A stretch of 50,202 bases of DNA, taken from assembly GCF_944327175.1 (NCBI RefSeq), contig NZ_CALVGT010000006.1, forward strand, positions 1 to 50,202, given 5' to 3'. Shown one piece after another: positions 1 to 50,202 of the stretch. Under the pieces are notes generated by a model. The model searched no databases. It had not been told where the DNA came from and saw only the letters and a program-made list of their open reading frames with translations. How positions within the stretch are numbered: the first letter of the stretch is position 1; every line of letters begins with the position of its first letter. The translations under genes and the position numbers were made by a program. This DNA comes from an uncultured Lactobacillus sp. Lineage in GTDB: Bacteria; Bacillota; Bacilli; Lactobacillales; Lactobacillaceae.

Positions 1-163
1 TCTACATTCTCGTACCTCTAAGAATTATTATATCACGTCTTACCGAACTGGATACGAACAAAAGGTAAAGAATTGATTTATTCTGTCAAAAGCAACAGTA
101 TGGACTAATTTGACTCAAAATTCTCTATCATATCTTGAAAACGATTCGTTTTATTTTTTTAGA

Positions 164-194
164 CAAAAAACTCTCCAGGCAAAGCTGGAGAGTT
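164..194 (-). terminator. Rho-independent terminator of lysS
   Basis: A 10-bp perfect stem (169-178 with 185-194) with a 6-nt loop is followed on the minus strand by a T run. It lies just downstream of the lysS stop codon and ends the dusB-lysS transcript. Bases 1-160 are AT-rich and hold no gene that I can support. Confidence 0.9.
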
Positions 195-211
195 AAATTT
201 AGCGATCTGGA

Positions 212-2786
<2,575 letters not shown>

Positions 2787-2849
2787 CTTTTTCCTTTCAA
2801 TAACTACAACTTTATATCATAACAAGAATAAGCGTGAAGAACAAATAAA

Positions 2850-2890
2850 AAGCCCGCTAAAAGAGCATCCCCGTTAAAAGAGGATGCTCT
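2850..2890 (-). terminator. Terminator between pepT and dusB
   Basis: An 11-bp stem (2862-2872 with 2880-2890) is followed on the minus strand by TTTT and, a little later, TTTTT. It should end the oppA-pepT transcript before dusB. Confidence 0.75.
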
Positions 2891-2898
2891 GCTTATCT

Positions 2899-4185
2899 TT
2901 ACCAGTATTTTTCCAGGGGCCGGTCGTCTTGTCCTTCCTTGCTCTGGCAGGCATGTTCAGCCGCGATCGTCACTAAGACCTCAGCCAGTTTGTCCATCTG
3001 CTCGACCGTCACATATTCGTAGCGGCCGTGGTAGTTGCCCCCGCCATTGAAGAGGTTGGGCGTCGGGATTCCCTTTTTGGTGATGAAGTTCCCGTCGGTT
3101 CCCCCTCTAAAGGTCTGCACATTTGGCGCCAAGCCCGCTTTTTCATAGCTGTCTAAGGCCAGGTTGACCACATAAGGTCGGTCCTTGACCCCATTGTAGA
3201 TGTTCTCGTATTGCCGGCGCAGGTCCAGCTGGAAGCGGTCTGATCCGTATTTTTTCCCTAAGGAAGCGACGAGCTTTTTGACTAAATCTTCTTTAGCCAA
3301 AAATTTATCCCAGTCAAAGTCGCGGATGATCAAGCCGACATGGGCTGAATCGACGCTGCTCTGGACATCCGTGACCATAATAAAGCCCTCGTGGCCCCGG
3401 GACTTTTCCGGCACCTGGTCTTGGGGCAAGGCCGCCAAAAATTCCGTCATGATCGTCGTGGCGTTGACCAGCAGCCCGTAAGCTTCACCCGGGTGGACTA
3501 CGGTTCCCTTGATTGTCAAATCAGCGGCTGAGGCATTGAAGGTCTCGTATTCAAAGTCGCCTGGCCGGCCATTGTCCAAGGTATAGGCAAATTCCACTCC
3601 CGGAAAATCAGCCGGGTCAAAGCGCTGCCCGCCCAGGCCAATTTCTTCATCCGGGCCAAAAGCCACATAGATGTCGCCATGTTCAACTTCCGGGTGCTCA
3701 TGGAGATACTTGAGAGCTGCCAGCAGGCCAGCCACCCCGGCCTTGTCGTCAGTCCCCAGAACCGTTTTCCCGTCACTGGTGATCAGGGTCTGCCCCTTTA
3801 AGGTCAGCAGGTCAGGAAATTCTTCCGGGTCCAGGAAAATGCCGTTTGCCTCGTCCAGTACCAGCTTTTGCCCCTGGTAGTCCCGGTGGACTTGTGGGCG
3901 GATGGGGAAGCGGTCGTCATATTCAACCGTGTCCACATGGGCAAAAAAGCCGATTGGAGTAACGCCCGCCGTATTAGCGGCCAGGTGGCCGATCGCGAAG
4001 GCAGTTTTTTCATTGTAATAAGACTCCAGGCCATAGTCTTTAACCTGGGCAGCCAGTTCCTTCATCATCTTGACCTGATTAGGCGTGGTCGGAAGCTGGT
4101 CTTTATTGGCGTATTTGGACTGGGTGTCTTCCTTAGCGTAGTGGATGAAGTTTTTTTCTAAAAAATCAAGATTGGAAAAAGCCAT
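2899..4185 (-). CDS. pepT: Tripeptide aminopeptidase, peptidase T
   Basis: Cytosolic dizinc M20B peptidase that removes the N-terminal residue of tripeptides, a late step in using casein peptides. The 428-residue sequence shows metal ligands His83 and Asp85 (HVDTVEYDD), Asp146 (GTDDKAG) and the catalytic/ligand pair Glu180-Glu181 (PDEEIGLGG). The ATG at 4185 has a TAGGAGG box. It begins only 9 nt after the stop of the oligopeptide-binding gene and has no terminator or obvious promoter of its own, so it should be read from the T-box promoter at about 6.27 kb. This places a peptidase and a peptide-binding protein under the same amino-acid signal (inference). Confidence 0.95.
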   Translation of the reverse strand: MAFSNLDFLEKNFIHYAKEDTQSKYANKDQLPTTPNQVKMMKELAAQVKDYGLESYYNEKTAFAIGHLAANTAGVTPIGFFAHVDTVEYDDRFPIRPQVHRDYQGQKLVLDEANGIFLDPEEFPDLLTLKGQTLITSDGKTVLGTDDKAGVAGLLAALKYLHEHPEVEHGDIYVAFGPDEEIGLGGQRFDPADFPGVEFAYTLDNGRPGDFEYETFNASAADLTIKGTVVHPGEAYGLLVNATTIMTEFLAALPQDQVPEKSRGHEGFIMVTDVQSSVDSAHVGLIIRDFDWDKFLAKEDLVKKLVASLGKKYGSDRFQLDLRRQYENIYNGVKDRPYVVNLALDSYEKAGLAPNVQTFRGGTDGNFITKKGIPTPNLFNGGGNYHGRYEYVTVEQMDKLAEVLVTIAAEHACQSKEGQDDRPLEKYW

Positions 4186-4194
4186 GCCTGCCTC

Positions 4195-5815
4195 CTATTT
4201 CTTGATGTAAACAAGCTTGAAGTCGTAAGGGATGCCCAGCGGATTGTAGGACACGTTCTTGACGTAGCTTTGCACCAGCTGCGGCTTAGCCGTCTGGATC
4301 AGTGGGATAGTCGCCTGTTCATTCATCAACAGCTTTTCAGCTGCCACCAGCCGCTTCCAGCGCTGAACCGGCTTGTTGCCGTAGACGTTTTCGGCTTCAT
4401 TGAGCAGCTGGTCGTACTTGCTGCTGGCAAAGCCGCTGTTGTTGTAGCTGGAGTCCTTTTCAAAGACGTCCAGGAAGTTGATCGGGTCACCTAAGATAGC
4501 CTGCCAGTTCTTGATGGTCAGCTGGTAGTTGCCGGCACTTTGCCGGGAGATCAAGGTCGTGTATGGCAGAGTCGTCACGGTGATCTTCACCCCTGGCAGT
4601 TCGCCCAGCTTGCTTTGCAGGAATTCACCCACCTGCTTGGCAGAGTCAGTATCGCTGACCGTCAGATTGAGGTTAAGGGACTTGATGCCCAGTTCCTTGT
4701 AGCCCTTGGCCAAGTACTTCTTGGCTTCTTTCAAGTTGTAGCTGATTGCTCCCTTGACATAGGCTTCCTTGTAAAAAGCTTCCCCGGTCGTCGGATTGTT
4801 CCCCATGCCTGATGGCACGAAGCCCTTGGCCGCAACTGACCCGTCGCTCAGGACCTTGGCCAGGCTCTCTCTGTCAATAGCCAAAGACAGGGCCCGGCGG
4901 ATGTTGAAGTTGTTAAAGGCCTTGACTGCGGTTTAATTCCAGTCGCTGGATAGCGGAAGCTGGCCGGTCGTAGAAGGTGGACTTGCCCTTGTTGGCCTTG
5001 ACTTGTTCCCCGGTCAGGTAAGTTTCGTCCAGCTTGCCAGCCTGGTAGAGGTTGTAAGCAGTTGAAGAAGTTTCGCTGATGGTTTCGTTGACCTTGTCCA
5101 GCTTCACGTTCTTCTTGTCCCAGTAGTTTTGGTTCTTAACCAGGGTAAACTGCTTGTTGGACCCGGTCCACTTGGTCAGCTTGAAAGGACCGGAGGAAAT
5201 AGTGTACTTGGCCGCCGTCCCGTACTTGCTGCCGACTTTTTCAATAAACTGCTGGTTTTCCGGGAAGAAAAGCGGGAAGGCCAGCAGGAGCTTAAAGTAA
5301 GATACCGGCCGGACCAGCTTGATCTGCAGCTTGTTTTTGCTCAAGGCCTTGACGCCCAAGCTGTTTACCGACTTCTTGCCGGCATTGATGGCTTCGGCGT
5401 TTACAATTTGGTAGAAATAGAAAGCCATGGAAGACTTGGTCTTCGGGTTCAAGGTTCTTCTATAGGAGTAGACAAAGTCATTGGCCGTGATCGCCTGGCC
5501 GTTGGACCACTTGGCGTCTCGCAAGACAAAAGTATAGGTCTTGCCCCCGTCAGTAACCTTGGCGCTCTTGGCCAGGGCCAGCTGGGGCTTTTGCTTTTTG
5601 TCCAAGCGGTAGAGCCCTTCCTGGGTGTTCAAAAGAGCGTGGAAGGAAGTGGAGTCAGTCGTCAGTGACGGGTCCTGGGTTGAGATCTGGGCACCTTCGG
5701 TCCAGTTGAGGACTTGCTTGGTTTGGGACTGGGAGCTCTTTTGCTGGCCGCAGGCGGCTAAAACGAGGGCTGAGGCAGTCAAAAGACCGGCAGCGGTAAT
5801 TTTCTTCAAGGTCAT
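4195..5815 (-). pseudogene. oppA: Oligopeptide ABC transporter substrate-binding lipoprotein (OppA family), frameshifted
   Basis: Family 5 solute-binding protein that would capture peptides outside the membrane for an Opp transporter. The first 300 codons (5815-4913) begin with a lipoprotein signal peptide and lipobox LAAC, then typical family sequence including ISSGPFKLTKW. The frame then ends early at LELNRSQGL-stop. Moving one frame at about 4925-4935 restores an unbroken match: AVKAFNNFNIRRALSLAIDR and on to the normal C-terminus at 4195. The total length (1621 nt) is one more than a multiple of three, which fits loss of 2 nt (AAC ACC GCA reduced to AAC C GCA) or gain of one. No Opp permease or ATPase genes are adjacent. 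Recent mutation, strain polymorphism or sequencing error are all possible. Confidence 0.85.
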
Positions 5816-5870
5816 GATTTCCTCCGTTTTTTACTAGAAACAACAACTATTAACAAACACATCGCAGCTT

Positions 5871-5909
5871 AAAAAGAAAAGCGCCCCTGAGATCAACTCT
5901 CAGGGACGC
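5871..5909 (-). terminator. Second T-box terminator, proximal to oppA
   Basis: GC-rich 12-bp stem on the minus strand followed by TTTTCTTTTT, directly after a second T-box core (5919-5928). Its 5' arm competes with the T-box sequence, as in standard antitermination. Confidence 0.85.
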
Positions 5910-6262
5910 TAATAGCGTGTTACCACCCATCATTCAAAGCAAAAAAATGCTTCCTCAGCAGATGCTCTGCCAGAAAAAAAAGACGCCTCTTGGCCCAGAG
6001 GCCAAGGGACGTCTTCGCGCGTTACCACCCTTTGTTTAGCCCCGCCTCACGGCCAGGACCCTTAAAGTCTTCCAGTCAGAAGATCTGAACGCGCTAACGG
6101 GCGTTAAGCGGGTCCGGCTTATCAGCGACTCGCCGGGACCATGCCAACACAAGACCATCTTCGCCAGCTTCCGCCCCCTGTTTCTCAGCACCAACAGTTC
6201 TCTGTAGAGGCTTCCCCTGACTACTCATCTTCTTAAGCTTTGCTTAATTTAACTATAATTAA
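5910..6262 (-). promoter_or_regulatory. T-box riboswitch, probably methionine-specific, with partly duplicated antiterminator module
   Basis: This leader fills the 487-nt gap between hslO and oppA. Stem I contains the 5' AGTA element, an AG-rich bulge with a GGTG-type distal loop, and on the 3' side GAAG-ATG-G. This places ATG (6156-6158) as the specifier codon by the spacing seen in other T-boxes (GAAN-codon-purine). A T-box core GGGTGGTAAC lies at 6021-6030, followed by terminator 1 (5974-6015). A second core GGGTGGTAAC lies at 5919-5928 and is followed by terminator 2 (5871-5909). Both bulges read TGGT, which pairs with a tRNA ending ACCA. That suits Met (discriminator A) and argues against reading the codon as GAT (Asp, discriminator G). 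There is no room for a second stem I, so one sensor appears to drive two antitermination switches. Confidence 0.85.
5974..6015 (-). terminator. First T-box terminator
   Basis: Long stem (AAGACG... with ...CGTCTT) followed by eight T residues on the minus strand, directly after the first T-box core. It is the first of two successive terminators in the oppA leader. Confidence 0.88.
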
Positions 6263-6291
6263 AGTGTAAAGTATTTTTTATTTTTCGTCAA
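6263..6291 (-). promoter_or_regulatory. Sigma-A promoter of the T-box/oppA/pepT unit
   Basis: TTGACG (6286-6291), 17-bp spacer, TACACT (6263-6268) on the minus strand. It lies immediately upstream of stem I and after the hslO stop codon. Confidence 0.75.
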
Positions 6292-6302
6292 GGAAGAAAA
6301 AG

Positions 6303-7184
6303 TTATTTTTGCAGTTTTTTGTCCAGAATGGCTTGCAATTCTTCTTCAGTGAAATTGTACTTGTCCCCGCAGAAGTTGCAGACCAGTTCTGCCCCGTGGT
6401 CTTCGTCGATCATTTCCTTAAGCTGGCTGCCCTTCAAGGTTTCCAGCATGCCAGCGTACTTCTCCTTGGAGCAGTCGCAGTGGTAGGAGACCTCGTCCTT
6501 TTCCAGGATCTTGCAGTCATCGCCCAGGATCTTCTTGGCCAAGTCTTCTGGCGTCATCCCGTCCAAAAAGGCGGATGAGAGCTGCGGCAGGGCCTTGATC
6601 CGGTCTTCAGTTTCCTTCAGCAGTTCTTCGCTGGCCCCTGGCAGTGCCTGGAGCAAAAAGCCGCCCGCGGCCCCGATGGTGTCGTTCGGGTTGACGAAAA
6701 CTGACAGGCCGACAGCTGACGGGATCTGTTCTGACTTGGCCAGGTAGTAGGTCAAGTCTTCAGCGATTTCCCCAGACACGATCGGCACTTCACCGGTGTA
6801 AGGCTGCTTTAAGCCCAGGTCCTTGGTTACCTGCAGCCAGCCTTTACCAACAGCCTTCTTAACGTCGATGTGACCGTCTTCTCTGGCTGGCAAGGCCACG
6901 TGGTTATTTTGGACATAGCCCTTAACCGTCAAATCTGACTTGGCCGTAACTACGGCTGCCCCAACCGGGCCATCGCCCAAGAGGCGCAAAGTCAGTTCCT
7001 GGTCACCCTTTAATTCTGCCCCGGCTAAGAGAAGCGTGCCCAAGAGGCTCCGGCCCAATACAGCTGAAGAAGCTGACCAAGTGTCGTGCCGCTTTTGCGC
7101 TTCAGCGACCAGGTCCTTGCCGTTAATGGTCAAAAGGCGCAGGTCCTTGCTGGCATTGATTGCTTTGATTAAGTAGTCGTTCAT
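6303..7184 (-). CDS. hslO: Redox-regulated chaperone Hsp33
   Basis: Cytosolic holdase chaperone switched on by oxidative unfolding. The 293-residue length and sequence match the family. The C-terminal zinc switch is intact: Cys236 and Cys238 (HCDC) with Cys269 and Cys272 (CNFC). GGAGG lies 6 nt before the ATG. It follows ftsH by 44 nt, with a hairpin between them, so it is probably expressed partly by read-through from ftsH. Confidence 0.96.
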   Translation of the reverse strand: MNDYLIKAINASKDLRLLTINGKDLVAEAQKRHDTWSASSAVLGRSLLGTLLLAGAELKGDQELTLRLLGDGPVGAAVVTAKSDLTVKGYVQNNHVALPAREDGHIDVKKAVGKGWLQVTKDLGLKQPYTGEVPIVSGEIAEDLTYYLAKSEQIPSAVGLSVFVNPNDTIGAAGGFLLQALPGASEELLKETEDRIKALPQLSSAFLDGMTPEDLAKKILGDDCKILEKDEVSYHCDCSKEKYAGMLETLKGSQLKEMIDEDHGAELVCNFCGDKYNFTEEELQAILDKKLQK

Positions 7185-7195
7185 GATTTTCCTCC

Positions 7196-7224
7196 ATAAA
7201 AATAGAGCCGTTGCCGGCTCTATT
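7196..7224 (-). terminator. Hairpin between ftsH and hslO
   Basis: Perfect 10-bp stem (7201-7210 with 7215-7224), GCAA loop on the minus strand, followed by a short T run that runs into the hslO ribosome binding site. It may be a weak terminator that tunes hslO relative to ftsH. Confidence 0.6.
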
Positions 7225-7228
7225 TCTT

Positions 7229-9454
7229 CTATTCATCCTTGTCTGAATCGTCTGTTTGTTCAGTCTTCTGACTAGAAGCGTCATTGTTGTCCTTTTCAGG
7301 ATCCTTTGACAGGTCATTTTCGCTTGGCGTCGGCAGAGAATCAGCAGGGTCTTCCTGACTTGCTGAAGCATCTAGCTCAGCGAGCTTGGCGGCGTCGGTT
7401 TCCGGCTTGACCGCGTCTTCGCTTGGCGTTGCCAGAGCTTGCTTTTCAGCAGTATCTTCTTCCGCCTTTTCCTCAGCCTTTTCTTCTGCCCGCTTCTGAG
7501 CAGCTTCCTTGGCTTCTTCATAGCTCAAGGCCTTGGCTTCAGATGGGAACTCCTCACTGGACTTTTCAGGCATCTTCCCGGTCTTGTAGAGTGAGTAGAT
7601 TTGCTTTTCATCCAGAGTTTCGTACTTCAGCAGGGCTTCAGCAATGATCCGGTGCTTTTCCCGGTTGTTTTCAACAATTTCAACCGCCTTGGCGTGGGCT
7701 TCGTCCAGGATCTTCTTGACTGCTTCGTCGATCTTGGCCGCGGTTGCTTCACTGTAAGGCTTGAAGCCGTAAGGAGTGCCTTCGCCTTCCTTTTCCAGTT
7801 CAACCATGCCCAATTCATCGGTCATCCCGTAGTTGACCACCATGCTGTGGGCGATTGCGGTGGCTTGTTCAAAGTCGTTTGAAGCCCCAGTTGACTGGTC
7901 GCCGACCACGACTTCTTCACCGGCCCGGCCACCCATCAAACCAACGATTTGCTCAAAGAGCTGCTTCTTGGTCAAGATGAACTGGTCGTCCTTCGGCAGC
8001 ATGATGTTGTAGCCGCCTGCCCGGCCACGAGGCACGATGGTCACCTTGCGGACAGTTCTTGAGTCGCTCAGAACCAGACCACAAATTGAGTGACCAGCTT
8101 CGTGGAAGGCCACGCGTTCGCGTTCCTTCTTGGAAATCATCCGGTCCTTCTTGGCTGGACCAGCGATTACCCGGTCTTCAGCTTCATCGATGTCGGCCGC
8201 GGTGATCTTGGTCCCGTTGCGGCGGGCTGCAACTAAGGCGGCTTCGTTAAGGACGTTTTCCAGGTCAGCCCCGACAAAGCCAGGAGTCTGACGGGCAACT
8301 TCCTTCAAGTCAACGTCGTCAGCCAGCGGCTTGTTCTTGGCGTGAACGCGCAGGATGGCTTCCCGGCCCTTGACGTCCGGACGGCCAACCAGTACCTTCC
8401 GGTCAAACCGGCCTGGCCGGGTTAAAGCTGGGTCAAGCACGTCAGACCGGTTGGTCGCGGCCATGACGATAACGCCTTCGTCGCCTTCGAAACCGTCCAT
8501 TTCAACCAGCAGCTGGTTCAAGGTTTGTTCACGTTCATCGTTACCGCCGCCCTGGCCATTGCCACGCTGGCGGCCGATGGCGTCGATTTCGTCGATGAAG
8601 ATGATGCTTGGCGCGTTCTTCTTGGCGTTGGTGAACAGGTCACGGACACGGCTGGCCCCGACCCCGACGAACATTTCAACGAAGTCTGAACCAGAGATGG
8701 AGAAGAAAGGCACGCCCGCTTCACCGGCTACGGCCTTGGCCAGCAAGGTCTTACCAGTACCCGGAGGCCCCTCAAGCAGGACACCGGACGGGATTCTTGC
8801 CCCCAACTTGGTGTATCTTGCCGGATTCTTCAAGAATTCAACAACTTCCACCAGTTCCTGCTTTTCTTCTTCTTCACCGGCCACGTCGTCAAAGCGGACC
8901 TTGTTCTTCTTCGGGTCCTGCGGCTTAACGTTGGAGCGGCCGAAGTTCATGATACCGCCGCCCTGACCGCGGCTGCCGCCTTGGTTCATCATCATGACCA
9001 TCAAGACGATGAAGAGGACAGTTGGCACCAGCATGATGATCGTTGAAATCCAGTTGCTGGATTGTGATTCACCCTGGGTGCTCATCTTGACGTTCTCAGA
9101 CTGGGCCAGGTCCTGGACCTTCTTGACGCTGGAGTCGTTTCCCAGCATCGTGGTTGAGAAGCCAGTCACCTTGGAGGAAGTGTTTCCGCCAAAGATGTCT
9201 GAGCTTGAGGATGACTTGGTTTGACTTGATTTGTAGCTACCAGTTACGGAGTAGACCCCGTTGGACGGCTGCACGTTAAAGTCCTTGATTTCGCCATTGC
9301 GCAGCTTTTTCACGAATTCCGAGTAACTGATGGTTTCAGTCGCGCCGGAATTGCTGCTGCCGCCAAGGGCCCAATTAATTCCCCAGAGGAGAAGCAAAAA
9401 TACGACTATGTAGAATAGACCATTGCTAAATAGTCGATTCCGATTATTTTTCAT
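7229..9454 (-). CDS. ftsH: ATP-dependent zinc metalloprotease FtsH
   Basis: Membrane-anchored AAA+ protease that degrades damaged and regulatory proteins. Two N-terminal membrane segments (about 11-30 and 134-156) flank an extracellular domain rich in Ser, Gly and Lys. Walker A is GPPGTGKT (229-236), Walker B is IIFIDEID, and the zinc site is HEAGH (451-455). The C-terminal ~100 residues are an unusually long low-complexity acidic/Glu-Lys tail, ending DDSDKDE; 741 residues is long for the family. CGGAGG precedes the ATG. It follows tilS by 70 nt with no terminator between. The hypoxanthine phosphoribosyltransferase gene that usually sits between tilS and ftsH in Firmicutes is absent here. Confidence 0.97.
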
Positions 9455-9524
9455 AAATGACCTCCGTCAGATCGAAGAATTACTCCCCAAATTTTAACAT
9501 AAAAGCCGGCAACTATCGAAGTTT

Positions 9525-10820
9525 TTACCTGCCTTTCTTGCATGTTTTCACTTGCTGCAAATACAGTAGCCTTTTTCCTTCTTTGACTGCCTGTTGGTAG
9601 CAGCCTGCAACATAAACCGCTTCTTGGCCAGCAAAAAGGCTGAGGCAGTTACCCCGCAGGGCCAGCGGAATCCCTGCCGCCGCGAAAAGCTTCTTGTTCT
9701 TTGTCCGGCGGCCGTCTTTTAAAAGCAGGCGCTGGCCGCTTGGCAGGCTTCCGGCAAATAATTTCCCGGGAAATGATATTTCCGTCAGGGGACTTTCCTC
9801 TCGCTTTTCCTCACTTAACAGATAACAATTTCCTCTGAAAAAGAAGGGCTGACCAACTTCAATTGCCTCTAAGGGCTTGGGAGCCGGCTGCTTAACTGGG
9901 TAAAGCCAGTAATAACCCTGGTAAAAGCTGAGGTGGAGCCCCCCTTTTTCCTGGCTTTGCCGGTTGGCTAACAGAATCCGGTCCAGCTGGACTCTTTTAT
10001 TGTACTTTTTTTGGATAAAATTCTCCAGGTAGGCCTTAAAGAGCTCGGTTTCTGCCTGCCCAGCAGCTTTAGGAATCCGCCAGCCGCCAAAGAAAAATTC
10101 CGGGTCGGGCAGCTTGCCAGCTGCCTGGGCAAAGTAGTCTTCTTCCGCCGTCATTTCCCGGCTGAAACGCCAGGCATTTTCTAAGAGGTCCGGACTCTCC
10201 TTTTTCAACAGCGGGACGACCTCCTGGCGCAGGCGGTTGCGGGCTGTGATGCCTGCAAAGTTGGTCTCGTCTTCGACATATTCCAGCCCCTGCTTTTCCG
10301 CGTAAGCCAAAAGGTCCGCCTTGCCAACCGCCAGAAGCGGCCGGACTAGCTTGACCTGCCCCCGCTGGCTGACGGATTTGAGGCTGTTCATTTCCCGGGG
10401 AATACCTGACCGGACCAGCTTGAGCAGGATATTTTCCAGCAAGTCGTCCCCGTGGTGGGCTGTCAGCAGGTAGTCTGCCTTGACCTGCCGGGCCACTTCA
10501 AACAAGAAGTTATAGCGGTAATCCCTGGCCGCTGCTTCCAGGCCGCTTTCCGGATGAAGGGACTTAGGCCAGACACTTTCATACAGAGGAAGCTGGTACT
10601 TATGGCAGTAGGCCCGCAGCACCTGGCTCTCTTTTTGGCTGTCAGCCCGCAGCTGGTGATCTAAATGGGCCGCGTAGAGTTGAAAGTCGCCTGGCAAGCG
10701 CCGCATTAAATCCAGAAGCGCCATGGAATCCGGACCGCCGCTGGCCGCAACCAGGAAATTTCCTTCCAAAAGCAGGCCTTCTTCGGCGAAAAAGGCTGCC
10801 AGTCTTTTTTCAATGTCCAT
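9525..10820 (-). CDS. tilS: tRNA(Ile)-lysidine synthetase
   Basis: Converts C34 of the CAU-anticodon tRNA-Ile to lysidine using ATP and lysine, so that AUA is read as Ile. The PP-loop signature SGGPDS is at residues 27-32 in an N-terminal N-type ATP pyrophosphatase domain. The sequence HHGDDLLENILLKLVRSG is typical of the enzyme, and the C-terminal part matches the TilS substrate-binding region. 431 residues is normal length. A GGGGAG box lies 9 nt before the ATG. A terminator separates it from yabR upstream. Confidence 0.95.
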   Translation of the reverse strand: MDIEKRLAAFFAEEGLLLEGNFLVAASGGPDSMALLDLMRRLPGDFQLYAAHLDHQLRADSQKESQVLRAYCHKYQLPLYESVWPKSLHPESGLEAAARDYRYNFLFEVARQVKADYLLTAHHGDDLLENILLKLVRSGIPREMNSLKSVSQRGQVKLVRPLLAVGKADLLAYAEKQGLEYVEDETNFAGITARNRLRQEVVPLLKKESPDLLENAWRFSREMTAEEDYFAQAAGKLPDPEFFFGGWRIPKAAGQAETELFKAYLENFIQKKYNKRVQLDRILLANRQSQEKGGLHLSFYQGYYWLYPVKQPAPKPLEAIEVGQPFFFRGNCYLLSEEKREESPLTEISFPGKLFAGSLPSGQRLLLKDGRRTKNKKLFAAAGIPLALRGNCLSLFAGQEAVYVAGCYQQAVKEGKRLLYLQQVKTCKKGR

Positions 10821-10873
10821 GAGCCATCACTCCCCTTCTTGGTAAAAAGAAAAGATTAAAAATACAGACAAAA

Positions 10874-10901
10874 GCAAAAAACGGCCCTTAGGGCCGTTTT
10901 T
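10874..10901 (-). terminator. Terminator after yabR
   Basis: ACGGCCC-TAA-GGGCCGT on the minus strand followed by a T run, directly abutting the yabR stop codon. It ends the pth-to-yabR cluster before tilS. Confidence 0.88.
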
Positions 10902-11253
10902 ATTTCAAGGCAGCTTCCAACTGCTCTATTTCTGCTCGCGCCTCCTGGTCAACTTGGTTGAGGGCCCGAGCAAAGTCGCCGGCCCGCAACTGGCTGAATT
11001 GGTTGGTCGGATCGATCAAGTCCGGGTCGTTGACCCGGCGGATGGACAAGTCCAGCCGGCCCTTGTGCAGGTTCTGGACTACCACTCTGACCTGGTCGCC
11101 CACTTGCCAGTGCTGGCGTTCTCTTGGCCAGTCGCCGCCAAAGTCATTGCGGTGAACCAGGCCGCTCTTATGCTTGGGCAAAGTCACGAAGATGCCCAGG
11201 TCCGTCACATTGTTGATTACTCCGTCAAGGCGCTGGCCAACTTTGTAATTCAT
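10900..11253 (-). CDS. yabR: S1-domain RNA-binding protein, YabR-like
   Basis: Small protein (117 residues) made mostly of one S1 OB-fold: VGQRLDGVINNVTDLGIFV, then GLVHRNDF and DQVRVVVQNLHKGRLDLSI. It belongs to the YabR group, found next to divIC in Firmicutes and thought to bind RNA. Its ATG overlaps the divIC stop codon (TGATG), so the two are translationally coupled. A helical C-terminal tail of about 35 residues follows the S1 domain. The specific target is unknown. Confidence 0.88.
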   Translation of the reverse strand: MNYKVGQRLDGVINNVTDLGIFVTLPKHKSGLVHRNDFGGDWPRERQHWQVGDQVRVVVQNLHKGRLDLSIRRVNDPDLIDPTNQFSQLRAGDFARALNQVDQEARAEIEQLEAALK

Positions 11254-11633
11254 CAGTTATCGCCCTTTTCCTTAATGTTGTAGACCCGCTCGCCGTCTTT
11301 AGTGTACTTGTACTTGTAGCGAATCACCTTGGCCACGTAGTCGCTGTCCTTCATGTCGTCGCGCTTATTAGTCAGCTTTTCCTTATTTTTCTTGATCTTG
11401 GTCAAGGTTGCCTGATTCTGGCTGACCTGCTTCTGGATCTTGGCCGTCCGGGCCTTGGTCATGGCCAGCTGGAAGCCTAAGACGGCAAAAGCCAGCAAGA
11501 TCAAGGCCACGATCCGGTTGCGCCGGACCCGGTGCACTTCTCTGAACTTGATTTGCCGCTTCTTCAAACGGCGGACATCCTGGTCCGGCCGCAGCGGCGT
11601 TACATTTTGCTGATTTCCTCTGTTGTTCCCCAT
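11253..11633 (-). CDS. divIC: Septum formation initiator DivIC
   Basis: Bitopic cell-division protein of the FtsL/DivIC family: a short basic cytoplasmic N-terminus, one membrane segment (VALILLAFAVLGFQLAM, around residues 50-66) and an extracellular coiled coil rich in Gln, Lys and Asn. Length is about 126 residues. The ATG at 11633 is preferred over the GTG one codon earlier; the ribosome binding site (GGGTAG) is weak. It sits in the conserved rqcP-divIC-yabR-tilS order, which supports the assignment. Confidence 0.9.
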   Translation of the reverse strand: MGNNRGNQQNVTPLRPDQDVRRLKKRQIKFREVHRVRRNRIVALILLAFAVLGFQLAMTKARTAKIQKQVSQNQATLTKIKKNKEKLTNKRDDMKDSDYVAKVIRYKYKYTKDGERVYNIKEKGDN

Positions 11634-11698
11634 CACTGTCTACCCTATCCTAAAATCATATAATAGATTCAGTATATCAGCTTTGGTAAAAAAAGTCA

Positions 11699-11941
11699 TT
11701 AGTCGACTAATTCGTATAAGTCCCCGGCTTCCGCCTTTTTGGTCGTTTCCCGCAAGTCCAGGACCCGGGCCTTAATTACCCTGGTTCCGTAAGCGACGGC
11801 GATCACATCGCCAACAACTACATTGTAGCTGGATTTGACGGTCTTGCCGTTTACGCTTACCCGGCCCTGGTCAGCCATTTCCTTGGCTACCGTTCTCCGC
11901 TTGACCAGGCGGGAAATTTTCAAAAATTTGTCGATTCTCAT
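11699..11941 (-). CDS. rqcP: S4-domain RNA-binding protein RqcP (YabO/Hsp15 family)
   Basis: 80-residue S4 RNA-binding domain protein (MRIDKFLKISRLVKRRTVAK, GRVSVNGKTVKSSYNV). In Bacillus subtilis RqcP helps RqcH add alanine tails on stalled 50S subunits, and this protein has the same size and neighbours. CAGGAG precedes the ATG. It lies 68 nt downstream of mfd. The MATE-like and YabN-like genes often found between mfd and this gene in other Firmicutes are absent. Confidence 0.92.
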   Translation of the reverse strand: MRIDKFLKISRLVKRRTVAKEMADQGRVSVNGKTVKSSYNVVVGDVIAVAYGTRVIKARVLDLRETTKKAEAGDLYELVD

Positions 11942-12009
11942 GCTTGTCTCCTGTCTGTTAATTTTTGCTTTTTTAGCTTTTCCTGCTTTAACTTTTTGCT
12001 CTTAAAAAA

Positions 12010-15000
12010 TTACCGCTGGATGATCTCCGCCGCGTCCTTGGCAAAAGTACCCAGTTCCGCGAACATGCCCCGCCGGGTCAGCTTGTCTGGCAAAAGCAGG
12101 GTAACCACCAGGCGCTTTTGGGCGCCAAGGGCGATCCGGGCCTTCCAGGAAACGTGTTCCAGAGCCTTGAAGATGTTCGGCCCTTCCATTTCCCGGCTGC
12201 CGGAATCGCTGAAAATGACCCGGATCTGCTTCTTTTCCTTGACCAGGGTCAAAATCTGGGCCAAGTCGCAGCTGGCCTTCAAGCTGGCCACGTTGAGCAG
12301 GTTTTCAACAGCTGCCGGATAGTCGCCAAAGCGGTCCAGGAGCTCGTCTTCGATCTCTTCCCGGTCCTGCAGGCTGCCGATCCCCTTGATCTTCTTGTAA
12401 AATTCGATCTTCTGCTCCTGGTCGGCGATGTAGTCTTCTGGAATATAGGCCTCCAGGCCCAAATCGACCTCGGCATTGCTCTTTTTAACTGGCTTTTTCC
12501 CCTGCCGCTCCTTGATGGCGTCGGCCAGCATCTGGGAGTAGAGGTCATAACCGACGCTGTCGATAAAGCCGTGCTGCTGGGCCCCCAGCATGTTGCCGGC
12601 CCCGCGGATGGACAAGTCCCGCATGGCGATCTTGAAGCCTGCCCCCAGCTCGGTAAAGTCCCGGATGGCGTCCAGCCGCTTTTCCCCCACTTCCGTCAGA
12701 ACCTTGTTTGGCTGGTAAAGGAAGTAAGCATAGGCCAGGCGGGCTGACCGGCCAATCCGGCCCCGCAATTGATAGAGCTGGCTGAGGCCGTAGTGGTCGG
12801 CATCTTCAATGATCATAGTGTTGACGTTGGGCATGTCAATCCCGGTTTCAATGATGGTCGTGGTGACCAAAATGTCGAATTCCTGGTCCAAAAAGCGGCT
12901 CAAGATGTCTTCCAATTGGTTTTCACTCATCTGCCCGTGGGCATAGGCAATCCGGGCCTCTGGCAAAAGCTGCTCCAAGCGGGCGACCGTTTCTTCGATG
13001 TCCCCGACCCGGTTGTGCAGGTAAAAGACCTGGCCGCCCCGCTGCATTTCCCTTTGGCAGGCCTCCTTGACCGTACCTGGCAACTGCTCCAGGACATAAG
13101 TCTGGATTGGATACCGGTTTTGCGGCGGCGTTTCCATGACTGACAGGTCTCTGATCCCGATCATGGACATGTGCAGAGTCCGCGGGATCGGAGTGGCCGT
13201 CAGGGTCAAAACGTCAATATTAGTCTTCAGCTGCTTGAGCTTTTCCTTGTGGGCTACCCCAAAACGCTGCTCTTCGTCGATGATCAGCAGGCCCAGGTCC
13301 TTGAACTGAACGTCCTTGGACAAAATCCGGTGGGTGCCGACTACCAAGTCAATACTGCCGTCTTTCAGGCCCGCCACGATCTTCTTGCTTTCAGCCTGGC
13401 CCTGGAAACGCGACAGGCTGGCAACTTCCACCGGGAAGCCCTTGAAGCGGTCCTTGATGGTCTGATAGTGTTGCTGGGCAAGAATGGTCGTCGGCACTAG
13501 GAAGGCGACCTGCTTGCCGTCACAGATAGCTTTAAAAGCAGCCCGCATGGCCACTTCCGTCTTCCCGAAGCCGACATCCCCGACCAAAAGCCGGTCCATC
13601 GGTTTGGCCTTCTCCATGTCAGCCTTGATTTCACTGCTGGCCCGTAATTGGTCAGGGGTTGGCTCATAAGGAAAGGCAGCTTCAAAGGCAGCCTGGTCCG
13701 ATCCGTCTGGGGAAAAGGCAAAGCCCTTCTCCGCTTCTCTTTTTGAGTACAAGTCGATCAAGTCGTCAGCGATGTCCTCGACTCTGGCGGCAACCCGCTT
13801 CTTGGTCTTGGCCCACTCGCTGCCGCCCAGCTTGTTGACGTGAGGCTGCTTGCCTTCTGAAGCCACATACTTTTGCACCAGGCTCAATTGGTCAGCCGGG
13901 ACAAAAAGCTGGTCACCCTTTTGGTAGGTGATGGTGATATAGTCCCGCTTTTTCCCGTCGGTCTCCAGGGTCTGAATGCCTTCAAAGCGGCCGATACCAT
14001 GGTTGACGTGGACCACATAGTCGCCAGGCTTCAGTTCCGTGTAGCTGCGCAGGCGCTGAGCATTTTCCAGGGTCTTGATCCGCTTCTTCGGCCGCTTGTT
14101 TTGGTTAAAAAGCTCTTTTTCCGTCAGGTAGACCAGGTCGCTGTCGGGCAGGACAAAGCCGCTGGCATAGCCGCCGATAACCAGTTGGGCCCGGCCTTCT
14201 TTTAAGCTGTCTGCTTCTGCTAAAGGCAAGTAGATGTCATAGTCATGGCAGCTCCGGTTGAATTCCTCCGCCTGCCGGCGGCTGGACAGCTGCAAAACCA
14301 CCGTCTGCCCTTTTTTGGCATAAGAGTCCAGCTCCGTTTTCAAAAGTTCCATCTGGCTGAAAAACTGCTGCGGCTCCCGGCTGTCCCAGGCCAAATGCTG
14401 GCCAAAACGAAGCCGGCCCATGGAGTGGGCCATCAGACTGACATAGAGGCGGTGGTGAGCGTCTGCCTTTAGCACCGCGTCAAAATCCAGGCGCAGCTTC
14501 TGCCGGCTGGTCATCATCTTGCTGGCGATCTGACTGGCCAGGTAGTCATCGTTGATGGCACCCATATTTTTGACACTTGCGGCGATCAGCTGCCAGTCGT
14601 TAAACAAAAGCAATCCTTTAGCCGGCAGGTAGTCCAGCAGACTGAAAGACTCAGGCAAAAGGTAGTCCAGGTAGCGGTCGTAGTCATCCGGCAATTGTCC
14701 GTTAGCCAAGGCCTCCTGGGCAATTTCCAGGCTGGCGGCTGCTTCTTTTGGCAGGTCGCTTGCCAAGTCCCGGCCCGCCCGGTCCAAGTCTTCTGCCGTA
14801 AAGACGTGGTCACTGGCGGCTGGCACGGTTACTTCCGGCAATTCCTCCAGGCTGCGCTGGCTGGTCAGGTCAAAAGTCTTGATCGTGTCGATTTCATCGC
14901 CGAAAAATTCCAGGCGCAGGGGGCTTTCCCGGTCCAAAGGATAAAGGTCGACGATATCCCCCCGCATGGCAAACTCGCCCGGCTTAACGACCAGGTTTTC

Positions 15001-15486
15001 CCGGTGGTAGCCGGCCTGGTTCAGCCACTGGGCTAAATCGGGCAAGGCAATTTCATCCCCAACGGCAAAATGCTTCTGTCCCTTTTTAAACAGGGCCGGG
15101 GCACTTAACGGATACTGCAGACCCTGCGGGGTCGCGATCACGACGCCAGGCCGGCCGCTTAAGAGCAGGTTTAAACACTGAATCCGGCTGCTGAGTTCAT
15201 CCGGTGAGCTGACCGCCGTCTGCGTGGCCAGGTTCCCGTCCAGGGCAAAAAGCTCCAGGTCATCATCGGCCAAAAGCAGGCTTAAGTCGTTATAGCGTTC
15301 CTGGGCCTTGTATTCATTCTCTTCGATCAAAAGCAGGGGCTGGCCCAGCTGGGCTAAATAAGCCTGGATGAGGACAGCAAAAGCGCCCCGTTCGACTCCT
15401 GTGAGCAGGGAGTTCTTGATCCGGGACGTTTTCGCGATAAAAGCAGTCACTGCTTGATCTTTTTTTAAAAAATCAATTACTTGCAT
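12010..15486 (-). CDS. mfd: Transcription-repair coupling factor
   Basis: DNA translocase that removes RNA polymerase stalled at lesions and recruits UvrA. At 1158 residues it has the full domain set: an N-terminal UvrB-like module, the RNA-polymerase-interacting domain ([18 protein letters not shown]), the superfamily 2 motor with Walker [11 protein letters not shown] and DEEQ box ([10 protein letters not shown]), RecG-like motifs ([23 protein letters not shown]) and the C-terminal TRCF domain. The ribosome binding site before the ATG is poor. It starts 16 nt after pth, so its translation may depend on coupling to pth. Confidence 0.97.
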
Positions 15487-15502
15487 GTTCGTGTGCTTGT
15501 CT

Positions 15503-16060
15503 TTAATTGTAACGGTTCATTAAGTACTGGGCGTCTTTGCCGGCGATAAAGTCGTCAATGATCTGGTCGACCTTGGCAAAGCTGGCTTCCAGCTCCTTTT
15601 GCTGATCGGGGTTAAAAGGGGTCAGGACCCAGGAAACCACGCTCTGCTTATCCGGGTGCCGGATGCCGATCTTGAGGCGGTTGAATTTCTCAGTCCCCAG
15701 GCAGGCAATGATGCTCTTGATCCCGTTGTGGCCGCCCGACTTGCCGCCGGCCCGGATCCGCAGCTTGGCGATTGGCATGTCCATGTCGTCGTGGATAACC
15801 AGGATATCGCTGGGGTCGATCTTGAAGAACTTGGCCGCCGCGCCCACGGCTCTGCCGGATTCGTTCATGTAGGTCTGCGGCTCCATGAAGATCACGTCCT
15901 CGCCCGCCACTTTCTCCTTGGCATAGAGGGCCGTGAACTTGTCGCGGTCCAGGCGCAGGCCCTTTTCAGCTAAATAGTGGTCCAGGGCCATGAAGCCGGT
16001 ATTGTGCTTGGTTTTTTCATATTTAAGGCCAGGATTGCCCAAAGCAACGATTAATTTCAT
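15503..16060 (-). CDS. pth: Peptidyl-tRNA hydrolase
   Basis: Cytosolic esterase that recycles peptidyl-tRNA released from ribosomes. The 185-residue protein begins MKLIVALGNPGLKYEKTKHN, with catalytic His20, and contains the motif GGKSGGHNGIKSI. The ATG at 16060 has GGAG 8-9 nt upstream; the in-frame GTG five codons earlier lies in that ribosome binding site. It is the first gene of the pth-mfd-rqcP-divIC-yabR run and is divergent from cbpA. Confidence 0.96.
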   Translation of the reverse strand: MKLIVALGNPGLKYEKTKHNTGFMALDHYLAEKGLRLDRDKFTALYAKEKVAGEDVIFMEPQTYMNESGRAVGAAAKFFKIDPSDILVIHDDMDMPIAKLRIRAGGKSGGHNGIKSIIACLGTEKFNRLKIGIRHPDKQSVVSWVLTPFNPDQQKELEASFAKVDQIIDDFIAGKDAQYLMNRYN

Positions 16061-16142
16061 CAAAAGTCTCCTCACTTGCTATATCTTAATAATTTTAGCA
16101 CAACTGGCAAAAATCTTACGCTTTCCTGCCTTTTAACCTGTC

Positions 16143-16171
16143 TTTAATTTTTGTTTTCTGCATGCTATAAT
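16143..16171 (+). promoter_or_regulatory. Promoter of cbpA
   Basis: TATAAT at 16166-16171 preceded by TGC (extended -10), with TTTAAT at 16143-16148 and a 17-bp spacer. Confidence 0.65.
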
Positions 16172-16194
16172 GTGAAAGTATGAGACAAGAAAAC

Positions 16195-16208
16195 ATTTAC
16201 ATGTAAAT
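16195..16208 (+). promoter_or_regulatory. Perfect 14-bp palindrome in the cbpA leader
   Basis: ATTTACATGTAAAT reads identically on both strands and lies between the cbpA promoter and its GGAGG box. It is a possible operator; no regulator is identified. Confidence 0.4.
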
Positions 16209-16229
16209 CCACATAACGGAGGTTCTCCT

Positions 16230-16928
16230 ATGTTAATCAAATCACTGGTCATCAAGAAAGACTACCTAACGACTGTCAACGAACACGCTACCCTGGAAGA
16301 GGCCCTGAAGGTACTGGAAAGCTCCGGCTACCGCTGCGTGCCGATCCTGGATGACAGCGGCAAGATCTTCCGCGGCAACATCTACAAGATGCACATTTAC
16401 CGCCACAAGTCCCAAGGCGGGGACATGAGCCTGCCGGTAACCTACCTCTTGAAGAACGCCACCAAGACCATCAAGACCAACGCGCCATTCTTCCAAGTCT
16501 TCTTTACCATCAAGGACTTGCCTTACATTGCCGTTTTGGACACTGACAACACCTTCTACGGCATCTTGACCCATGCCCGCCTGCTGGACATGCTGTCCTC
16601 AGCCTGGAACGTCAAGACCGGGGCTTACGTCTTGACTGTCTTGTCAACCAACGACAGCGGCAACTTGACCAAGATGACCAAGATCATCGCCAAGTTCGTC
16701 AACCTGGCCGGAGCCATGACTCTGGACGCGCCAGCCAGCGAATTTGACGGCAAGTACGTCCGCCGGACCCTCTTCACCCTGCCGCAGGGGACCACGGAAA
16801 CTGAACTGAAGGCCATCTGCAAGAAGCTCAAGGCCAAGGGCTTCCCAGTCGTTGCCGTTGAAGACCTGGCTGCCGGCATGAACATCATGAGTGAAGAAAA
16901 GCCAGGCGTCTTCTTGAACGAAGAATAA
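16230..16928 (+). CDS. cbpA: CBS-domain protein, CbpA-like (cyclic di-AMP binding)
   Basis: 232-residue cytosolic protein. Residues ~1-110 hold two CBS repeats (TLEEALKVLESSGYRCVPI; YIAVLDTDNTFYGILTHARL). The rest resembles an ACT-like fold (VLTVLSTNDSGNLTKMTKII). This architecture and size match proteins called CbpA, which bind c-di-AMP in Listeria and lactobacilli; ligand binding here is by family inference only. GGAGG lies 8 nt before the ATG. It is monocistronic, with its own extended -10 promoter, a palindrome in the leader and a terminator shared with the convergent alr. Codon use is strongly biased, which suggests high expression. Confidence 0.75.
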   Translation: MLIKSLVIKKDYLTTVNEHATLEEALKVLESSGYRCVPILDDSGKIFRGNIYKMHIYRHKSQGGDMSLPVTYLLKNATKTIKTNAPFFQVFFTIKDLPYIAVLDTDNTFYGILTHARLLDMLSSAWNVKTGAYVLTVLSTNDSGNLTKMTKIIAKFVNLAGAMTLDAPASEFDGKYVRRTLFTLPQGTTETELKAICKKLKAKGFPVVAVEDLAAGMNIMSEEKPGVFLNEE

Positions 16929-16942
16929 GCAAAATCATATTA

Positions 16943-16975
16943 AAAACCTCCGAAGCAAAATTCGGAGGTTTTTTC
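16943..16975. terminator. Bidirectional terminator between cbpA and alr
   Basis: 10-bp perfect stem (16946-16955 with 16962-16971) with a T run on the plus side and an A run on the other side. It serves both convergent genes. Confidence 0.88.
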
Positions 16976-16981
16976 TTACTC

Positions 16982-18112
16982 TTATTCGTTATCGTAAATC
17001 CGGTCCAGGCGGTCGTTGAACTGGCAGGCCACTTCATAGTGGATGGTGTCCAGCCAGTCAGCTGCCCGGCGCAGGCTGTTTGGCGCTGCCGGATCAGCTG
17101 AGATCAGTTCAACTGGCGTGCCGGCTGGCACTTCCTTGGGCAAAAGGACCATGAACTGGTCCATGCAGACCCGGCCGACGATCGGGCAGTAAGTGTCCCC
17201 GACCTTGACCTTGAAACCCTGGAACTTGCGGATCCAGCCGTCAGCGTAGCCAACCGGCACGGTTCCGATCCATTCATCTTCTTCAGCGATGTGGGTTGAC
17301 CCGTAGCCGACCCCGTAGCCCTTGTGGATCTGCTTGACATAGGTCAGTTCACTGACAAAGGACATGGCCGGCTTAAGGGCAAAGGCAGGCTCTAAGTCCT
17401 GGCTGCCTGGGGCTGAAGAAGGGTTGAGCCCGTAAAGGCCAATCCCGAAGCGGACGATGTCGCTGGCCACATCCTTGTCAAAAAGGCTGGCCGCGGTGTT
17501 ATCCACGTGGATCCACTTTGGCTTGACCGTCAGCAGGCTTTCCATGTGCCTGAAGCGCTTGACCTGGTAGTCAAAGTAGCTGGCATCAGCAGAGTCAGCG
17601 GAAGCAAAGTGGGTGAACATCCCTTCCACGAAGAAGGCATCATTGCCTTGCAGATATTCGTTGACTGCCTTGAAGTCTTCGTCTTCACTAAAGCCGATCC
17701 GGCCCATGCCGGAGTCGATAGCCAGGTGGATCTTCAACTGCAGGCCTTCCTTACGGAGAACCTTTTCTGCTTCCTTGAGCCAGTCCAGGCTGGACACCGG
17801 CAAAGAAATGTCGTTGGCGGCAGCCAGGGCGGCTTCTTCTGCCGGCTGCAGGCCCAAGACCAGGATTGGCTTGACGATCTGAGCCCGGCGCAATTCCAGC
17901 CCTTCATCCAGCATGGCCACGCAGAAGCCGTCCGCTCCGGCTTCTTCCATCACCGGCGCCAGGCGCGCTGCCCCATGCCCGTAGGCATTGGCCTTAACCA
18001 CGCAAAAGAGCTTCTGGCCCGGCTTCAAGTGGGCCTTGGCCTGGCGGGTGTTTTCCTTGATAGCAGCCAGGTTGATGTGCAGGGCTGCTGGTCGATTAAC
18101 TGCTCTGATCAT
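16982..18112 (-). CDS. alr: Alanine racemase
   Basis: PLP enzyme making D-alanine for peptidoglycan and teichoic acid. 376 residues; the PLP lysine is in [12 protein letters not shown] near residue 39, and the second catalytic Tyr region is [10 protein letters not shown]. The signature [10 protein letters not shown] is present. GGAGG precedes the ATG, which overlaps the acpS stop by 4 nt (ATGA). The acpS-alr pair is the usual lactobacillus arrangement. Confidence 0.96.
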
Positions 18113-18522
18113 TTTTTCCTCCCAGATAACAGGTGCGATAGTTTGCCGATCGCGCGGCGCCAGCCGGCCGGCTCTTCAAGCACGACCACGGCGACGATCT
18201 CGTGATCATCATGCGCGATGCTGGAAAAAATCCGCCCCGTAAAAATCCGCGACGTCGTTACGGGCGCGCCGGACTCGGTCCTCAAGGTTTCCACATCCTC
18301 AAAGGAAACTGCCTGGCCAATCCCGGTTCCCCAGGCCTTGGAGAAGGCTTCCTTAACGGCGAAGCGGCCGCCCAGGTACTCAATCTTCCGCTTATGGGTC
18401 AAGTCCTGGTACTGGGCAAATTCCCGGTCGGTCAGAACCTTTCTGGCAAAGCCATCCCCCCGGTCAACTACCTTGGCGATCCGGTCCACCTCAATCTGGT
18501 CCACGCCGATATTTTTGATCAT
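18109..18522 (-). CDS. acpS: Holo-[acyl-carrier-protein] synthase
   Basis: Transfers phosphopantetheine from CoA to acyl carrier protein. The metal site and family signatures [10 protein letters not shown] and [16 protein letters not shown] are intact. At 137 residues it is about 18 longer than most AcpS proteins; the extra basic tail ([19 protein letters not shown]) extends to the overlap with alr. AGGTGG precedes the ATG. It is probably transcribed with alr from a promoter in the gap after cshA. Confidence 0.94.
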
Positions 18523-18561
18523 CTTTCCACCTCACGCTGTTTAAATAATAGCACAAAGAGA

Positions 18562-18594
18562 AAAAGGCCGGGACAAAAGCCCGGTCCTTTTTAC
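18562..18594 (-). terminator. Terminator of murF-cshA
   Basis: Stem GGACCGGGC / GTCCCGGCC (with a wobble) around TTTT, followed on the minus strand by TTTTTCTCTTT. It lies 3' of cshA and upstream of acpS. Confidence 0.85.
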
Positions 18595-18606
18595 TTTTTT
18601 AAAAAT

Positions 18607-20052
18607 TTAGCCCTTCCGGCCGTGGATCTTAAAGCCAGGCTTGCGCTTCTTTCTGTCAAAATTGCGCTTGCCCTTGAAGTTCTTGTTCCCGCTCCGGCTG
18701 CGGCTACTCCGGCCACGGCCGCCTGAGTGCTTGCCCCGGTAAGGGAGCGGCTTTTCAGGGGTGATGGTAACCTTGACCTCGCTGTCGTTAGACAATTCCT
18801 TCAGCAAAGCGGCAGCAATATCTTCAACTGAGTAGTTTTCCAGCAGCTTTTCGGCCGCGTCGTCATACTTGCTCAAATCCCCGCTCAACAGGTCGTCAAC
18901 CTTCAAGACCGCCTGCTTCATCTGCCCGGCAAAGGCCTGGGCATCTGTCGGCGGACGCAGAGGAGACATCTTCTTCTTGGTCAAGTCCTCAATAGTCCGC
19001 ATGTAGCCGATTTCGTTCGGCGTCACGAAGGTCACGCTCATCCCGCTCTTGCCGGCCCGGCCGGTCCGGCCGATTCTGTGGACGTAGGAGTCCGGATCTT
19101 GCGGAATGTCGTAGTTGTAAACATGGGTAACCCCGGAAATGTCCAGGCCCCGGGCGGCTACGTCAGTAGCTACCAAAATGTCAAGCTCCCCTTCCTTGAA
19201 GCGCTTGAGCACCTGCATTCGGCGGGCCTGAGTCAGGTCACCGTGGATGCCAGCCGCGTTGTAGCCCCGGGCAACCAGACCCCGGGTCAGTTCGTCAACC
19301 CGGCGCTTGGTCCGGCCAAAGACCACGGCCAAGTCCGGATTTTCCACGTCGATCAGCCGGCACATGGTGTCGAACTTTTCGTTTTCCCGGACGCGGACGA
19401 AGTACTGGTCGATCAAATCAGCCGTCAGTTCCTTGGCCTTGATCTTCACAACTTGCGGGTCATGCATGAACTTTTCGCCTAAAGCCTGGATTGGCTTTGG
19501 CATAGTCGCGCTGAACAAGAGGGTCTGGTCCCGGTTTTCAGCATAGGTCAAGATGCTTTCGATGTCCTGGATAAAGCCCATGTCCAGCATTTCGTCGGCT
19601 TCGTCCAAAACAACCGTCTTGACGCCGTCCAGCTTGATGGTCTTGCGCTTTAAGTGGTCCAAAAGCCGGCCAGGAGTCCCGACCAGGATTTCCGGCACCT
19701 TCTTCAAGGCCCGGATTTGCCGGCCAATGTCCGCCCCGCCGTAAACGACCTGGACCTTGGCCTTTGCATCTCTGCCCAAGCGGAAAAGTTCTTCCTGGGT
19801 CTGGATGGCCAGTTCTCTGGTCGGTTCAATTACGATGGCCTGGATAGCTTGCTCCTGCTTGTCCAGCTTTTGCAAGATTGGCAGACCAAAGGCAGCCGTC
19901 TTCCCCGTCCCGGTTTGGGCCTGGCCGATCACGTCCTGGCCGGCCAGAGCCAAAGGAATGGTCTGGGCCTGGATCGGGGTGGCTTCTTCAAAGCCTGACC
20001 GCTTGATTGCCTTTAAGATATTGTCGTTCAATCCTAGTTCAGTAAATTTCAA
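18607..20052 (-). CDS. cshA: DEAD-box RNA helicase CshA
   Basis: ATP-dependent RNA helicase of the CshA/DeaD type, linked in Firmicutes to the RNA degradosome, ribosome assembly and cold growth. The Q motif (ATPIQAQTIP), AQTGTGKTAAFG, DEAD (VLDEADEML), SAT (LFSATMP) and HRIGRTGRAG are all present. The C-terminal ~50 residues are a Gly/Arg/Ser/Lys-rich disordered RNA-binding tail. The start is TTG at 20052 with AGGAG upstream. It begins 9 nt after murF, so it is co-transcribed with it. Confidence 0.95.
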   Translation of the reverse strand: MKFTELGLNDNILKAIKRSGFEEATPIQAQTIPLALAGQDVIGQAQTGTGKTAAFGLPILQKLDKQEQAIQAIVIEPTRELAIQTQEELFRLGRDAKAKVQVVYGGADIGRQIRALKKVPEILVGTPGRLLDHLKRKTIKLDGVKTVVLDEADEMLDMGFIQDIESILTYAENRDQTLLFSATMPKPIQALGEKFMHDPQVVKIKAKELTADLIDQYFVRVRENEKFDTMCRLIDVENPDLAVVFGRTKRRVDELTRGLVARGYNAAGIHGDLTQARRMQVLKRFKEGELDILVATDVAARGLDISGVTHVYNYDIPQDPDSYVHRIGRTGRAGKSGMSVTFVTPNEIGYMRTIEDLTKKKMSPLRPPTDAQAFAGQMKQAVLKVDDLLSGDLSKYDDAAEKLLENYSVEDIAAALLKELSNDSEVKVTITPEKPLPYRGKHSGGRGRSSRSRSGNKNFKGKRNFDRKKRKPGFKIHGRKG

Positions 20053-20061
20053 ATTGTTCTC

Positions 20062-21429
20062 CTATTTCAGTCTGTCAAGGACTCGTTCCAGGTGCATCCC
20101 GTGGGATCCCTTCAGCAAAACGATGTCCTGGCTGTGGATGTCGCTCTTTAAATCATCGATTAAGTGGCTCATCTCGTCTTCTGGGTAGTAGTGCAGATTC
20201 TGCTGGTCGTACTTGTCCAGCAAGGCCTGGTAAAGGTGGTTCATCTCCGGCCCGTAAAGGTAAAGGACGTTGATCTTGTCTGGGTCCAGGCAGGCAGCCA
20301 GTCCCTTATGCAGGTCGGCTGACCGGCTGCCCAGTTCTAGCATGTCGGCCAAAACCGCGATGCGGCGGCCGCCTTCACTGACTGGAACCTGGCCAAAGGA
20401 GGCAGTCACGGCCTTAACAGCCGTTGGGTTGGAGTTGTAGATATCGCTCATGATATCTTCGCCGCAGTCGCCCTTTTCCCATTCCATCCGGTTGGCCGTT
20501 GGCACGAAGTTGGCCAGGCCAGCAGCAATTTCCTCGTCGCTTTCCCCGAAGTGGCGGCCAACCAGAATAGCGGCCATGGCGTTAGCCACATTGTGGCGGC
20601 CGATCATTGGAATTGAGAATTCCCGGTCAGTCCCGTTAATCTTGAAGAAGGAATGGTGCATGGTGCTGCGGAGATCACTGGCATGAATGCTGTCAGAGTC
20701 CGCGAAACCGAAGGTGGACTTGTCCTGGGAAAGCTTGGCAGCTCTTTCCGCCAGGAGGGGTTCATCACCGTTGTAGATGAATTCGCCGTCTTCTTGCAAA
20801 AAGTCCGTGATTTCCATCTTGGCGTCGGCGATCTTGTCCCGGCTGCCGAAGAATTCGATGTGGGCTTCCCCGATCATAGTGATGACCGCCACGTCCGGCC
20901 GGGCCAATTGACTCAGTTCATGCAATTGGCCAGCCCGGTCCATCCCCATTTCCAAAACCAGGATTTCAGTGATCGGCTTCATTTCCAAAATAGTCATTGG
21001 CACGCCGATTTCATTGTTGAAGTTGGCCTGAGTCTTGTAAACGTTGAAGCGCTTGGCCAAAACCGCCGCCACCATGTCCTTGGTCGTGGTCTTGCCGTTT
21101 GAGCCGGTGATGCCGACTACGGTCGGGTTGACCTTATGCAGGTAGTAGCAGGCCAGATCCTGCATTGCCTTCAAAGTGTCGGCAACTTCTAAAACCGCGA
21201 TGCCTTCCGGCTTGCCCGGGTGGCCAGCTTCCCACAAAGTGGCGCTGGCGCCGGCTTCAATGGCTGAACCCACAAAGTCATGGCCGTCTCTTTCCCCCTT
21301 GATCGGGACAAAGAGGGCGCCCTGGCTGATCTTTCTTGAGTCAAAAGCCACTGAGGTAATGACCGTTTCCGCGTCCCCTTCACAACTGGTATTTAAGGCT
21401 TGGGCGATTTCTGCCAACTGCATTTTCAT
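20062..21429 (-). CDS. murF: UDP-N-acetylmuramoyl-tripeptide--D-alanyl-D-alanine ligase
   Basis: Adds D-Ala-D-Ala to the UDP-MurNAc-tripeptide, the last cytoplasmic step of muropeptide synthesis. 455 residues with the Mur ligase ATP motif VGITGSNGKTTTKD and central and C-terminal Mur ligase domains (NRMEWEKGD; VLADMLELGSRS). AAGGAG lies 11 nt before the first ATG; a second ATG two codons later is also possible. It lies upstream of cshA. Confidence 0.95.
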   Translation of the reverse strand: MKMQLAEIAQALNTSCEGDAETVITSVAFDSRKISQGALFVPIKGERDGHDFVGSAIEAGASATLWEAGHPGKPEGIAVLEVADTLKAMQDLACYYLHKVNPTVVGITGSNGKTTTKDMVAAVLAKRFNVYKTQANFNNEIGVPMTILEMKPITEILVLEMGMDRAGQLHELSQLARPDVAVITMIGEAHIEFFGSRDKIADAKMEITDFLQEDGEFIYNGDEPLLAERAAKLSQDKSTFGFADSDSIHASDLRSTMHHSFFKINGTDREFSIPMIGRHNVANAMAAILVGRHFGESDEEIAAGLANFVPTANRMEWEKGDCGEDIMSDIYNSNPTAVKAVTASFGQVPVSEGGRRIAVLADMLELGSRSADLHKGLAACLDPDKINVLYLYGPEMNHLYQALLDKYDQQNLHYYPEDEMSHLIDDLKSDIHSQDIVLLKGSHGMHLERVLDRLK

Positions 21430-21495
21430 TCCAATACTGCTCCTTGAGAATAAATTAACACTTAGTATATTATACGTTGTTTAGCGCTCTTCGCA

Positions 21496-21527
21496 ATAAA
21501 AAAAGCAACCCAAGCGGGCTGCTTTTA
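21496..21527 (-). terminator. Terminator of rpmE2
   Basis: AGCAGCCC-GCTT-GGGTTGCT stem (one wobble) followed by seven T residues on the minus strand. Confidence 0.88.
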
Positions 21528-21542
21528 AAGTAAAGAGAACGA

Positions 21543-21794
21543 TTAGTTCTTCTTGTTGAAGCCGTACTTCTTGTTGAAACGTTCGATTCGACCATCGGCT
21601 GCGGCAAACTTTTGCTTGCCAGTGTAGAATGGGTGGGAATCTGATGAGATTTCAACACGGATCAATGGGTAAGTGTTGCCTTCGAATTCAACAGTTTCTG
21701 ATGACTTCAAAGTTGAGCCGGCAACAAACTTAAAACCAGTTGCTGAGTCCATGAAGCAAACTTCTTGATAATCTGGGTGAATACCTTGTTTCAT
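21543..21794 (-). CDS. rpmE2: 50S ribosomal protein L31 type B
   Basis: 83-residue ribosomal protein beginning [20 protein letters not shown]. It lacks the paired Cys zinc site of type A L31, so it is the zinc-independent paralogue. AAAGGAG precedes the ATG at 21794; the longer frame is not family-like. It is monocistronic with its own promoter and terminator. Confidence 0.96.
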
Positions 21795-21855
21795 AATTCT
21801 AAAACTCCTTTGCCATAGCCCTCTGCAGGCCATAGATTAATCGATTAACTCTAAT

Positions 21856-21884
21856 ATAGTACCACTATCTAGCCCGTTTGACAA
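21856..21884 (-). promoter_or_regulatory. Promoter of rpmE2
   Basis: TTGTCA (21879-21884), 17-bp spacer, TACTAT (21856-21861) on the minus strand. Confidence 0.65.
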
Positions 21885-21893
21885 GGGCTCAAG

Positions 21894-23165
21894 TTAATCT
21901 TCCACGTCCCGGATGACCACGTCAGCTCCCAGCTGGCGCAGCTTTTCTTCCACCCGGTCATAGCCGCGCAAGATATTGCCGGCATTGTTGATAACCGTTT
22001 CGCCGTCAACCATCAAGCCCGTAAGCATCAAGCAGGCCCCGGCCCGGATTTCGTCAGCGTGAACCACTGCCCCGTGCAAGCGGCTGCCTGGATGAGCCAG
22101 GATAATGTTGTTAACGACCGTGATGGAAGCTCCCATCTTCTGCAGTTCCGGCACGTGCCGGGTCCGCTTCGGGTAGATCGGGTCGATGATGACCCCTTCC
22201 CCGGTCTTAGCCGTCAGCAAGAGCGCCGTGATCGGCTGTTGCAAGTCAGTCGCGAAGCCCGGGTAGGTCCCGGTCTTAACTTGAACCATGTGCAGGTCCC
22301 CGGCCGGGTAAACGAAAAGGGAGTCTTCATCAGTGTCGATCACCACGCCCATTTCTTCCACCTTGGCCAAAAAGGCGTCAAGGTGTTCAGCAATGATGTT
22401 GTGGATCCGGATCCCGTTGCCGATGCAGGCAGCCATGGAAATGTAAGTCCCGGCTTCAATCCGATCAGGGATGATCGTGTGCGGCACCTTGGCTTCCAAG
22501 CGGTCAACCCCGTCGATTCTGATGGTGTCAGTCCCCGCCCCGCGGATCTTGGCCCCCATGTTGTTCAAGAAAGTTGCCAGGTCGATGATTTCCGGCTCCT
22601 TGGCCGCGTTCTCGATCACCGTCCGGCCGCTGGCCGTGACTGAGGCCATGATGATGTTCATCGTTGCCCCAACAGAAGCCATCTTCAGGTGAATCTGGGC
22701 CCCTTTCAACCCTTCATCAGGCGCGGTAATTACAATCTGCTCATTTTCATATCTAACGTCGGCGCCAAGGGATTGGAAACCCATAATGTGCTGGTCAATC
22801 GGCCGCGGGCCAATGTCATCGCCACCAGGAAAACCTACAACCGCCTTGCCAAAACGACCGAGCAAAGCGCCCATAAAGTAGTAAGACGCGCGCAAGCTCT
22901 TAATCTTCCCAGCTGGCAGGGGACTCATCTTGATTTCGGTCGGGTCAATTTGCAGGGTCGTTTCGCGGAAGTCGCAGTGCACGTCCATTTCGCTCAACAA
23001 GTCCATCAAATTGTCAACATCGGCAATCCGCGGAACTGATTCCAGGGTCACCGGCGTTCTCGACAGGATAGAGGCCGGAATCAGCGCTACCGTTGAGTTC
23101 TTCGCGCCGCCAATCCAGATGTCGCCTTGCAGGGGTTTCCCTCCGTGAATTATCATTTGCTTCAT
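21894..23165 (-). CDS. murA: UDP-N-acetylglucosamine 1-carboxyvinyltransferase, Cys-to-Asp variant
   Basis: First committed enzyme of peptidoglycan synthesis, joining enolpyruvate to UDP-GlcNAc. The 423-residue EPSP-synthase-like fold shows Lys22-Asn23 (GGAKNSTVAL), the loop with RPIDQH, and the usual C-terminal YDRVEEKL. In the active-site loop the common PGGC is PGGD here (Asp116, equivalent to E. coli Cys115); the DNA (GGT GGC GAT GAC ATT) is unambiguous. In Mycobacterium and Chlamydia this change keeps the enzyme active but insensitive to fosfomycin. Whether this is the only MurA in the genome cannot be seen here. Confidence 0.94.
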   Translation of the reverse strand: MKQMIIHGGKPLQGDIWIGGAKNSTVALIPASILSRTPVTLESVPRIADVDNLMDLLSEMDVHCDFRETTLQIDPTEIKMSPLPAGKIKSLRASYYFMGALLGRFGKAVVGFPGGDDIGPRPIDQHIMGFQSLGADVRYENEQIVITAPDEGLKGAQIHLKMASVGATMNIIMASVTASGRTVIENAAKEPEIIDLATFLNNMGAKIRGAGTDTIRIDGVDRLEAKVPHTIIPDRIEAGTYISMAACIGNGIRIHNIIAEHLDAFLAKVEEMGVVIDTDEDSLFVYPAGDLHMVQVKTGTYPGFATDLQQPITALLLTAKTGEGVIIDPIYPKRTRHVPELQKMGASITVVNNIILAHPGSRLHGAVVHADEIRAGACLMLTGLMVDGETVINNAGNILRGYDRVEEKLRQLGADVVIRDVED

Positions 23166-23227
23166 TTGGGAAAGTAGTCCTTTTCTTTTGTCAAATTATC
23201 ATAATAATGTTAATAGATCTTCGTCAA

Positions 23228-23264
23228 AAAAACAAGAGAAGAGGTTTCTCTTCTCTTGTCACTA
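23228..23264 (-). terminator. Terminator of pyrG
   Basis: Perfect 12-bp stem ACAAGAGAAGAG/CTCTTCTCTTGT followed by a T run on the minus strand, just after the pyrG stop. Confidence 0.9.
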
Positions 23265-23285
23265 TCTATTATTATCGTACAAAAT

Positions 23286-24905
23286 TTAGAACTTGTCGAC
23301 CTGCAAACCGCTAGCTGCCCCAATAAAGCCCTTGAAGAGCCCTTCTGGCCGGTTTGGCCGGCTCAGGAATTCCGGGTGGTATTGAGCAGCAACAAAGAAC
23401 TTCTTGTCCGTGATTTCAACGATTTCCACCAGGCGGTTGTCCGGTGAAACGCCTGAGAAGGTCATGCCGGCCTTTTCAAAGGCTTCCCGGTACTTGTTGT
23501 TGAATTCGTAGCGGTGACGGTGACGTTCCTGGATAACTTCCTGGCCGTCGTAGCATTCCCGGGTCTTGCTGCCGGCCTTCAGCGTGGCTGGGTACAGGCC
23601 CAAACGCAAGGTGCCGCCGATCTTTTCCTGGTCGCGCTGGTCAGCCATCAAGTCAATGATGTTGTTCTTGCAGTTTGGTTCTGCTTCAGCTGAGTTAGCG
23701 TCTTCCAAGTTCAAGACATTGCGGGCAAATTCCACGCTGGCCATCTGCATCCCCAGGCAGATCCCCAAGAATGGAATGTCGTGTTCACGGGCGTACTTGA
23801 TGGAAGTAATCATCCCTTCCAGACCCCGGGTACCGAAACCACCCGGCACGATCAAGCCCTGAGTGTCCTTCAAAAGGTCAGCTACATTGTCTTCAGTGAT
23901 GTCTTCAGCCTGGATCTTTTCAACTTCGATCTTGCTGTTGTATAGATAGCCGGCGTGCTGTAAAGCGTCGGTTACGGAGATGTAGGCATCTTCCAGTTCT
24001 ACGTACTTGCCGACCAGGGTGATCTTGGTCTTGTACTTCAAGTTCTTGGCCCGTTCGTCCATCCGGCGCCATTCGTCCATGTCGGCAACCGGCTTCGGGC
24101 TGTCGATGTGGAGGAAGTCAACGACCTTCTGGTCAACGCCTTGTTCCTGGTAGGACAGCGGCACGTCAAACAGAGATGGCGCGTCCAAAGATTCCACGAT
24201 GTAGTCGACTGGAACGTCGGTGAAAGTGGAGATCTTGTCCTTCATTTCCTGCGGAACTGGCATTTCTGACCGGAGAACCAGCATGTTTGGCTGGATCCCG
24301 ATTGACCGCAGCATGGAAACTGACTGCTGGGTCGGCTTGCTCTTCAGTTCCTTGGCTGCCCGCAGATAAGGGACAAAGGTAACGTGCACGTACATGACGT
24401 TTTCTGAGCCGACTTCCCGCCGCATTTGCCGGATGGCTTCCATGAACGGAGTTGATTCCATGTCACCGACCGTACCGCCGATTTCAGAAATAACCACGTC
24501 AGTGTCGGTCATTTGCGCTGCCCGCATGACCTTTTCCTTGATCATGTTAGTTACGTGCGGGATCACCTGTACAGTGCCGCCGTGGTAGTCGCCGCGCCGT
24601 TCGCGCTGCAGGACTTCCTGGTAGATCTTGCCAGTCGTCACGTTAGAGTACTTGCTGGTTCTAACGTCGACCAATCTTTCATAGTGGCCCAAGTCAAGGT
24701 CAGCTTCCGTACCGTCGTCAGTCACGAAAACTTCACCGTGTTGGTAAGGGTTCATCGTGCCGGGGTCGATGTTGATGTATGGGTCGAACTTCTGCATGGT
24801 AACTTTTAAGCCGCGGTTCTTCAGCAAGCGACCAATGCTTGATGCAGTAATCCCTTTCCCCAATGATGAAACAACGCCGCCAGTCACAAAGATATATTTG
24901 GTCAT
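23286..24905 (-). CDS. pyrG: CTP synthase
   Basis: Amination of UTP to CTP with glutamine. 539 residues: an N-terminal synthetase domain beginning [18 protein letters not shown] and a C-terminal class I glutamine amidotransferase with the nucleophile loop GICLGMQMA. The ATG at 24905 has AAAGGAG upstream; the longer frame includes the leader hairpin and is not real. Its leader has the sequence features of CTP-sensitive reiterative-transcription attenuation, described as a separate entry. Confidence 0.97.
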
Positions 24906-24928
24906 TGAGCTCTCCTTTGAAAAATAAT

Positions 24929-25011
24929 AAAAAAGCTCCCTAGCAATTAGGGAGCTAAACGCACATAGGGTGCCCAAGCAAAATAATAACGACTTTTCAG
25001 CCGCAAGTCAA
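24929..25011 (-). promoter_or_regulatory. pyrG promoter and CTP-sensing attenuator (reiterative transcription type)
   Basis: On the minus strand: TTGACT (25006-25011), 17-bp spacer, TATTAT (24983-24988), 7 nt, then a start at GGGC (24972-24975). A terminator hairpin follows: AGCTCCCTA, 5-nt loop, TAGGGAGCT and a T run (24929-24956). In B. subtilis and L. lactis pyrG, low CTP stalls polymerase after GGG, G residues are added repeatedly, and the poly-G end pairs with the CUCCC of the terminator to form an antiterminator. All of these elements are visible here. The same hairpin may also end rpoE transcripts. Confidence 0.85.
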
Positions 25012-25021
25012 GGACAAAATC

Positions 25022-25609
25022 CTATTCTTCGTCTTCATCGTCATCAAGGTCGTCGTCATCCATTTGTGACAACTGGCCTTCGATCCCGTCTGGCAATGAG
25101 TCGTCATCTTCGTCGTCTTCATTGTCGTCGTAATCGTCATCGTAGTCGTAATCGTCGCCGGAGTTGTCGTCATCATCATCTTCGTCAGCGTCACTGTCGT
25201 CGGACAAGTCTTCGTCTTCTGGGTCGTCATTCTCGTAGTCGATCACGTCGTCGCCTTCAGTCGTGGCCATGAAGGCGTTGACCTTCTTGTGGTGCTTGCG
25301 AGTTGATGCTTCGTCGCCGTCGTCTTCTGGGTGGTCGACTTCTTCATCGACAGCTTCGAACTTGAACCAGGTCCGCAGGGCCCAGACATTTTCACCCATG
25401 GAAATGAAGCGGCCATCGGTGTTCATGTCCGTGTAAAATTGCGGCAGGCGCTGGCGAATTTCTTCGTCGCTCTTGTTCAAGTACTTTTGCACTTCGTTAA
25501 CGATATCGGCAAAAGCCATTCTTTCGCCACGGTCTTCCAAAATTGCGTGTGCAACTTCAATCATTGACAATTCGTTGCGATCCACGTCTTTAAAATCAGC
25601 TAATCCCAC
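25022..25609 (-). CDS. rpoE: DNA-directed RNA polymerase delta subunit
   Basis: Gram-positive RNA polymerase accessory subunit that speeds recycling and alters initiation. The N-terminal ~90 residues form the folded domain (HAILEDRGERMAFADIVNEV, GENVWALRTWF). The rest is a long acidic tail of Asp/Glu, and at 195 residues the protein is typical of lactobacilli. The start is GTG with GAGAGG about 10 nt upstream. The tail is encoded by repetitive GAC/GAT/GAA codons, which create long spurious antisense frames. Confidence 0.95.
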   Translation of the reverse strand: MGLADFKDVDRNELSMIEVAHAILEDRGERMAFADIVNEVQKYLNKSDEEIRQRLPQFYTDMNTDGRFISMGENVWALRTWFKFEAVDEEVDHPEDDGDEASTRKHHKKVNAFMATTEGDDVIDYENDDPEDEDLSDDSDADEDDDDDNSGDDYDYDDDYDDNEDDEDDDSLPDGIEGQLSQMDDDDLDDDEDEE

Positions 25610-25654
25610 AGTTGAACGTCCTCTCTATTCAATCTTGTCTATTTTACACGTCAT

Positions 25655-26053
25655 TTAAGCAAAAATCAACGAGACGGCATAACTACCAATTAAGTCTACA
25701 CCACTAAAGAGGTCATATTCAACTTCAAGTTGCTGACCAGCGGCATTTTCTTTCAATTCCAGGCGCTTGGTTTCCGACAAGAGATCCAGCTGCCGGCCCT
25801 CAACCACGTACTTGCACTGTCCCTTCTCGCCTAAAATGAAATGCATTTGGGAGAAGTTGCTGTGGTCAGTCCCCCGCCGGATTAAGAGCTCCTGCTCTTT
25901 TACGAGCATCTTGACCGGCACCTTTTCTGCCTCGTAAAAAATTCTTTTAACCGCGCCGTCTTCCCGCAATTCGCCTTCTGCCTGCTGGCGGATGGTTTCC
26001 GTTTGCTCGCCCTGGGTAATCTTGCTCGTCAAATCGATCTTAATCTTGCTCAT
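25655..26053 (-). CDS. DUF1934 family protein (YwiB-like)
   Basis: 132-residue conserved protein of the DUF1934 family, a small calycin-like beta-barrel of unknown function, usually found beside rpoE/pyrG in Firmicutes as here. The sequence is a run of beta strands (VKRIFYEAEKVPVKMLVKEQELLIRRG; YDLFSGVDLIGSYAVSL) with no membrane segment or signal. The ATG at 26053 is followed by MSKIKIDLTSKI; the GGAG box is rather far upstream (~15 nt). It is divergent from the HD hydrolase gene. Confidence 0.8.
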   Translation of the reverse strand: MSKIKIDLTSKITQGEQTETIRQQAEGELREDGAVKRIFYEAEKVPVKMLVKEQELLIRRGTDHSNFSQMHFILGEKGQCKYVVEGRQLDLLSETKRLELKENAAGQQLEVEYDLFSGVDLIGSYAVSLIFA

Positions 26054-26191
26054 CTTTATAAAAAATTCTTCTCCTTTAACAGCCGCAAGCAGCGGCCTCT
26101 GGCAACTTTTGCTATAATTTCTATAGCTAGTCAAGCATATCTTACTATGTTTTGGCAAAAATATAAAACAATAAGAATGGAGGATTTACTT

Positions 26192-27505
26192 TTGACAAAA
26201 TTTGACAGTCCTAAACTGGCCCGCGAAGTCGTCGTCCGTGACCCGGTTCACGGCTATATCCACCTGGACACCCAAGTGGCCCTGGAAGTCGTCCGCTCGA
26301 AAGAATTCCAGCGGATGCGGCGGATCAAGCAGCTGGGCCCGACGGCCTTCGTCTTCCCCGGCGCCACCCACACCCGCTTTGAGCACAACCTGGGCGTCTA
26401 TGAACTGGCCCGCCGGATCAGCAACCTTTTTACTGACAAATACCCTAGTCAAAGTACCGGTGACGGACTCTGGGATCCCAGCGAAAACCTGCTTGTGCAG
26501 ATGGCCGGCCTTTTACATGACATCGGCCATGGCCCATACTCGCACACCTTTGAGCACCTTTTCGGCACCAACCATGAGCAGATCGGCCAGCAGATCATTC
26601 TGGATCCTTCCACTGAGGTCAACCAGGCTTTGAGCAAGGTCGACCCAGACTTCCCAAAGGCAGTGGCCAGTGTGATCGCCAAGACCTACCCTAATCCCCA
26701 GGTGGTCAAGCTCATCTCCAGCCAGGCGGACGCCGACCGGATGGACTACCTTTTGCGGGATGCCTACTTCACGGGGGCTTCTTATGGGGAATTCGACTTG
26801 TCCCGGATCTTGCGGGTCATCCACCCTTATGAAAAAGGGGTTTGCTTTACGGCTAACGGGATGCACGCCGTTGAAGACTATATCGTCTCCCGCTATCAGA
26901 TGTATCAGCAGATCTACTATCACCGGGTCAACCGGTCCATGGAGGTCATCCTTCACCACCTGTTGAAGCGGGCCCAGTACCTTTACCAGGAAAAAGAACT
27001 GCCGGTTACGCCAAGTTTAGCCAGATTTTTAGCCAGGACCTGGGACTTAAAGGACTACTTGAAGATGGATGACGGGGTCATGGAGACCAACTTCAGCATG
27101 TGGACTGAGTCCAGCGACCCGGTTTTAGCAGACTTAACCAAGCGCTACCTCTTCCGGCGGCCTTTAGCCAGCGTGAAGATCAACGAAGAAAGCAAGCAGC
27201 TTTTACCGCAATTAAAGGACTTGATCAAGGACGCTGGCTTTGACCCGGACTACTATACCAGAGTAGGGTCAGCTTTTGACGAACCATATGACGCTTATAA
27301 GCCAAGCGGAAAGAACGCCAACAGCCAGATTGAGATCATACAGGAAGACGGCAGCTTGATCGAGCTGTCCCAGCTCAGCCCCCTGGTCAAGGCCTTAAAC
27401 GGGACCCTGCAGGGCGATGAACGCTTCTTCTTCCCGGTCGCCATGCTCAAGCAGGCAGATTTTCAGCAATACCTGAAAAACGGGGAATTGCTTACGAAAA
27501 AGTAA
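26192..27505 (+). CDS. HD-domain phosphohydrolase (YwfO-like)
   Basis: Member of the HD superfamily of metal-dependent phosphohydrolases, close to the dGTPase/YwfO group; the substrate is not established here. From the TTG start at 26192 (GGAGG 8 nt upstream) it is 437 residues. Metal ligands are seen in ATHTRFEHNLG (His60, Arg62), LLHDIGHGPYSHTFEH (His109-Asp110) and SQADADRMDYLLRD. The frame is open further upstream, but that part overlaps the divergent gene and lacks family sequence. It has an extended -10 promoter (TGC TATAAT near 26112) and its own terminator. Confidence 0.88.
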   Translation: MTKFDSPKLAREVVVRDPVHGYIHLDTQVALEVVRSKEFQRMRRIKQLGPTAFVFPGATHTRFEHNLGVYELARRISNLFTDKYPSQSTGDGLWDPSENLLVQMAGLLHDIGHGPYSHTFEHLFGTNHEQIGQQIILDPSTEVNQALSKVDPDFPKAVASVIAKTYPNPQVVKLISSQADADRMDYLLRDAYFTGASYGEFDLSRILRVIHPYEKGVCFTANGMHAVEDYIVSRYQMYQQIYYHRVNRSMEVILHHLLKRAQYLYQEKELPVTPSLARFLARTWDLKDYLKMDDGVMETNFSMWTESSDPVLADLTKRYLFRRPLASVKINEESKQLLPQLKDLIKDAGFDPDYYTRVGSAFDEPYDAYKPSGKNANSQIEIIQEDGSLIELSQLSPLVKALNGTLQGDERFFFPVAMLKQADFQQYLKNGELLTKK

Positions 27506-27530
27506 CAGCAGAAGAAGACTTTCCAAAAGA

Positions 27531-27565
27531 AAACAACCGTTGCAGATTTTGCAGCGGTTGTTTTT
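27531..27565. terminator. Bidirectional terminator between the HD hydrolase and prs
   Basis: 12-bp stem (27533-27544 with 27550-27561; one G-T pair) flanked by A and T runs. It lies between convergent genes. Confidence 0.85.
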
Positions 27566-27577
27566 GCATACAGGTCC

Positions 27578-28558
27578 TTACTTGTCCTTGTACTTGTTAG
27601 CGTCGTAACGAGTGTCAAAGAGCGGACTCATTGGCTTGTGTTCCATGATCAGCTTGATAGCGTCACCCATCAAAGGCCCAACGGAAACGAGAATCATCTT
27701 GTCGAGGTTCTTTTCGGCTGGTTGTTGGATTGAGTCGGTCAAGACCAGGCCCTTGATTACGGAATTGTTCAAGCGGTCTACGGCTGGGCCGGACAAAACG
27801 GCGTGGGTCGCGCAGGCGTAAACTTCGGTAGCACCGGCGTCCTTCAAGGCCTGGGCAGCCAGAGTGATGGTACCGGCAGTGTCGATCATGTCGTCGATCA
27901 AGATGGCCCGCTTGCCCTTAACGTCACCGATGATGTTCATGACTTCGGCAACGTTGGCCTTTGGCCGGCGCTTGTCAACGATGGCGATTGAAGTGCCCAG
28001 GAATTCAGCTAATTTTCTTGCCCGGGTAACGCCACCGTGGTCTGGAGAAACGACAACAGCGTCTTCTTCCAGGTGGTTGCTCAGGAAGTAGTCAGCCAAC
28101 AAAGGAGCGCCCATCAGGTTGTCGACAGGGATGTCGAAGAAACCTTGGATTTGCGGAGCGTGCAGGTCCAGTGAGAGGACGCGGTCAGCCCCGGCAGCTT
28201 GAATCATGTCTGCGACCAGTTTAGCAGTGATTGGTTCTCTGGCCCGGGTCTTCCGGTCTTGACGAGCGTAGCCGTAGTAAGGCAGGACGATGTTTACGGA
28301 AGCGGCACTGGCCCGGCGGACAGCGTCGATCATGATCAAAAGTTCCATAAGATTGTCGTTGACCGGCGCGCTGGTGGATTGGATCAAGAAGACGTCCTTG
28401 CCACGGACAGAATCGTCGATGTTGACTTGAATTTCACCGTCGCTAAAGCGAACGACACTTGAGGTTGAAAGCTTTAACCCCATCCGCTTAGCAATCTTTT
28501 CTGCCAACGGTTTGTTTGAGTTAAGCGCAAAAAGCTTGATGTTGTCCTTGTAAGACAT
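27578..28558 (-). CDS. prs: Ribose-phosphate pyrophosphokinase
   Basis: Makes PRPP from ribose 5-phosphate and ATP, the entry point to purine, pyrimidine, His, Trp and NAD synthesis. 326 residues with the PRPP-binding loop [16 protein letters not shown] and the ATP site [17 protein letters not shown]. The ATG at 28558 has CGGAGGG 6 nt upstream; eight in-frame codons before it are not family-like. The 228 nt up to the SLAP gene hold the SLAP terminator, a TAGAAT-type -10 and nothing else recognisable. Confidence 0.97.
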
Positions 28559-28750
28559 AATTCCCTCCGAAAAAAACAGCATTTACCAGTTCTATTCTAA
28601 CAAAATCCGGCATTCTTTTGTTGGAAAAAAGGGATTTGTGTTCAGTTTTTAAGCAAAAAATTCCTCTTACTCCTGTTTTAACCTGGTCAAAAAGCAAGAA
28701 AGCCTTTTATTTTTCAAGCGGATAGAAAAATTGTCTGTTTTCGGGTAAAG

Positions 28751-28782
28751 AAAAAAGCTCTGACAATCGTCAAAGCTTCTTC
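28751..28782 (-). terminator. Terminator of the SLAP-domain gene
   Basis: Imperfect 10-bp stem (AAGCT-TGAC / GTCA-AGCTT) followed by TTTTTT on the minus strand. Confidence 0.8.
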
Positions 28783-28786
28783 TGGA

Positions 28787-29524
28787 TTACTTAGATGCGA
28801 TTACCTTAACGGCGCTGGCCTTAAGGTAGGCACTGTTGCCGATGTAGTAGTACTTCTTGTTCTTGATGGTGATAGTCTTGGAAACCTTGTACTTAGTACC
28901 CTTGTAAGCTACAGTACTCTTCCAGCCTTGGTAAACGTATGGGCTCTTCTTGGTGAACTTTGAACCGTCCTTGTGGTAGAAAGGAGTGGTCTTCTTAGTT
29001 ACTTGAATTTGAGTTACAGTCTTCTTGGAGCTGGTCTTCTTAGAAGAAGAGCTGCTTGAAGTTGAGCTGGACTTGCTTGAGCTTGAAGTTGAACTAGTCT
29101 TCTTGGAACTAGTCTTCTTGGAGCTAGTCTTCTTGGAGCTAGTGCTTGCCTTCTTTGAGCTTGAGCTGGACTTAACCGTCTTAGTCGCGGTTACCTTGAC
29201 GTCGCTGGCCTTCAGGTAAGCGTCGTTGCCGATGTAGTAGTACTTAGCACCCTTGATGGTTACAGTCTTAACGACCTTGTAGCTGGTGTTCTTGTAAGCT
29301 ACAGTGCTCTTCCAGCTGCCGTAAACGTAAGGCTTCTTCTTGGTGAACTTAGAACCGTCCTTGTGGTAAAAAGGAGCGGTCTTCTTAGTTACCTTAACCT
29401 TGGTTGCTTGCTTAACTGTGGTGGTCTTGGCAAAAGCCGCGTTTTGAGTAATCAGTGCTGCTGGAGTAGCCAGGGTCAAAGCCAATGATGCTGATGCAAA
29501 AGCAATTTTCTTAGTAAACTTCAT
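28787..29524 (-). CDS. SLAP-domain secreted cell-surface protein
   Basis: 245-residue exported protein. A signal peptide spans residues 1-32 (MKFTKKIAFASASLALTLAT, likely cut after AFA). Two near-identical SLAP-type domains follow, ~42-113 and ~173-245; both contain APFYHKDGSKFTKK- and KYYYIGN-YLKAS-type blocks. In lactobacilli such pairs hold proteins on the cell wall, probably by wall polysaccharides. Between them lies a ~55-residue Ser/Thr/Lys linker with repeated KKTSS units. There is no other functional domain, so it may be a surface coat component rather than an enzyme. GAAAGG lies upstream of the ATG; a TATAAT -10 is at 29567-29572. Confidence 0.85.
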   Translation of the reverse strand: MKFTKKIAFASASLALTLATPAALITQNAAFAKTTTVKQATKVKVTKKTAPFYHKDGSKFTKKKPYVYGSWKSTVAYKNTSYKVVKTVTIKGAKYYYIGNDAYLKASDVKVTATKTVKSSSSSKKASTSSKKTSSKKTSSKKTSSTSSSSKSSSTSSSSSSKKTSSKKTVTQIQVTKKTTPFYHKDGSKFTKKSPYVYQGWKSTVAYKGTKYKVSKTITIKNKKYYYIGNSAYLKASAVKVIASK

Positions 29525-29659
29525 CGATATGCAAACCTTTCTTGCTTCTTTTTGTACATTGCCTAGATTATACACCCTCTGTTTAAAAATTGCTTATTAA
29601 AGTTCTCAAAAGAAAGGCAACTTTTTCTTAAATCTACTGTAAGCGGATGCGTTTTGCTT

Positions 29660-29690
29660 ATTAAAAAAAGGAGCCGGAGCTCCTTTTCAT
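29660..29690 (-). terminator. Terminator of glmU
   Basis: GGAGC-TCCG-GCTCC with flanking A/T pairs and seven T residues on the minus strand. Confidence 0.85.
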
Positions 29691-29692
29691 CA

Positions 29693-31078
29693 TTATTTCC
29701 ATTCTTCGTCTTCAGACAAAGGCAGCTTGTGCCAGTAGTCTTCCTTGTTGACCTGCCGGCCCCGGGCGATGGCCATTTCATACTTGCCAACGTCCTTGGT
29801 AATGGTTGAGTCAGCCGCGATAAAGGCGTGGTCGGCCACATTAATTGGGGAAACCAGAGTTGACCCGGCCCCGATGAAGGACTTGTCGCCAACCGTCGTG
29901 TGGAACTTCTTGACCCCGTCAAAGTTGGAGAAGATGACCCCGCAGCCGACATTGATGTCCTTGCCCAAAGTAGCATCCCCAACGTAGGTCAGGTGCCCGA
30001 CCTTGGTGTTTTCACCAATTTCCGCCTTCTTGACTTCCACGAAGTTGCCCAGGTGGGCTCCCCGCTTAATCAAGGCCTTCGGCCGCAAGTGGGAGTTTGG
30101 CCCGATGTCCGTGTTGTCTTCCATGATTGATTCTTCAATCGTGGAAGAAGTTACCGTCACGCCATTGCCGATTTGGCTGTCAACGATTCTTGACCCGGAA
30201 GTGATCAAGCAGTCTGACCCGATCACGGTGTGGCCCTTGATCGTTACGCCGCCTTCAATCACCGTGTCATTGCCGATTTCCACGTCAGCGTCAATGTAAG
30301 CCGTGGCTGGGTCGATAAAGGTAACCCCATCCCGCATGTGCCCTTCATTGATTCTTCTTTGCATGATCCGGGTAGCTTCAGCCAGGGCGACCCGGTCGTT
30401 TACCCCCAGGCTTTCGCTGAAGTCCGGCATCTTGTAAGCCCCGACCTTCTTGCCGGCCTTGCGCAAAATTTCCAAAACATCAGTCAAGTAGTACTCACCT
30501 TGGGAGTTGTCGTTGCCGACTTGCTTTAAAGCAGACCATAATTCTTGGTTGTCAAAGCAGAAGACCCCGGTGTTGATTTCCTTGACCTTCAGTTCTTCCG
30601 GTTTGCCGTCCTTTTGTTCCACGATCCGCAAAACATTTCCTTGGTCATCTCTGATGATCCGCCCGTAGCCAAAAGGATCCGGAGCTTCAGCTGTCAAAAC
30701 CGTAGCCGCGTTACTTTCTTCTTCATGGTAGGCGAAGAGCTTTTCAAAAGTTTCACTGGTAAAAAGCGGGGTATCCCCGGTTACGACCAGCGTTGCCCCT
30801 TCCAAAGCAGCCAGCTGGCCTTCCGCCTGCATAACCGCGTGGCCGGTGCCCAGCTGCTTTTCCTGCATGGCAAATTCAGACTTGCCCGCCAAGACTTTCT
30901 CCACGTCTTCTGCCCCGTGGCCAACGATGGTCACGATCTTGCTTGGCTTGACCGCTCTGGTAGCATCAACGACATGCTCAACCATGGCCTTGCCGCAAAC
31001 TTGGTGCAAAACCTTGTAAAGCTTGGATTTCATTCTGGTGCCTTTGCCGGCAGCCAAAACTACGACATATTTTTCCAT
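29693..31078 (-). CDS. glmU: Bifunctional N-acetylglucosamine-1-phosphate uridyltransferase / glucosamine-1-phosphate acetyltransferase
   Basis: Makes UDP-GlcNAc for cell wall synthesis. 461 residues: an N-terminal pyrophosphorylase with [20 protein letters not shown] (signature GXGTRMXS-K), then a left-handed beta-helix of hexapeptide repeats and the C-terminal acetyltransferase part. AGAAGG lies 9 nt before the ATG. It is downstream of purR, the common purR-glmU-prs order of Firmicutes, here with the SLAP gene inserted between glmU and prs. Confidence 0.97.
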
Positions 31079-31097
31079 CTGTAGTAACCTTCTAAAT

Positions 31098-31132
31098 CAA
31101 TATAAGCTAGCCTTCATGGCTAGCTTATATTG
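31098..31132. repeat. Perfect 15-bp inverted repeat between purR and glmU
   Basis: CAATATAAGCTAGCC (31098-31112), 5-nt spacer, exact complement (31118-31132). No T run follows on the minus strand, so it is not a classical terminator. It could be an RNA processing hairpin or a protein site. Confidence 0.7.
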
Positions 31133-31138
31133 TAACAT

Positions 31139-31969
31139 TTAGAAACGGTCGAAGTTAGTTCTAGTCAAAAAGTTGCCCGGCTGAGCCAGGATGATTTCCT
31201 TTTCGCTATCGATCTGGTCAATGTTGACCAGGGAAACGTAGTCCTTGATCTTGCGTTCCTCTTCATATTCAGTTTCGCAAAGAACACAGACGCCGGCCAC
31301 CTGGCAGTCAAATTCCTTGACCAGTTGCCGCATCCCATCCAGAGTGCCGCCGCCCTTCATGAAGTCGTCCACAATCAAAACGTTCGTATCCTTGTCCAAG
31401 GCCCGGGTTGGCAACTCCATCTTGGCTACCCGGGAAGTTGAAGAGGACATGTAGTTAACGGACACAGTAGCCCCTTCCGTCACCTTGGACCGCTTGCGGG
31501 CGGTTACCGCTGGGACGTTCAAGTAGCTGGCCACGGCATTGGCCAAAGAAATCCCCTTGGTTTCCACCGTCATGACGGCTTCGATATTGGCGTAAGCATA
31601 GCGGGTGGCGATCAGCTTGCCGATCATCTCCAGGTCATATGACCCGCCCAAAATGTCTGACAGGTAGACAAAGCCACCCGGCAGAATCCGGCTGGAGTCC
31701 TGGATGCGGCCTGCCAGGTCCTTGAGGTACTTCTCAGCCGGCTTCTGGCCTAAGAACGGGATATAGCGGACCCCGCCGGCTGCCCCGGCAACGGTCTCCA
31801 GGATCCCATCCTCGTTGCTGGCCAGGGTGTGCTTCAGAATGGCCAAGTCTTCAGAGATCGATGACTTCGCTGCCCCGTAGCGCTTGGCAAAAAAAGGCAG
31901 GGCAATCAAAGTATGCGGGCGCTCCATCAAAAACTTGGTCATATCTACTAATCTTTCAGAACGTTTCAT
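31139..31969 (-). CDS. purR: Pur operon regulator PurR (PRTase fold)
   Basis: Gram-positive purine regulator: an N-terminal winged helix (KRSERLVDMTKFLMERPHTL) and a phosphoribosyltransferase-like C-terminal domain that senses PRPP (VLIVDDFMKGGGTLDG). 276 residues, full length. AAGGAAAG precedes the ATG. It is separated from veg by a terminator and from glmU by an inverted repeat. Confidence 0.95.
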   Translation of the reverse strand: MKRSERLVDMTKFLMERPHTLIALPFFAKRYGAAKSSISEDLAILKHTLASNEDGILETVAGAAGGVRYIPFLGQKPAEKYLKDLAGRIQDSSRILPGGFVYLSDILGGSYDLEMIGKLIATRYAYANIEAVMTVETKGISLANAVASYLNVPAVTARKRSKVTEGATVSVNYMSSSTSRVAKMELPTRALDKDTNVLIVDDFMKGGGTLDGMRQLVKEFDCQVAGVCVLCETEYEEERKIKDYVSLVNIDQIDSEKEIILAQPGNFLTRTNFDRF

Positions 31970-32024
31970 TCTCTTTCCTTCCTAACGTCTGTTTTTGTAC
32001 TTATACTAATATACTCTAAAGGGC

Positions 32025-32060
32025 AAAAAAAATCACTAACATTTTCAAGAAATGTTAGTG
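32025..32060 (-). terminator. Terminator of veg
   Basis: Stem CACTAACATTT / AAATGTTAGTG with CTTG-type loop followed by ATTTTTTTT on the minus strand. Confidence 0.9.
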
Positions 32061-32075
32061 CAAAAATTCGTATTT

Positions 32076-32327
32076 TTACTCTGCATCGCTTTCATCATCA
32101 AATTCCAGCAGGACGTTCTTGGTCAAAACATCAGTGTAGCTGTATGATGCGTGTTCAAAATTATTACTGTCCTGGTCCAGAGCCACTACAAACACGGCAG
32201 GAAACGTGTTCTTCAAAATACCGCGGCGTCTGGTTACCTTCTTGCGACCCGCTTGGGCAACGATTGTCAGCTCTTCGCCTAGGTGGGCATCTAACTTCTG
32301 CTTAATGTCTTGAATATTGATTGGCAA
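32076..32327 (-). CDS. veg: Veg family protein
   Basis: 83-residue conserved Firmicutes protein. Veg affects biofilm formation and spore outgrowth in B. subtilis; its function in lactobacilli is unknown. Typical sequence: TIVAQAGRKKVTRRRGIL and FASYSYTD-like FEHASYSYTDVL. The start codon is TTG with AAAGGAG 8 nt upstream. It lies next to rsmA, its usual neighbour, under its own strong promoter. Confidence 0.92.
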   Translation of the reverse strand: MPINIQDIKQKLDAHLGEELTIVAQAGRKKVTRRRGILKNTFPAVFVVALDQDSNNFEHASYSYTDVLTKNVLLEFDDESDAE

Positions 32328-32350
32328 TTATGACACTCCTTTATCAGTGT

Positions 32351-32379
32351 ATTGTAACATAATTTCCTATTCAAATCAA
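32351..32379 (-). promoter_or_regulatory. Promoter of veg
   Basis: TTGATT (32374-32379), 17-bp spacer, TACAAT (32351-32356) on the minus strand. Confidence 0.75.
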
Positions 32380-32386
32380 GATTGAA

Positions 32387-33277
32387 TTACTTATTTATTT
32401 CCGCTATAGCCAGGCTGATTCTGATGAAATCGCTGATGGCCAGTTGCTCAGGCCGCTGGCGCGGGTCCAGATCCAGGTCGGCCAGCAGCTTTTCCCGGTC
32501 TTCCTTATCTGGAAGCAAGGTCTTCAAGTTGTTGGCCAGGGTCTTGCGCCGCTGGGCAAAGCAGAGCTTAACCACCCGGTTGAACTGCTTGCGGTCGCCA
32601 ACGTCAGCTGGCTTTTCCAGCGGCGTTAAAACCACTACGGCTGAGTCAACCTTTGGCTGGGGCATGAAGGAAGCGTGCCCAACTTCCAAGGCTAGGTCCA
32701 CGCTCATTTGAGTCTGCACGGCAATGGACAAGGGGCCATAGGCCTTCGAGCCCGGCTGGGCAGCCAGACGCTCAGCCACTTCCTTTTGCATCATCAAGGT
32801 CAGGCTGGTAAAGTTCAGGCTGGACTCCAGCAGGTTGAAAATAATCGGCGTGGTGATGTAGTAAGGCAGGTTGGCCACAACCTTGACGGGCTTGCTTAAG
32901 TCAAAAAAGCCCGCCAGGTCAGTTGCAAAGTCCGCCTTCAAAACGTCCTTCATGATCAGCTTGAAGCGCTGGTCCAGGTCTTGGCCGTCCACCTTTTCCG
33001 GCAGTTCGTTGGCCAGGATTTCCGGCAGGCTCTGGTCGACTTCATAAGCCGCCACCTTGCCTCCGGCTAAAAGCAGCTGCTCAGTCAAAGAACCGATCCC
33101 CGGGCCGACTTCGACTACCTGGTCGCCCGGTTCAATCCCGGCTGCCCGGACGATCCCCTGGACGGCATCCAGGTCGACCAGGAAGTTCTGGCCCAGGTTC
33201 TTCTTGGCGTGCACAAAGTAACGGTTGACGATGGCCGCCGTCCTTACCGGACTAGCGATTGGAATTCTGTTAGTCAT
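32387..33277 (-). CDS. rsmA: 16S rRNA dimethyladenosine transferase
   Basis: Dimethylates the two adjacent adenines in the 3' hairpin of 16S rRNA (KsgA). 296 residues with [11 protein letters not shown], the SAM motif [15 protein letters not shown] and catalytic [10 protein letters not shown]. Its ATG lies inside the end of rnmV (8-nt overlap), with GGAGG in rnmV codons. Last gene of the metG-tatD-rnmV-rsmA operon. Confidence 0.96.
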
Positions 33278-33824
33278 TTTCCGCCTCCTCTACTGCCTGC
33301 TTGAGTTCAGCCAAACTGATGCCAAAAGTCTGCAGGCGCTGGTAAAAACGCTTGGAATTGGCATAGCCGATCCCCAGCTTGATCCCGACTGCCTCTCGTA
33401 ATTGCCGGGACTGGCGGCCCATGGCCAGGCCCAAGTCGACATAGTCCCCGTAGTCAAAGTCAGCCTTTTGGGCTTGGACCTCGCGTAAGTCGCTCAAGGC
33501 CCGCTCTAAAGCTTCCTTTGAAGCGTGCTCTACCCCCAGGCTCCCCTTTTTTTGCGGTTCGCCTTCTTTGCGGGTAATAAAGGCCTGCTTGGCCGTTGGC
33601 ACGGCTTCAGTCACTATCCGGCGAATCCGCTCGCCATTGACGTCAGGATCGGTAAAAACGATAATCTCGCGGCTTTGGGCCAGCTTCTTCAGCTTGGCCA
33701 GGACCGCATCAGAAACGGCCGAGCCATTCGTCTCGACCGTCTCAATTCCTGGAAAAAACTGCTTTAAGCGAATCGTATCGTCCTTGCCTTCCACGACAAC
33801 GACGGCGTTAAAATTCTTCTGCAT
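33270..33824 (-). CDS. rnmV: Ribonuclease M5
   Basis: Toprim-fold RNase that finishes 5S rRNA maturation in Gram-positive bacteria. 184 residues with the Toprim Glu in VVVEGKDDT and DxD in [13 protein letters not shown]. It overlaps tatD by 17 nt upstream and rsmA by 8 nt downstream, so translation is tightly coupled. Confidence 0.95.
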
Positions 33825-34587
33825 TTAATCCGTAAATCCTCATTGTATTAGCATAAGTTGCTTCCGCGACTTCGGCTAGGTCCAGCCCTTTCAAGTCCGC
33901 GACCGCCTGGGCAACGTAGCGGACATAGCCAGGCTCATTTTGCCGGCCCCGGTAAGGCACCGGGGTCAAAAATGGCGCGTCAGTTTCCACCAAAAGCCGG
34001 TCCAAAGGAACCATTTTGGCTGACTCATGAACTTCAGCAGCCTTCTTGAAGGAAACAACCCCGGAGAAAGAAAAGTTCACGTTCAAGTCCAGGAACTTTT
34101 CCGTCCATTCCGGGCCCCCGTTGTAGCTGTGTAAAACCGCTCCGTATTCCAAATTAGCTTCTTTCAAGATCTGCCAGCAATCCGCGAAGGCATCCCTGGT
34201 GTGGATGTTTACCGGCAATTTCAAATCGTGGGCGACTTCAATCTGCCGGGCAAAAACTTCCCTTTGCACATCCCGGGGAGACTCATCCCAGTAATAATCC
34301 AGGCCGATTTCCCCAATAGCGACTACCTGGCCGCCTTTAACTTGCTCAACCAGCAGGTCTTCAGCTGCCTGGTCATAGTCTTTAGCCACGTCCGGGCAGT
34401 AGCCGATGATGGCCTTGACATTGGCAAAGCGCTTAGCTAATTCCAGGGCGCCCAGATTCATTTCCGGGTCCTGGCCCACGCAGTTCATCCCAACCACGTC
34501 CAAGTCCCTGGCTTTTTGGATATAATCGGCTTCTTTGCCGGCAAAAGGCTTGTCGTTTAAGTGGGTATGGTTGTCGTAGATCTTCAT
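33808..34587 (-). CDS. TatD-family metal-dependent hydrolase (YabD-like DNase)
   Basis: 259-residue TIM-barrel metal hydrolase with HTHLND (HxH), GEIGLDYYWD and HTRDAF, and metal ligands late in ETDAPFLTP. TatD proteins are 3'-5' exonucleases on DNA; the physiological role is uncertain. Its ATG shares one base with the metG stop (TAATG), the conserved metG-tatD-rnmV order. Confidence 0.94.
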   Translation of the reverse strand: MKIYDNHTHLNDKPFAGKEADYIQKARDLDVVGMNCVGQDPEMNLGALELAKRFANVKAIIGYCPDVAKDYDQAAEDLLVEQVKGGQVVAIGEIGLDYYWDESPRDVQREVFARQIEVAHDLKLPVNIHTRDAFADCWQILKEANLEYGAVLHSYNGGPEWTEKFLDLNVNFSFSGVVSFKKAAEVHESAKMVPLDRLLVETDAPFLTPVPYRGRQNEPGYVRYVAQAVADLKGLDLAEVAEATYANTMRIYGLNAEEF

Positions 34588-36569
34588 TAGCCCAGTTCAG
34601 CCCCTACCGGGTGTTCGTCGCCGACCAGGGCCAGCTTGACATCGCCATCAGCTTCGCTGGACAAAAGCATGCCCTGACTTTCGTGGCCCAGCATCTTGCG
34701 CGGCTTCAAGTTGGTTACAGCCAGAACCTTCTTGCCCAAAAGGATGCTTTCATCTGGGTAGAACTTGCGGATCCCGCTCAAGATCTGCCGCTCGCCGGTC
34801 TTGCCGAAGTCCAGCTTGAACATCAAGAGCTTGCTTGATCCCTTGACCGGTTCAACGGACAGGATCTTGCCGACCTGGATCTTGACCTTGGCAAAGTCGT
34901 CGATCGTGATCTGCTTTTCTTCCTGCTTTTGTTCTCTTCTTGACTGCTTCTTTGGCTTGGCCTTCTTCATTTCTTCCTTGATGTAGGCCACTTCTTCGTC
35001 ATTCTTCAAGCGTGGGAAGATTGGAGTTGGCTTGGCAACGACGTTCACGTCCCAGGCAAAACCGCCAAAGTTCAAATCCTTCTGGCTTTCGTCTTCCCAG
35101 TCCAGGCCCAGCTGGGCAAACATCTTGCCTGGAGTTTCGGTCATGACCGGAGCGATCATGATGGCTACCAGGCGCAGGCTTTCGGCCAGGTTGCTCATGA
35201 CTCTGGAAAGTTCTTCAGTCTTGGCTTCCTTGTTCAAAACCCATGGGGTAGTTTCATCGATGTACTTGTTGGCCCGGGAAATCAGCTGCCAGACGTTTTC
35301 CAAGGCGTTGGAGAAGTGCATCTTGTCCATGTTGCCGTAATAGTCGCTGATGGCCTTGGCAGCAACGGCAGCCAGGTCTTGGCCGTACTTGTCCTGTTCC
35401 TGGTCAACTGGGGCAACCAGGCCCTTTTGGTACTGGTTGATCATGGAAACAGTCCGGTTCAAAAGATTGCCCAGGTCGTTGGCCAGGTCAAAGTTGGTCC
35501 GTTCAACGAAGTCTTCCGGGGTAAAGGAACCGTCAGCCCCAAATGGGATGGCCCGCATCAGGTAGTAGCGGACCGGGTCCAGGCCGTAGCGGGAAATCAA
35601 GGATTCCGGGTAAACGGCATTGCCCTTGGACTTGGACATCTTGTCCTTGTAGATCAAGACCCAGCCGTGGCCGAAGACCTGCCTAGGCAGCGGCAAGTCC
35701 AAAGCCATCAGCATGATTGGCCAGTAAATGGTGTGGAAACGAACGATTTCCTTGCCGACCAGGTGGACGTCAGCTGGCCAGTACTTCTTGAAGAGGGAGT
35801 CATCTTCTGACCCATAGCCCAAGGCAGTGATATAGTTGGCCAAGGCGTCGATCCAAACGTAAACGACGTGCTTCGGGTCGCTTGGCACCGGGATCCCCCA
35901 GTCAACCGTGGTCCGGGTAACTGACAAGTCTTCCAGGCCTGGCTTGATGAAGTTGTTCACCATTTCCTTTTCCCGGGAGTTTGGCTGGATGAATTCCGGG
36001 TGGTCCTTGTAGTACTGGAGAAGCCGGTCAGCGTACTTGCTCATCTTGAAGAAGTAGGATGGTTCCTTGACCAATTGAACTTCGTGGCCAGATGGGGCGA
36101 TCCCGCCGACAACGTTGCCCTGGTCGTCTTTGAAGACTTCCTTCAGCTGGGATTCAGTGAAGTATTCTTCGTCTTCAACTGAGTACCAGCCGGTGTATTC
36201 ACCCAGGTAGATGTCGCCTGAGGCCTTCAGCTTTTCAAAAATCTTCTGGACAGCCTTGACGTGTTCTTCATCAGTGGTCCGGATGAACTTGTCGTAGTTG
36301 ATGTCCAGCTTCTTCCACAGTTCCTTGATGTCCTTGACCATGCCGTCCAGGTAAGCCTTTGGCTTCATGCCCAGCTTTTCGGCCTTTTGTTCGATCTTCA
36401 AGCCGTGTTCGTCGGTCCCGGTCAAGAAGAAGGTGTCATAGCCGCGGGCCTTCTTGTAGCGGGTCATGGTGTCCGCTGCCACCGTCGTGTAGGCGTTGCC
36501 GATGGTCAAACGGCCAGACGGATAGTAGATTGGCGTGGTAATGTAAAAAGTTTTCTTGTTATCTGCCAT
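34587..36569 (-). CDS. metG: Methionyl-tRNA synthetase
   Basis: Charges tRNA-Met. 660 residues: a class I core with the HIGH-equivalent in PSGRLTIGNAY and KMSKSKGNAV, an alpha-helical anticodon domain, and a C-terminal EMAPII/Trbp111-like tRNA-binding domain (IQVGKILSVEPVKGSSKLL). No CxxC zinc knuckles are seen. The ATG at 36569 has GAGGAG upstream; the longer frame is not family-like. Unlike oppA-pepT in this window, metG has no T-box leader. Confidence 0.97.
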   Translation of the reverse strand: MADNKKTFYITTPIYYPSGRLTIGNAYTTVAADTMTRYKKARGYDTFFLTGTDEHGLKIEQKAEKLGMKPKAYLDGMVKDIKELWKKLDINYDKFIRTTDEEHVKAVQKIFEKLKASGDIYLGEYTGWYSVEDEEYFTESQLKEVFKDDQGNVVGGIAPSGHEVQLVKEPSYFFKMSKYADRLLQYYKDHPEFIQPNSREKEMVNNFIKPGLEDLSVTRTTVDWGIPVPSDPKHVVYVWIDALANYITALGYGSEDDSLFKKYWPADVHLVGKEIVRFHTIYWPIMLMALDLPLPRQVFGHGWVLIYKDKMSKSKGNAVYPESLISRYGLDPVRYYLMRAIPFGADGSFTPEDFVERTNFDLANDLGNLLNRTVSMINQYQKGLVAPVDQEQDKYGQDLAAVAAKAISDYYGNMDKMHFSNALENVWQLISRANKYIDETTPWVLNKEAKTEELSRVMSNLAESLRLVAIMIAPVMTETPGKMFAQLGLDWEDESQKDLNFGGFAWDVNVVAKPTPIFPRLKNDEEVAYIKEEMKKAKPKKQSRREQKQEEKQITIDDFAKVKIQVGKILSVEPVKGSSKLLMFKLDFGKTGERQILSGIRKFYPDESILLGKKVLAVTNLKPRKMLGHESQGMLLSSEADGDVKLALVGDEHPVGAELG

Positions 36570-36663
36570 AGTGCTTGATCTCCTCAAAAATTCTATACTC
36601 TCTATCATACAACAAAAAGCCTTACCTTATAAAGCCGATCGGCGATTTAACGGTCTTTCGGGC

Positions 36664-36704
36664 AAAAAAGAACGGCCTTTTTACTAAAGACCGTTCTTTT
36701 TTCG
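36664..36704 (-). terminator. Terminator of mgtA
   Basis: Stem AAAGAACGG / CCGTTCTTT with inner pairs and T runs, located directly after the mgtA stop and before the metG promoter. A/T runs on both sides make it potentially bidirectional. Confidence 0.82.
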
Positions 36705-36705
36705 G

Positions 36706-39396
36706 TTAAATCAAGAATTTTTCCTTCCTCATGTAGAAGTGCTTGACGACTGTCGTCAAAAGCAGGTAGCAGACTAGGAGGCCAGCCACGATCCACAGGA
36801 ATTCTTCGTTCAAGTGGCCGAACTTCATGGCCCCGGCCAATTTTGAAAATGGCAGGAAGGTCCCGAAGATAGCGGCCCCGAAAGTAGCCAGCATGACTGG
36901 GCTTGATGCCCGCTGCTTGATAAATGGCAGGCGTTCGTCGCGCAAGGCATGGATGACCATTTCCTGGGTCCAGAGGGATTCCACGAACCAGCCGGTGTGG
37001 AAGATAGTCATGAAGGCCAGCTGCCCTGCCGGTCCTAAGGAAGCGTAACTGCCACCAGTCAGGGCCGGGCAGATTACAAAGAAGAGGACGGCAAAGCTGA
37101 TGACGTCAAAAATTGATGACGTCGGCCCAAAGTAGAACATGAACTTCGGCATGTTCTTAGTTGACCATTCCCGCGGCACGTGCAGATAGTCTTCAGACAC
37201 GCTGTCAAAGGGCAAAGCCAGGCAGCTGGTCCCGTAGAGCAGGTCCAAAATCAAAAGCTGCAGCGGCAGCATTGGCAAGAATGGCAGGAAGACTGAGGCG
37301 ACCATGATGGACAAGATGTTCCCGAAGTTGGAAGACAGGGTGATCTTGATGTACTTCATGGTGTTGGTCAAGGTCTTGCGGCCGATCCGGACCGCGTGTT
37401 CCAGGACGCTCAAGTCCTTTTGCAAAAGGATGATGTCCGCTGATTCCTTGGCCACGTCGACAGCTGAGTCAACTGAGATAGAGACGTCCGCCTGCTCCAT
37501 GGCCGGGGCATCGTTAATCCCGTCACCCATGTAGCCGACCGTGTGGCCGTTTTTCTGCAGGGCATCGATAATCTTGGTCTTCCATTCCGGTGACAGCTTG
37601 ACGAAGATGTCGCATTCTTCAACAATCTTGGCCAGTTCCTCATCGCTCTTGCCGATCAGGTCCTTTTGCCCGTAAACCGTGTCGATGTTTAGGCCGACCT
37701 TCAAGGCCACGGCCCGGGTAACGGCTTCATTGTCCCCGGTTAAAATCTTAACGGTAATGCCGTCCCGGTTGAGGCTGGCCAGGGCATTTTTGGCGCTTTC
37801 CTTCGGCGGATCCAGGAAGGTCAAGAAGCCGATTACGATCAAGTCGCTTTCATCATCAACCGTGAATTCGCCGACCGGAAACGGGTCAACCTTGTAGGCC
37901 AAGACGATAACCCGCATCCCGTCACTGTTCAAGTCGTCGATATCTTTAAAAATCTGCTTTTTTCTTTCTTCAGTCAAAGGCAGGGTCTGGCCGCCGATTT
38001 CCACCTGGCTGGAGACCGCCAGCATTTCTTCGGCCGCCCCCTTGGTAACTAGGAGGTGCTCGCCGTGCTTTTGGTCAGAATTAGCAACCACCACGCTCAT
38101 CCGCCGGCGCTGGAAGTCAAAAGGAATTTCGTCGATCTTGTGGTAGTCCCGCTGGATTTCGCTGGTGTCCAGGTCGTCATCAGCCACGTCAATGACTGCC
38201 TGGTCGATCAGGTCCTTCATCCCGGTCTGATAGTAAGAGTTCAGATAGGCCATCTTCAAAACCCGGTCGGTTTCCCGCATTTCCAGGTTGTAGTGCTTTT
38301 CCAGGATGACCTGGCCCTGGGTCAAGGTCCCGGTCTTGTCGGTGCAGAGGATGTCGGCTGAGCCGAAGTTCTGGATGGAGTTCATCTTCTTGACGATGGT
38401 CTGGTGCTTGCTCATTTCCACGCTGCCCCGGACCAGGTTGGTGGTCACGATGACTGGCAGCATTTCCGGCGTCAGGCCCACCGCCGTAGCGATGGCGAAA
38501 ATCAAAGCGTCAGTCCAGTTGCCCTTGGTCAAGCCGTTGACCACGAGAACCAGAGGCGCGATGATAGCCGTCATAGTCAAGAGCAGCTTAGAGATGTTCT
38601 TGATCCCGGTGTCAAAAGTCGTCTCCTTCATTTCGGTGTCAGCGATCTGGGCCGCCATCTTGCCGAACATGGTATGCCCGCCAGTGGCGAAGACCACCCC
38701 GCGGCCGGAGCCGGAGACGATAGTCGTGCCTTCAAAAAGGATGTTTGGGTAGTCCAGGTAGTTTTCCATCTTGTCCGGGGTTGGGACAAAGTTGGCATTC
38801 TTTTCCGCCGGCGTTGATTCCCCGTTCAAGGAACTGGCTGAGCAGAACAGGTCAGTGCTGGACAAAAGCTTCATGTCAGCTGGAACCATGTCCCCGGCTG
38901 AGACGTTGATGATGTCGCCGACCACCACGTCCTTGGTCGGGATTTCCTGGTCCTTGCCGTCCCGGCGCACGTTGGTCGTGACAGAGACCATCTTCAAAAG
39001 GGACTGGACGGTATTAGAAGTACGAACGTTCTGGACAAAAGAAGTAATCCCGGAAACCAGGACCATGACCAACATGATGATGACGGTGCTGAGGTCTTTT
39101 TCACTTTGCGGGACGAAGATGTAGTTAGTGAACAAGGACATCGTCGCCAAAATGAGCAGGACCAGGGTAAACGGGGTCAGGAAAGCTTCGGCCAGGAAGT
39201 GGAGCTTGCTTGCTTGGTTGTTGCTCGCGATCTCGTTGGTCCCGGTCTTTTCCCGGACATCGGCTGCTTCTTCAGTGCTGAGGCCGTTGCTGTTGGTATG
39301 CAATTGGGCCAAAGTCACGCTCCGCTTTTCCAGGGCAATTCTTGCAACCCGCTTTGCGTCATCGCTGGCAGCTTTGTTCATTGTCTTGTTGAGCAT
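36706..39396 (-). CDS. mgtA: Magnesium-translocating P-type ATPase
   Basis: P3B-type ATPase for magnesium uptake across the cytoplasmic membrane. 896 residues with the phosphorylation motif CTDKTGTLTQ, the TGDN loop (ILTGDNEAVT), GDGINDAP in the P domain and about ten membrane segments. The ATG at 39396 is preceded by GAGGGGAG; the 26 codons before it lie in the leader. It is controlled by an M-box riboswitch, so it should be expressed when intracellular Mg2+ is low. Confidence 0.95.
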   Translation of the reverse strand: MLNKTMNKAASDDAKRVARIALEKRSVTLAQLHTNSNGLSTEEAADVREKTGTNEIASNNQASKLHFLAEAFLTPFTLVLLILATMSLFTNYIFVPQSEKDLSTVIIMLVMVLVSGITSFVQNVRTSNTVQSLLKMVSVTTNVRRDGKDQEIPTKDVVVGDIINVSAGDMVPADMKLLSSTDLFCSASSLNGESTPAEKNANFVPTPDKMENYLDYPNILFEGTTIVSGSGRGVVFATGGHTMFGKMAAQIADTEMKETTFDTGIKNISKLLLTMTAIIAPLVLVVNGLTKGNWTDALIFAIATAVGLTPEMLPVIVTTNLVRGSVEMSKHQTIVKKMNSIQNFGSADILCTDKTGTLTQGQVILEKHYNLEMRETDRVLKMAYLNSYYQTGMKDLIDQAVIDVADDDLDTSEIQRDYHKIDEIPFDFQRRRMSVVVANSDQKHGEHLLVTKGAAEEMLAVSSQVEIGGQTLPLTEERKKQIFKDIDDLNSDGMRVIVLAYKVDPFPVGEFTVDDESDLIVIGFLTFLDPPKESAKNALASLNRDGITVKILTGDNEAVTRAVALKVGLNIDTVYGQKDLIGKSDEELAKIVEECDIFVKLSPEWKTKIIDALQKNGHTVGYMGDGINDAPAMEQADVSISVDSAVDVAKESADIILLQKDLSVLEHAVRIGRKTLTNTMKYIKITLSSNFGNILSIMVASVFLPFLPMLPLQLLILDLLYGTSCLALPFDSVSEDYLHVPREWSTKNMPKFMFYFGPTSSIFDVISFAVLFFVICPALTGGSYASLGPAGQLAFMTIFHTGWFVESLWTQEMVIHALRDERLPFIKQRASSPVMLATFGAAIFGTFLPFSKLAGAMKFGHLNEEFLWIVAGLLVCYLLLTTVVKHFYMRKEKFLI

Positions 39397-39432
39397 AATA
39401 GTTCTCCCCTCTATGACAACTTCGCAAACGAA

Positions 39433-39465
39433 CAAAAAAATCCCCCTTACAAACCGTAAGGGGGA
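39433..39465 (-). terminator. M-box expression-platform terminator
   Basis: CCCCCTTAC / GTAAGGGGG stem followed by ATTTTTTT on the minus strand, between the M-box aptamer and mgtA. It forms the off state at high Mg2+. Confidence 0.88.
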
Positions 39466-39484
39466 CCTTGCCAAATAAGGCCAC

Positions 39485-39642
39485 GCTATTGACTAATCGC
39501 TCAGCTTTAACACTACGTGACGTAAGCACATGCTAGCTACCTGGAAAGTGCCTTATTTCGACAATTTCTATTTAACCCGTTGGCATCTCTGGATGTTTCT
39601 GGGCGATAGCGTGTGTTCACGTAGGAGTCTCACCTAACAGTT
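39485..39642 (-). promoter_or_regulatory. M-box (ykoK) magnesium riboswitch
   Basis: The minus strand reads GTTAGGTGAGACTCCTACGT at the 5' end, then CGCTATCGCCCAGAAACATC, GATGCCAACGGG and a 3' part GTGTTAAAGCTGAGCG. This is the conserved order of the M-box aptamer. It lies between a strong promoter and the mgtA terminator and explains the 358-nt gap without genes. Confidence 0.92.
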
Positions 39643-39673
39643 CATTTGCTCTCTTTTCAACTTTACATAGATG

Positions 39674-39702
39674 ACTATACACGCTTAAAGCAGGCTTGTA
39701 AA
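39674..39702 (-). promoter_or_regulatory. Promoter of the M-box/mgtA unit
   Basis: TTTACA (39697-39702), 17-bp spacer, TATAGT (39674-39679) on the minus strand. The promoter is flanked by an inverted repeat CTTTACAT / ATGTAAAG. Confidence 0.72.
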
Positions 39703-39754
39703 CCACCTTTATGTAAAGTCAGCGTTTTTATTTTGCTTTTTTTGTGAAAAAGAC

Positions 39755-40369
39755 TTATTTTCTAGCCTGCCGCTTTACAGCATAGCGCAGGAAGATGATC
39801 ACGGCCGCGATCAAGACCAGCAAGGCCAGCATGATCGGAATTCTGAGGTCGGCCGGCTTGATCACCCGGTTCACTTCCTCGCTGGACAGGTCAAGGGAGT
39901 CCTTTTTAAAGCCGAGGCTTTGGTCGATCAAGGTCACGGAGATCTTGAAGAGCTCCTGCACCCCTTCATTGAAGGCGATTGGGTCATCAGCCGTGATTTT
40001 AGAAGCCGTGTGGCTGAGGATGTTGGCCCTAACCTGGGCGGTAAACTGGCTGTGCAGGTCGCTGCTGCTGTAAAGATAGGCCTTCTTAGTCCCGTCCTTT
40101 TGCACGTTGATCACGATATAGAGGGTCCCGCTTGCCTTACTCAGGCCGAACGGCTGGGTTTTTTTGGCATTTTGCAGGGTCTCGACGATCACGATCGGGT
40201 GCTGGTCAGACTTCTGGTACTTGGCATTCTTTTGGTCAACCATTTTCCGGGTATCGGAATTGATGATGCCGGCATTGTCCTGGACGAAAAAGCTGCTGGC
40301 CCCGGTCACCAGGGGAAAAAGGCAGACTAAGGCCAGGAGCCAGGCCAGCCTAGTCGCTGCCGTCTTCAA
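39755..40369 (-). CDS. TPM-domain-like membrane protein of unknown function
   Basis: About 204 residues from the TTG at 40369. It has a signal peptide (LAWLLALVCLFPLVTG), an extracytoplasmic domain resembling the TPM fold (FVQDNAGIINSDTRKMVDQ, HPIVIVETL), then one membrane segment near the C-terminus (IMLALLVLIAAVIIFLRYAV) and a basic end. So it is probably anchored with its domain outside. An in-frame ATG at 40420 has GGAG upstream, but it lies 71 nt inside the deaminase gene, where that GGAG is explained by coding. The shorter start gives a normal signal peptide. The role is unknown; TPM proteins have been linked to membrane-protein turnover and phosphatase activity. Confidence 0.7.
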   Translation of the reverse strand: MKTAATRLAWLLALVCLFPLVTGASSFFVQDNAGIINSDTRKMVDQKNAKYQKSDQHPIVIVETLQNAKKTQPFGLSKASGTLYIVINVQKDGTKKAYLYSSSDLHSQFTAQVRANILSHTASKITADDPIAFNEGVQELFKISVTLIDQSLGFKKDSLDLSSEEVNRVIKPADLRIPIMLALLVLIAAVIIFLRYAVKRQARK

Positions 40370-40832
40370 GTTTGTGTGCCAGTTCTTCGACGAATTGGCG
40401 GTCAAGCTTAATTTGTTCATAAGGTACTCCACTATCACGCAGCAGCTGAATGGCCAAAGGACTGTCGTGATAATCATAGTAATAGTTGATCTTGGTCACC
40501 CCGGCCTGCAGCAGGTGTTTGGTGCAGTTGTAGCACGGGAAGTGGGTCACGTAGATTTCCGTGTTGTCGGTTGAGACCCCGTTTTTCGCGCAGGAAATCA
40601 GACTGTTCATTTCAGAGTGAATCGTCCGCACGCAGTGTCCGTCGACCAGCTGGTGGCCCACGTCATCGCAGTGGTCCTGGCCGGAAACTGACCCGTTGTA
40701 GCCGGTGCTGAGGATCCGCTTGTCCTTGACCAGGACGCTGCCGACCAGGGCCCGGTCACAGGTTGACCGCTGGGCAATCACCAGGGCCTGCATCATAAAG
40801 TACTGTTTCCAGGGAATTCGCTTGCGCGTCAT
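40350..40832 (-). CDS. dCMP deaminase (ComEB-like)
   Basis: Zinc cytidine/deoxycytidylate deaminase family, converting dCMP to dUMP for dTMP synthesis. 160 residues with HSEMNSL (zinc His and catalytic Glu) and PCYNC (zinc Cys pair), and a second metal-type cluster upstream in DHCDDVGH. It starts 1 nt after the trpS stop (GAGGCTAATATG), with its ribosome binding site inside trpS. Often annotated comEB. Confidence 0.9.
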   Translation of the reverse strand: MTRKRIPWKQYFMMQALVIAQRSTCDRALVGSVLVKDKRILSTGYNGSVSGQDHCDDVGHQLVDGHCVRTIHSEMNSLISCAKNGVSTDNTEIYVTHFPCYNCTKHLLQAGVTKINYYYDYHDSPLAIQLLRDSGVPYEQIKLDRQFVEELAHKLEDGSD

Positions 40833-40833
40833 A

Positions 40834-41859
40834 TTAGCCTCGGTTCTTGAAGTAGTTGAAGCCGATCGCGTCACGGACTTCCTGCAGGGTCTGGTCAGCC
40901 ACCTGGTTGGCCTTTTGTGACCCTTGGTAGAGCATGTCGTAAACGGCATCCAGGTTTTCAGCGTACTTTTGCCGGCGTTCTCTGATTGGGGCCAGTTCAG
41001 CTTCCAGGACCTTGTTTAAATAGCGCTTGATCTTGACGTCACCTAACCCGCCCTTTTGGTAGTCTTCCTTAAGTTGGGCAACAGTATCCTTGTCCGGGTC
41101 AAAGACATCCAGGTAAGTGAAGACGGTGTTGCCTTCAACCTGGCCTGGGTCTTCCACGTGGATGTGGTTAGGGTCGGTGTACATGGACATAACCTTCTTC
41201 TTAACCGTTTCCGCGTCATCAGACAGGTAGATGCAGTTGCCCAGGGACTTGGACATCTTGGCGTTGCCGTCCAGACCTGGCAGGCGGCCCTGGCCCTTAG
41301 GCGGGAAGTAGCCCTTTGGTTCAACCAGGACGTCGACATTGTAGGTCCGGTTAAAGCTGCGGACGATTTCCCGGGTTTGTTCCAGCATTGGTTCCTGGTC
41401 ATCGCCGACTGGGACTAAAGTAGCCTTGAAGGCAGTAATGTCAGCGGCTTGGGCAACCGGGTAGGTCAAGAAGCCGACTGGCAGGGAGTCGCCGAAGCCC
41501 TTTTGCTTGATTTCCGTCTTAACAGTAGGATTTCTTTCCAGCCGGGACAGGGTTACCAGGTCCATATAATCAGTAGTCAATTCAAACAGAGCCGGGATTT
41601 GGGACTGGACAAAGATGGTGGACTTTTCCGGGTCCAGGCCAACAGCCAGGTAGTCCAGGGCAACTTCGATCAGGGAGTTGCGGATCTTTTCCGGGTTACG
41701 GGCGTTGTCAGTCAAGGCCTGGGTGTCGGCAATCATAATGTAGGAATCATACTTGCCGGTGTTTTGGAGCATGACCCGGTTCTTCAAGGAGCCGATGTAG
41801 TGGCCAATGTGCAGCTTGCCGGTTGGGCGGTCGCCAGTCAAAATAATTTCTTTCGTCAT
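40834..41859 (-). CDS. trpS: Tryptophanyl-tRNA synthetase
   Basis: Charges tRNA-Trp. 341 residues, class I, with [12 protein letters not shown] and [17 protein letters not shown] precedes the ATG. No T-box core is visible in the 180 nt upstream, where a TTTAAT-17-TAAAAT promoter is likely. It heads a trpS-deaminase-TPM operon. Confidence 0.97.
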
Positions 41860-41999
41860 TTTTCGCTTTCCTTTGCTAAATTCTTTGTTAAATTGTTTCT
41901 ATCGAGCGTTATTATTATCATTTTAGCAAAAATAACAAATAGATTAAACCACTCCCGCCGGGCTGGAAGAATCTTTTTGAAAAAAGTTGCCAAAAAGAC

Positions 42000-42028
42000 T
42001 TGGCGAAAGTTTTTTTACATGCTATACT
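42000..42028 (+). promoter_or_regulatory. Promoter of tRNA-Gly
   Basis: TTGGCG (42000-42005), 17-bp spacer, TATACT (42023-42028), ending 11 nt before the mature tRNA 5' end. Confidence 0.75.
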
Positions 42029-42039
42029 TAAAACATCTT

Positions 42040-42110
42040 GCGGGTATAGTTTAATGGTAGAACGCTAGCTTCCCAAGCTGGAGATGAGGGTTCGATTCAC
42101 TCTATCCGCT
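42040..42110 (+). tRNA. tRNA-Gly (anticodon CCC)
   Basis: Complete cloverleaf: acceptor GCGGGTA / TATCCGC with one G-U, anticodon stem CTAGC / GCTGG, loop TTCCCAA, T-loop GGTTCGATTC, and discriminator U as expected for bacterial tRNA-Gly. CCA is not encoded. A T run follows. It is a solitary tRNA gene with its own promoter. Confidence 0.93.
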
Positions 42111-42130
42111 TTTTTTATACCATAAATTAA

Positions 42131-42168
42131 CAAAGAAATAAGCGAGGCCAAACGGCCCCGCTTATTTT
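42131..42168 (-). terminator. Terminator of the CPBP-like gene, possibly bidirectional
   Basis: 14-bp stem (42136-42149 with 42154-42167; G-U pair on the minus strand) with AT runs on both sides. It lies between the tRNA and the convergent membrane-protein gene. Confidence 0.8.
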
Positions 42169-42181
42169 TTACTCTCTTCAG

Positions 42182-42850
42182 TTAAACGGCGATGGTCACA
42201 ACCGTCAAGACCCCGTTTAAGGCTGCCAGGTAAAGAGGCAGCCAGATGGTCTGGGTGCTGAGGTAGCTCCAGGCGAAAAGCATGCCAAAGGCAAAGTTGA
42301 AGGCAAAGATTGCCGGAGCGAACTGGAAGGTCAGGATAGCGTAAAAGATGCCCGAGCAGATTATGCCGGCGTAGGCCACGCCCCTTTTCTCAGTTCTGAA
42401 CCAGTAGTTGAACAAGAAGCCGGTGCAGAGGTACTCTTCCAGGATTGGCAAGACCACCCCATTGGCCAGCATCATGAACCAGTATAAGGAGCTGGTGGAA
42501 TGAGAGGCATAGGTCAGTTGCAGGCCTGAGGCCGGGAAGCTCTTGTAGAGCTGCAGGTAGGAAATTCCAATCCGGCCGGCGGCAACCACGAAGCTTAAGA
42601 GCAAGGTAAAGTTGAAGCTGCTCAGCCAGGGGATGTTGAAGCGTGAATCGAAGAAGCGCTGTTCACGGTTGTAGCGGTAAATGTAAAAAAGCAGGCACAT
42701 GGCCGCCAGAACTAGGAACAGGATCACGTTCCAGATGCTGATGGACGGGCTTTTGATCGCCAGGTTGTCGGCCAGGGCCGTGAAAACAAAAACTACAAAA
42801 TAGACGAGATAACGGACAAGGTTACCTTCGCGTGATCGTGGCGTATTCAT
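42182..42850 (-). CDS. CPBP-like multispanning membrane protein with degenerate catalytic motifs
   Basis: 222-residue protein with about six membrane segments. The C-terminal half resembles the CPBP (Abi, CAAX protease-like) family: LPILEEYLCTGFLFNYWF fits the EExxxR motif, but Arg is replaced by Thr143. The usual FxxxH and HxxxN histidines are also missing (FYAILTFQFAP; PLYLAALNG). Active members need those residues, so this one is probably not a protease. CPBP proteins often act in bacteriocin self-immunity, and this gene lies near the bacteriocin island but in ordinary GC-rich sequence. Function unknown. Confidence 0.65.
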   Translation of the reverse strand: MNTPRSREGNLVRYLVYFVVFVFTALADNLAIKSPSISIWNVILFLVLAAMCLLFYIYRYNREQRFFDSRFNIPWLSSFNFTLLLSFVVAAGRIGISYLQLYKSFPASGLQLTYASHSTSSLYWFMMLANGVVLPILEEYLCTGFLFNYWFRTEKRGVAYAGIICSGIFYAILTFQFAPAIFAFNFAFGMLFAWSYLSTQTIWLPLYLAALNGVLTVVTIAV

Positions 42851-42986
42851 CTTATTCCACTCACTCCTCCGTGAAACATTTGTAATTAGTTTATTATACC
42901 AAAGAAATCGGGCCCTTTTTGGCCTTTGTATGAATATTTTTGGTTACTTTTGCCTTACAATGTTTCATGCTTTTTACGTGGAGGGA

Positions 42987-43034
42987 TGAAAAAAGTGCCG
43001 CCAAAGCCGGAATATCCAGCTCAAGCAGCACTTT
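42987..43034 (-). terminator. Strong terminator of the small membrane-protein gene
   Basis: A 19-position stem (42992-43010 with 43016-43034) with only one mismatch and several wobbles, followed by TTTTTT on the minus strand. Confidence 0.85.
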
Positions 43035-43046
43035 GCTTTTTCTATT

Positions 43047-43298
43047 TTAATCCATAATCGCACAGCTCATGGCAAAGTAGACCAGGCCCAGGCAAGAACA
43101 GAAAATAACGACTGGCCAGACAGCTTTAGCGACGTTTTTTTGCCGGATGCCACTGACAACCAGATAGATCACCAAGCCAAGCAAGGTTAAAAGGCCTAGT
43201 GCCACGATTAAGAGGTGGTGCCACAGCCAGAAAATCACACTGTTGCCGACAACAAGGAAAACACGTTCCCAAAATGGAAGGCGTGAAGCTTGGTACAT
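43047..43298 (-). CDS. Small hypothetical membrane protein
   Basis: 83 residues with two clear membrane segments (LLIVALGLLTLLGLVIYLVV; WPVVIFCSCLGLVYFAMS) and a possible third near the N-terminus (VFLVVGNSVIFWLW). A strong AAGGAGG box lies 6 nt before the ATG. I do not recognise the family. It is the first gene past the bacteriocin island and has its own strong terminator, so it is real. Small hydrophobic proteins beside bacteriocin loci are sometimes immunity factors, but there is no direct evidence for that here. Confidence 0.65.
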   Translation of the reverse strand: MYQASRLPFWERVFLVVGNSVIFWLWHHLLIVALGLLTLLGLVIYLVVSGIRQKNVAKAVWPVVIFCSCLGLVYFAMSCAIMD

Positions 43299-43417
43299 AG
43301 CAACTCCTCCTTAAAATCAAACATCATACCTAATCTGCTTTATTTGCGACAATTGTAGCACCAATCATAAGCAAAGCGTAGCGCTTTTTCATTTAATATG
43401 ATTAAGTTTTCAGTAGA

Positions 43418-43705
43418 TTATTTCAGAACTACGCCACTAGCGCCAACCGCAGAGTAGCGGGCCAAGTCCAGTTGCAGGCTGATAACGGCCTTTGGCAGTT
43501 CGTTTTCAGCAAAGTTGGACCGCAATTGGGTATCCAGGTTAGACGCAATTGAGCGAATTGATTCTGACTTTTCAGCCTTCTTAACAGCTGCTTCAATCAG
43601 CTTGCTCAAAGCCGCGTTTGCCTTGACTGCCGGGTCATTTGCGACAGTTTCCAATTGCTTCTTAAATGCTTCTTCTGCTTCGATTTCTTTCTTGTTAAAA
43701 AACAT
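43418..43705 (-). CDS. Probable class IIa bacteriocin immunity protein
   Basis: 95-residue soluble, largely helical protein starting MFFNKKEIEAEEAFKK at the ATG 43705 (AGGTGG upstream). The stretch NDPAVKANAALSKLIEAA resembles, from memory, the N-terminal part of carnobacteriocin B2 immunity protein (DPEVKANEFLSKL). Size and predicted helix bundle also fit the EntA-immunity family, which blocks the bacteriocin-bound mannose PTS from inside the cell. It is the third gene in the bacteriocin transcription direction, separated from the structural gene by the thioredoxin-like gene; immunity genes usually directly follow the structural gene. Family assignment is inference. Confidence 0.6.
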   Translation of the reverse strand: MFFNKKEIEAEEAFKKQLETVANDPAVKANAALSKLIEAAVKKAEKSESIRSIASNLDTQLRSNFAENELPKAVISLQLDLARYSAVGASGVVLK

Positions 43706-43789
43706 CGTACAGCCACCTATAAAATGAAAAATCAAACAATATTTTTTGCTTACATTCTAGCACTGTTTGTAATTGGTGGAAAGGGAAAA

Positions 43790-44281
43790 TTATTGATTAT
43801 TTTTTAAAAAGCTATATAATTCACTAGCACTCTTTCCGCCACCAACCCAAGCATTAGCAACGTCACCATCATTAATACGCATAACTGTTGGCGTTCCGGG
43901 AATCTGCAACACATCAAAAGCATAAGAGTCGTTCTTTGAACTAGCACTTACATCAAGATAATACAGCTTATGCTTTATGAGCTTACTGAAATCCTTCAAC
44001 ACTGGTGAGTATTGTCTGCAATAATAGCACGTTGGTCTGCCGATATATAAGTATCTGTCTTTTCCATCTTTCTTAGTAAATAAATGATCTACTTTCTTCG
44101 CATTAATCTTCTTGAAGTGTTTGACGTTCAATAGATACTCGTTAACGCTGATAGTTTGTTCAGCCAAAGGAGCATCCGAAGTAGAATCACTATAATTAGT
44201 CGCAGCGTAGATAGGACTTGATGTAAAAATCAATGTGCTAAGTGCCGCGATAATGCCTAAAAATAATTTTCTTAATTTCAA
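43790..44281 (-). CDS. Secreted thioredoxin-like protein, bacteriocin accessory (PedC type)
   Basis: 163 residues with a signal peptide (residues 1-26, LFLGIIAALSTLIFTSSPIYA). A thioredoxin fold with the CxxC pair Cys85-Cys88 in GRPTCYYCRQYSP and cis-Pro in IPGTPTVM. PedC-like proteins are needed for correct disulfide pairing in four-cysteine class IIa bacteriocins such as pediocin PA-1, and the neighbouring bacteriocin has four cysteines. The start is TTG with GAGG 8 nt upstream. It follows the bacteriocin gene after an attenuating hairpin. Confidence 0.85.
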   Translation of the reverse strand: MKLRKLFLGIIAALSTLIFTSSPIYAATNYSDSTSDAPLAEQTISVNEYLLNVKHFKKINAKKVDHLFTKKDGKDRYLYIGRPTCYYCRQYSPVLKDFSKLIKHKLYYLDVSASSKNDSYAFDVLQIPGTPTVMRINDGDVANAWVGGGKSASELYSFLKNNQ

Positions 44282-44306
44282 AATATCATCCTCATTTTCA
44301 ATTTAA

Positions 44307-44332
44307 AAGGAAAGGCTAATGCCTTTCCTTTC
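44307..44332 (-). terminator. Hairpin between bacteriocin and thioredoxin-like genes
   Basis: Perfect 11-bp stem AAAGGAAAGGC / GCCTTTCCTTT with a 4-nt loop and a weak T run. It probably gives partial termination, making the bacteriocin message more abundant than the accessory gene. Confidence 0.65.
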
Positions 44333-44337
44333 GTTAA

Positions 44338-44547
44338 TTAGCAACGCCCAATAGTTGCCTTACCACCAGTTGCATATGCGGCACCCATACGATTTACGAT
44401 ACAATACCAAGCCTTGCCCCAATCAGTTCTGCAGTGGTATCTGTTGCATGAAACACCATTTCCATAGTAGTGGTACTTGCCACCGCTCTTGCTGCCGCCG
44501 ATCACATTTTTTAAATCCATTTCGGTCAACGTTTCAAATTTTTCCAT
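44338..44547 (-). CDS. Class IIa (pediocin-like) bacteriocin precursor
   Basis: 69 residues: an 18-residue double-glycine leader (MEKFETLTEMDLKNVIGG) and a 51-residue mature peptide. The mature part carries the pediocin box YYGNGVSC, four cysteines (mature positions 16, 21, 31, 51) in the pediocin PA-1 pattern, the hinge-region Asp-Trp-Gly (DWGKAWYC) and the C-terminal hairpin AAYATGGKATIGRC. It should therefore form two disulfides and bind the mannose PTS membrane components of Listeria and related bacteria. It differs from most members by the N-terminal extension SKSGGKYH and a basic loop CNRYHCR. AGGAGG lies before the ATG. Export and cleavage should be by the C39 ABC transporter next to it. 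Confidence 0.93.
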   Translation of the reverse strand: MEKFETLTEMDLKNVIGGSKSGGKYHYYGNGVSCNRYHCRTDWGKAWYCIVNRMGAAYATGGKATIGRC

Positions 44548-44577
44548 ATTTTTTACCTCCTAGCAATTAGCTTACAG

Positions 44578-44606
44578 TACATAGATTAACTGTTTTATCA
44601 CGTAAA
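44578..44606 (-). promoter_or_regulatory. Candidate bacteriocin promoter
   Basis: TTTACG (44601-44606), 17-bp spacer, TATGTA (44578-44583) on the minus strand, with a poor -10 as expected for an activated promoter. I found no convincing pair of 9-bp repeats in front of it. Confidence 0.45.
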
Positions 44607-44635
44607 TGTTGCTACCGAACCAATCTTGCTGACTA

Positions 44636-46801
44636 TCAGACTAATTCCGTAGAGGCCTTTACAAGGCTATGGTAACTTCCTTTCTTGTCAAATAGCTCTT
44701 TGCTAGATCCACTTTCAACAATTTTGCCGTGATCTAACACAAAAATTTTGTCAACTTTTTGAGCTATTTTCATCTGATGTGCGATAAAGATTATTGTTTG
44801 ATCACCTTTTATGAGATTCTCTACAACTTTTTCTTCAGTGATAGGATCCAATCCACTTGTTACCTCATCTAAAATAAGAACCTCAGCACGTGAAAGTAGC
44901 GCCCGTGCTATAGAAAGTCTTTGCTTTTGTCCTCCCGAGAGAATCGTTGCACCTTCATCAAATTTTGCTGGTAATTTTTCTACATCACCCAAAATTTCGG
45001 CTTTCTTACAAGCATCCCTAATCTCTTGTTCTGAAACATCCCGATTAACGCCCAAAAGCAAATTCTCTTTTATAGTGCCAGAAAAAAAATATGGATCTTG
45101 TGGAATATATCTAACAAAAGAACGAAGTGTTCGCTTGCTGATTCTTGCAAGATCGGCTTTCCCTAGTAGAATTTTTCCTTCAGTAGGTGAAATAAAGTTA
45201 ACCAGTAATTTGGCCAAAGTAGATTTTCCTGACCCGCTTCTGCCGACTAGCGCTATCTTCTCGCCCGTATTAATCTTCAAACTGATGTCTTCCAATATTT
45301 TGTGGCTAAAATCATACTGGTAATCGACATTTTTTAAAGTGAATTCTCCTTGAAGCACAGCTGTATCGACATATTTCTCCTCACTAAGAGCAAACTCACT
45401 TGGAATAACCATAACCTCATTTAAACGTTTCTGAGACACTCCAGCGGCTTGCAAAGAAGGCTGCAAATTGACTATGTTTTGTAAAGGGTCTATGAAATAT
45501 GAAAGAAGTGAATTATATGTTATCAATTGCCCTATCGTCATTTCTTTGTCAATAATCATTTTCGACCCAACAACCAATACTACAATACTTAAAAATAGGC
45601 GAAGGAAGCTCTTTATTGCACTTTGAATGGCTTCTGCTTTAACATAATCCAAAGACTTACTAAGATAATCTTGAAATTGTGCTTCTATTCTCTTATACTG
45701 CCTCCCCTCGCCTGTCACCGACTTGATCGTAACTATCCCTCGTAGCGCCTCAATAATCATTGAATTGAGCTTTGAATTACTCTCCATCTGTTCATTATCA
45801 AGTGTTCTAAACTTCGCTGTAAACGCCAAAATTGTGATTGCGAATAACGGCGTAAGTAATAAAACTATCTTGTATAAAGACGGGCTTTGTATGCTTAAAG
45901 TTACCCCCATTGTTATTACAGTCGCAACATCTATGCACAAAGATACTGCAACATTTGCTAGCGCATCTGTTATATGGTTAACATCCGAAAATCTAGAGGT
46001 TATCTCACCGATCTTTCGAGTTTCAAAAAAGTTGACAGGTAATTCAAACACATGATTGAGATATTGCAAACTAATCTTTTTAATAAGGTGCTGTCCTAAT
46101 ATATTCACCAAAATATCTTGAAAATAGCCTAAAACAGAGTTAACAGCGTATGCTATGCAAAGTCCTACAGCTATCAATTGAATCAAATGATAGTCTTGTT
46201 GCGGTATGTAGCTATCTATTAGGCCTTGAAAAAAATACGAACTACCAATATTTATTATGGTCAATAGAAAAGCAGCTAGTGTAATCGATAATACCAGCCG
46301 CTTTTGTCTGAGTACAAGCTTGAAAGTTGAAAAGATATTGGTCCGCTTCTCATGAATTGCTTTAAAATTTCGAGACTTTGAGAGAAAAATTGCTATGCCT
46401 GTCCACTCATTGAAAAATATCTCCTTTGAAATTCTCTGAATCCCAACCTTAGGATCTGGATCAGCAATAACAATATAATTCGGTAAATTCTTCAAGACAA
46501 TGCAGTAATGTAAAAGGGAATTATTCTTCACCATATGAACGATAAAAGGAAAATGTAATTCGTCAGTATCGAACATAGTTTCATCAGCCTTAACCGCATG
46601 TGTCAGTAATCCTAACTGTTCAGCGGCTCTGACTATCCCTAAAGCTGATGTTCCTTCCAAAGTCGTTTTTGCTAGATATCGTAATTTAGCTAAAGAAACT
46701 ACAGCTCCATATTTCTTTAACACCATAGCGAGACACGCAATTCCACAATCTTTTTCATCAATTTGCGGAACATAGATACGATTATATTTCATGTACATCA
46801 T
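44636..46801 (-). CDS. Bacteriocin ABC transporter with C39 peptidase domain
   Basis: 721-residue export-maturation protein. The N-terminal C39 peptidase (IDEKDCGIACLAMVL with the catalytic Cys; His in LHYCIVLKN; Asp in IADPDPK) cuts leaders after the double Gly. A six-segment membrane domain follows, then an ATPase with Walker A LVGRSGSGKSTLAKLL, signature LSGGQKQRLSIARALLS and Walker B VLILDEVTSG. The ATG at 46801 follows the response regulator stop by 3 nt. No separate accessory (HlyD-like) gene is present, as in the pediocin PedD system. It should process both the bacteriocin and the pheromone-like peptide. Confidence 0.93.
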   Translation of the reverse strand: MMYMKYNRIYVPQIDEKDCGIACLAMVLKKYGAVVSLAKLRYLAKTTLEGTSALGIVRAAEQLGLLTHAVKADETMFDTDELHFPFIVHMVKNNSLLHYCIVLKNLPNYIVIADPDPKVGIQRISKEIFFNEWTGIAIFLSKSRNFKAIHEKRTNIFSTFKLVLRQKRLVLSITLAAFLLTIINIGSSYFFQGLIDSYIPQQDYHLIQLIAVGLCIAYAVNSVLGYFQDILVNILGQHLIKKISLQYLNHVFELPVNFFETRKIGEITSRFSDVNHITDALANVAVSLCIDVATVITMGVTLSIQSPSLYKIVLLLTPLFAITILAFTAKFRTLDNEQMESNSKLNSMIIEALRGIVTIKSVTGEGRQYKRIEAQFQDYLSKSLDYVKAEAIQSAIKSFLRLFLSIVVLVVGSKMIIDKEMTIGQLITYNSLLSYFIDPLQNIVNLQPSLQAAGVSQKRLNEVMVIPSEFALSEEKYVDTAVLQGEFTLKNVDYQYDFSHKILEDISLKINTGEKIALVGRSGSGKSTLAKLLVNFISPTEGKILLGKADLARISKRTLRSFVRYIPQDPYFFSGTIKENLLLGVNRDVSEQEIRDACKKAEILGDVEKLPAKFDEGATILSGGQKQRLSIARALLSRAEVLILDEVTSGLDPITEEKVVENLIKGDQTIIFIAHQMKIAQKVDKIFVLDHGKIVESGSSKELFDKKGSYHSLVKASTELV

Positions 46802-46804
46802 AAA

Positions 46805-47605
46805 TCAGTTATTCTTTTCCTCAAGAAACTTTTCTCCAAGTGCTGCGATCTGCTTCTTCTTATCTCTCGAGAAGTAAACTATATCTCCGTTTGGAAAAGT
46901 TACGTATCTTTTAGCCAAATCTACGCTAACAACATTATCCGGATTGATTACGCATGACTGTGAAACTTTTAGCAAAAAATCATTTTCTTCATCCAGCTTA
47001 GAAATGTTGTTCTTAAATTCGCTGTCACCATTTGCCGCTACTAAATGAACTTTGTGTTGCATCGTGCTGTTTTCGATATAGTAAATTTCAGAAGCGCTGA
47101 CTCTTTGTAAATACCGGCCGCACTTGTAGCTAAAATACTGATGGTTTACGTGACTTAAAAGGTCCAGATTATCAAAGGCGGCTTGCAAAGTTTCCTTTAG
47201 CCGCTGCATAAAGGCGGCTGAGGGCAGTTCCTTGTTGATGTAATCAATTGCGCCAATTCGCCGACGATAGGTCAATGGGGCGTATTTATCATACGCTGTC
47301 ACAAAGATTATCTGCGCGTTGGGATCACGACTTCGAACAAACTCAGCCAAGTCAACGCCTGTCTTAATCCCCTTGTTCAATTCAATGTCTAAAAAATAAA
47401 GTACATTAGTCGCTTCGTTAGCTACCAAATAGCCAGCTACCTCTTCAAAACTGTTGGCAACCAATGCTAATTCCACCTTGCTCTGCCGGTAATTTTCGTT
47501 GTCATCTGACAAATTCTCGCTGGCATAAACTATCCTTTGAGCAAGGCTTTCAGCCAAAGACGCATCGTCATCACACACAATAACCTTATATTCCAACTTA
47601 CTCAT
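46805..47605 (-). CDS. LytTR-family response regulator
   Basis: 266 residues. An N-terminal receiver domain (VIVCDDD acidic pocket; phospho-acceptor Asp in VLYFLDIELN; conserved Thr/Lys region VTAYDKYAPL) and a C-terminal LytTR DNA-binding domain (IYYIENSTMQHKVHLV; NVVSVDLAKRYVTFPNG). This is the AgrA/ComE/PlnC type that binds paired 9-bp direct repeats. The ATG at 47605 overlaps the kinase stop by 8 nt. Confidence 0.92.
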   Translation of the reverse strand: MSKLEYKVIVCDDDASLAESLAQRIVYASENLSDDNENYRQSKVELALVANSFEEVAGYLVANEATNVLYFLDIELNKGIKTGVDLAEFVRSRDPNAQIIFVTAYDKYAPLTYRRRIGAIDYINKELPSAAFMQRLKETLQAAFDNLDLLSHVNHQYFSYKCGRYLQRVSASEIYYIENSTMQHKVHLVAANGDSEFKNNISKLDEENDFLLKVSQSCVINPDNVVSVDLAKRYVTFPNGDIVYFSRDKKKQIAALGEKFLEEKNN

Positions 47606-48875
47606 CCTCTTCTTGATCAATCGTTAAGTAAAGGTCAAACCAACCATCCGAAACATTGTATGAGATATCTAATTCTGAATACTTTTGCTCGATATCTTGC
47701 AAATTTGCCAACCCCAGCCCTTGATGTCCTGTTTTCGTTGTAAAACCTTTAGTCGCTAGATTTGTATGCTGTCTTTTACCCTGAACGACCTTGTTTCGGA
47801 TTTCAAACTCTAGACTATCTGTTGTTTCTTGGTAAAGCATCGCCTGTATCTCTGGATGACCATTTCTTTCTGAAAGAGATTGACTCTCCTCTAATGCATT
47901 GTCAAAGGCAATCCCAATTACTCTAACTAAATCAAGTTCATCAACATTGCCTGGTATTGACGCAATTGTCTGTCGACATTCAAAATCATAAGGAATGCCT
48001 GCTTGATATATAGCATTCAGCTTCGTGATAATGAGGCTCTTAAGAGTTTTAACTTGAATATGGTTTGTGTCTTTGTACTTAAGAAGAGCCTGGGAATCGA
48101 GATTTTCAGCAGAATAGCGTTCCAATTTATCTAATAGCTCGTGAACATTCCCTTCAGCTGCACTGACTTTCAGCGAATTCAGCAGATTCCGGTAATCGTG
48201 CCTAAATGCCCGGAGATTATCTTCACTTTGTTCAAGATAGTTGGCATATTCCTCCAGCTCTTTTTGCTTTTGCTTATTAAGTAAGCTCTCTTGTATCTTT
48301 TGATTACTATGAAACATTACTATTGCAAACAAAGCCTGTAAAACTATCACCAAACCCAGAGTAATTGCAGGGGAATAAAACCATTTATGCTCAATCACTA
48401 CAGTATTTAACGTAACCAACGAAATGTATTCATAAATCAAAGTAATCATAAATGGCTCTTGCCAGCTCATTTTTTGTAAGTACGTTCTTATTTTTTGAAC
48501 GTTTGATTTAAATAAGGCAAAAGCCATTAAATATATCGCCACAGAAATTACTAAATCCATATATGGGAACATGGCAATTATGCTTTGGGGAAACAGATTT
48601 AGTATTGTGTCAGACAAAAGATCACAAAAAAGACAAATAAGTGCTGTACTAAACACAGTCGCTAAATTTTTCTTACGGTAAGCGATTAAGAATAACGAAA
48701 CTTCTGCTATATTAGCAAAAATTGAACCCCAAACGTTAACATCGGCAAATATGCTCAAAATCAGTAAAAATACAATCAATTGTATCTTGCTAGGATATCC
48801 TGTTAAGTAATAAAAAAACAGGACATTTACGACCGCAGATAGTATCGTTGTCGCAAGACTAATATAAAATAACAT
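47598..48875 (-). CDS. Peptide-pheromone sensor histidine kinase (HPK10, AgrC/ComD type)
   Basis: 425 residues with about six N-terminal membrane segments (1-205), a coiled-coil linker and a GHKL ATPase domain. The phosphorylated His lies in FRHDYRNLLNSL; the N box is AFDNALEES, and the G box is GHQGLGLANL. Kinases of this type sense secreted peptides in bacteriocin quorum sensing. Its ATG directly follows the stop codon of the pheromone-like peptide (TAAATG). Confidence 0.92.
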   Translation of the reverse strand: MLFYISLATTILSAVVNVLFFYYLTGYPSKIQLIVFLLILSIFADVNVWGSIFANIAEVSLFLIAYRKKNLATVFSTALICLFCDLLSDTILNLFPQSIIAMFPYMDLVISVAIYLMAFALFKSNVQKIRTYLQKMSWQEPFMITLIYEYISLVTLNTVVIEHKWFYSPAITLGLVIVLQALFAIVMFHSNQKIQESLLNKQKQKELEEYANYLEQSEDNLRAFRHDYRNLLNSLKVSAAEGNVHELLDKLERYSAENLDSQALLKYKDTNHIQVKTLKSLIITKLNAIYQAGIPYDFECRQTIASIPGNVDELDLVRVIGIAFDNALEESQSLSERNGHPEIQAMLYQETTDSLEFEIRNKVVQGKRQHTNLATKGFTTKTGHQGLGLANLQDIEQKYSELDISYNVSDGWFDLYLTIDQEEDE

Positions 48876-49043
48876 TTATCTGTGGATTTTCCGGATAATG
48901 GGAAGGAAATCTTTTAAATGATCGCCCCATCTAATCCCCTTGTACAATGAAACATACGGTAAAAATCCTTCAATTCCTCCCCCAACAATCTGTTCCAATT
49001 CTTCATCTGTCAGTGTTTCAACTTTATGCAAGTTATTATCCAT
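48876..49043 (-). CDS. Double-glycine leader peptide, probable quorum-sensing pheromone
   Basis: 55 residues. The 22-residue leader MDNNLHKVETLTDEELEQIV-GG fits the C39 recognition pattern. The predicted mature peptide is 33 residues (GIEGFLPYVSLYKGIRWGDH, then 13 more to IIRKIHR), basic and amphipathic, with no Cys. The ATG at 49043 has AAAGGA upstream; an earlier in-frame ATG overlaps that box. Directly upstream of the kinase gene is where induction peptides are encoded in related systems, so a signalling role is likely; at 33 residues it is longer than the usual 19-27. A second bacteriocin is the alternative. Confidence 0.75.
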   Translation of the reverse strand: MDNNLHKVETLTDEELEQIVGGGIEGFLPYVSLYKGIRWGDHLKDFLPIIRKIHR

Positions 49044-49080
49044 AATTTTCTTTCCTTTCATGAAAAATCAACCGTTTTTA

Positions 49081-49140
49081 TCCTAACAAATTTTAACTCA
49101 AACATGAAAAAGAGACGGATTATGTCAAAATTCAGACTGA
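49081..49140 (-). promoter_or_regulatory. Paired LytTR-type direct repeats and promoter of the regulatory operon
   Basis: On the minus strand TCAGTCTGA (49132-49140) and TCCGTCTCT (49111-49119) match at 6 of 9 positions (8 of 11 counting AA before each). They are separated by 12 bp, two helical turns, as in ComE/PlnC-type sites. The second repeat ends 1 bp before a poor -35 (TTCATG, 49104-49109), 17 bp from TAGGAT (49081-49086). Confidence 0.55.
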
Positions 49141-49184
49141 TTTTTCATCCCTCTTCCACGAGCAATCCACCTTCGCAATGATGA

Positions 49185-49190
49185 TATACT
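49185..49190 (+). promoter_or_regulatory. Extended -10 promoter of the NrtR-like gene
   Basis: TGA-TATACT at 49182-49190 with no good -35. It is divergent from the pheromone promoter. Confidence 0.45.
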
Positions 49191-49221
49191 AGTAGTAGAA
49201 AACTTGAAAGGAGCTGTTTTG

Positions 49222-49992
49222 ATGCCTGAATTAGAAAAGATAGTCGAACGCCCCTTGATCACCATCACCAACCTGATCTGGAGCTTTAACAAGGAAACCC
49301 ACCGGGTTCAGCTGCTTTTAGTCAAGCGCAAGGATGAGCCTTTCGCGGACCGCTGGGCCCTGCCGGAAACCCTCCTTCGGGAAAACGAAAGTGCCGACCA
49401 GGCTGCCGTGCGCTTGATCAAAGAAAAAATTGGCCTGGACCTGCCGGAATCTTCCACCGAGCAGCTGGCCACCTTTACCTCTCCCCACCGGACGCCCGGC
49501 GAGCGGGCCCTGGCCCTAACCTACATGACCTACCTGCCCGCCATGCCTAACCTGCGGCCAGGCTACGGGGCCAGCGATGTTGCCTGGTTCGCCTTTGAAA
49601 ACTTCGGCCACAAGTATGAGCTTTTTTCCGCTGCCAAGGACTTGACCTTTGAATTAGCGGAAAATTCTCACGACCTGGCCTTTGACCATGACGAAATCAT
49701 CGCCGTGGCCATCCAGCGCATCCGCAACAAGCTGGACTACCAGCCCAGCATCCTGCAGATTCTTGGCCCTGAATTCACTCTCCGCGAAGCCCGCGAGGTC
49801 TACGCTCCCTTCTTTCAAACCACAGTCGATGAGATCGACAACTCCAACTTCCGCAAGACCCATGGCTCCCTCTTTACCGAACTGGGCGTGCAGAAGAATT
49901 ACCACAAGAGCGGGCGGCCGCCAAAGCTCTACTGCCTTAAGGAAACGCAAAACAATATCCTCTGGGGCAAGGCTAACGATAAGCAAGGCTAG
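49222..49992 (+). CDS. NrtR-like regulator: degenerate Nudix domain plus winged helix
   Basis: 256 residues from the ATG at 49222 (AAAGGAG upstream). The N-terminal ~150 residues are Nudix-like, but the Nudix box is broken: LPETLLRENESADQAAVRLI then KEKIGL lacks the Gly-Gly and the REUxEE glutamates. The C-terminal part (FTLREAREVYAPFF, NFRKTHGSLF, SGRPPKLYCL) matches the winged helix of NrtR repressors, which bind ADP-ribose and control NAD synthesis genes. So it is probably a ligand-sensing repressor rather than a hydrolase. The targets are not in this window. GC-rich codon use marks the end of the AT-rich island. Confidence 0.75.
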   Translation: MPELEKIVERPLITITNLIWSFNKETHRVQLLLVKRKDEPFADRWALPETLLRENESADQAAVRLIKEKIGLDLPESSTEQLATFTSPHRTPGERALALTYMTYLPAMPNLRPGYGASDVAWFAFENFGHKYELFSAAKDLTFELAENSHDLAFDHDEIIAVAIQRIRNKLDYQPSILQILGPEFTLREAREVYAPFFQTTVDEIDNSNFRKTHGSLFTELGVQKNYHKSGRPPKLYCLKETQNNILWGKANDKQG

Positions 49993-50008
49993 TCCTTGCT
50001 TTTATTTT
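49981..50008 (+). terminator. Terminator overlapping the stop of the NrtR-like gene
   Basis: AAGCAAGG (49981-49988), loop containing the TAG stop codon, CCTTGCTT (49994-50001), then TTATTTTT. Confidence 0.82.
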
Positions 50009-50069
50009 TGCAAAAAAGCCACCCTGCCTAAGCAGAATGGCCTGTAATTCTATTAAAAACTAACTAGGA

Positions 50070-50202
50070 GATGACATCAACTACCCCAGAATAAATTCTG
50101 AGGTTTGCAGTCTCATCTATTGCTAGATAGTGGTTATAGCGTCTTACGACTCCCACCTGTGAGACCGCATCGTCGGGCAGTTGACGGTGCCCGTTTACCT
50201 GC
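50070..50202 (-). mobile_element. Structured minus-strand RNA, possible IS200/IS605 (TnpB) right end with omega-RNA, truncated by the window
   Basis: Four hairpins in about 110 nt: 50175-50179/50188-50192 (GGGCA/TGCCC); 50139-50144/50162-50168 (one bulge); 50115-50119/50124-50128 (GCAA tetraloop on the minus strand); and 50084-50092/50095-50103 (G-U pair on the minus strand). Wobble and GNRA loop point to a minus-strand RNA. A minus-strand frame is open from the window edge and ends near 50069-50071, with another ending near 50139. Dense hairpins after a frame at an intergenic edge resemble the 3' end of a tnpB gene and its right-end hairpin. No transposase sequence is visible, so this is tentative. 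Confidence 0.35.

Follow-up and report, generated by a model that had tools for sequence, protein, structure and literature searches.

The window analyzed here, a 50,202-nucleotide stretch from an uncultured Lactobacillus sp. (genome G000), very probably carries a three-component, pheromone-induced class IIa bacteriocin system of a known type. An ORF check of the window found seven minus-strand genes at 43418-49061, all with open frames and no internal stop. The sequence-only reading of this DNA had claimed these seven genes as a complete pheromone-regulated class IIa locus, and this is borne out by the presence of each gene in its place and on that strand, by family matches, and by the adjacency of intact genes. 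The locus and its surroundings comprise the following features:

43418..43705, minus strand: EntA-type immunity protein, 95 aa (EntA_Immun)
43790..44281, minus strand: secreted thioredoxin-like protein with CYYC, PedC/BrcD-like, 163 aa (PedC_BrcD below cut-off)
44338..44547, minus strand: precursor of the class IIa (pediocin-like) bacteriocin, 69 aa (Bacteriocin_II)
44617..44646, minus strand: candidate regulator half-site pair upstream of the bacteriocin gene, overlapping the exporter gene end
44636..46801, minus strand: C39 peptidase-containing ABC exporter, 721 aa (TIGR01193 and C39 domain)
46805..47605, minus strand: LytTR response regulator (LytTR match)
47598..48875, minus strand: HPK10/AgrC-like histidine kinase, 425 aa (family matches, His and N/G boxes)
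48876..49043, minus strand: pheromone (inducing peptide) precursor, 55 aa (ComC leader above cut-off)
49113..49142, minus strand: direct repeat in the pheromone promoter, a putative box for the LytTR regulator (function inferred)
49204..49992, plus strand: Nudix/NrtR-like flank gene, outside the locus, a site marker in relatives

That such loci are uncommon in the genus is supported as well: bacteriocin matches occur in 2/75 genomes of the genus (one genome per species, the window's own being one of the two) and in 24/397 genomes of the family. A Lactobacillus-wide screen lists no class IIa producer in the dairy- and gut-related L. delbrueckii group (PMC5471241, Table 4), to which the window would add a producer candidate. 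The description of 43418-49140 as an AT-rich island stood for the part from the thioredoxin-like gene to the pheromone (GC 32-45%), but not for the immunity gene, which falls with the flanking genes at 46-56%. Per gene, GC is 0.360 (thioredoxin-like), 0.448 (bacteriocin), 0.364 (exporter), 0.408 (regulator), 0.391 and 0.318 (kinase signalling and sensor halves) and 0.369 (pheromone), with 0.462 in the immunity gene and 0.480, 0.526 and 0.558 in flanking genes; because the immunity gene is flank-like in this respect, the AT-rich part stops short of it. Two neighbors, a CPBP gene (42182-42850) and the gene for an 83-aa membrane protein, TM83 (43047-43298), were rejected as locus members on flank-like GC and their occurrence in relatives lacking the bacteriocin.

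Signalling genes and promoter boxes

Pheromone, HPK10-type kinase and LytTR regulator genes lie side by side. The pheromone precursor, whose likely start is the ATG at 49043 (tighter than the listed ORF), consists of a 22-aa GG leader, scoring 22.5 bits with the ComC leader model (cut-off 20.4), and a 33-aa mature peptide. The kinase divides into a sensor half at approximately 48275-48875 and a signalling half at approximately 47598-48274; its His box FRHDYRN and its N/G boxes are visible in the alignment, and the GHKL model HATPase_c_5 gives 44.0 bits (cut-off 22). The regulator begins at the ATG at 47605, the listed ORF at TTG 47620, and matches LytTR at 47.6 bits (cut-off 22.6).

Direct repeats are clear upstream of the pheromone gene and weak upstream of the bacteriocin gene. 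The pheromone-promoter box is a 9-base direct repeat with one mismatch, 21 bases apart, with a -10-like TAGGAT at 49080-49085, and it is kept in the related genome G032 and partly in G001 and G011. Compared with it, the candidate box of the bacteriocin gene agrees at 8/9 bases in the first half and 4/9 in the second; a first half-site with at most one mismatch appeared in 1.4% of shuffles, a rough value because the motif was taken post hoc from the pheromone promoter. This candidate box is weak, since no acceptable -10 by the rule used lies at the expected distance from it. A window-wide scan returned one further site with a -10, at 32420 (minus strand), inside other genes.

The genes, their intact frames, the family matches and the repeat upstream of the pheromone gene are read directly from the sequence; the mechanism that we infer, which covers induction, export, the pairing of immunity protein and bacteriocin, activity and target, would run as follows. 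The C39 ABC exporter would export the 55-aa precursor, cut behind the GG leader, and the 33-aa pheromone would activate the HPK10-type kinase, which in turn would phosphorylate the LytTR regulator. The regulator would bind the direct repeat upstream of the pheromone-kinase-regulator-exporter operon, and probably also upstream of the bacteriocin gene, raising both. The bacteriocin precursor would exit through the same exporter, its two disulfides would be formed outside the cell by the PedC/BrcD-like CxxC protein, and the EntA-type protein would protect the producer, by analogy at the mannose-PTS.

Bacteriocin, exporter and thioredoxin-like protein

The exporter matches TIGR01193 (peptide cleavage/export ABC) at 867.6 bits (cut-off 523.85) and Peptidase_C39 at 129.8 bits (cut-off 22). 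No second, HlyD-like accessory protein follows it in the window, as opposed to L. taiwanensis and G034, where we take the ORF after the exporter to be one; such a protein is not known to be required in pediocin PA-1 biology. The bacteriocin precursor scores 43.1 bits with Bacteriocin_II (PF01721; cut-off 24.5) and consists of an 18-aa GG leader and a mature peptide of 51 aa that contains YGNGV and four Cys, the YGNGV box being followed by C-x4-C as YGNGVSCNRYHC in 44338-44547. It matches the pediocin PA-1 structure entry 7vly_A at 2.2e-10. The leader visibly ends in IGG, as expected of the GG type, and is borderline with the leader models (ComC 18.3 bits, cut-off 20.4; bacteriocin_sig 15.3, cut-off 15.7). 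A strict-rule scan for GG peptides in loci L144-L146 found none; having missed the visible GG peptides of L145, the rule was too strict.

Next to this Cys-containing bacteriocin is a CxxC protein with an N-terminal secretion signal, the latter judged by eye. We call it PedC/BrcD-like and no more, because it reaches 67.3 bits with the PedC/BrcD equivalog TIGR01295, whose cut-off is 120. Its CYYC is invariant in 4/4 aligned relatives, and related proteins (39-53%) lie within the bacteriocin loci of G034, G073 and G005, which have in common the set of kinase, regulator, C39 exporter and PedC-like protein.

It is possible, if on the doubtful side, that the locus is silent or decaying, with intact genes and no production in ordinary growth. 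An excerpt of Collins et al. 2018 (PMC6036575) reports no activity for Lactobacillus strains with ten pediocin-like genes, and L. ruminis ATCC 27782 was inactive in the preliminary analysis given in an excerpt of PMC3231920; the weak bacteriocin promoter points the same way, as do relatives in which this site has decayed. All frames, however, are open, and exporter, regulator and pheromone are present.

The immunity gene

The immunity protein, whose likely start is the ATG at 43705 (tighter than the listed ORF), matches EntA_Immun (PF08951) at 47.4 bits (gathering score 22.1); a sequence search for a solved relative found none, the match at E 0.068 being irrelevant. Four relatives (G001, G011, G012 and G032) carry its gene at or near this place while lacking the bacteriocin, and since it is kept where the window's bacteriocin is missing, the protein may serve against other bacteriocins. 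A stronger version, rather unlikely in our opinion, is that the bacteriocin genes are a recent passenger and the EntA-type gene an orphan immunity gene directed against other producers, the cognate immunity lying elsewhere or being absent. Besides its occurrence in those four relatives, the gene has a GC of 0.462 (0.360 in its neighbor), and G001 and the window disagree at 2/41 of its four-fold sites, compared with 40/101 for the Nudix gene next to it (p 1.3e-5), as if it had travelled alone; L. taiwanensis, moreover, pairs a related bacteriocin with a different EntA-type protein, 23% identical to the window's. On the other hand, this is the sole EntA-type match in G000, by similarity to the window's protein, and the gene, which is of the right family, shares its strand with the bacteriocin-thioredoxin pair and comes directly after it.

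The site in related genomes

Judging from its proteins, the host probably belongs to a species that is sister to L. delbrueckii. In G000 these agree at 317/333 with 1j49 and at 323/333 with 2yq4, both of which we take to be L. delbrueckii bulgaricus proteins, and the earlier assignment to L. delbrueckii itself is not supported by these values; G011, the nearest relative, gives 326/333 and 332/333, respectively, and G032 gives 323/333 to 1j49. No 16S was found in G000 (the control matched in 9/14 genomes), nor was class II ribonucleotide reductase, tried as a marker, which had a match in 2/5 genomes.

At the site, G032 has pheromone, kinase, regulator and immunity gene, and exporter, bacteriocin and thioredoxin-like gene are absent; in G001 the pheromone promoter is a relic directly followed by the immunity gene; G011 is without the bacteriocin block, and the first half-site of the pheromone box survives. 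The series formed by the window, G032, G001 and G011 is a graded one, in which production appears separable from immunity. In the L. delbrueckii group, immunity gene and regulatory genes seem to be older residents of this site, and exporter, bacteriocin and thioredoxin-like gene look like a later gain in the window's lineage. That the whole of 43418-49140 arrived in one recent horizontal transfer, as had been proposed from its gene order and base composition, is quite unlikely: GC below the flanks and the absence of the block from G011 are consistent with it, but the relic promoter, the surviving half-site, the regulatory genes of G032, the immunity gene of the four relatives and the flank-like GC of that gene argue against it. 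The locus is thus not supported as one block, and seems to be a composite.

Plasmid origin of 43736-49140 was also considered and rejected: 109 plasmid records match, none over at least 80% of the query, and the 20 listed of these 109 cover 4-8% at 65-67%. The bacteriocin gave no plasmid match by tblastn at 1e-5.

A probable pherotype difference

Between G032 and the window, DNA identity reaches 96-98% in the regulator and in the signalling half of the kinase (98.0% and 98.2%, respectively, as proteins), whereas mature pheromone and kinase sensor half are unalignable in DNA, and the pheromone leader is the same in both. Because the global alignment was misaligned below approximately 46800, its upper part was used, and the lower part comes from a separate locus comparison. 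By sequence, the difference has the form of a pherotype switch, that is, a mature pheromone and sensor replaced between homologous flanks, with two alleles, and the mature pheromone and the sensor look like an exchangeable pherotype cassette. The G032 sensor finds the window's weakly as protein (28%, E 5e-5), with no match by tblastn at 1e-5; by this weak protein match, both belong to one sensor type, as distant relatives. Synonymous difference is 15/80 in the kinase signalling half (flanks 90/362, p 0.31), 8/89 in the regulator (p 0.0008, unlike the flanks) and 4/42 in the immunity gene (p 0.03 vs the flanks), from a set of six uncorrected Fisher tests with pooled flanks; the signalling half is flank-like, so recent exchange is unsupported for that half.

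An assembly or contamination artefact in G032 (93% complete, 7% contaminated, 720 contigs) is more improbable still than a single transfer, as one 10.3-kb contig holds both flanks at ~90% identity, the genes for pheromone, kinase, regulator and immunity protein run on it without a break, and leader and sensor junctions are in frame. The window and G032 offer a natural test of joint change in pheromone and receptor specificity.

Only a little short of an even bet, in our judgement, is the broader idea that the bacteriocin site in the L. delbrueckii group consists of two independently exchanged modules. One would be a pherotype cassette (mature pheromone and kinase sensor) swapped in frame within a conserved signalling unit, and the other a production cassette (exporter, bacteriocin and thioredoxin-like gene) that comes or goes next to an immunity gene which stays in place under control of the signal. 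If so, G032-like lineages would be listeners, with a private signal answered by immunity alone.

Comparison with known systems

By sequence, the closest bacteriocins are the peptide of Lactobacillus taiwanensis DSM 21401 (L004; 38/50 in the mature peptide, with the same KYHYYGNGV start) and ruminicin of Ligilactobacillus ruminis (30/44 identical, four Cys in line). In L. taiwanensis, kinase, regulator and exporter are 33-53% identical to the window's and the order is alike; unlike the window, its 16-kb locus has no PedC-like match, the frame of the kinase is broken close to its end, and two extra GG peptides and another ORF, presumably transposase-like, lie between exporter and bacteriocin. 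The L. ruminis locus shares with the window, by the sequence of L147 and an excerpt of PMC3231920, a C39 exporter, a kinase and regulator, a GG peptide and a PedC-like gene besides the bacteriocin. It differs in that its regulatory genes lie on one strand and the bacteriocin and PedC-like genes on the other, that KYYGNGV directly follows the leader, and that exporter and regulator are 36% and 26% identical, respectively; ruminicin was active upon heterologous expression.

The streptococcal blp/com systems, although of another genus and in spite of the window's product being class IIa, likewise have a GG pheromone, an HPK10-type kinase, a LytTR-type regulator and pherotypes, and some members of a population may lack the exporter, as stated in an excerpt of PMC5295010.

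Pediocin PA-1 resembles the window in its four Cys, class IIa fold family, PedC-like protein and C39 exporter, and in having no known HlyD-like protein. Its operon is pedABCD, in which we know of no pheromone-kinase-regulator part. The window's bacteriocin shares 22/44 positions with the coagulin row of Collins 2017.

The bacteriocin locus and its relatives

That a complete quorum-sensing class IIa locus lies here, as the sequence-only reading had it, is confirmed: all seven genes at 43418-49043 have open reading frames, and profile searches gave clear family matches for their products, except for the thioredoxin-like protein, which scored 67.3 bits against the PedC/BrcD model, under the cut-off of 120. 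The locus is a known kind of system; new here are its modular history and a second pherotype (mature pheromone plus kinase sensor), known from one poorly assembled relative, G032. The window is the whole of contig C6 of its genome (1.72 Mb in 66 contigs).

Genes of the locus, in transcription order
48876-49043, minus strand, GG peptide (pheromone), first
47598-48875, minus strand, kinase, second
46805-47605, minus strand, LytTR regulator, third
44636-46801, minus strand, C39 ABC exporter, fourth
44338-44547, minus strand, class IIa bacteriocin, fifth
43790-44281, minus strand, secreted thioredoxin-like protein, sixth
43418-43705, minus strand, EntA-type immunity protein, last

The mature bacteriocin (51 aa, N-terminus SKSGGKYHYYGNGVSC) has four cysteines positioned as in pediocin, and its best match among solved structures is pediocin PA-1 (7vly_A, 2.2e-10). 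Only one of the 74 other genus genomes, L. taiwanensis DSM 21401, carries a relative. Across the wider family, matches at E 0.001 came from 24 of the 397 genomes sampled, a count that includes the window's own genome, some weak rows and rows with stops. Mature peptide identity was 38/50 to L. taiwanensis, 30/44 to ruminicin and 22/44 to the coagulin row of Collins 2017. Ruminicin, according to the text available of PMC6036575, was made in two heterologous hosts and was strongly active on Listeria innocua. Because the peptide of family genome G132 equals every letter of the L. ruminis peptide tabulated by Collins 2017 (PMC5471241, available in part), we take G132 to be L. ruminis. Neither L. 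delbrueckii nor L. taiwanensis has a class IIa entry in the available part of that survey, which enters DSM 21401 for a lantipeptide only; the DSM 21401 gene (L004, 7986-8207) is missing from its class IIa table. Bulgaricin, from producer L. bulgaricus BB18, is published without class or sequence in the text seen of PMC7996614.

Regulator relatives at E 1e-30 occurred in 31 of 75 genus genomes, with more than 60% identity in G032 only, and relatives of the thioredoxin-like protein in 17 of the 397 genomes of the family (the window's genome counted); the three best in the genus (40-50%) adjoin a kinase, a regulator and a C39 exporter. From this occurrence and context, we read the locus as a common Lactobacillus class II chassis with a class IIa peptide. 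Genome G026 has a kinase-regulator-immunity set (L041, 5128-7658) 42-52% identical to the window proteins, with no exporter or recognised bacteriocin beside it.

A proposed modular history and a putative second pherotype

The flanking Nudix gene is present in 9 of 75 genus genomes, five of which share the neighbourhood (own genome included in both counts). The bacteriocin is absent from all four site relatives (G001, G011, G012 and G032), and among them a regulator more than 45% identical was found in G032 alone. In G032, with flanks about 90% identical to the window, the order is Nudix, pheromone, kinase, regulator and immunity gene, without exporter, bacteriocin or thioredoxin-like gene. G001 keeps the pheromone promoter with repeat and -10, immediately followed by the immunity gene, beyond which come more small genes, an ORF resembling a transposase and a second, incomplete immunity copy. 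In G011 identity to the window ends past the first half-site of the pheromone promoter and gives way to a stretch resembling an IS605-type remnant, and then to an immunity gene lacking its C-terminal part; in G012 the immunity gene lies on the opposite side of the CPBP gene. The bases immediately 5' of the immunity gene are common to G001 and G032; in the window this position is taken by the 3' end of the thioredoxin-like gene. The simplest history would place a resident regulatory unit and immunity gene first, with the window's lineage gaining exporter, bacteriocin and thioredoxin-like gene, and G001 and G011 undergoing losses.

Two further features of the site were seen in these relatives. 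In G001 (L036, 9980-11295) full and partial EntA-type copies, separated by a pair of small paralogous ORFs of 115 and 123 aa, form an immunity-like cluster beside the transposase-like ORF. A secreted-looking protein with a Cys-rich end, missing from the window, is encoded between the genes for the immunity protein and for the 83-aa membrane protein in G032 (L035, 4790-5608) and G001 (L036, 7433-8089).

The pheromone precursors of the window and G032 share their first 27 residues (leader plus GIEGF) and diverge thereafter, and the kinases are near-identical from about residue 202 onward and different upstream. At the DNA level the divergent stretch runs between about 48964 and 48274; its full 100-base segments are 38-44% identical, the level of unrelated sequence, and it is bordered by 95.9% identity in the C-terminal signalling half of the kinase and 97.9% in the regulator. 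As proteins the two sensors are 28% identical, distant relatives at best; the nearest elsewhere is 30% for the window's (two other genomes of 397) and 33% for that of G032 (among 75 genomes). In streptococcal pherotype systems signal and sensor are replaced together, and the joint replacement of mature pheromone and kinase sensor seen here resembles them. The literature on Lactobacillus bacteriocin loci, as far as available, yielded no report of pherotype switching, a weak negative.

At four-fold sites, G001 differs from the window at 2/41 in the immunity gene and 40/101 in the Nudix gene (p 1.3e-5). For G032, against a baseline of 90/362 in the pooled flanks, the counts are 4/42 in the immunity gene, 8/89 in the regulator and 15/80 in the kinase signalling half, the last indistinguishable from the flanks. 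The immunity gene looks either mobile between species or conserved to an unusual degree, and the same is perhaps true of the regulator.

The pheromone promoter has putative half-sites AATCAGTCT and AATCCGTCT, spaced 21 bases, and TAGGAT 57 bases past the start of the first. Upstream of the G032 immunity gene stands the half-site word with one mismatch and TAAGAT at the same distance, a combination reached in 0.08% of 5000 shuffles. The window bacteriocin also has the word upstream with one mismatch (1.4% of shuffles), with no acceptable -10 at the corresponding distance. Direct repeats are described as binding sites of such regulators, at a spacing different from that found here, in the available text of PMC8515946.

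Host identity

The host had been presumed to be L. delbrueckii. Against PDB 1j49 and 2yq4, both of which we take to be L. delbrueckii subsp. bulgaricus proteins, two enzymes of the window's genome are identical at 317/333 and 323/333 positions, those of G011 at 326/333 and 332/333, and the G032 counterpart of the first at 323/333. Since each species is represented by a single genome, these identities make G011 the better L. delbrueckii candidate. Judged from sequence, the window host is probably a sister species of L. delbrueckii; no 16S was found in its genome. Elsewhere in the window, an ordinary M-box magnesium riboswitch (39485-39648, 134.6 bits) lies upstream of a P-type ATPase gene.
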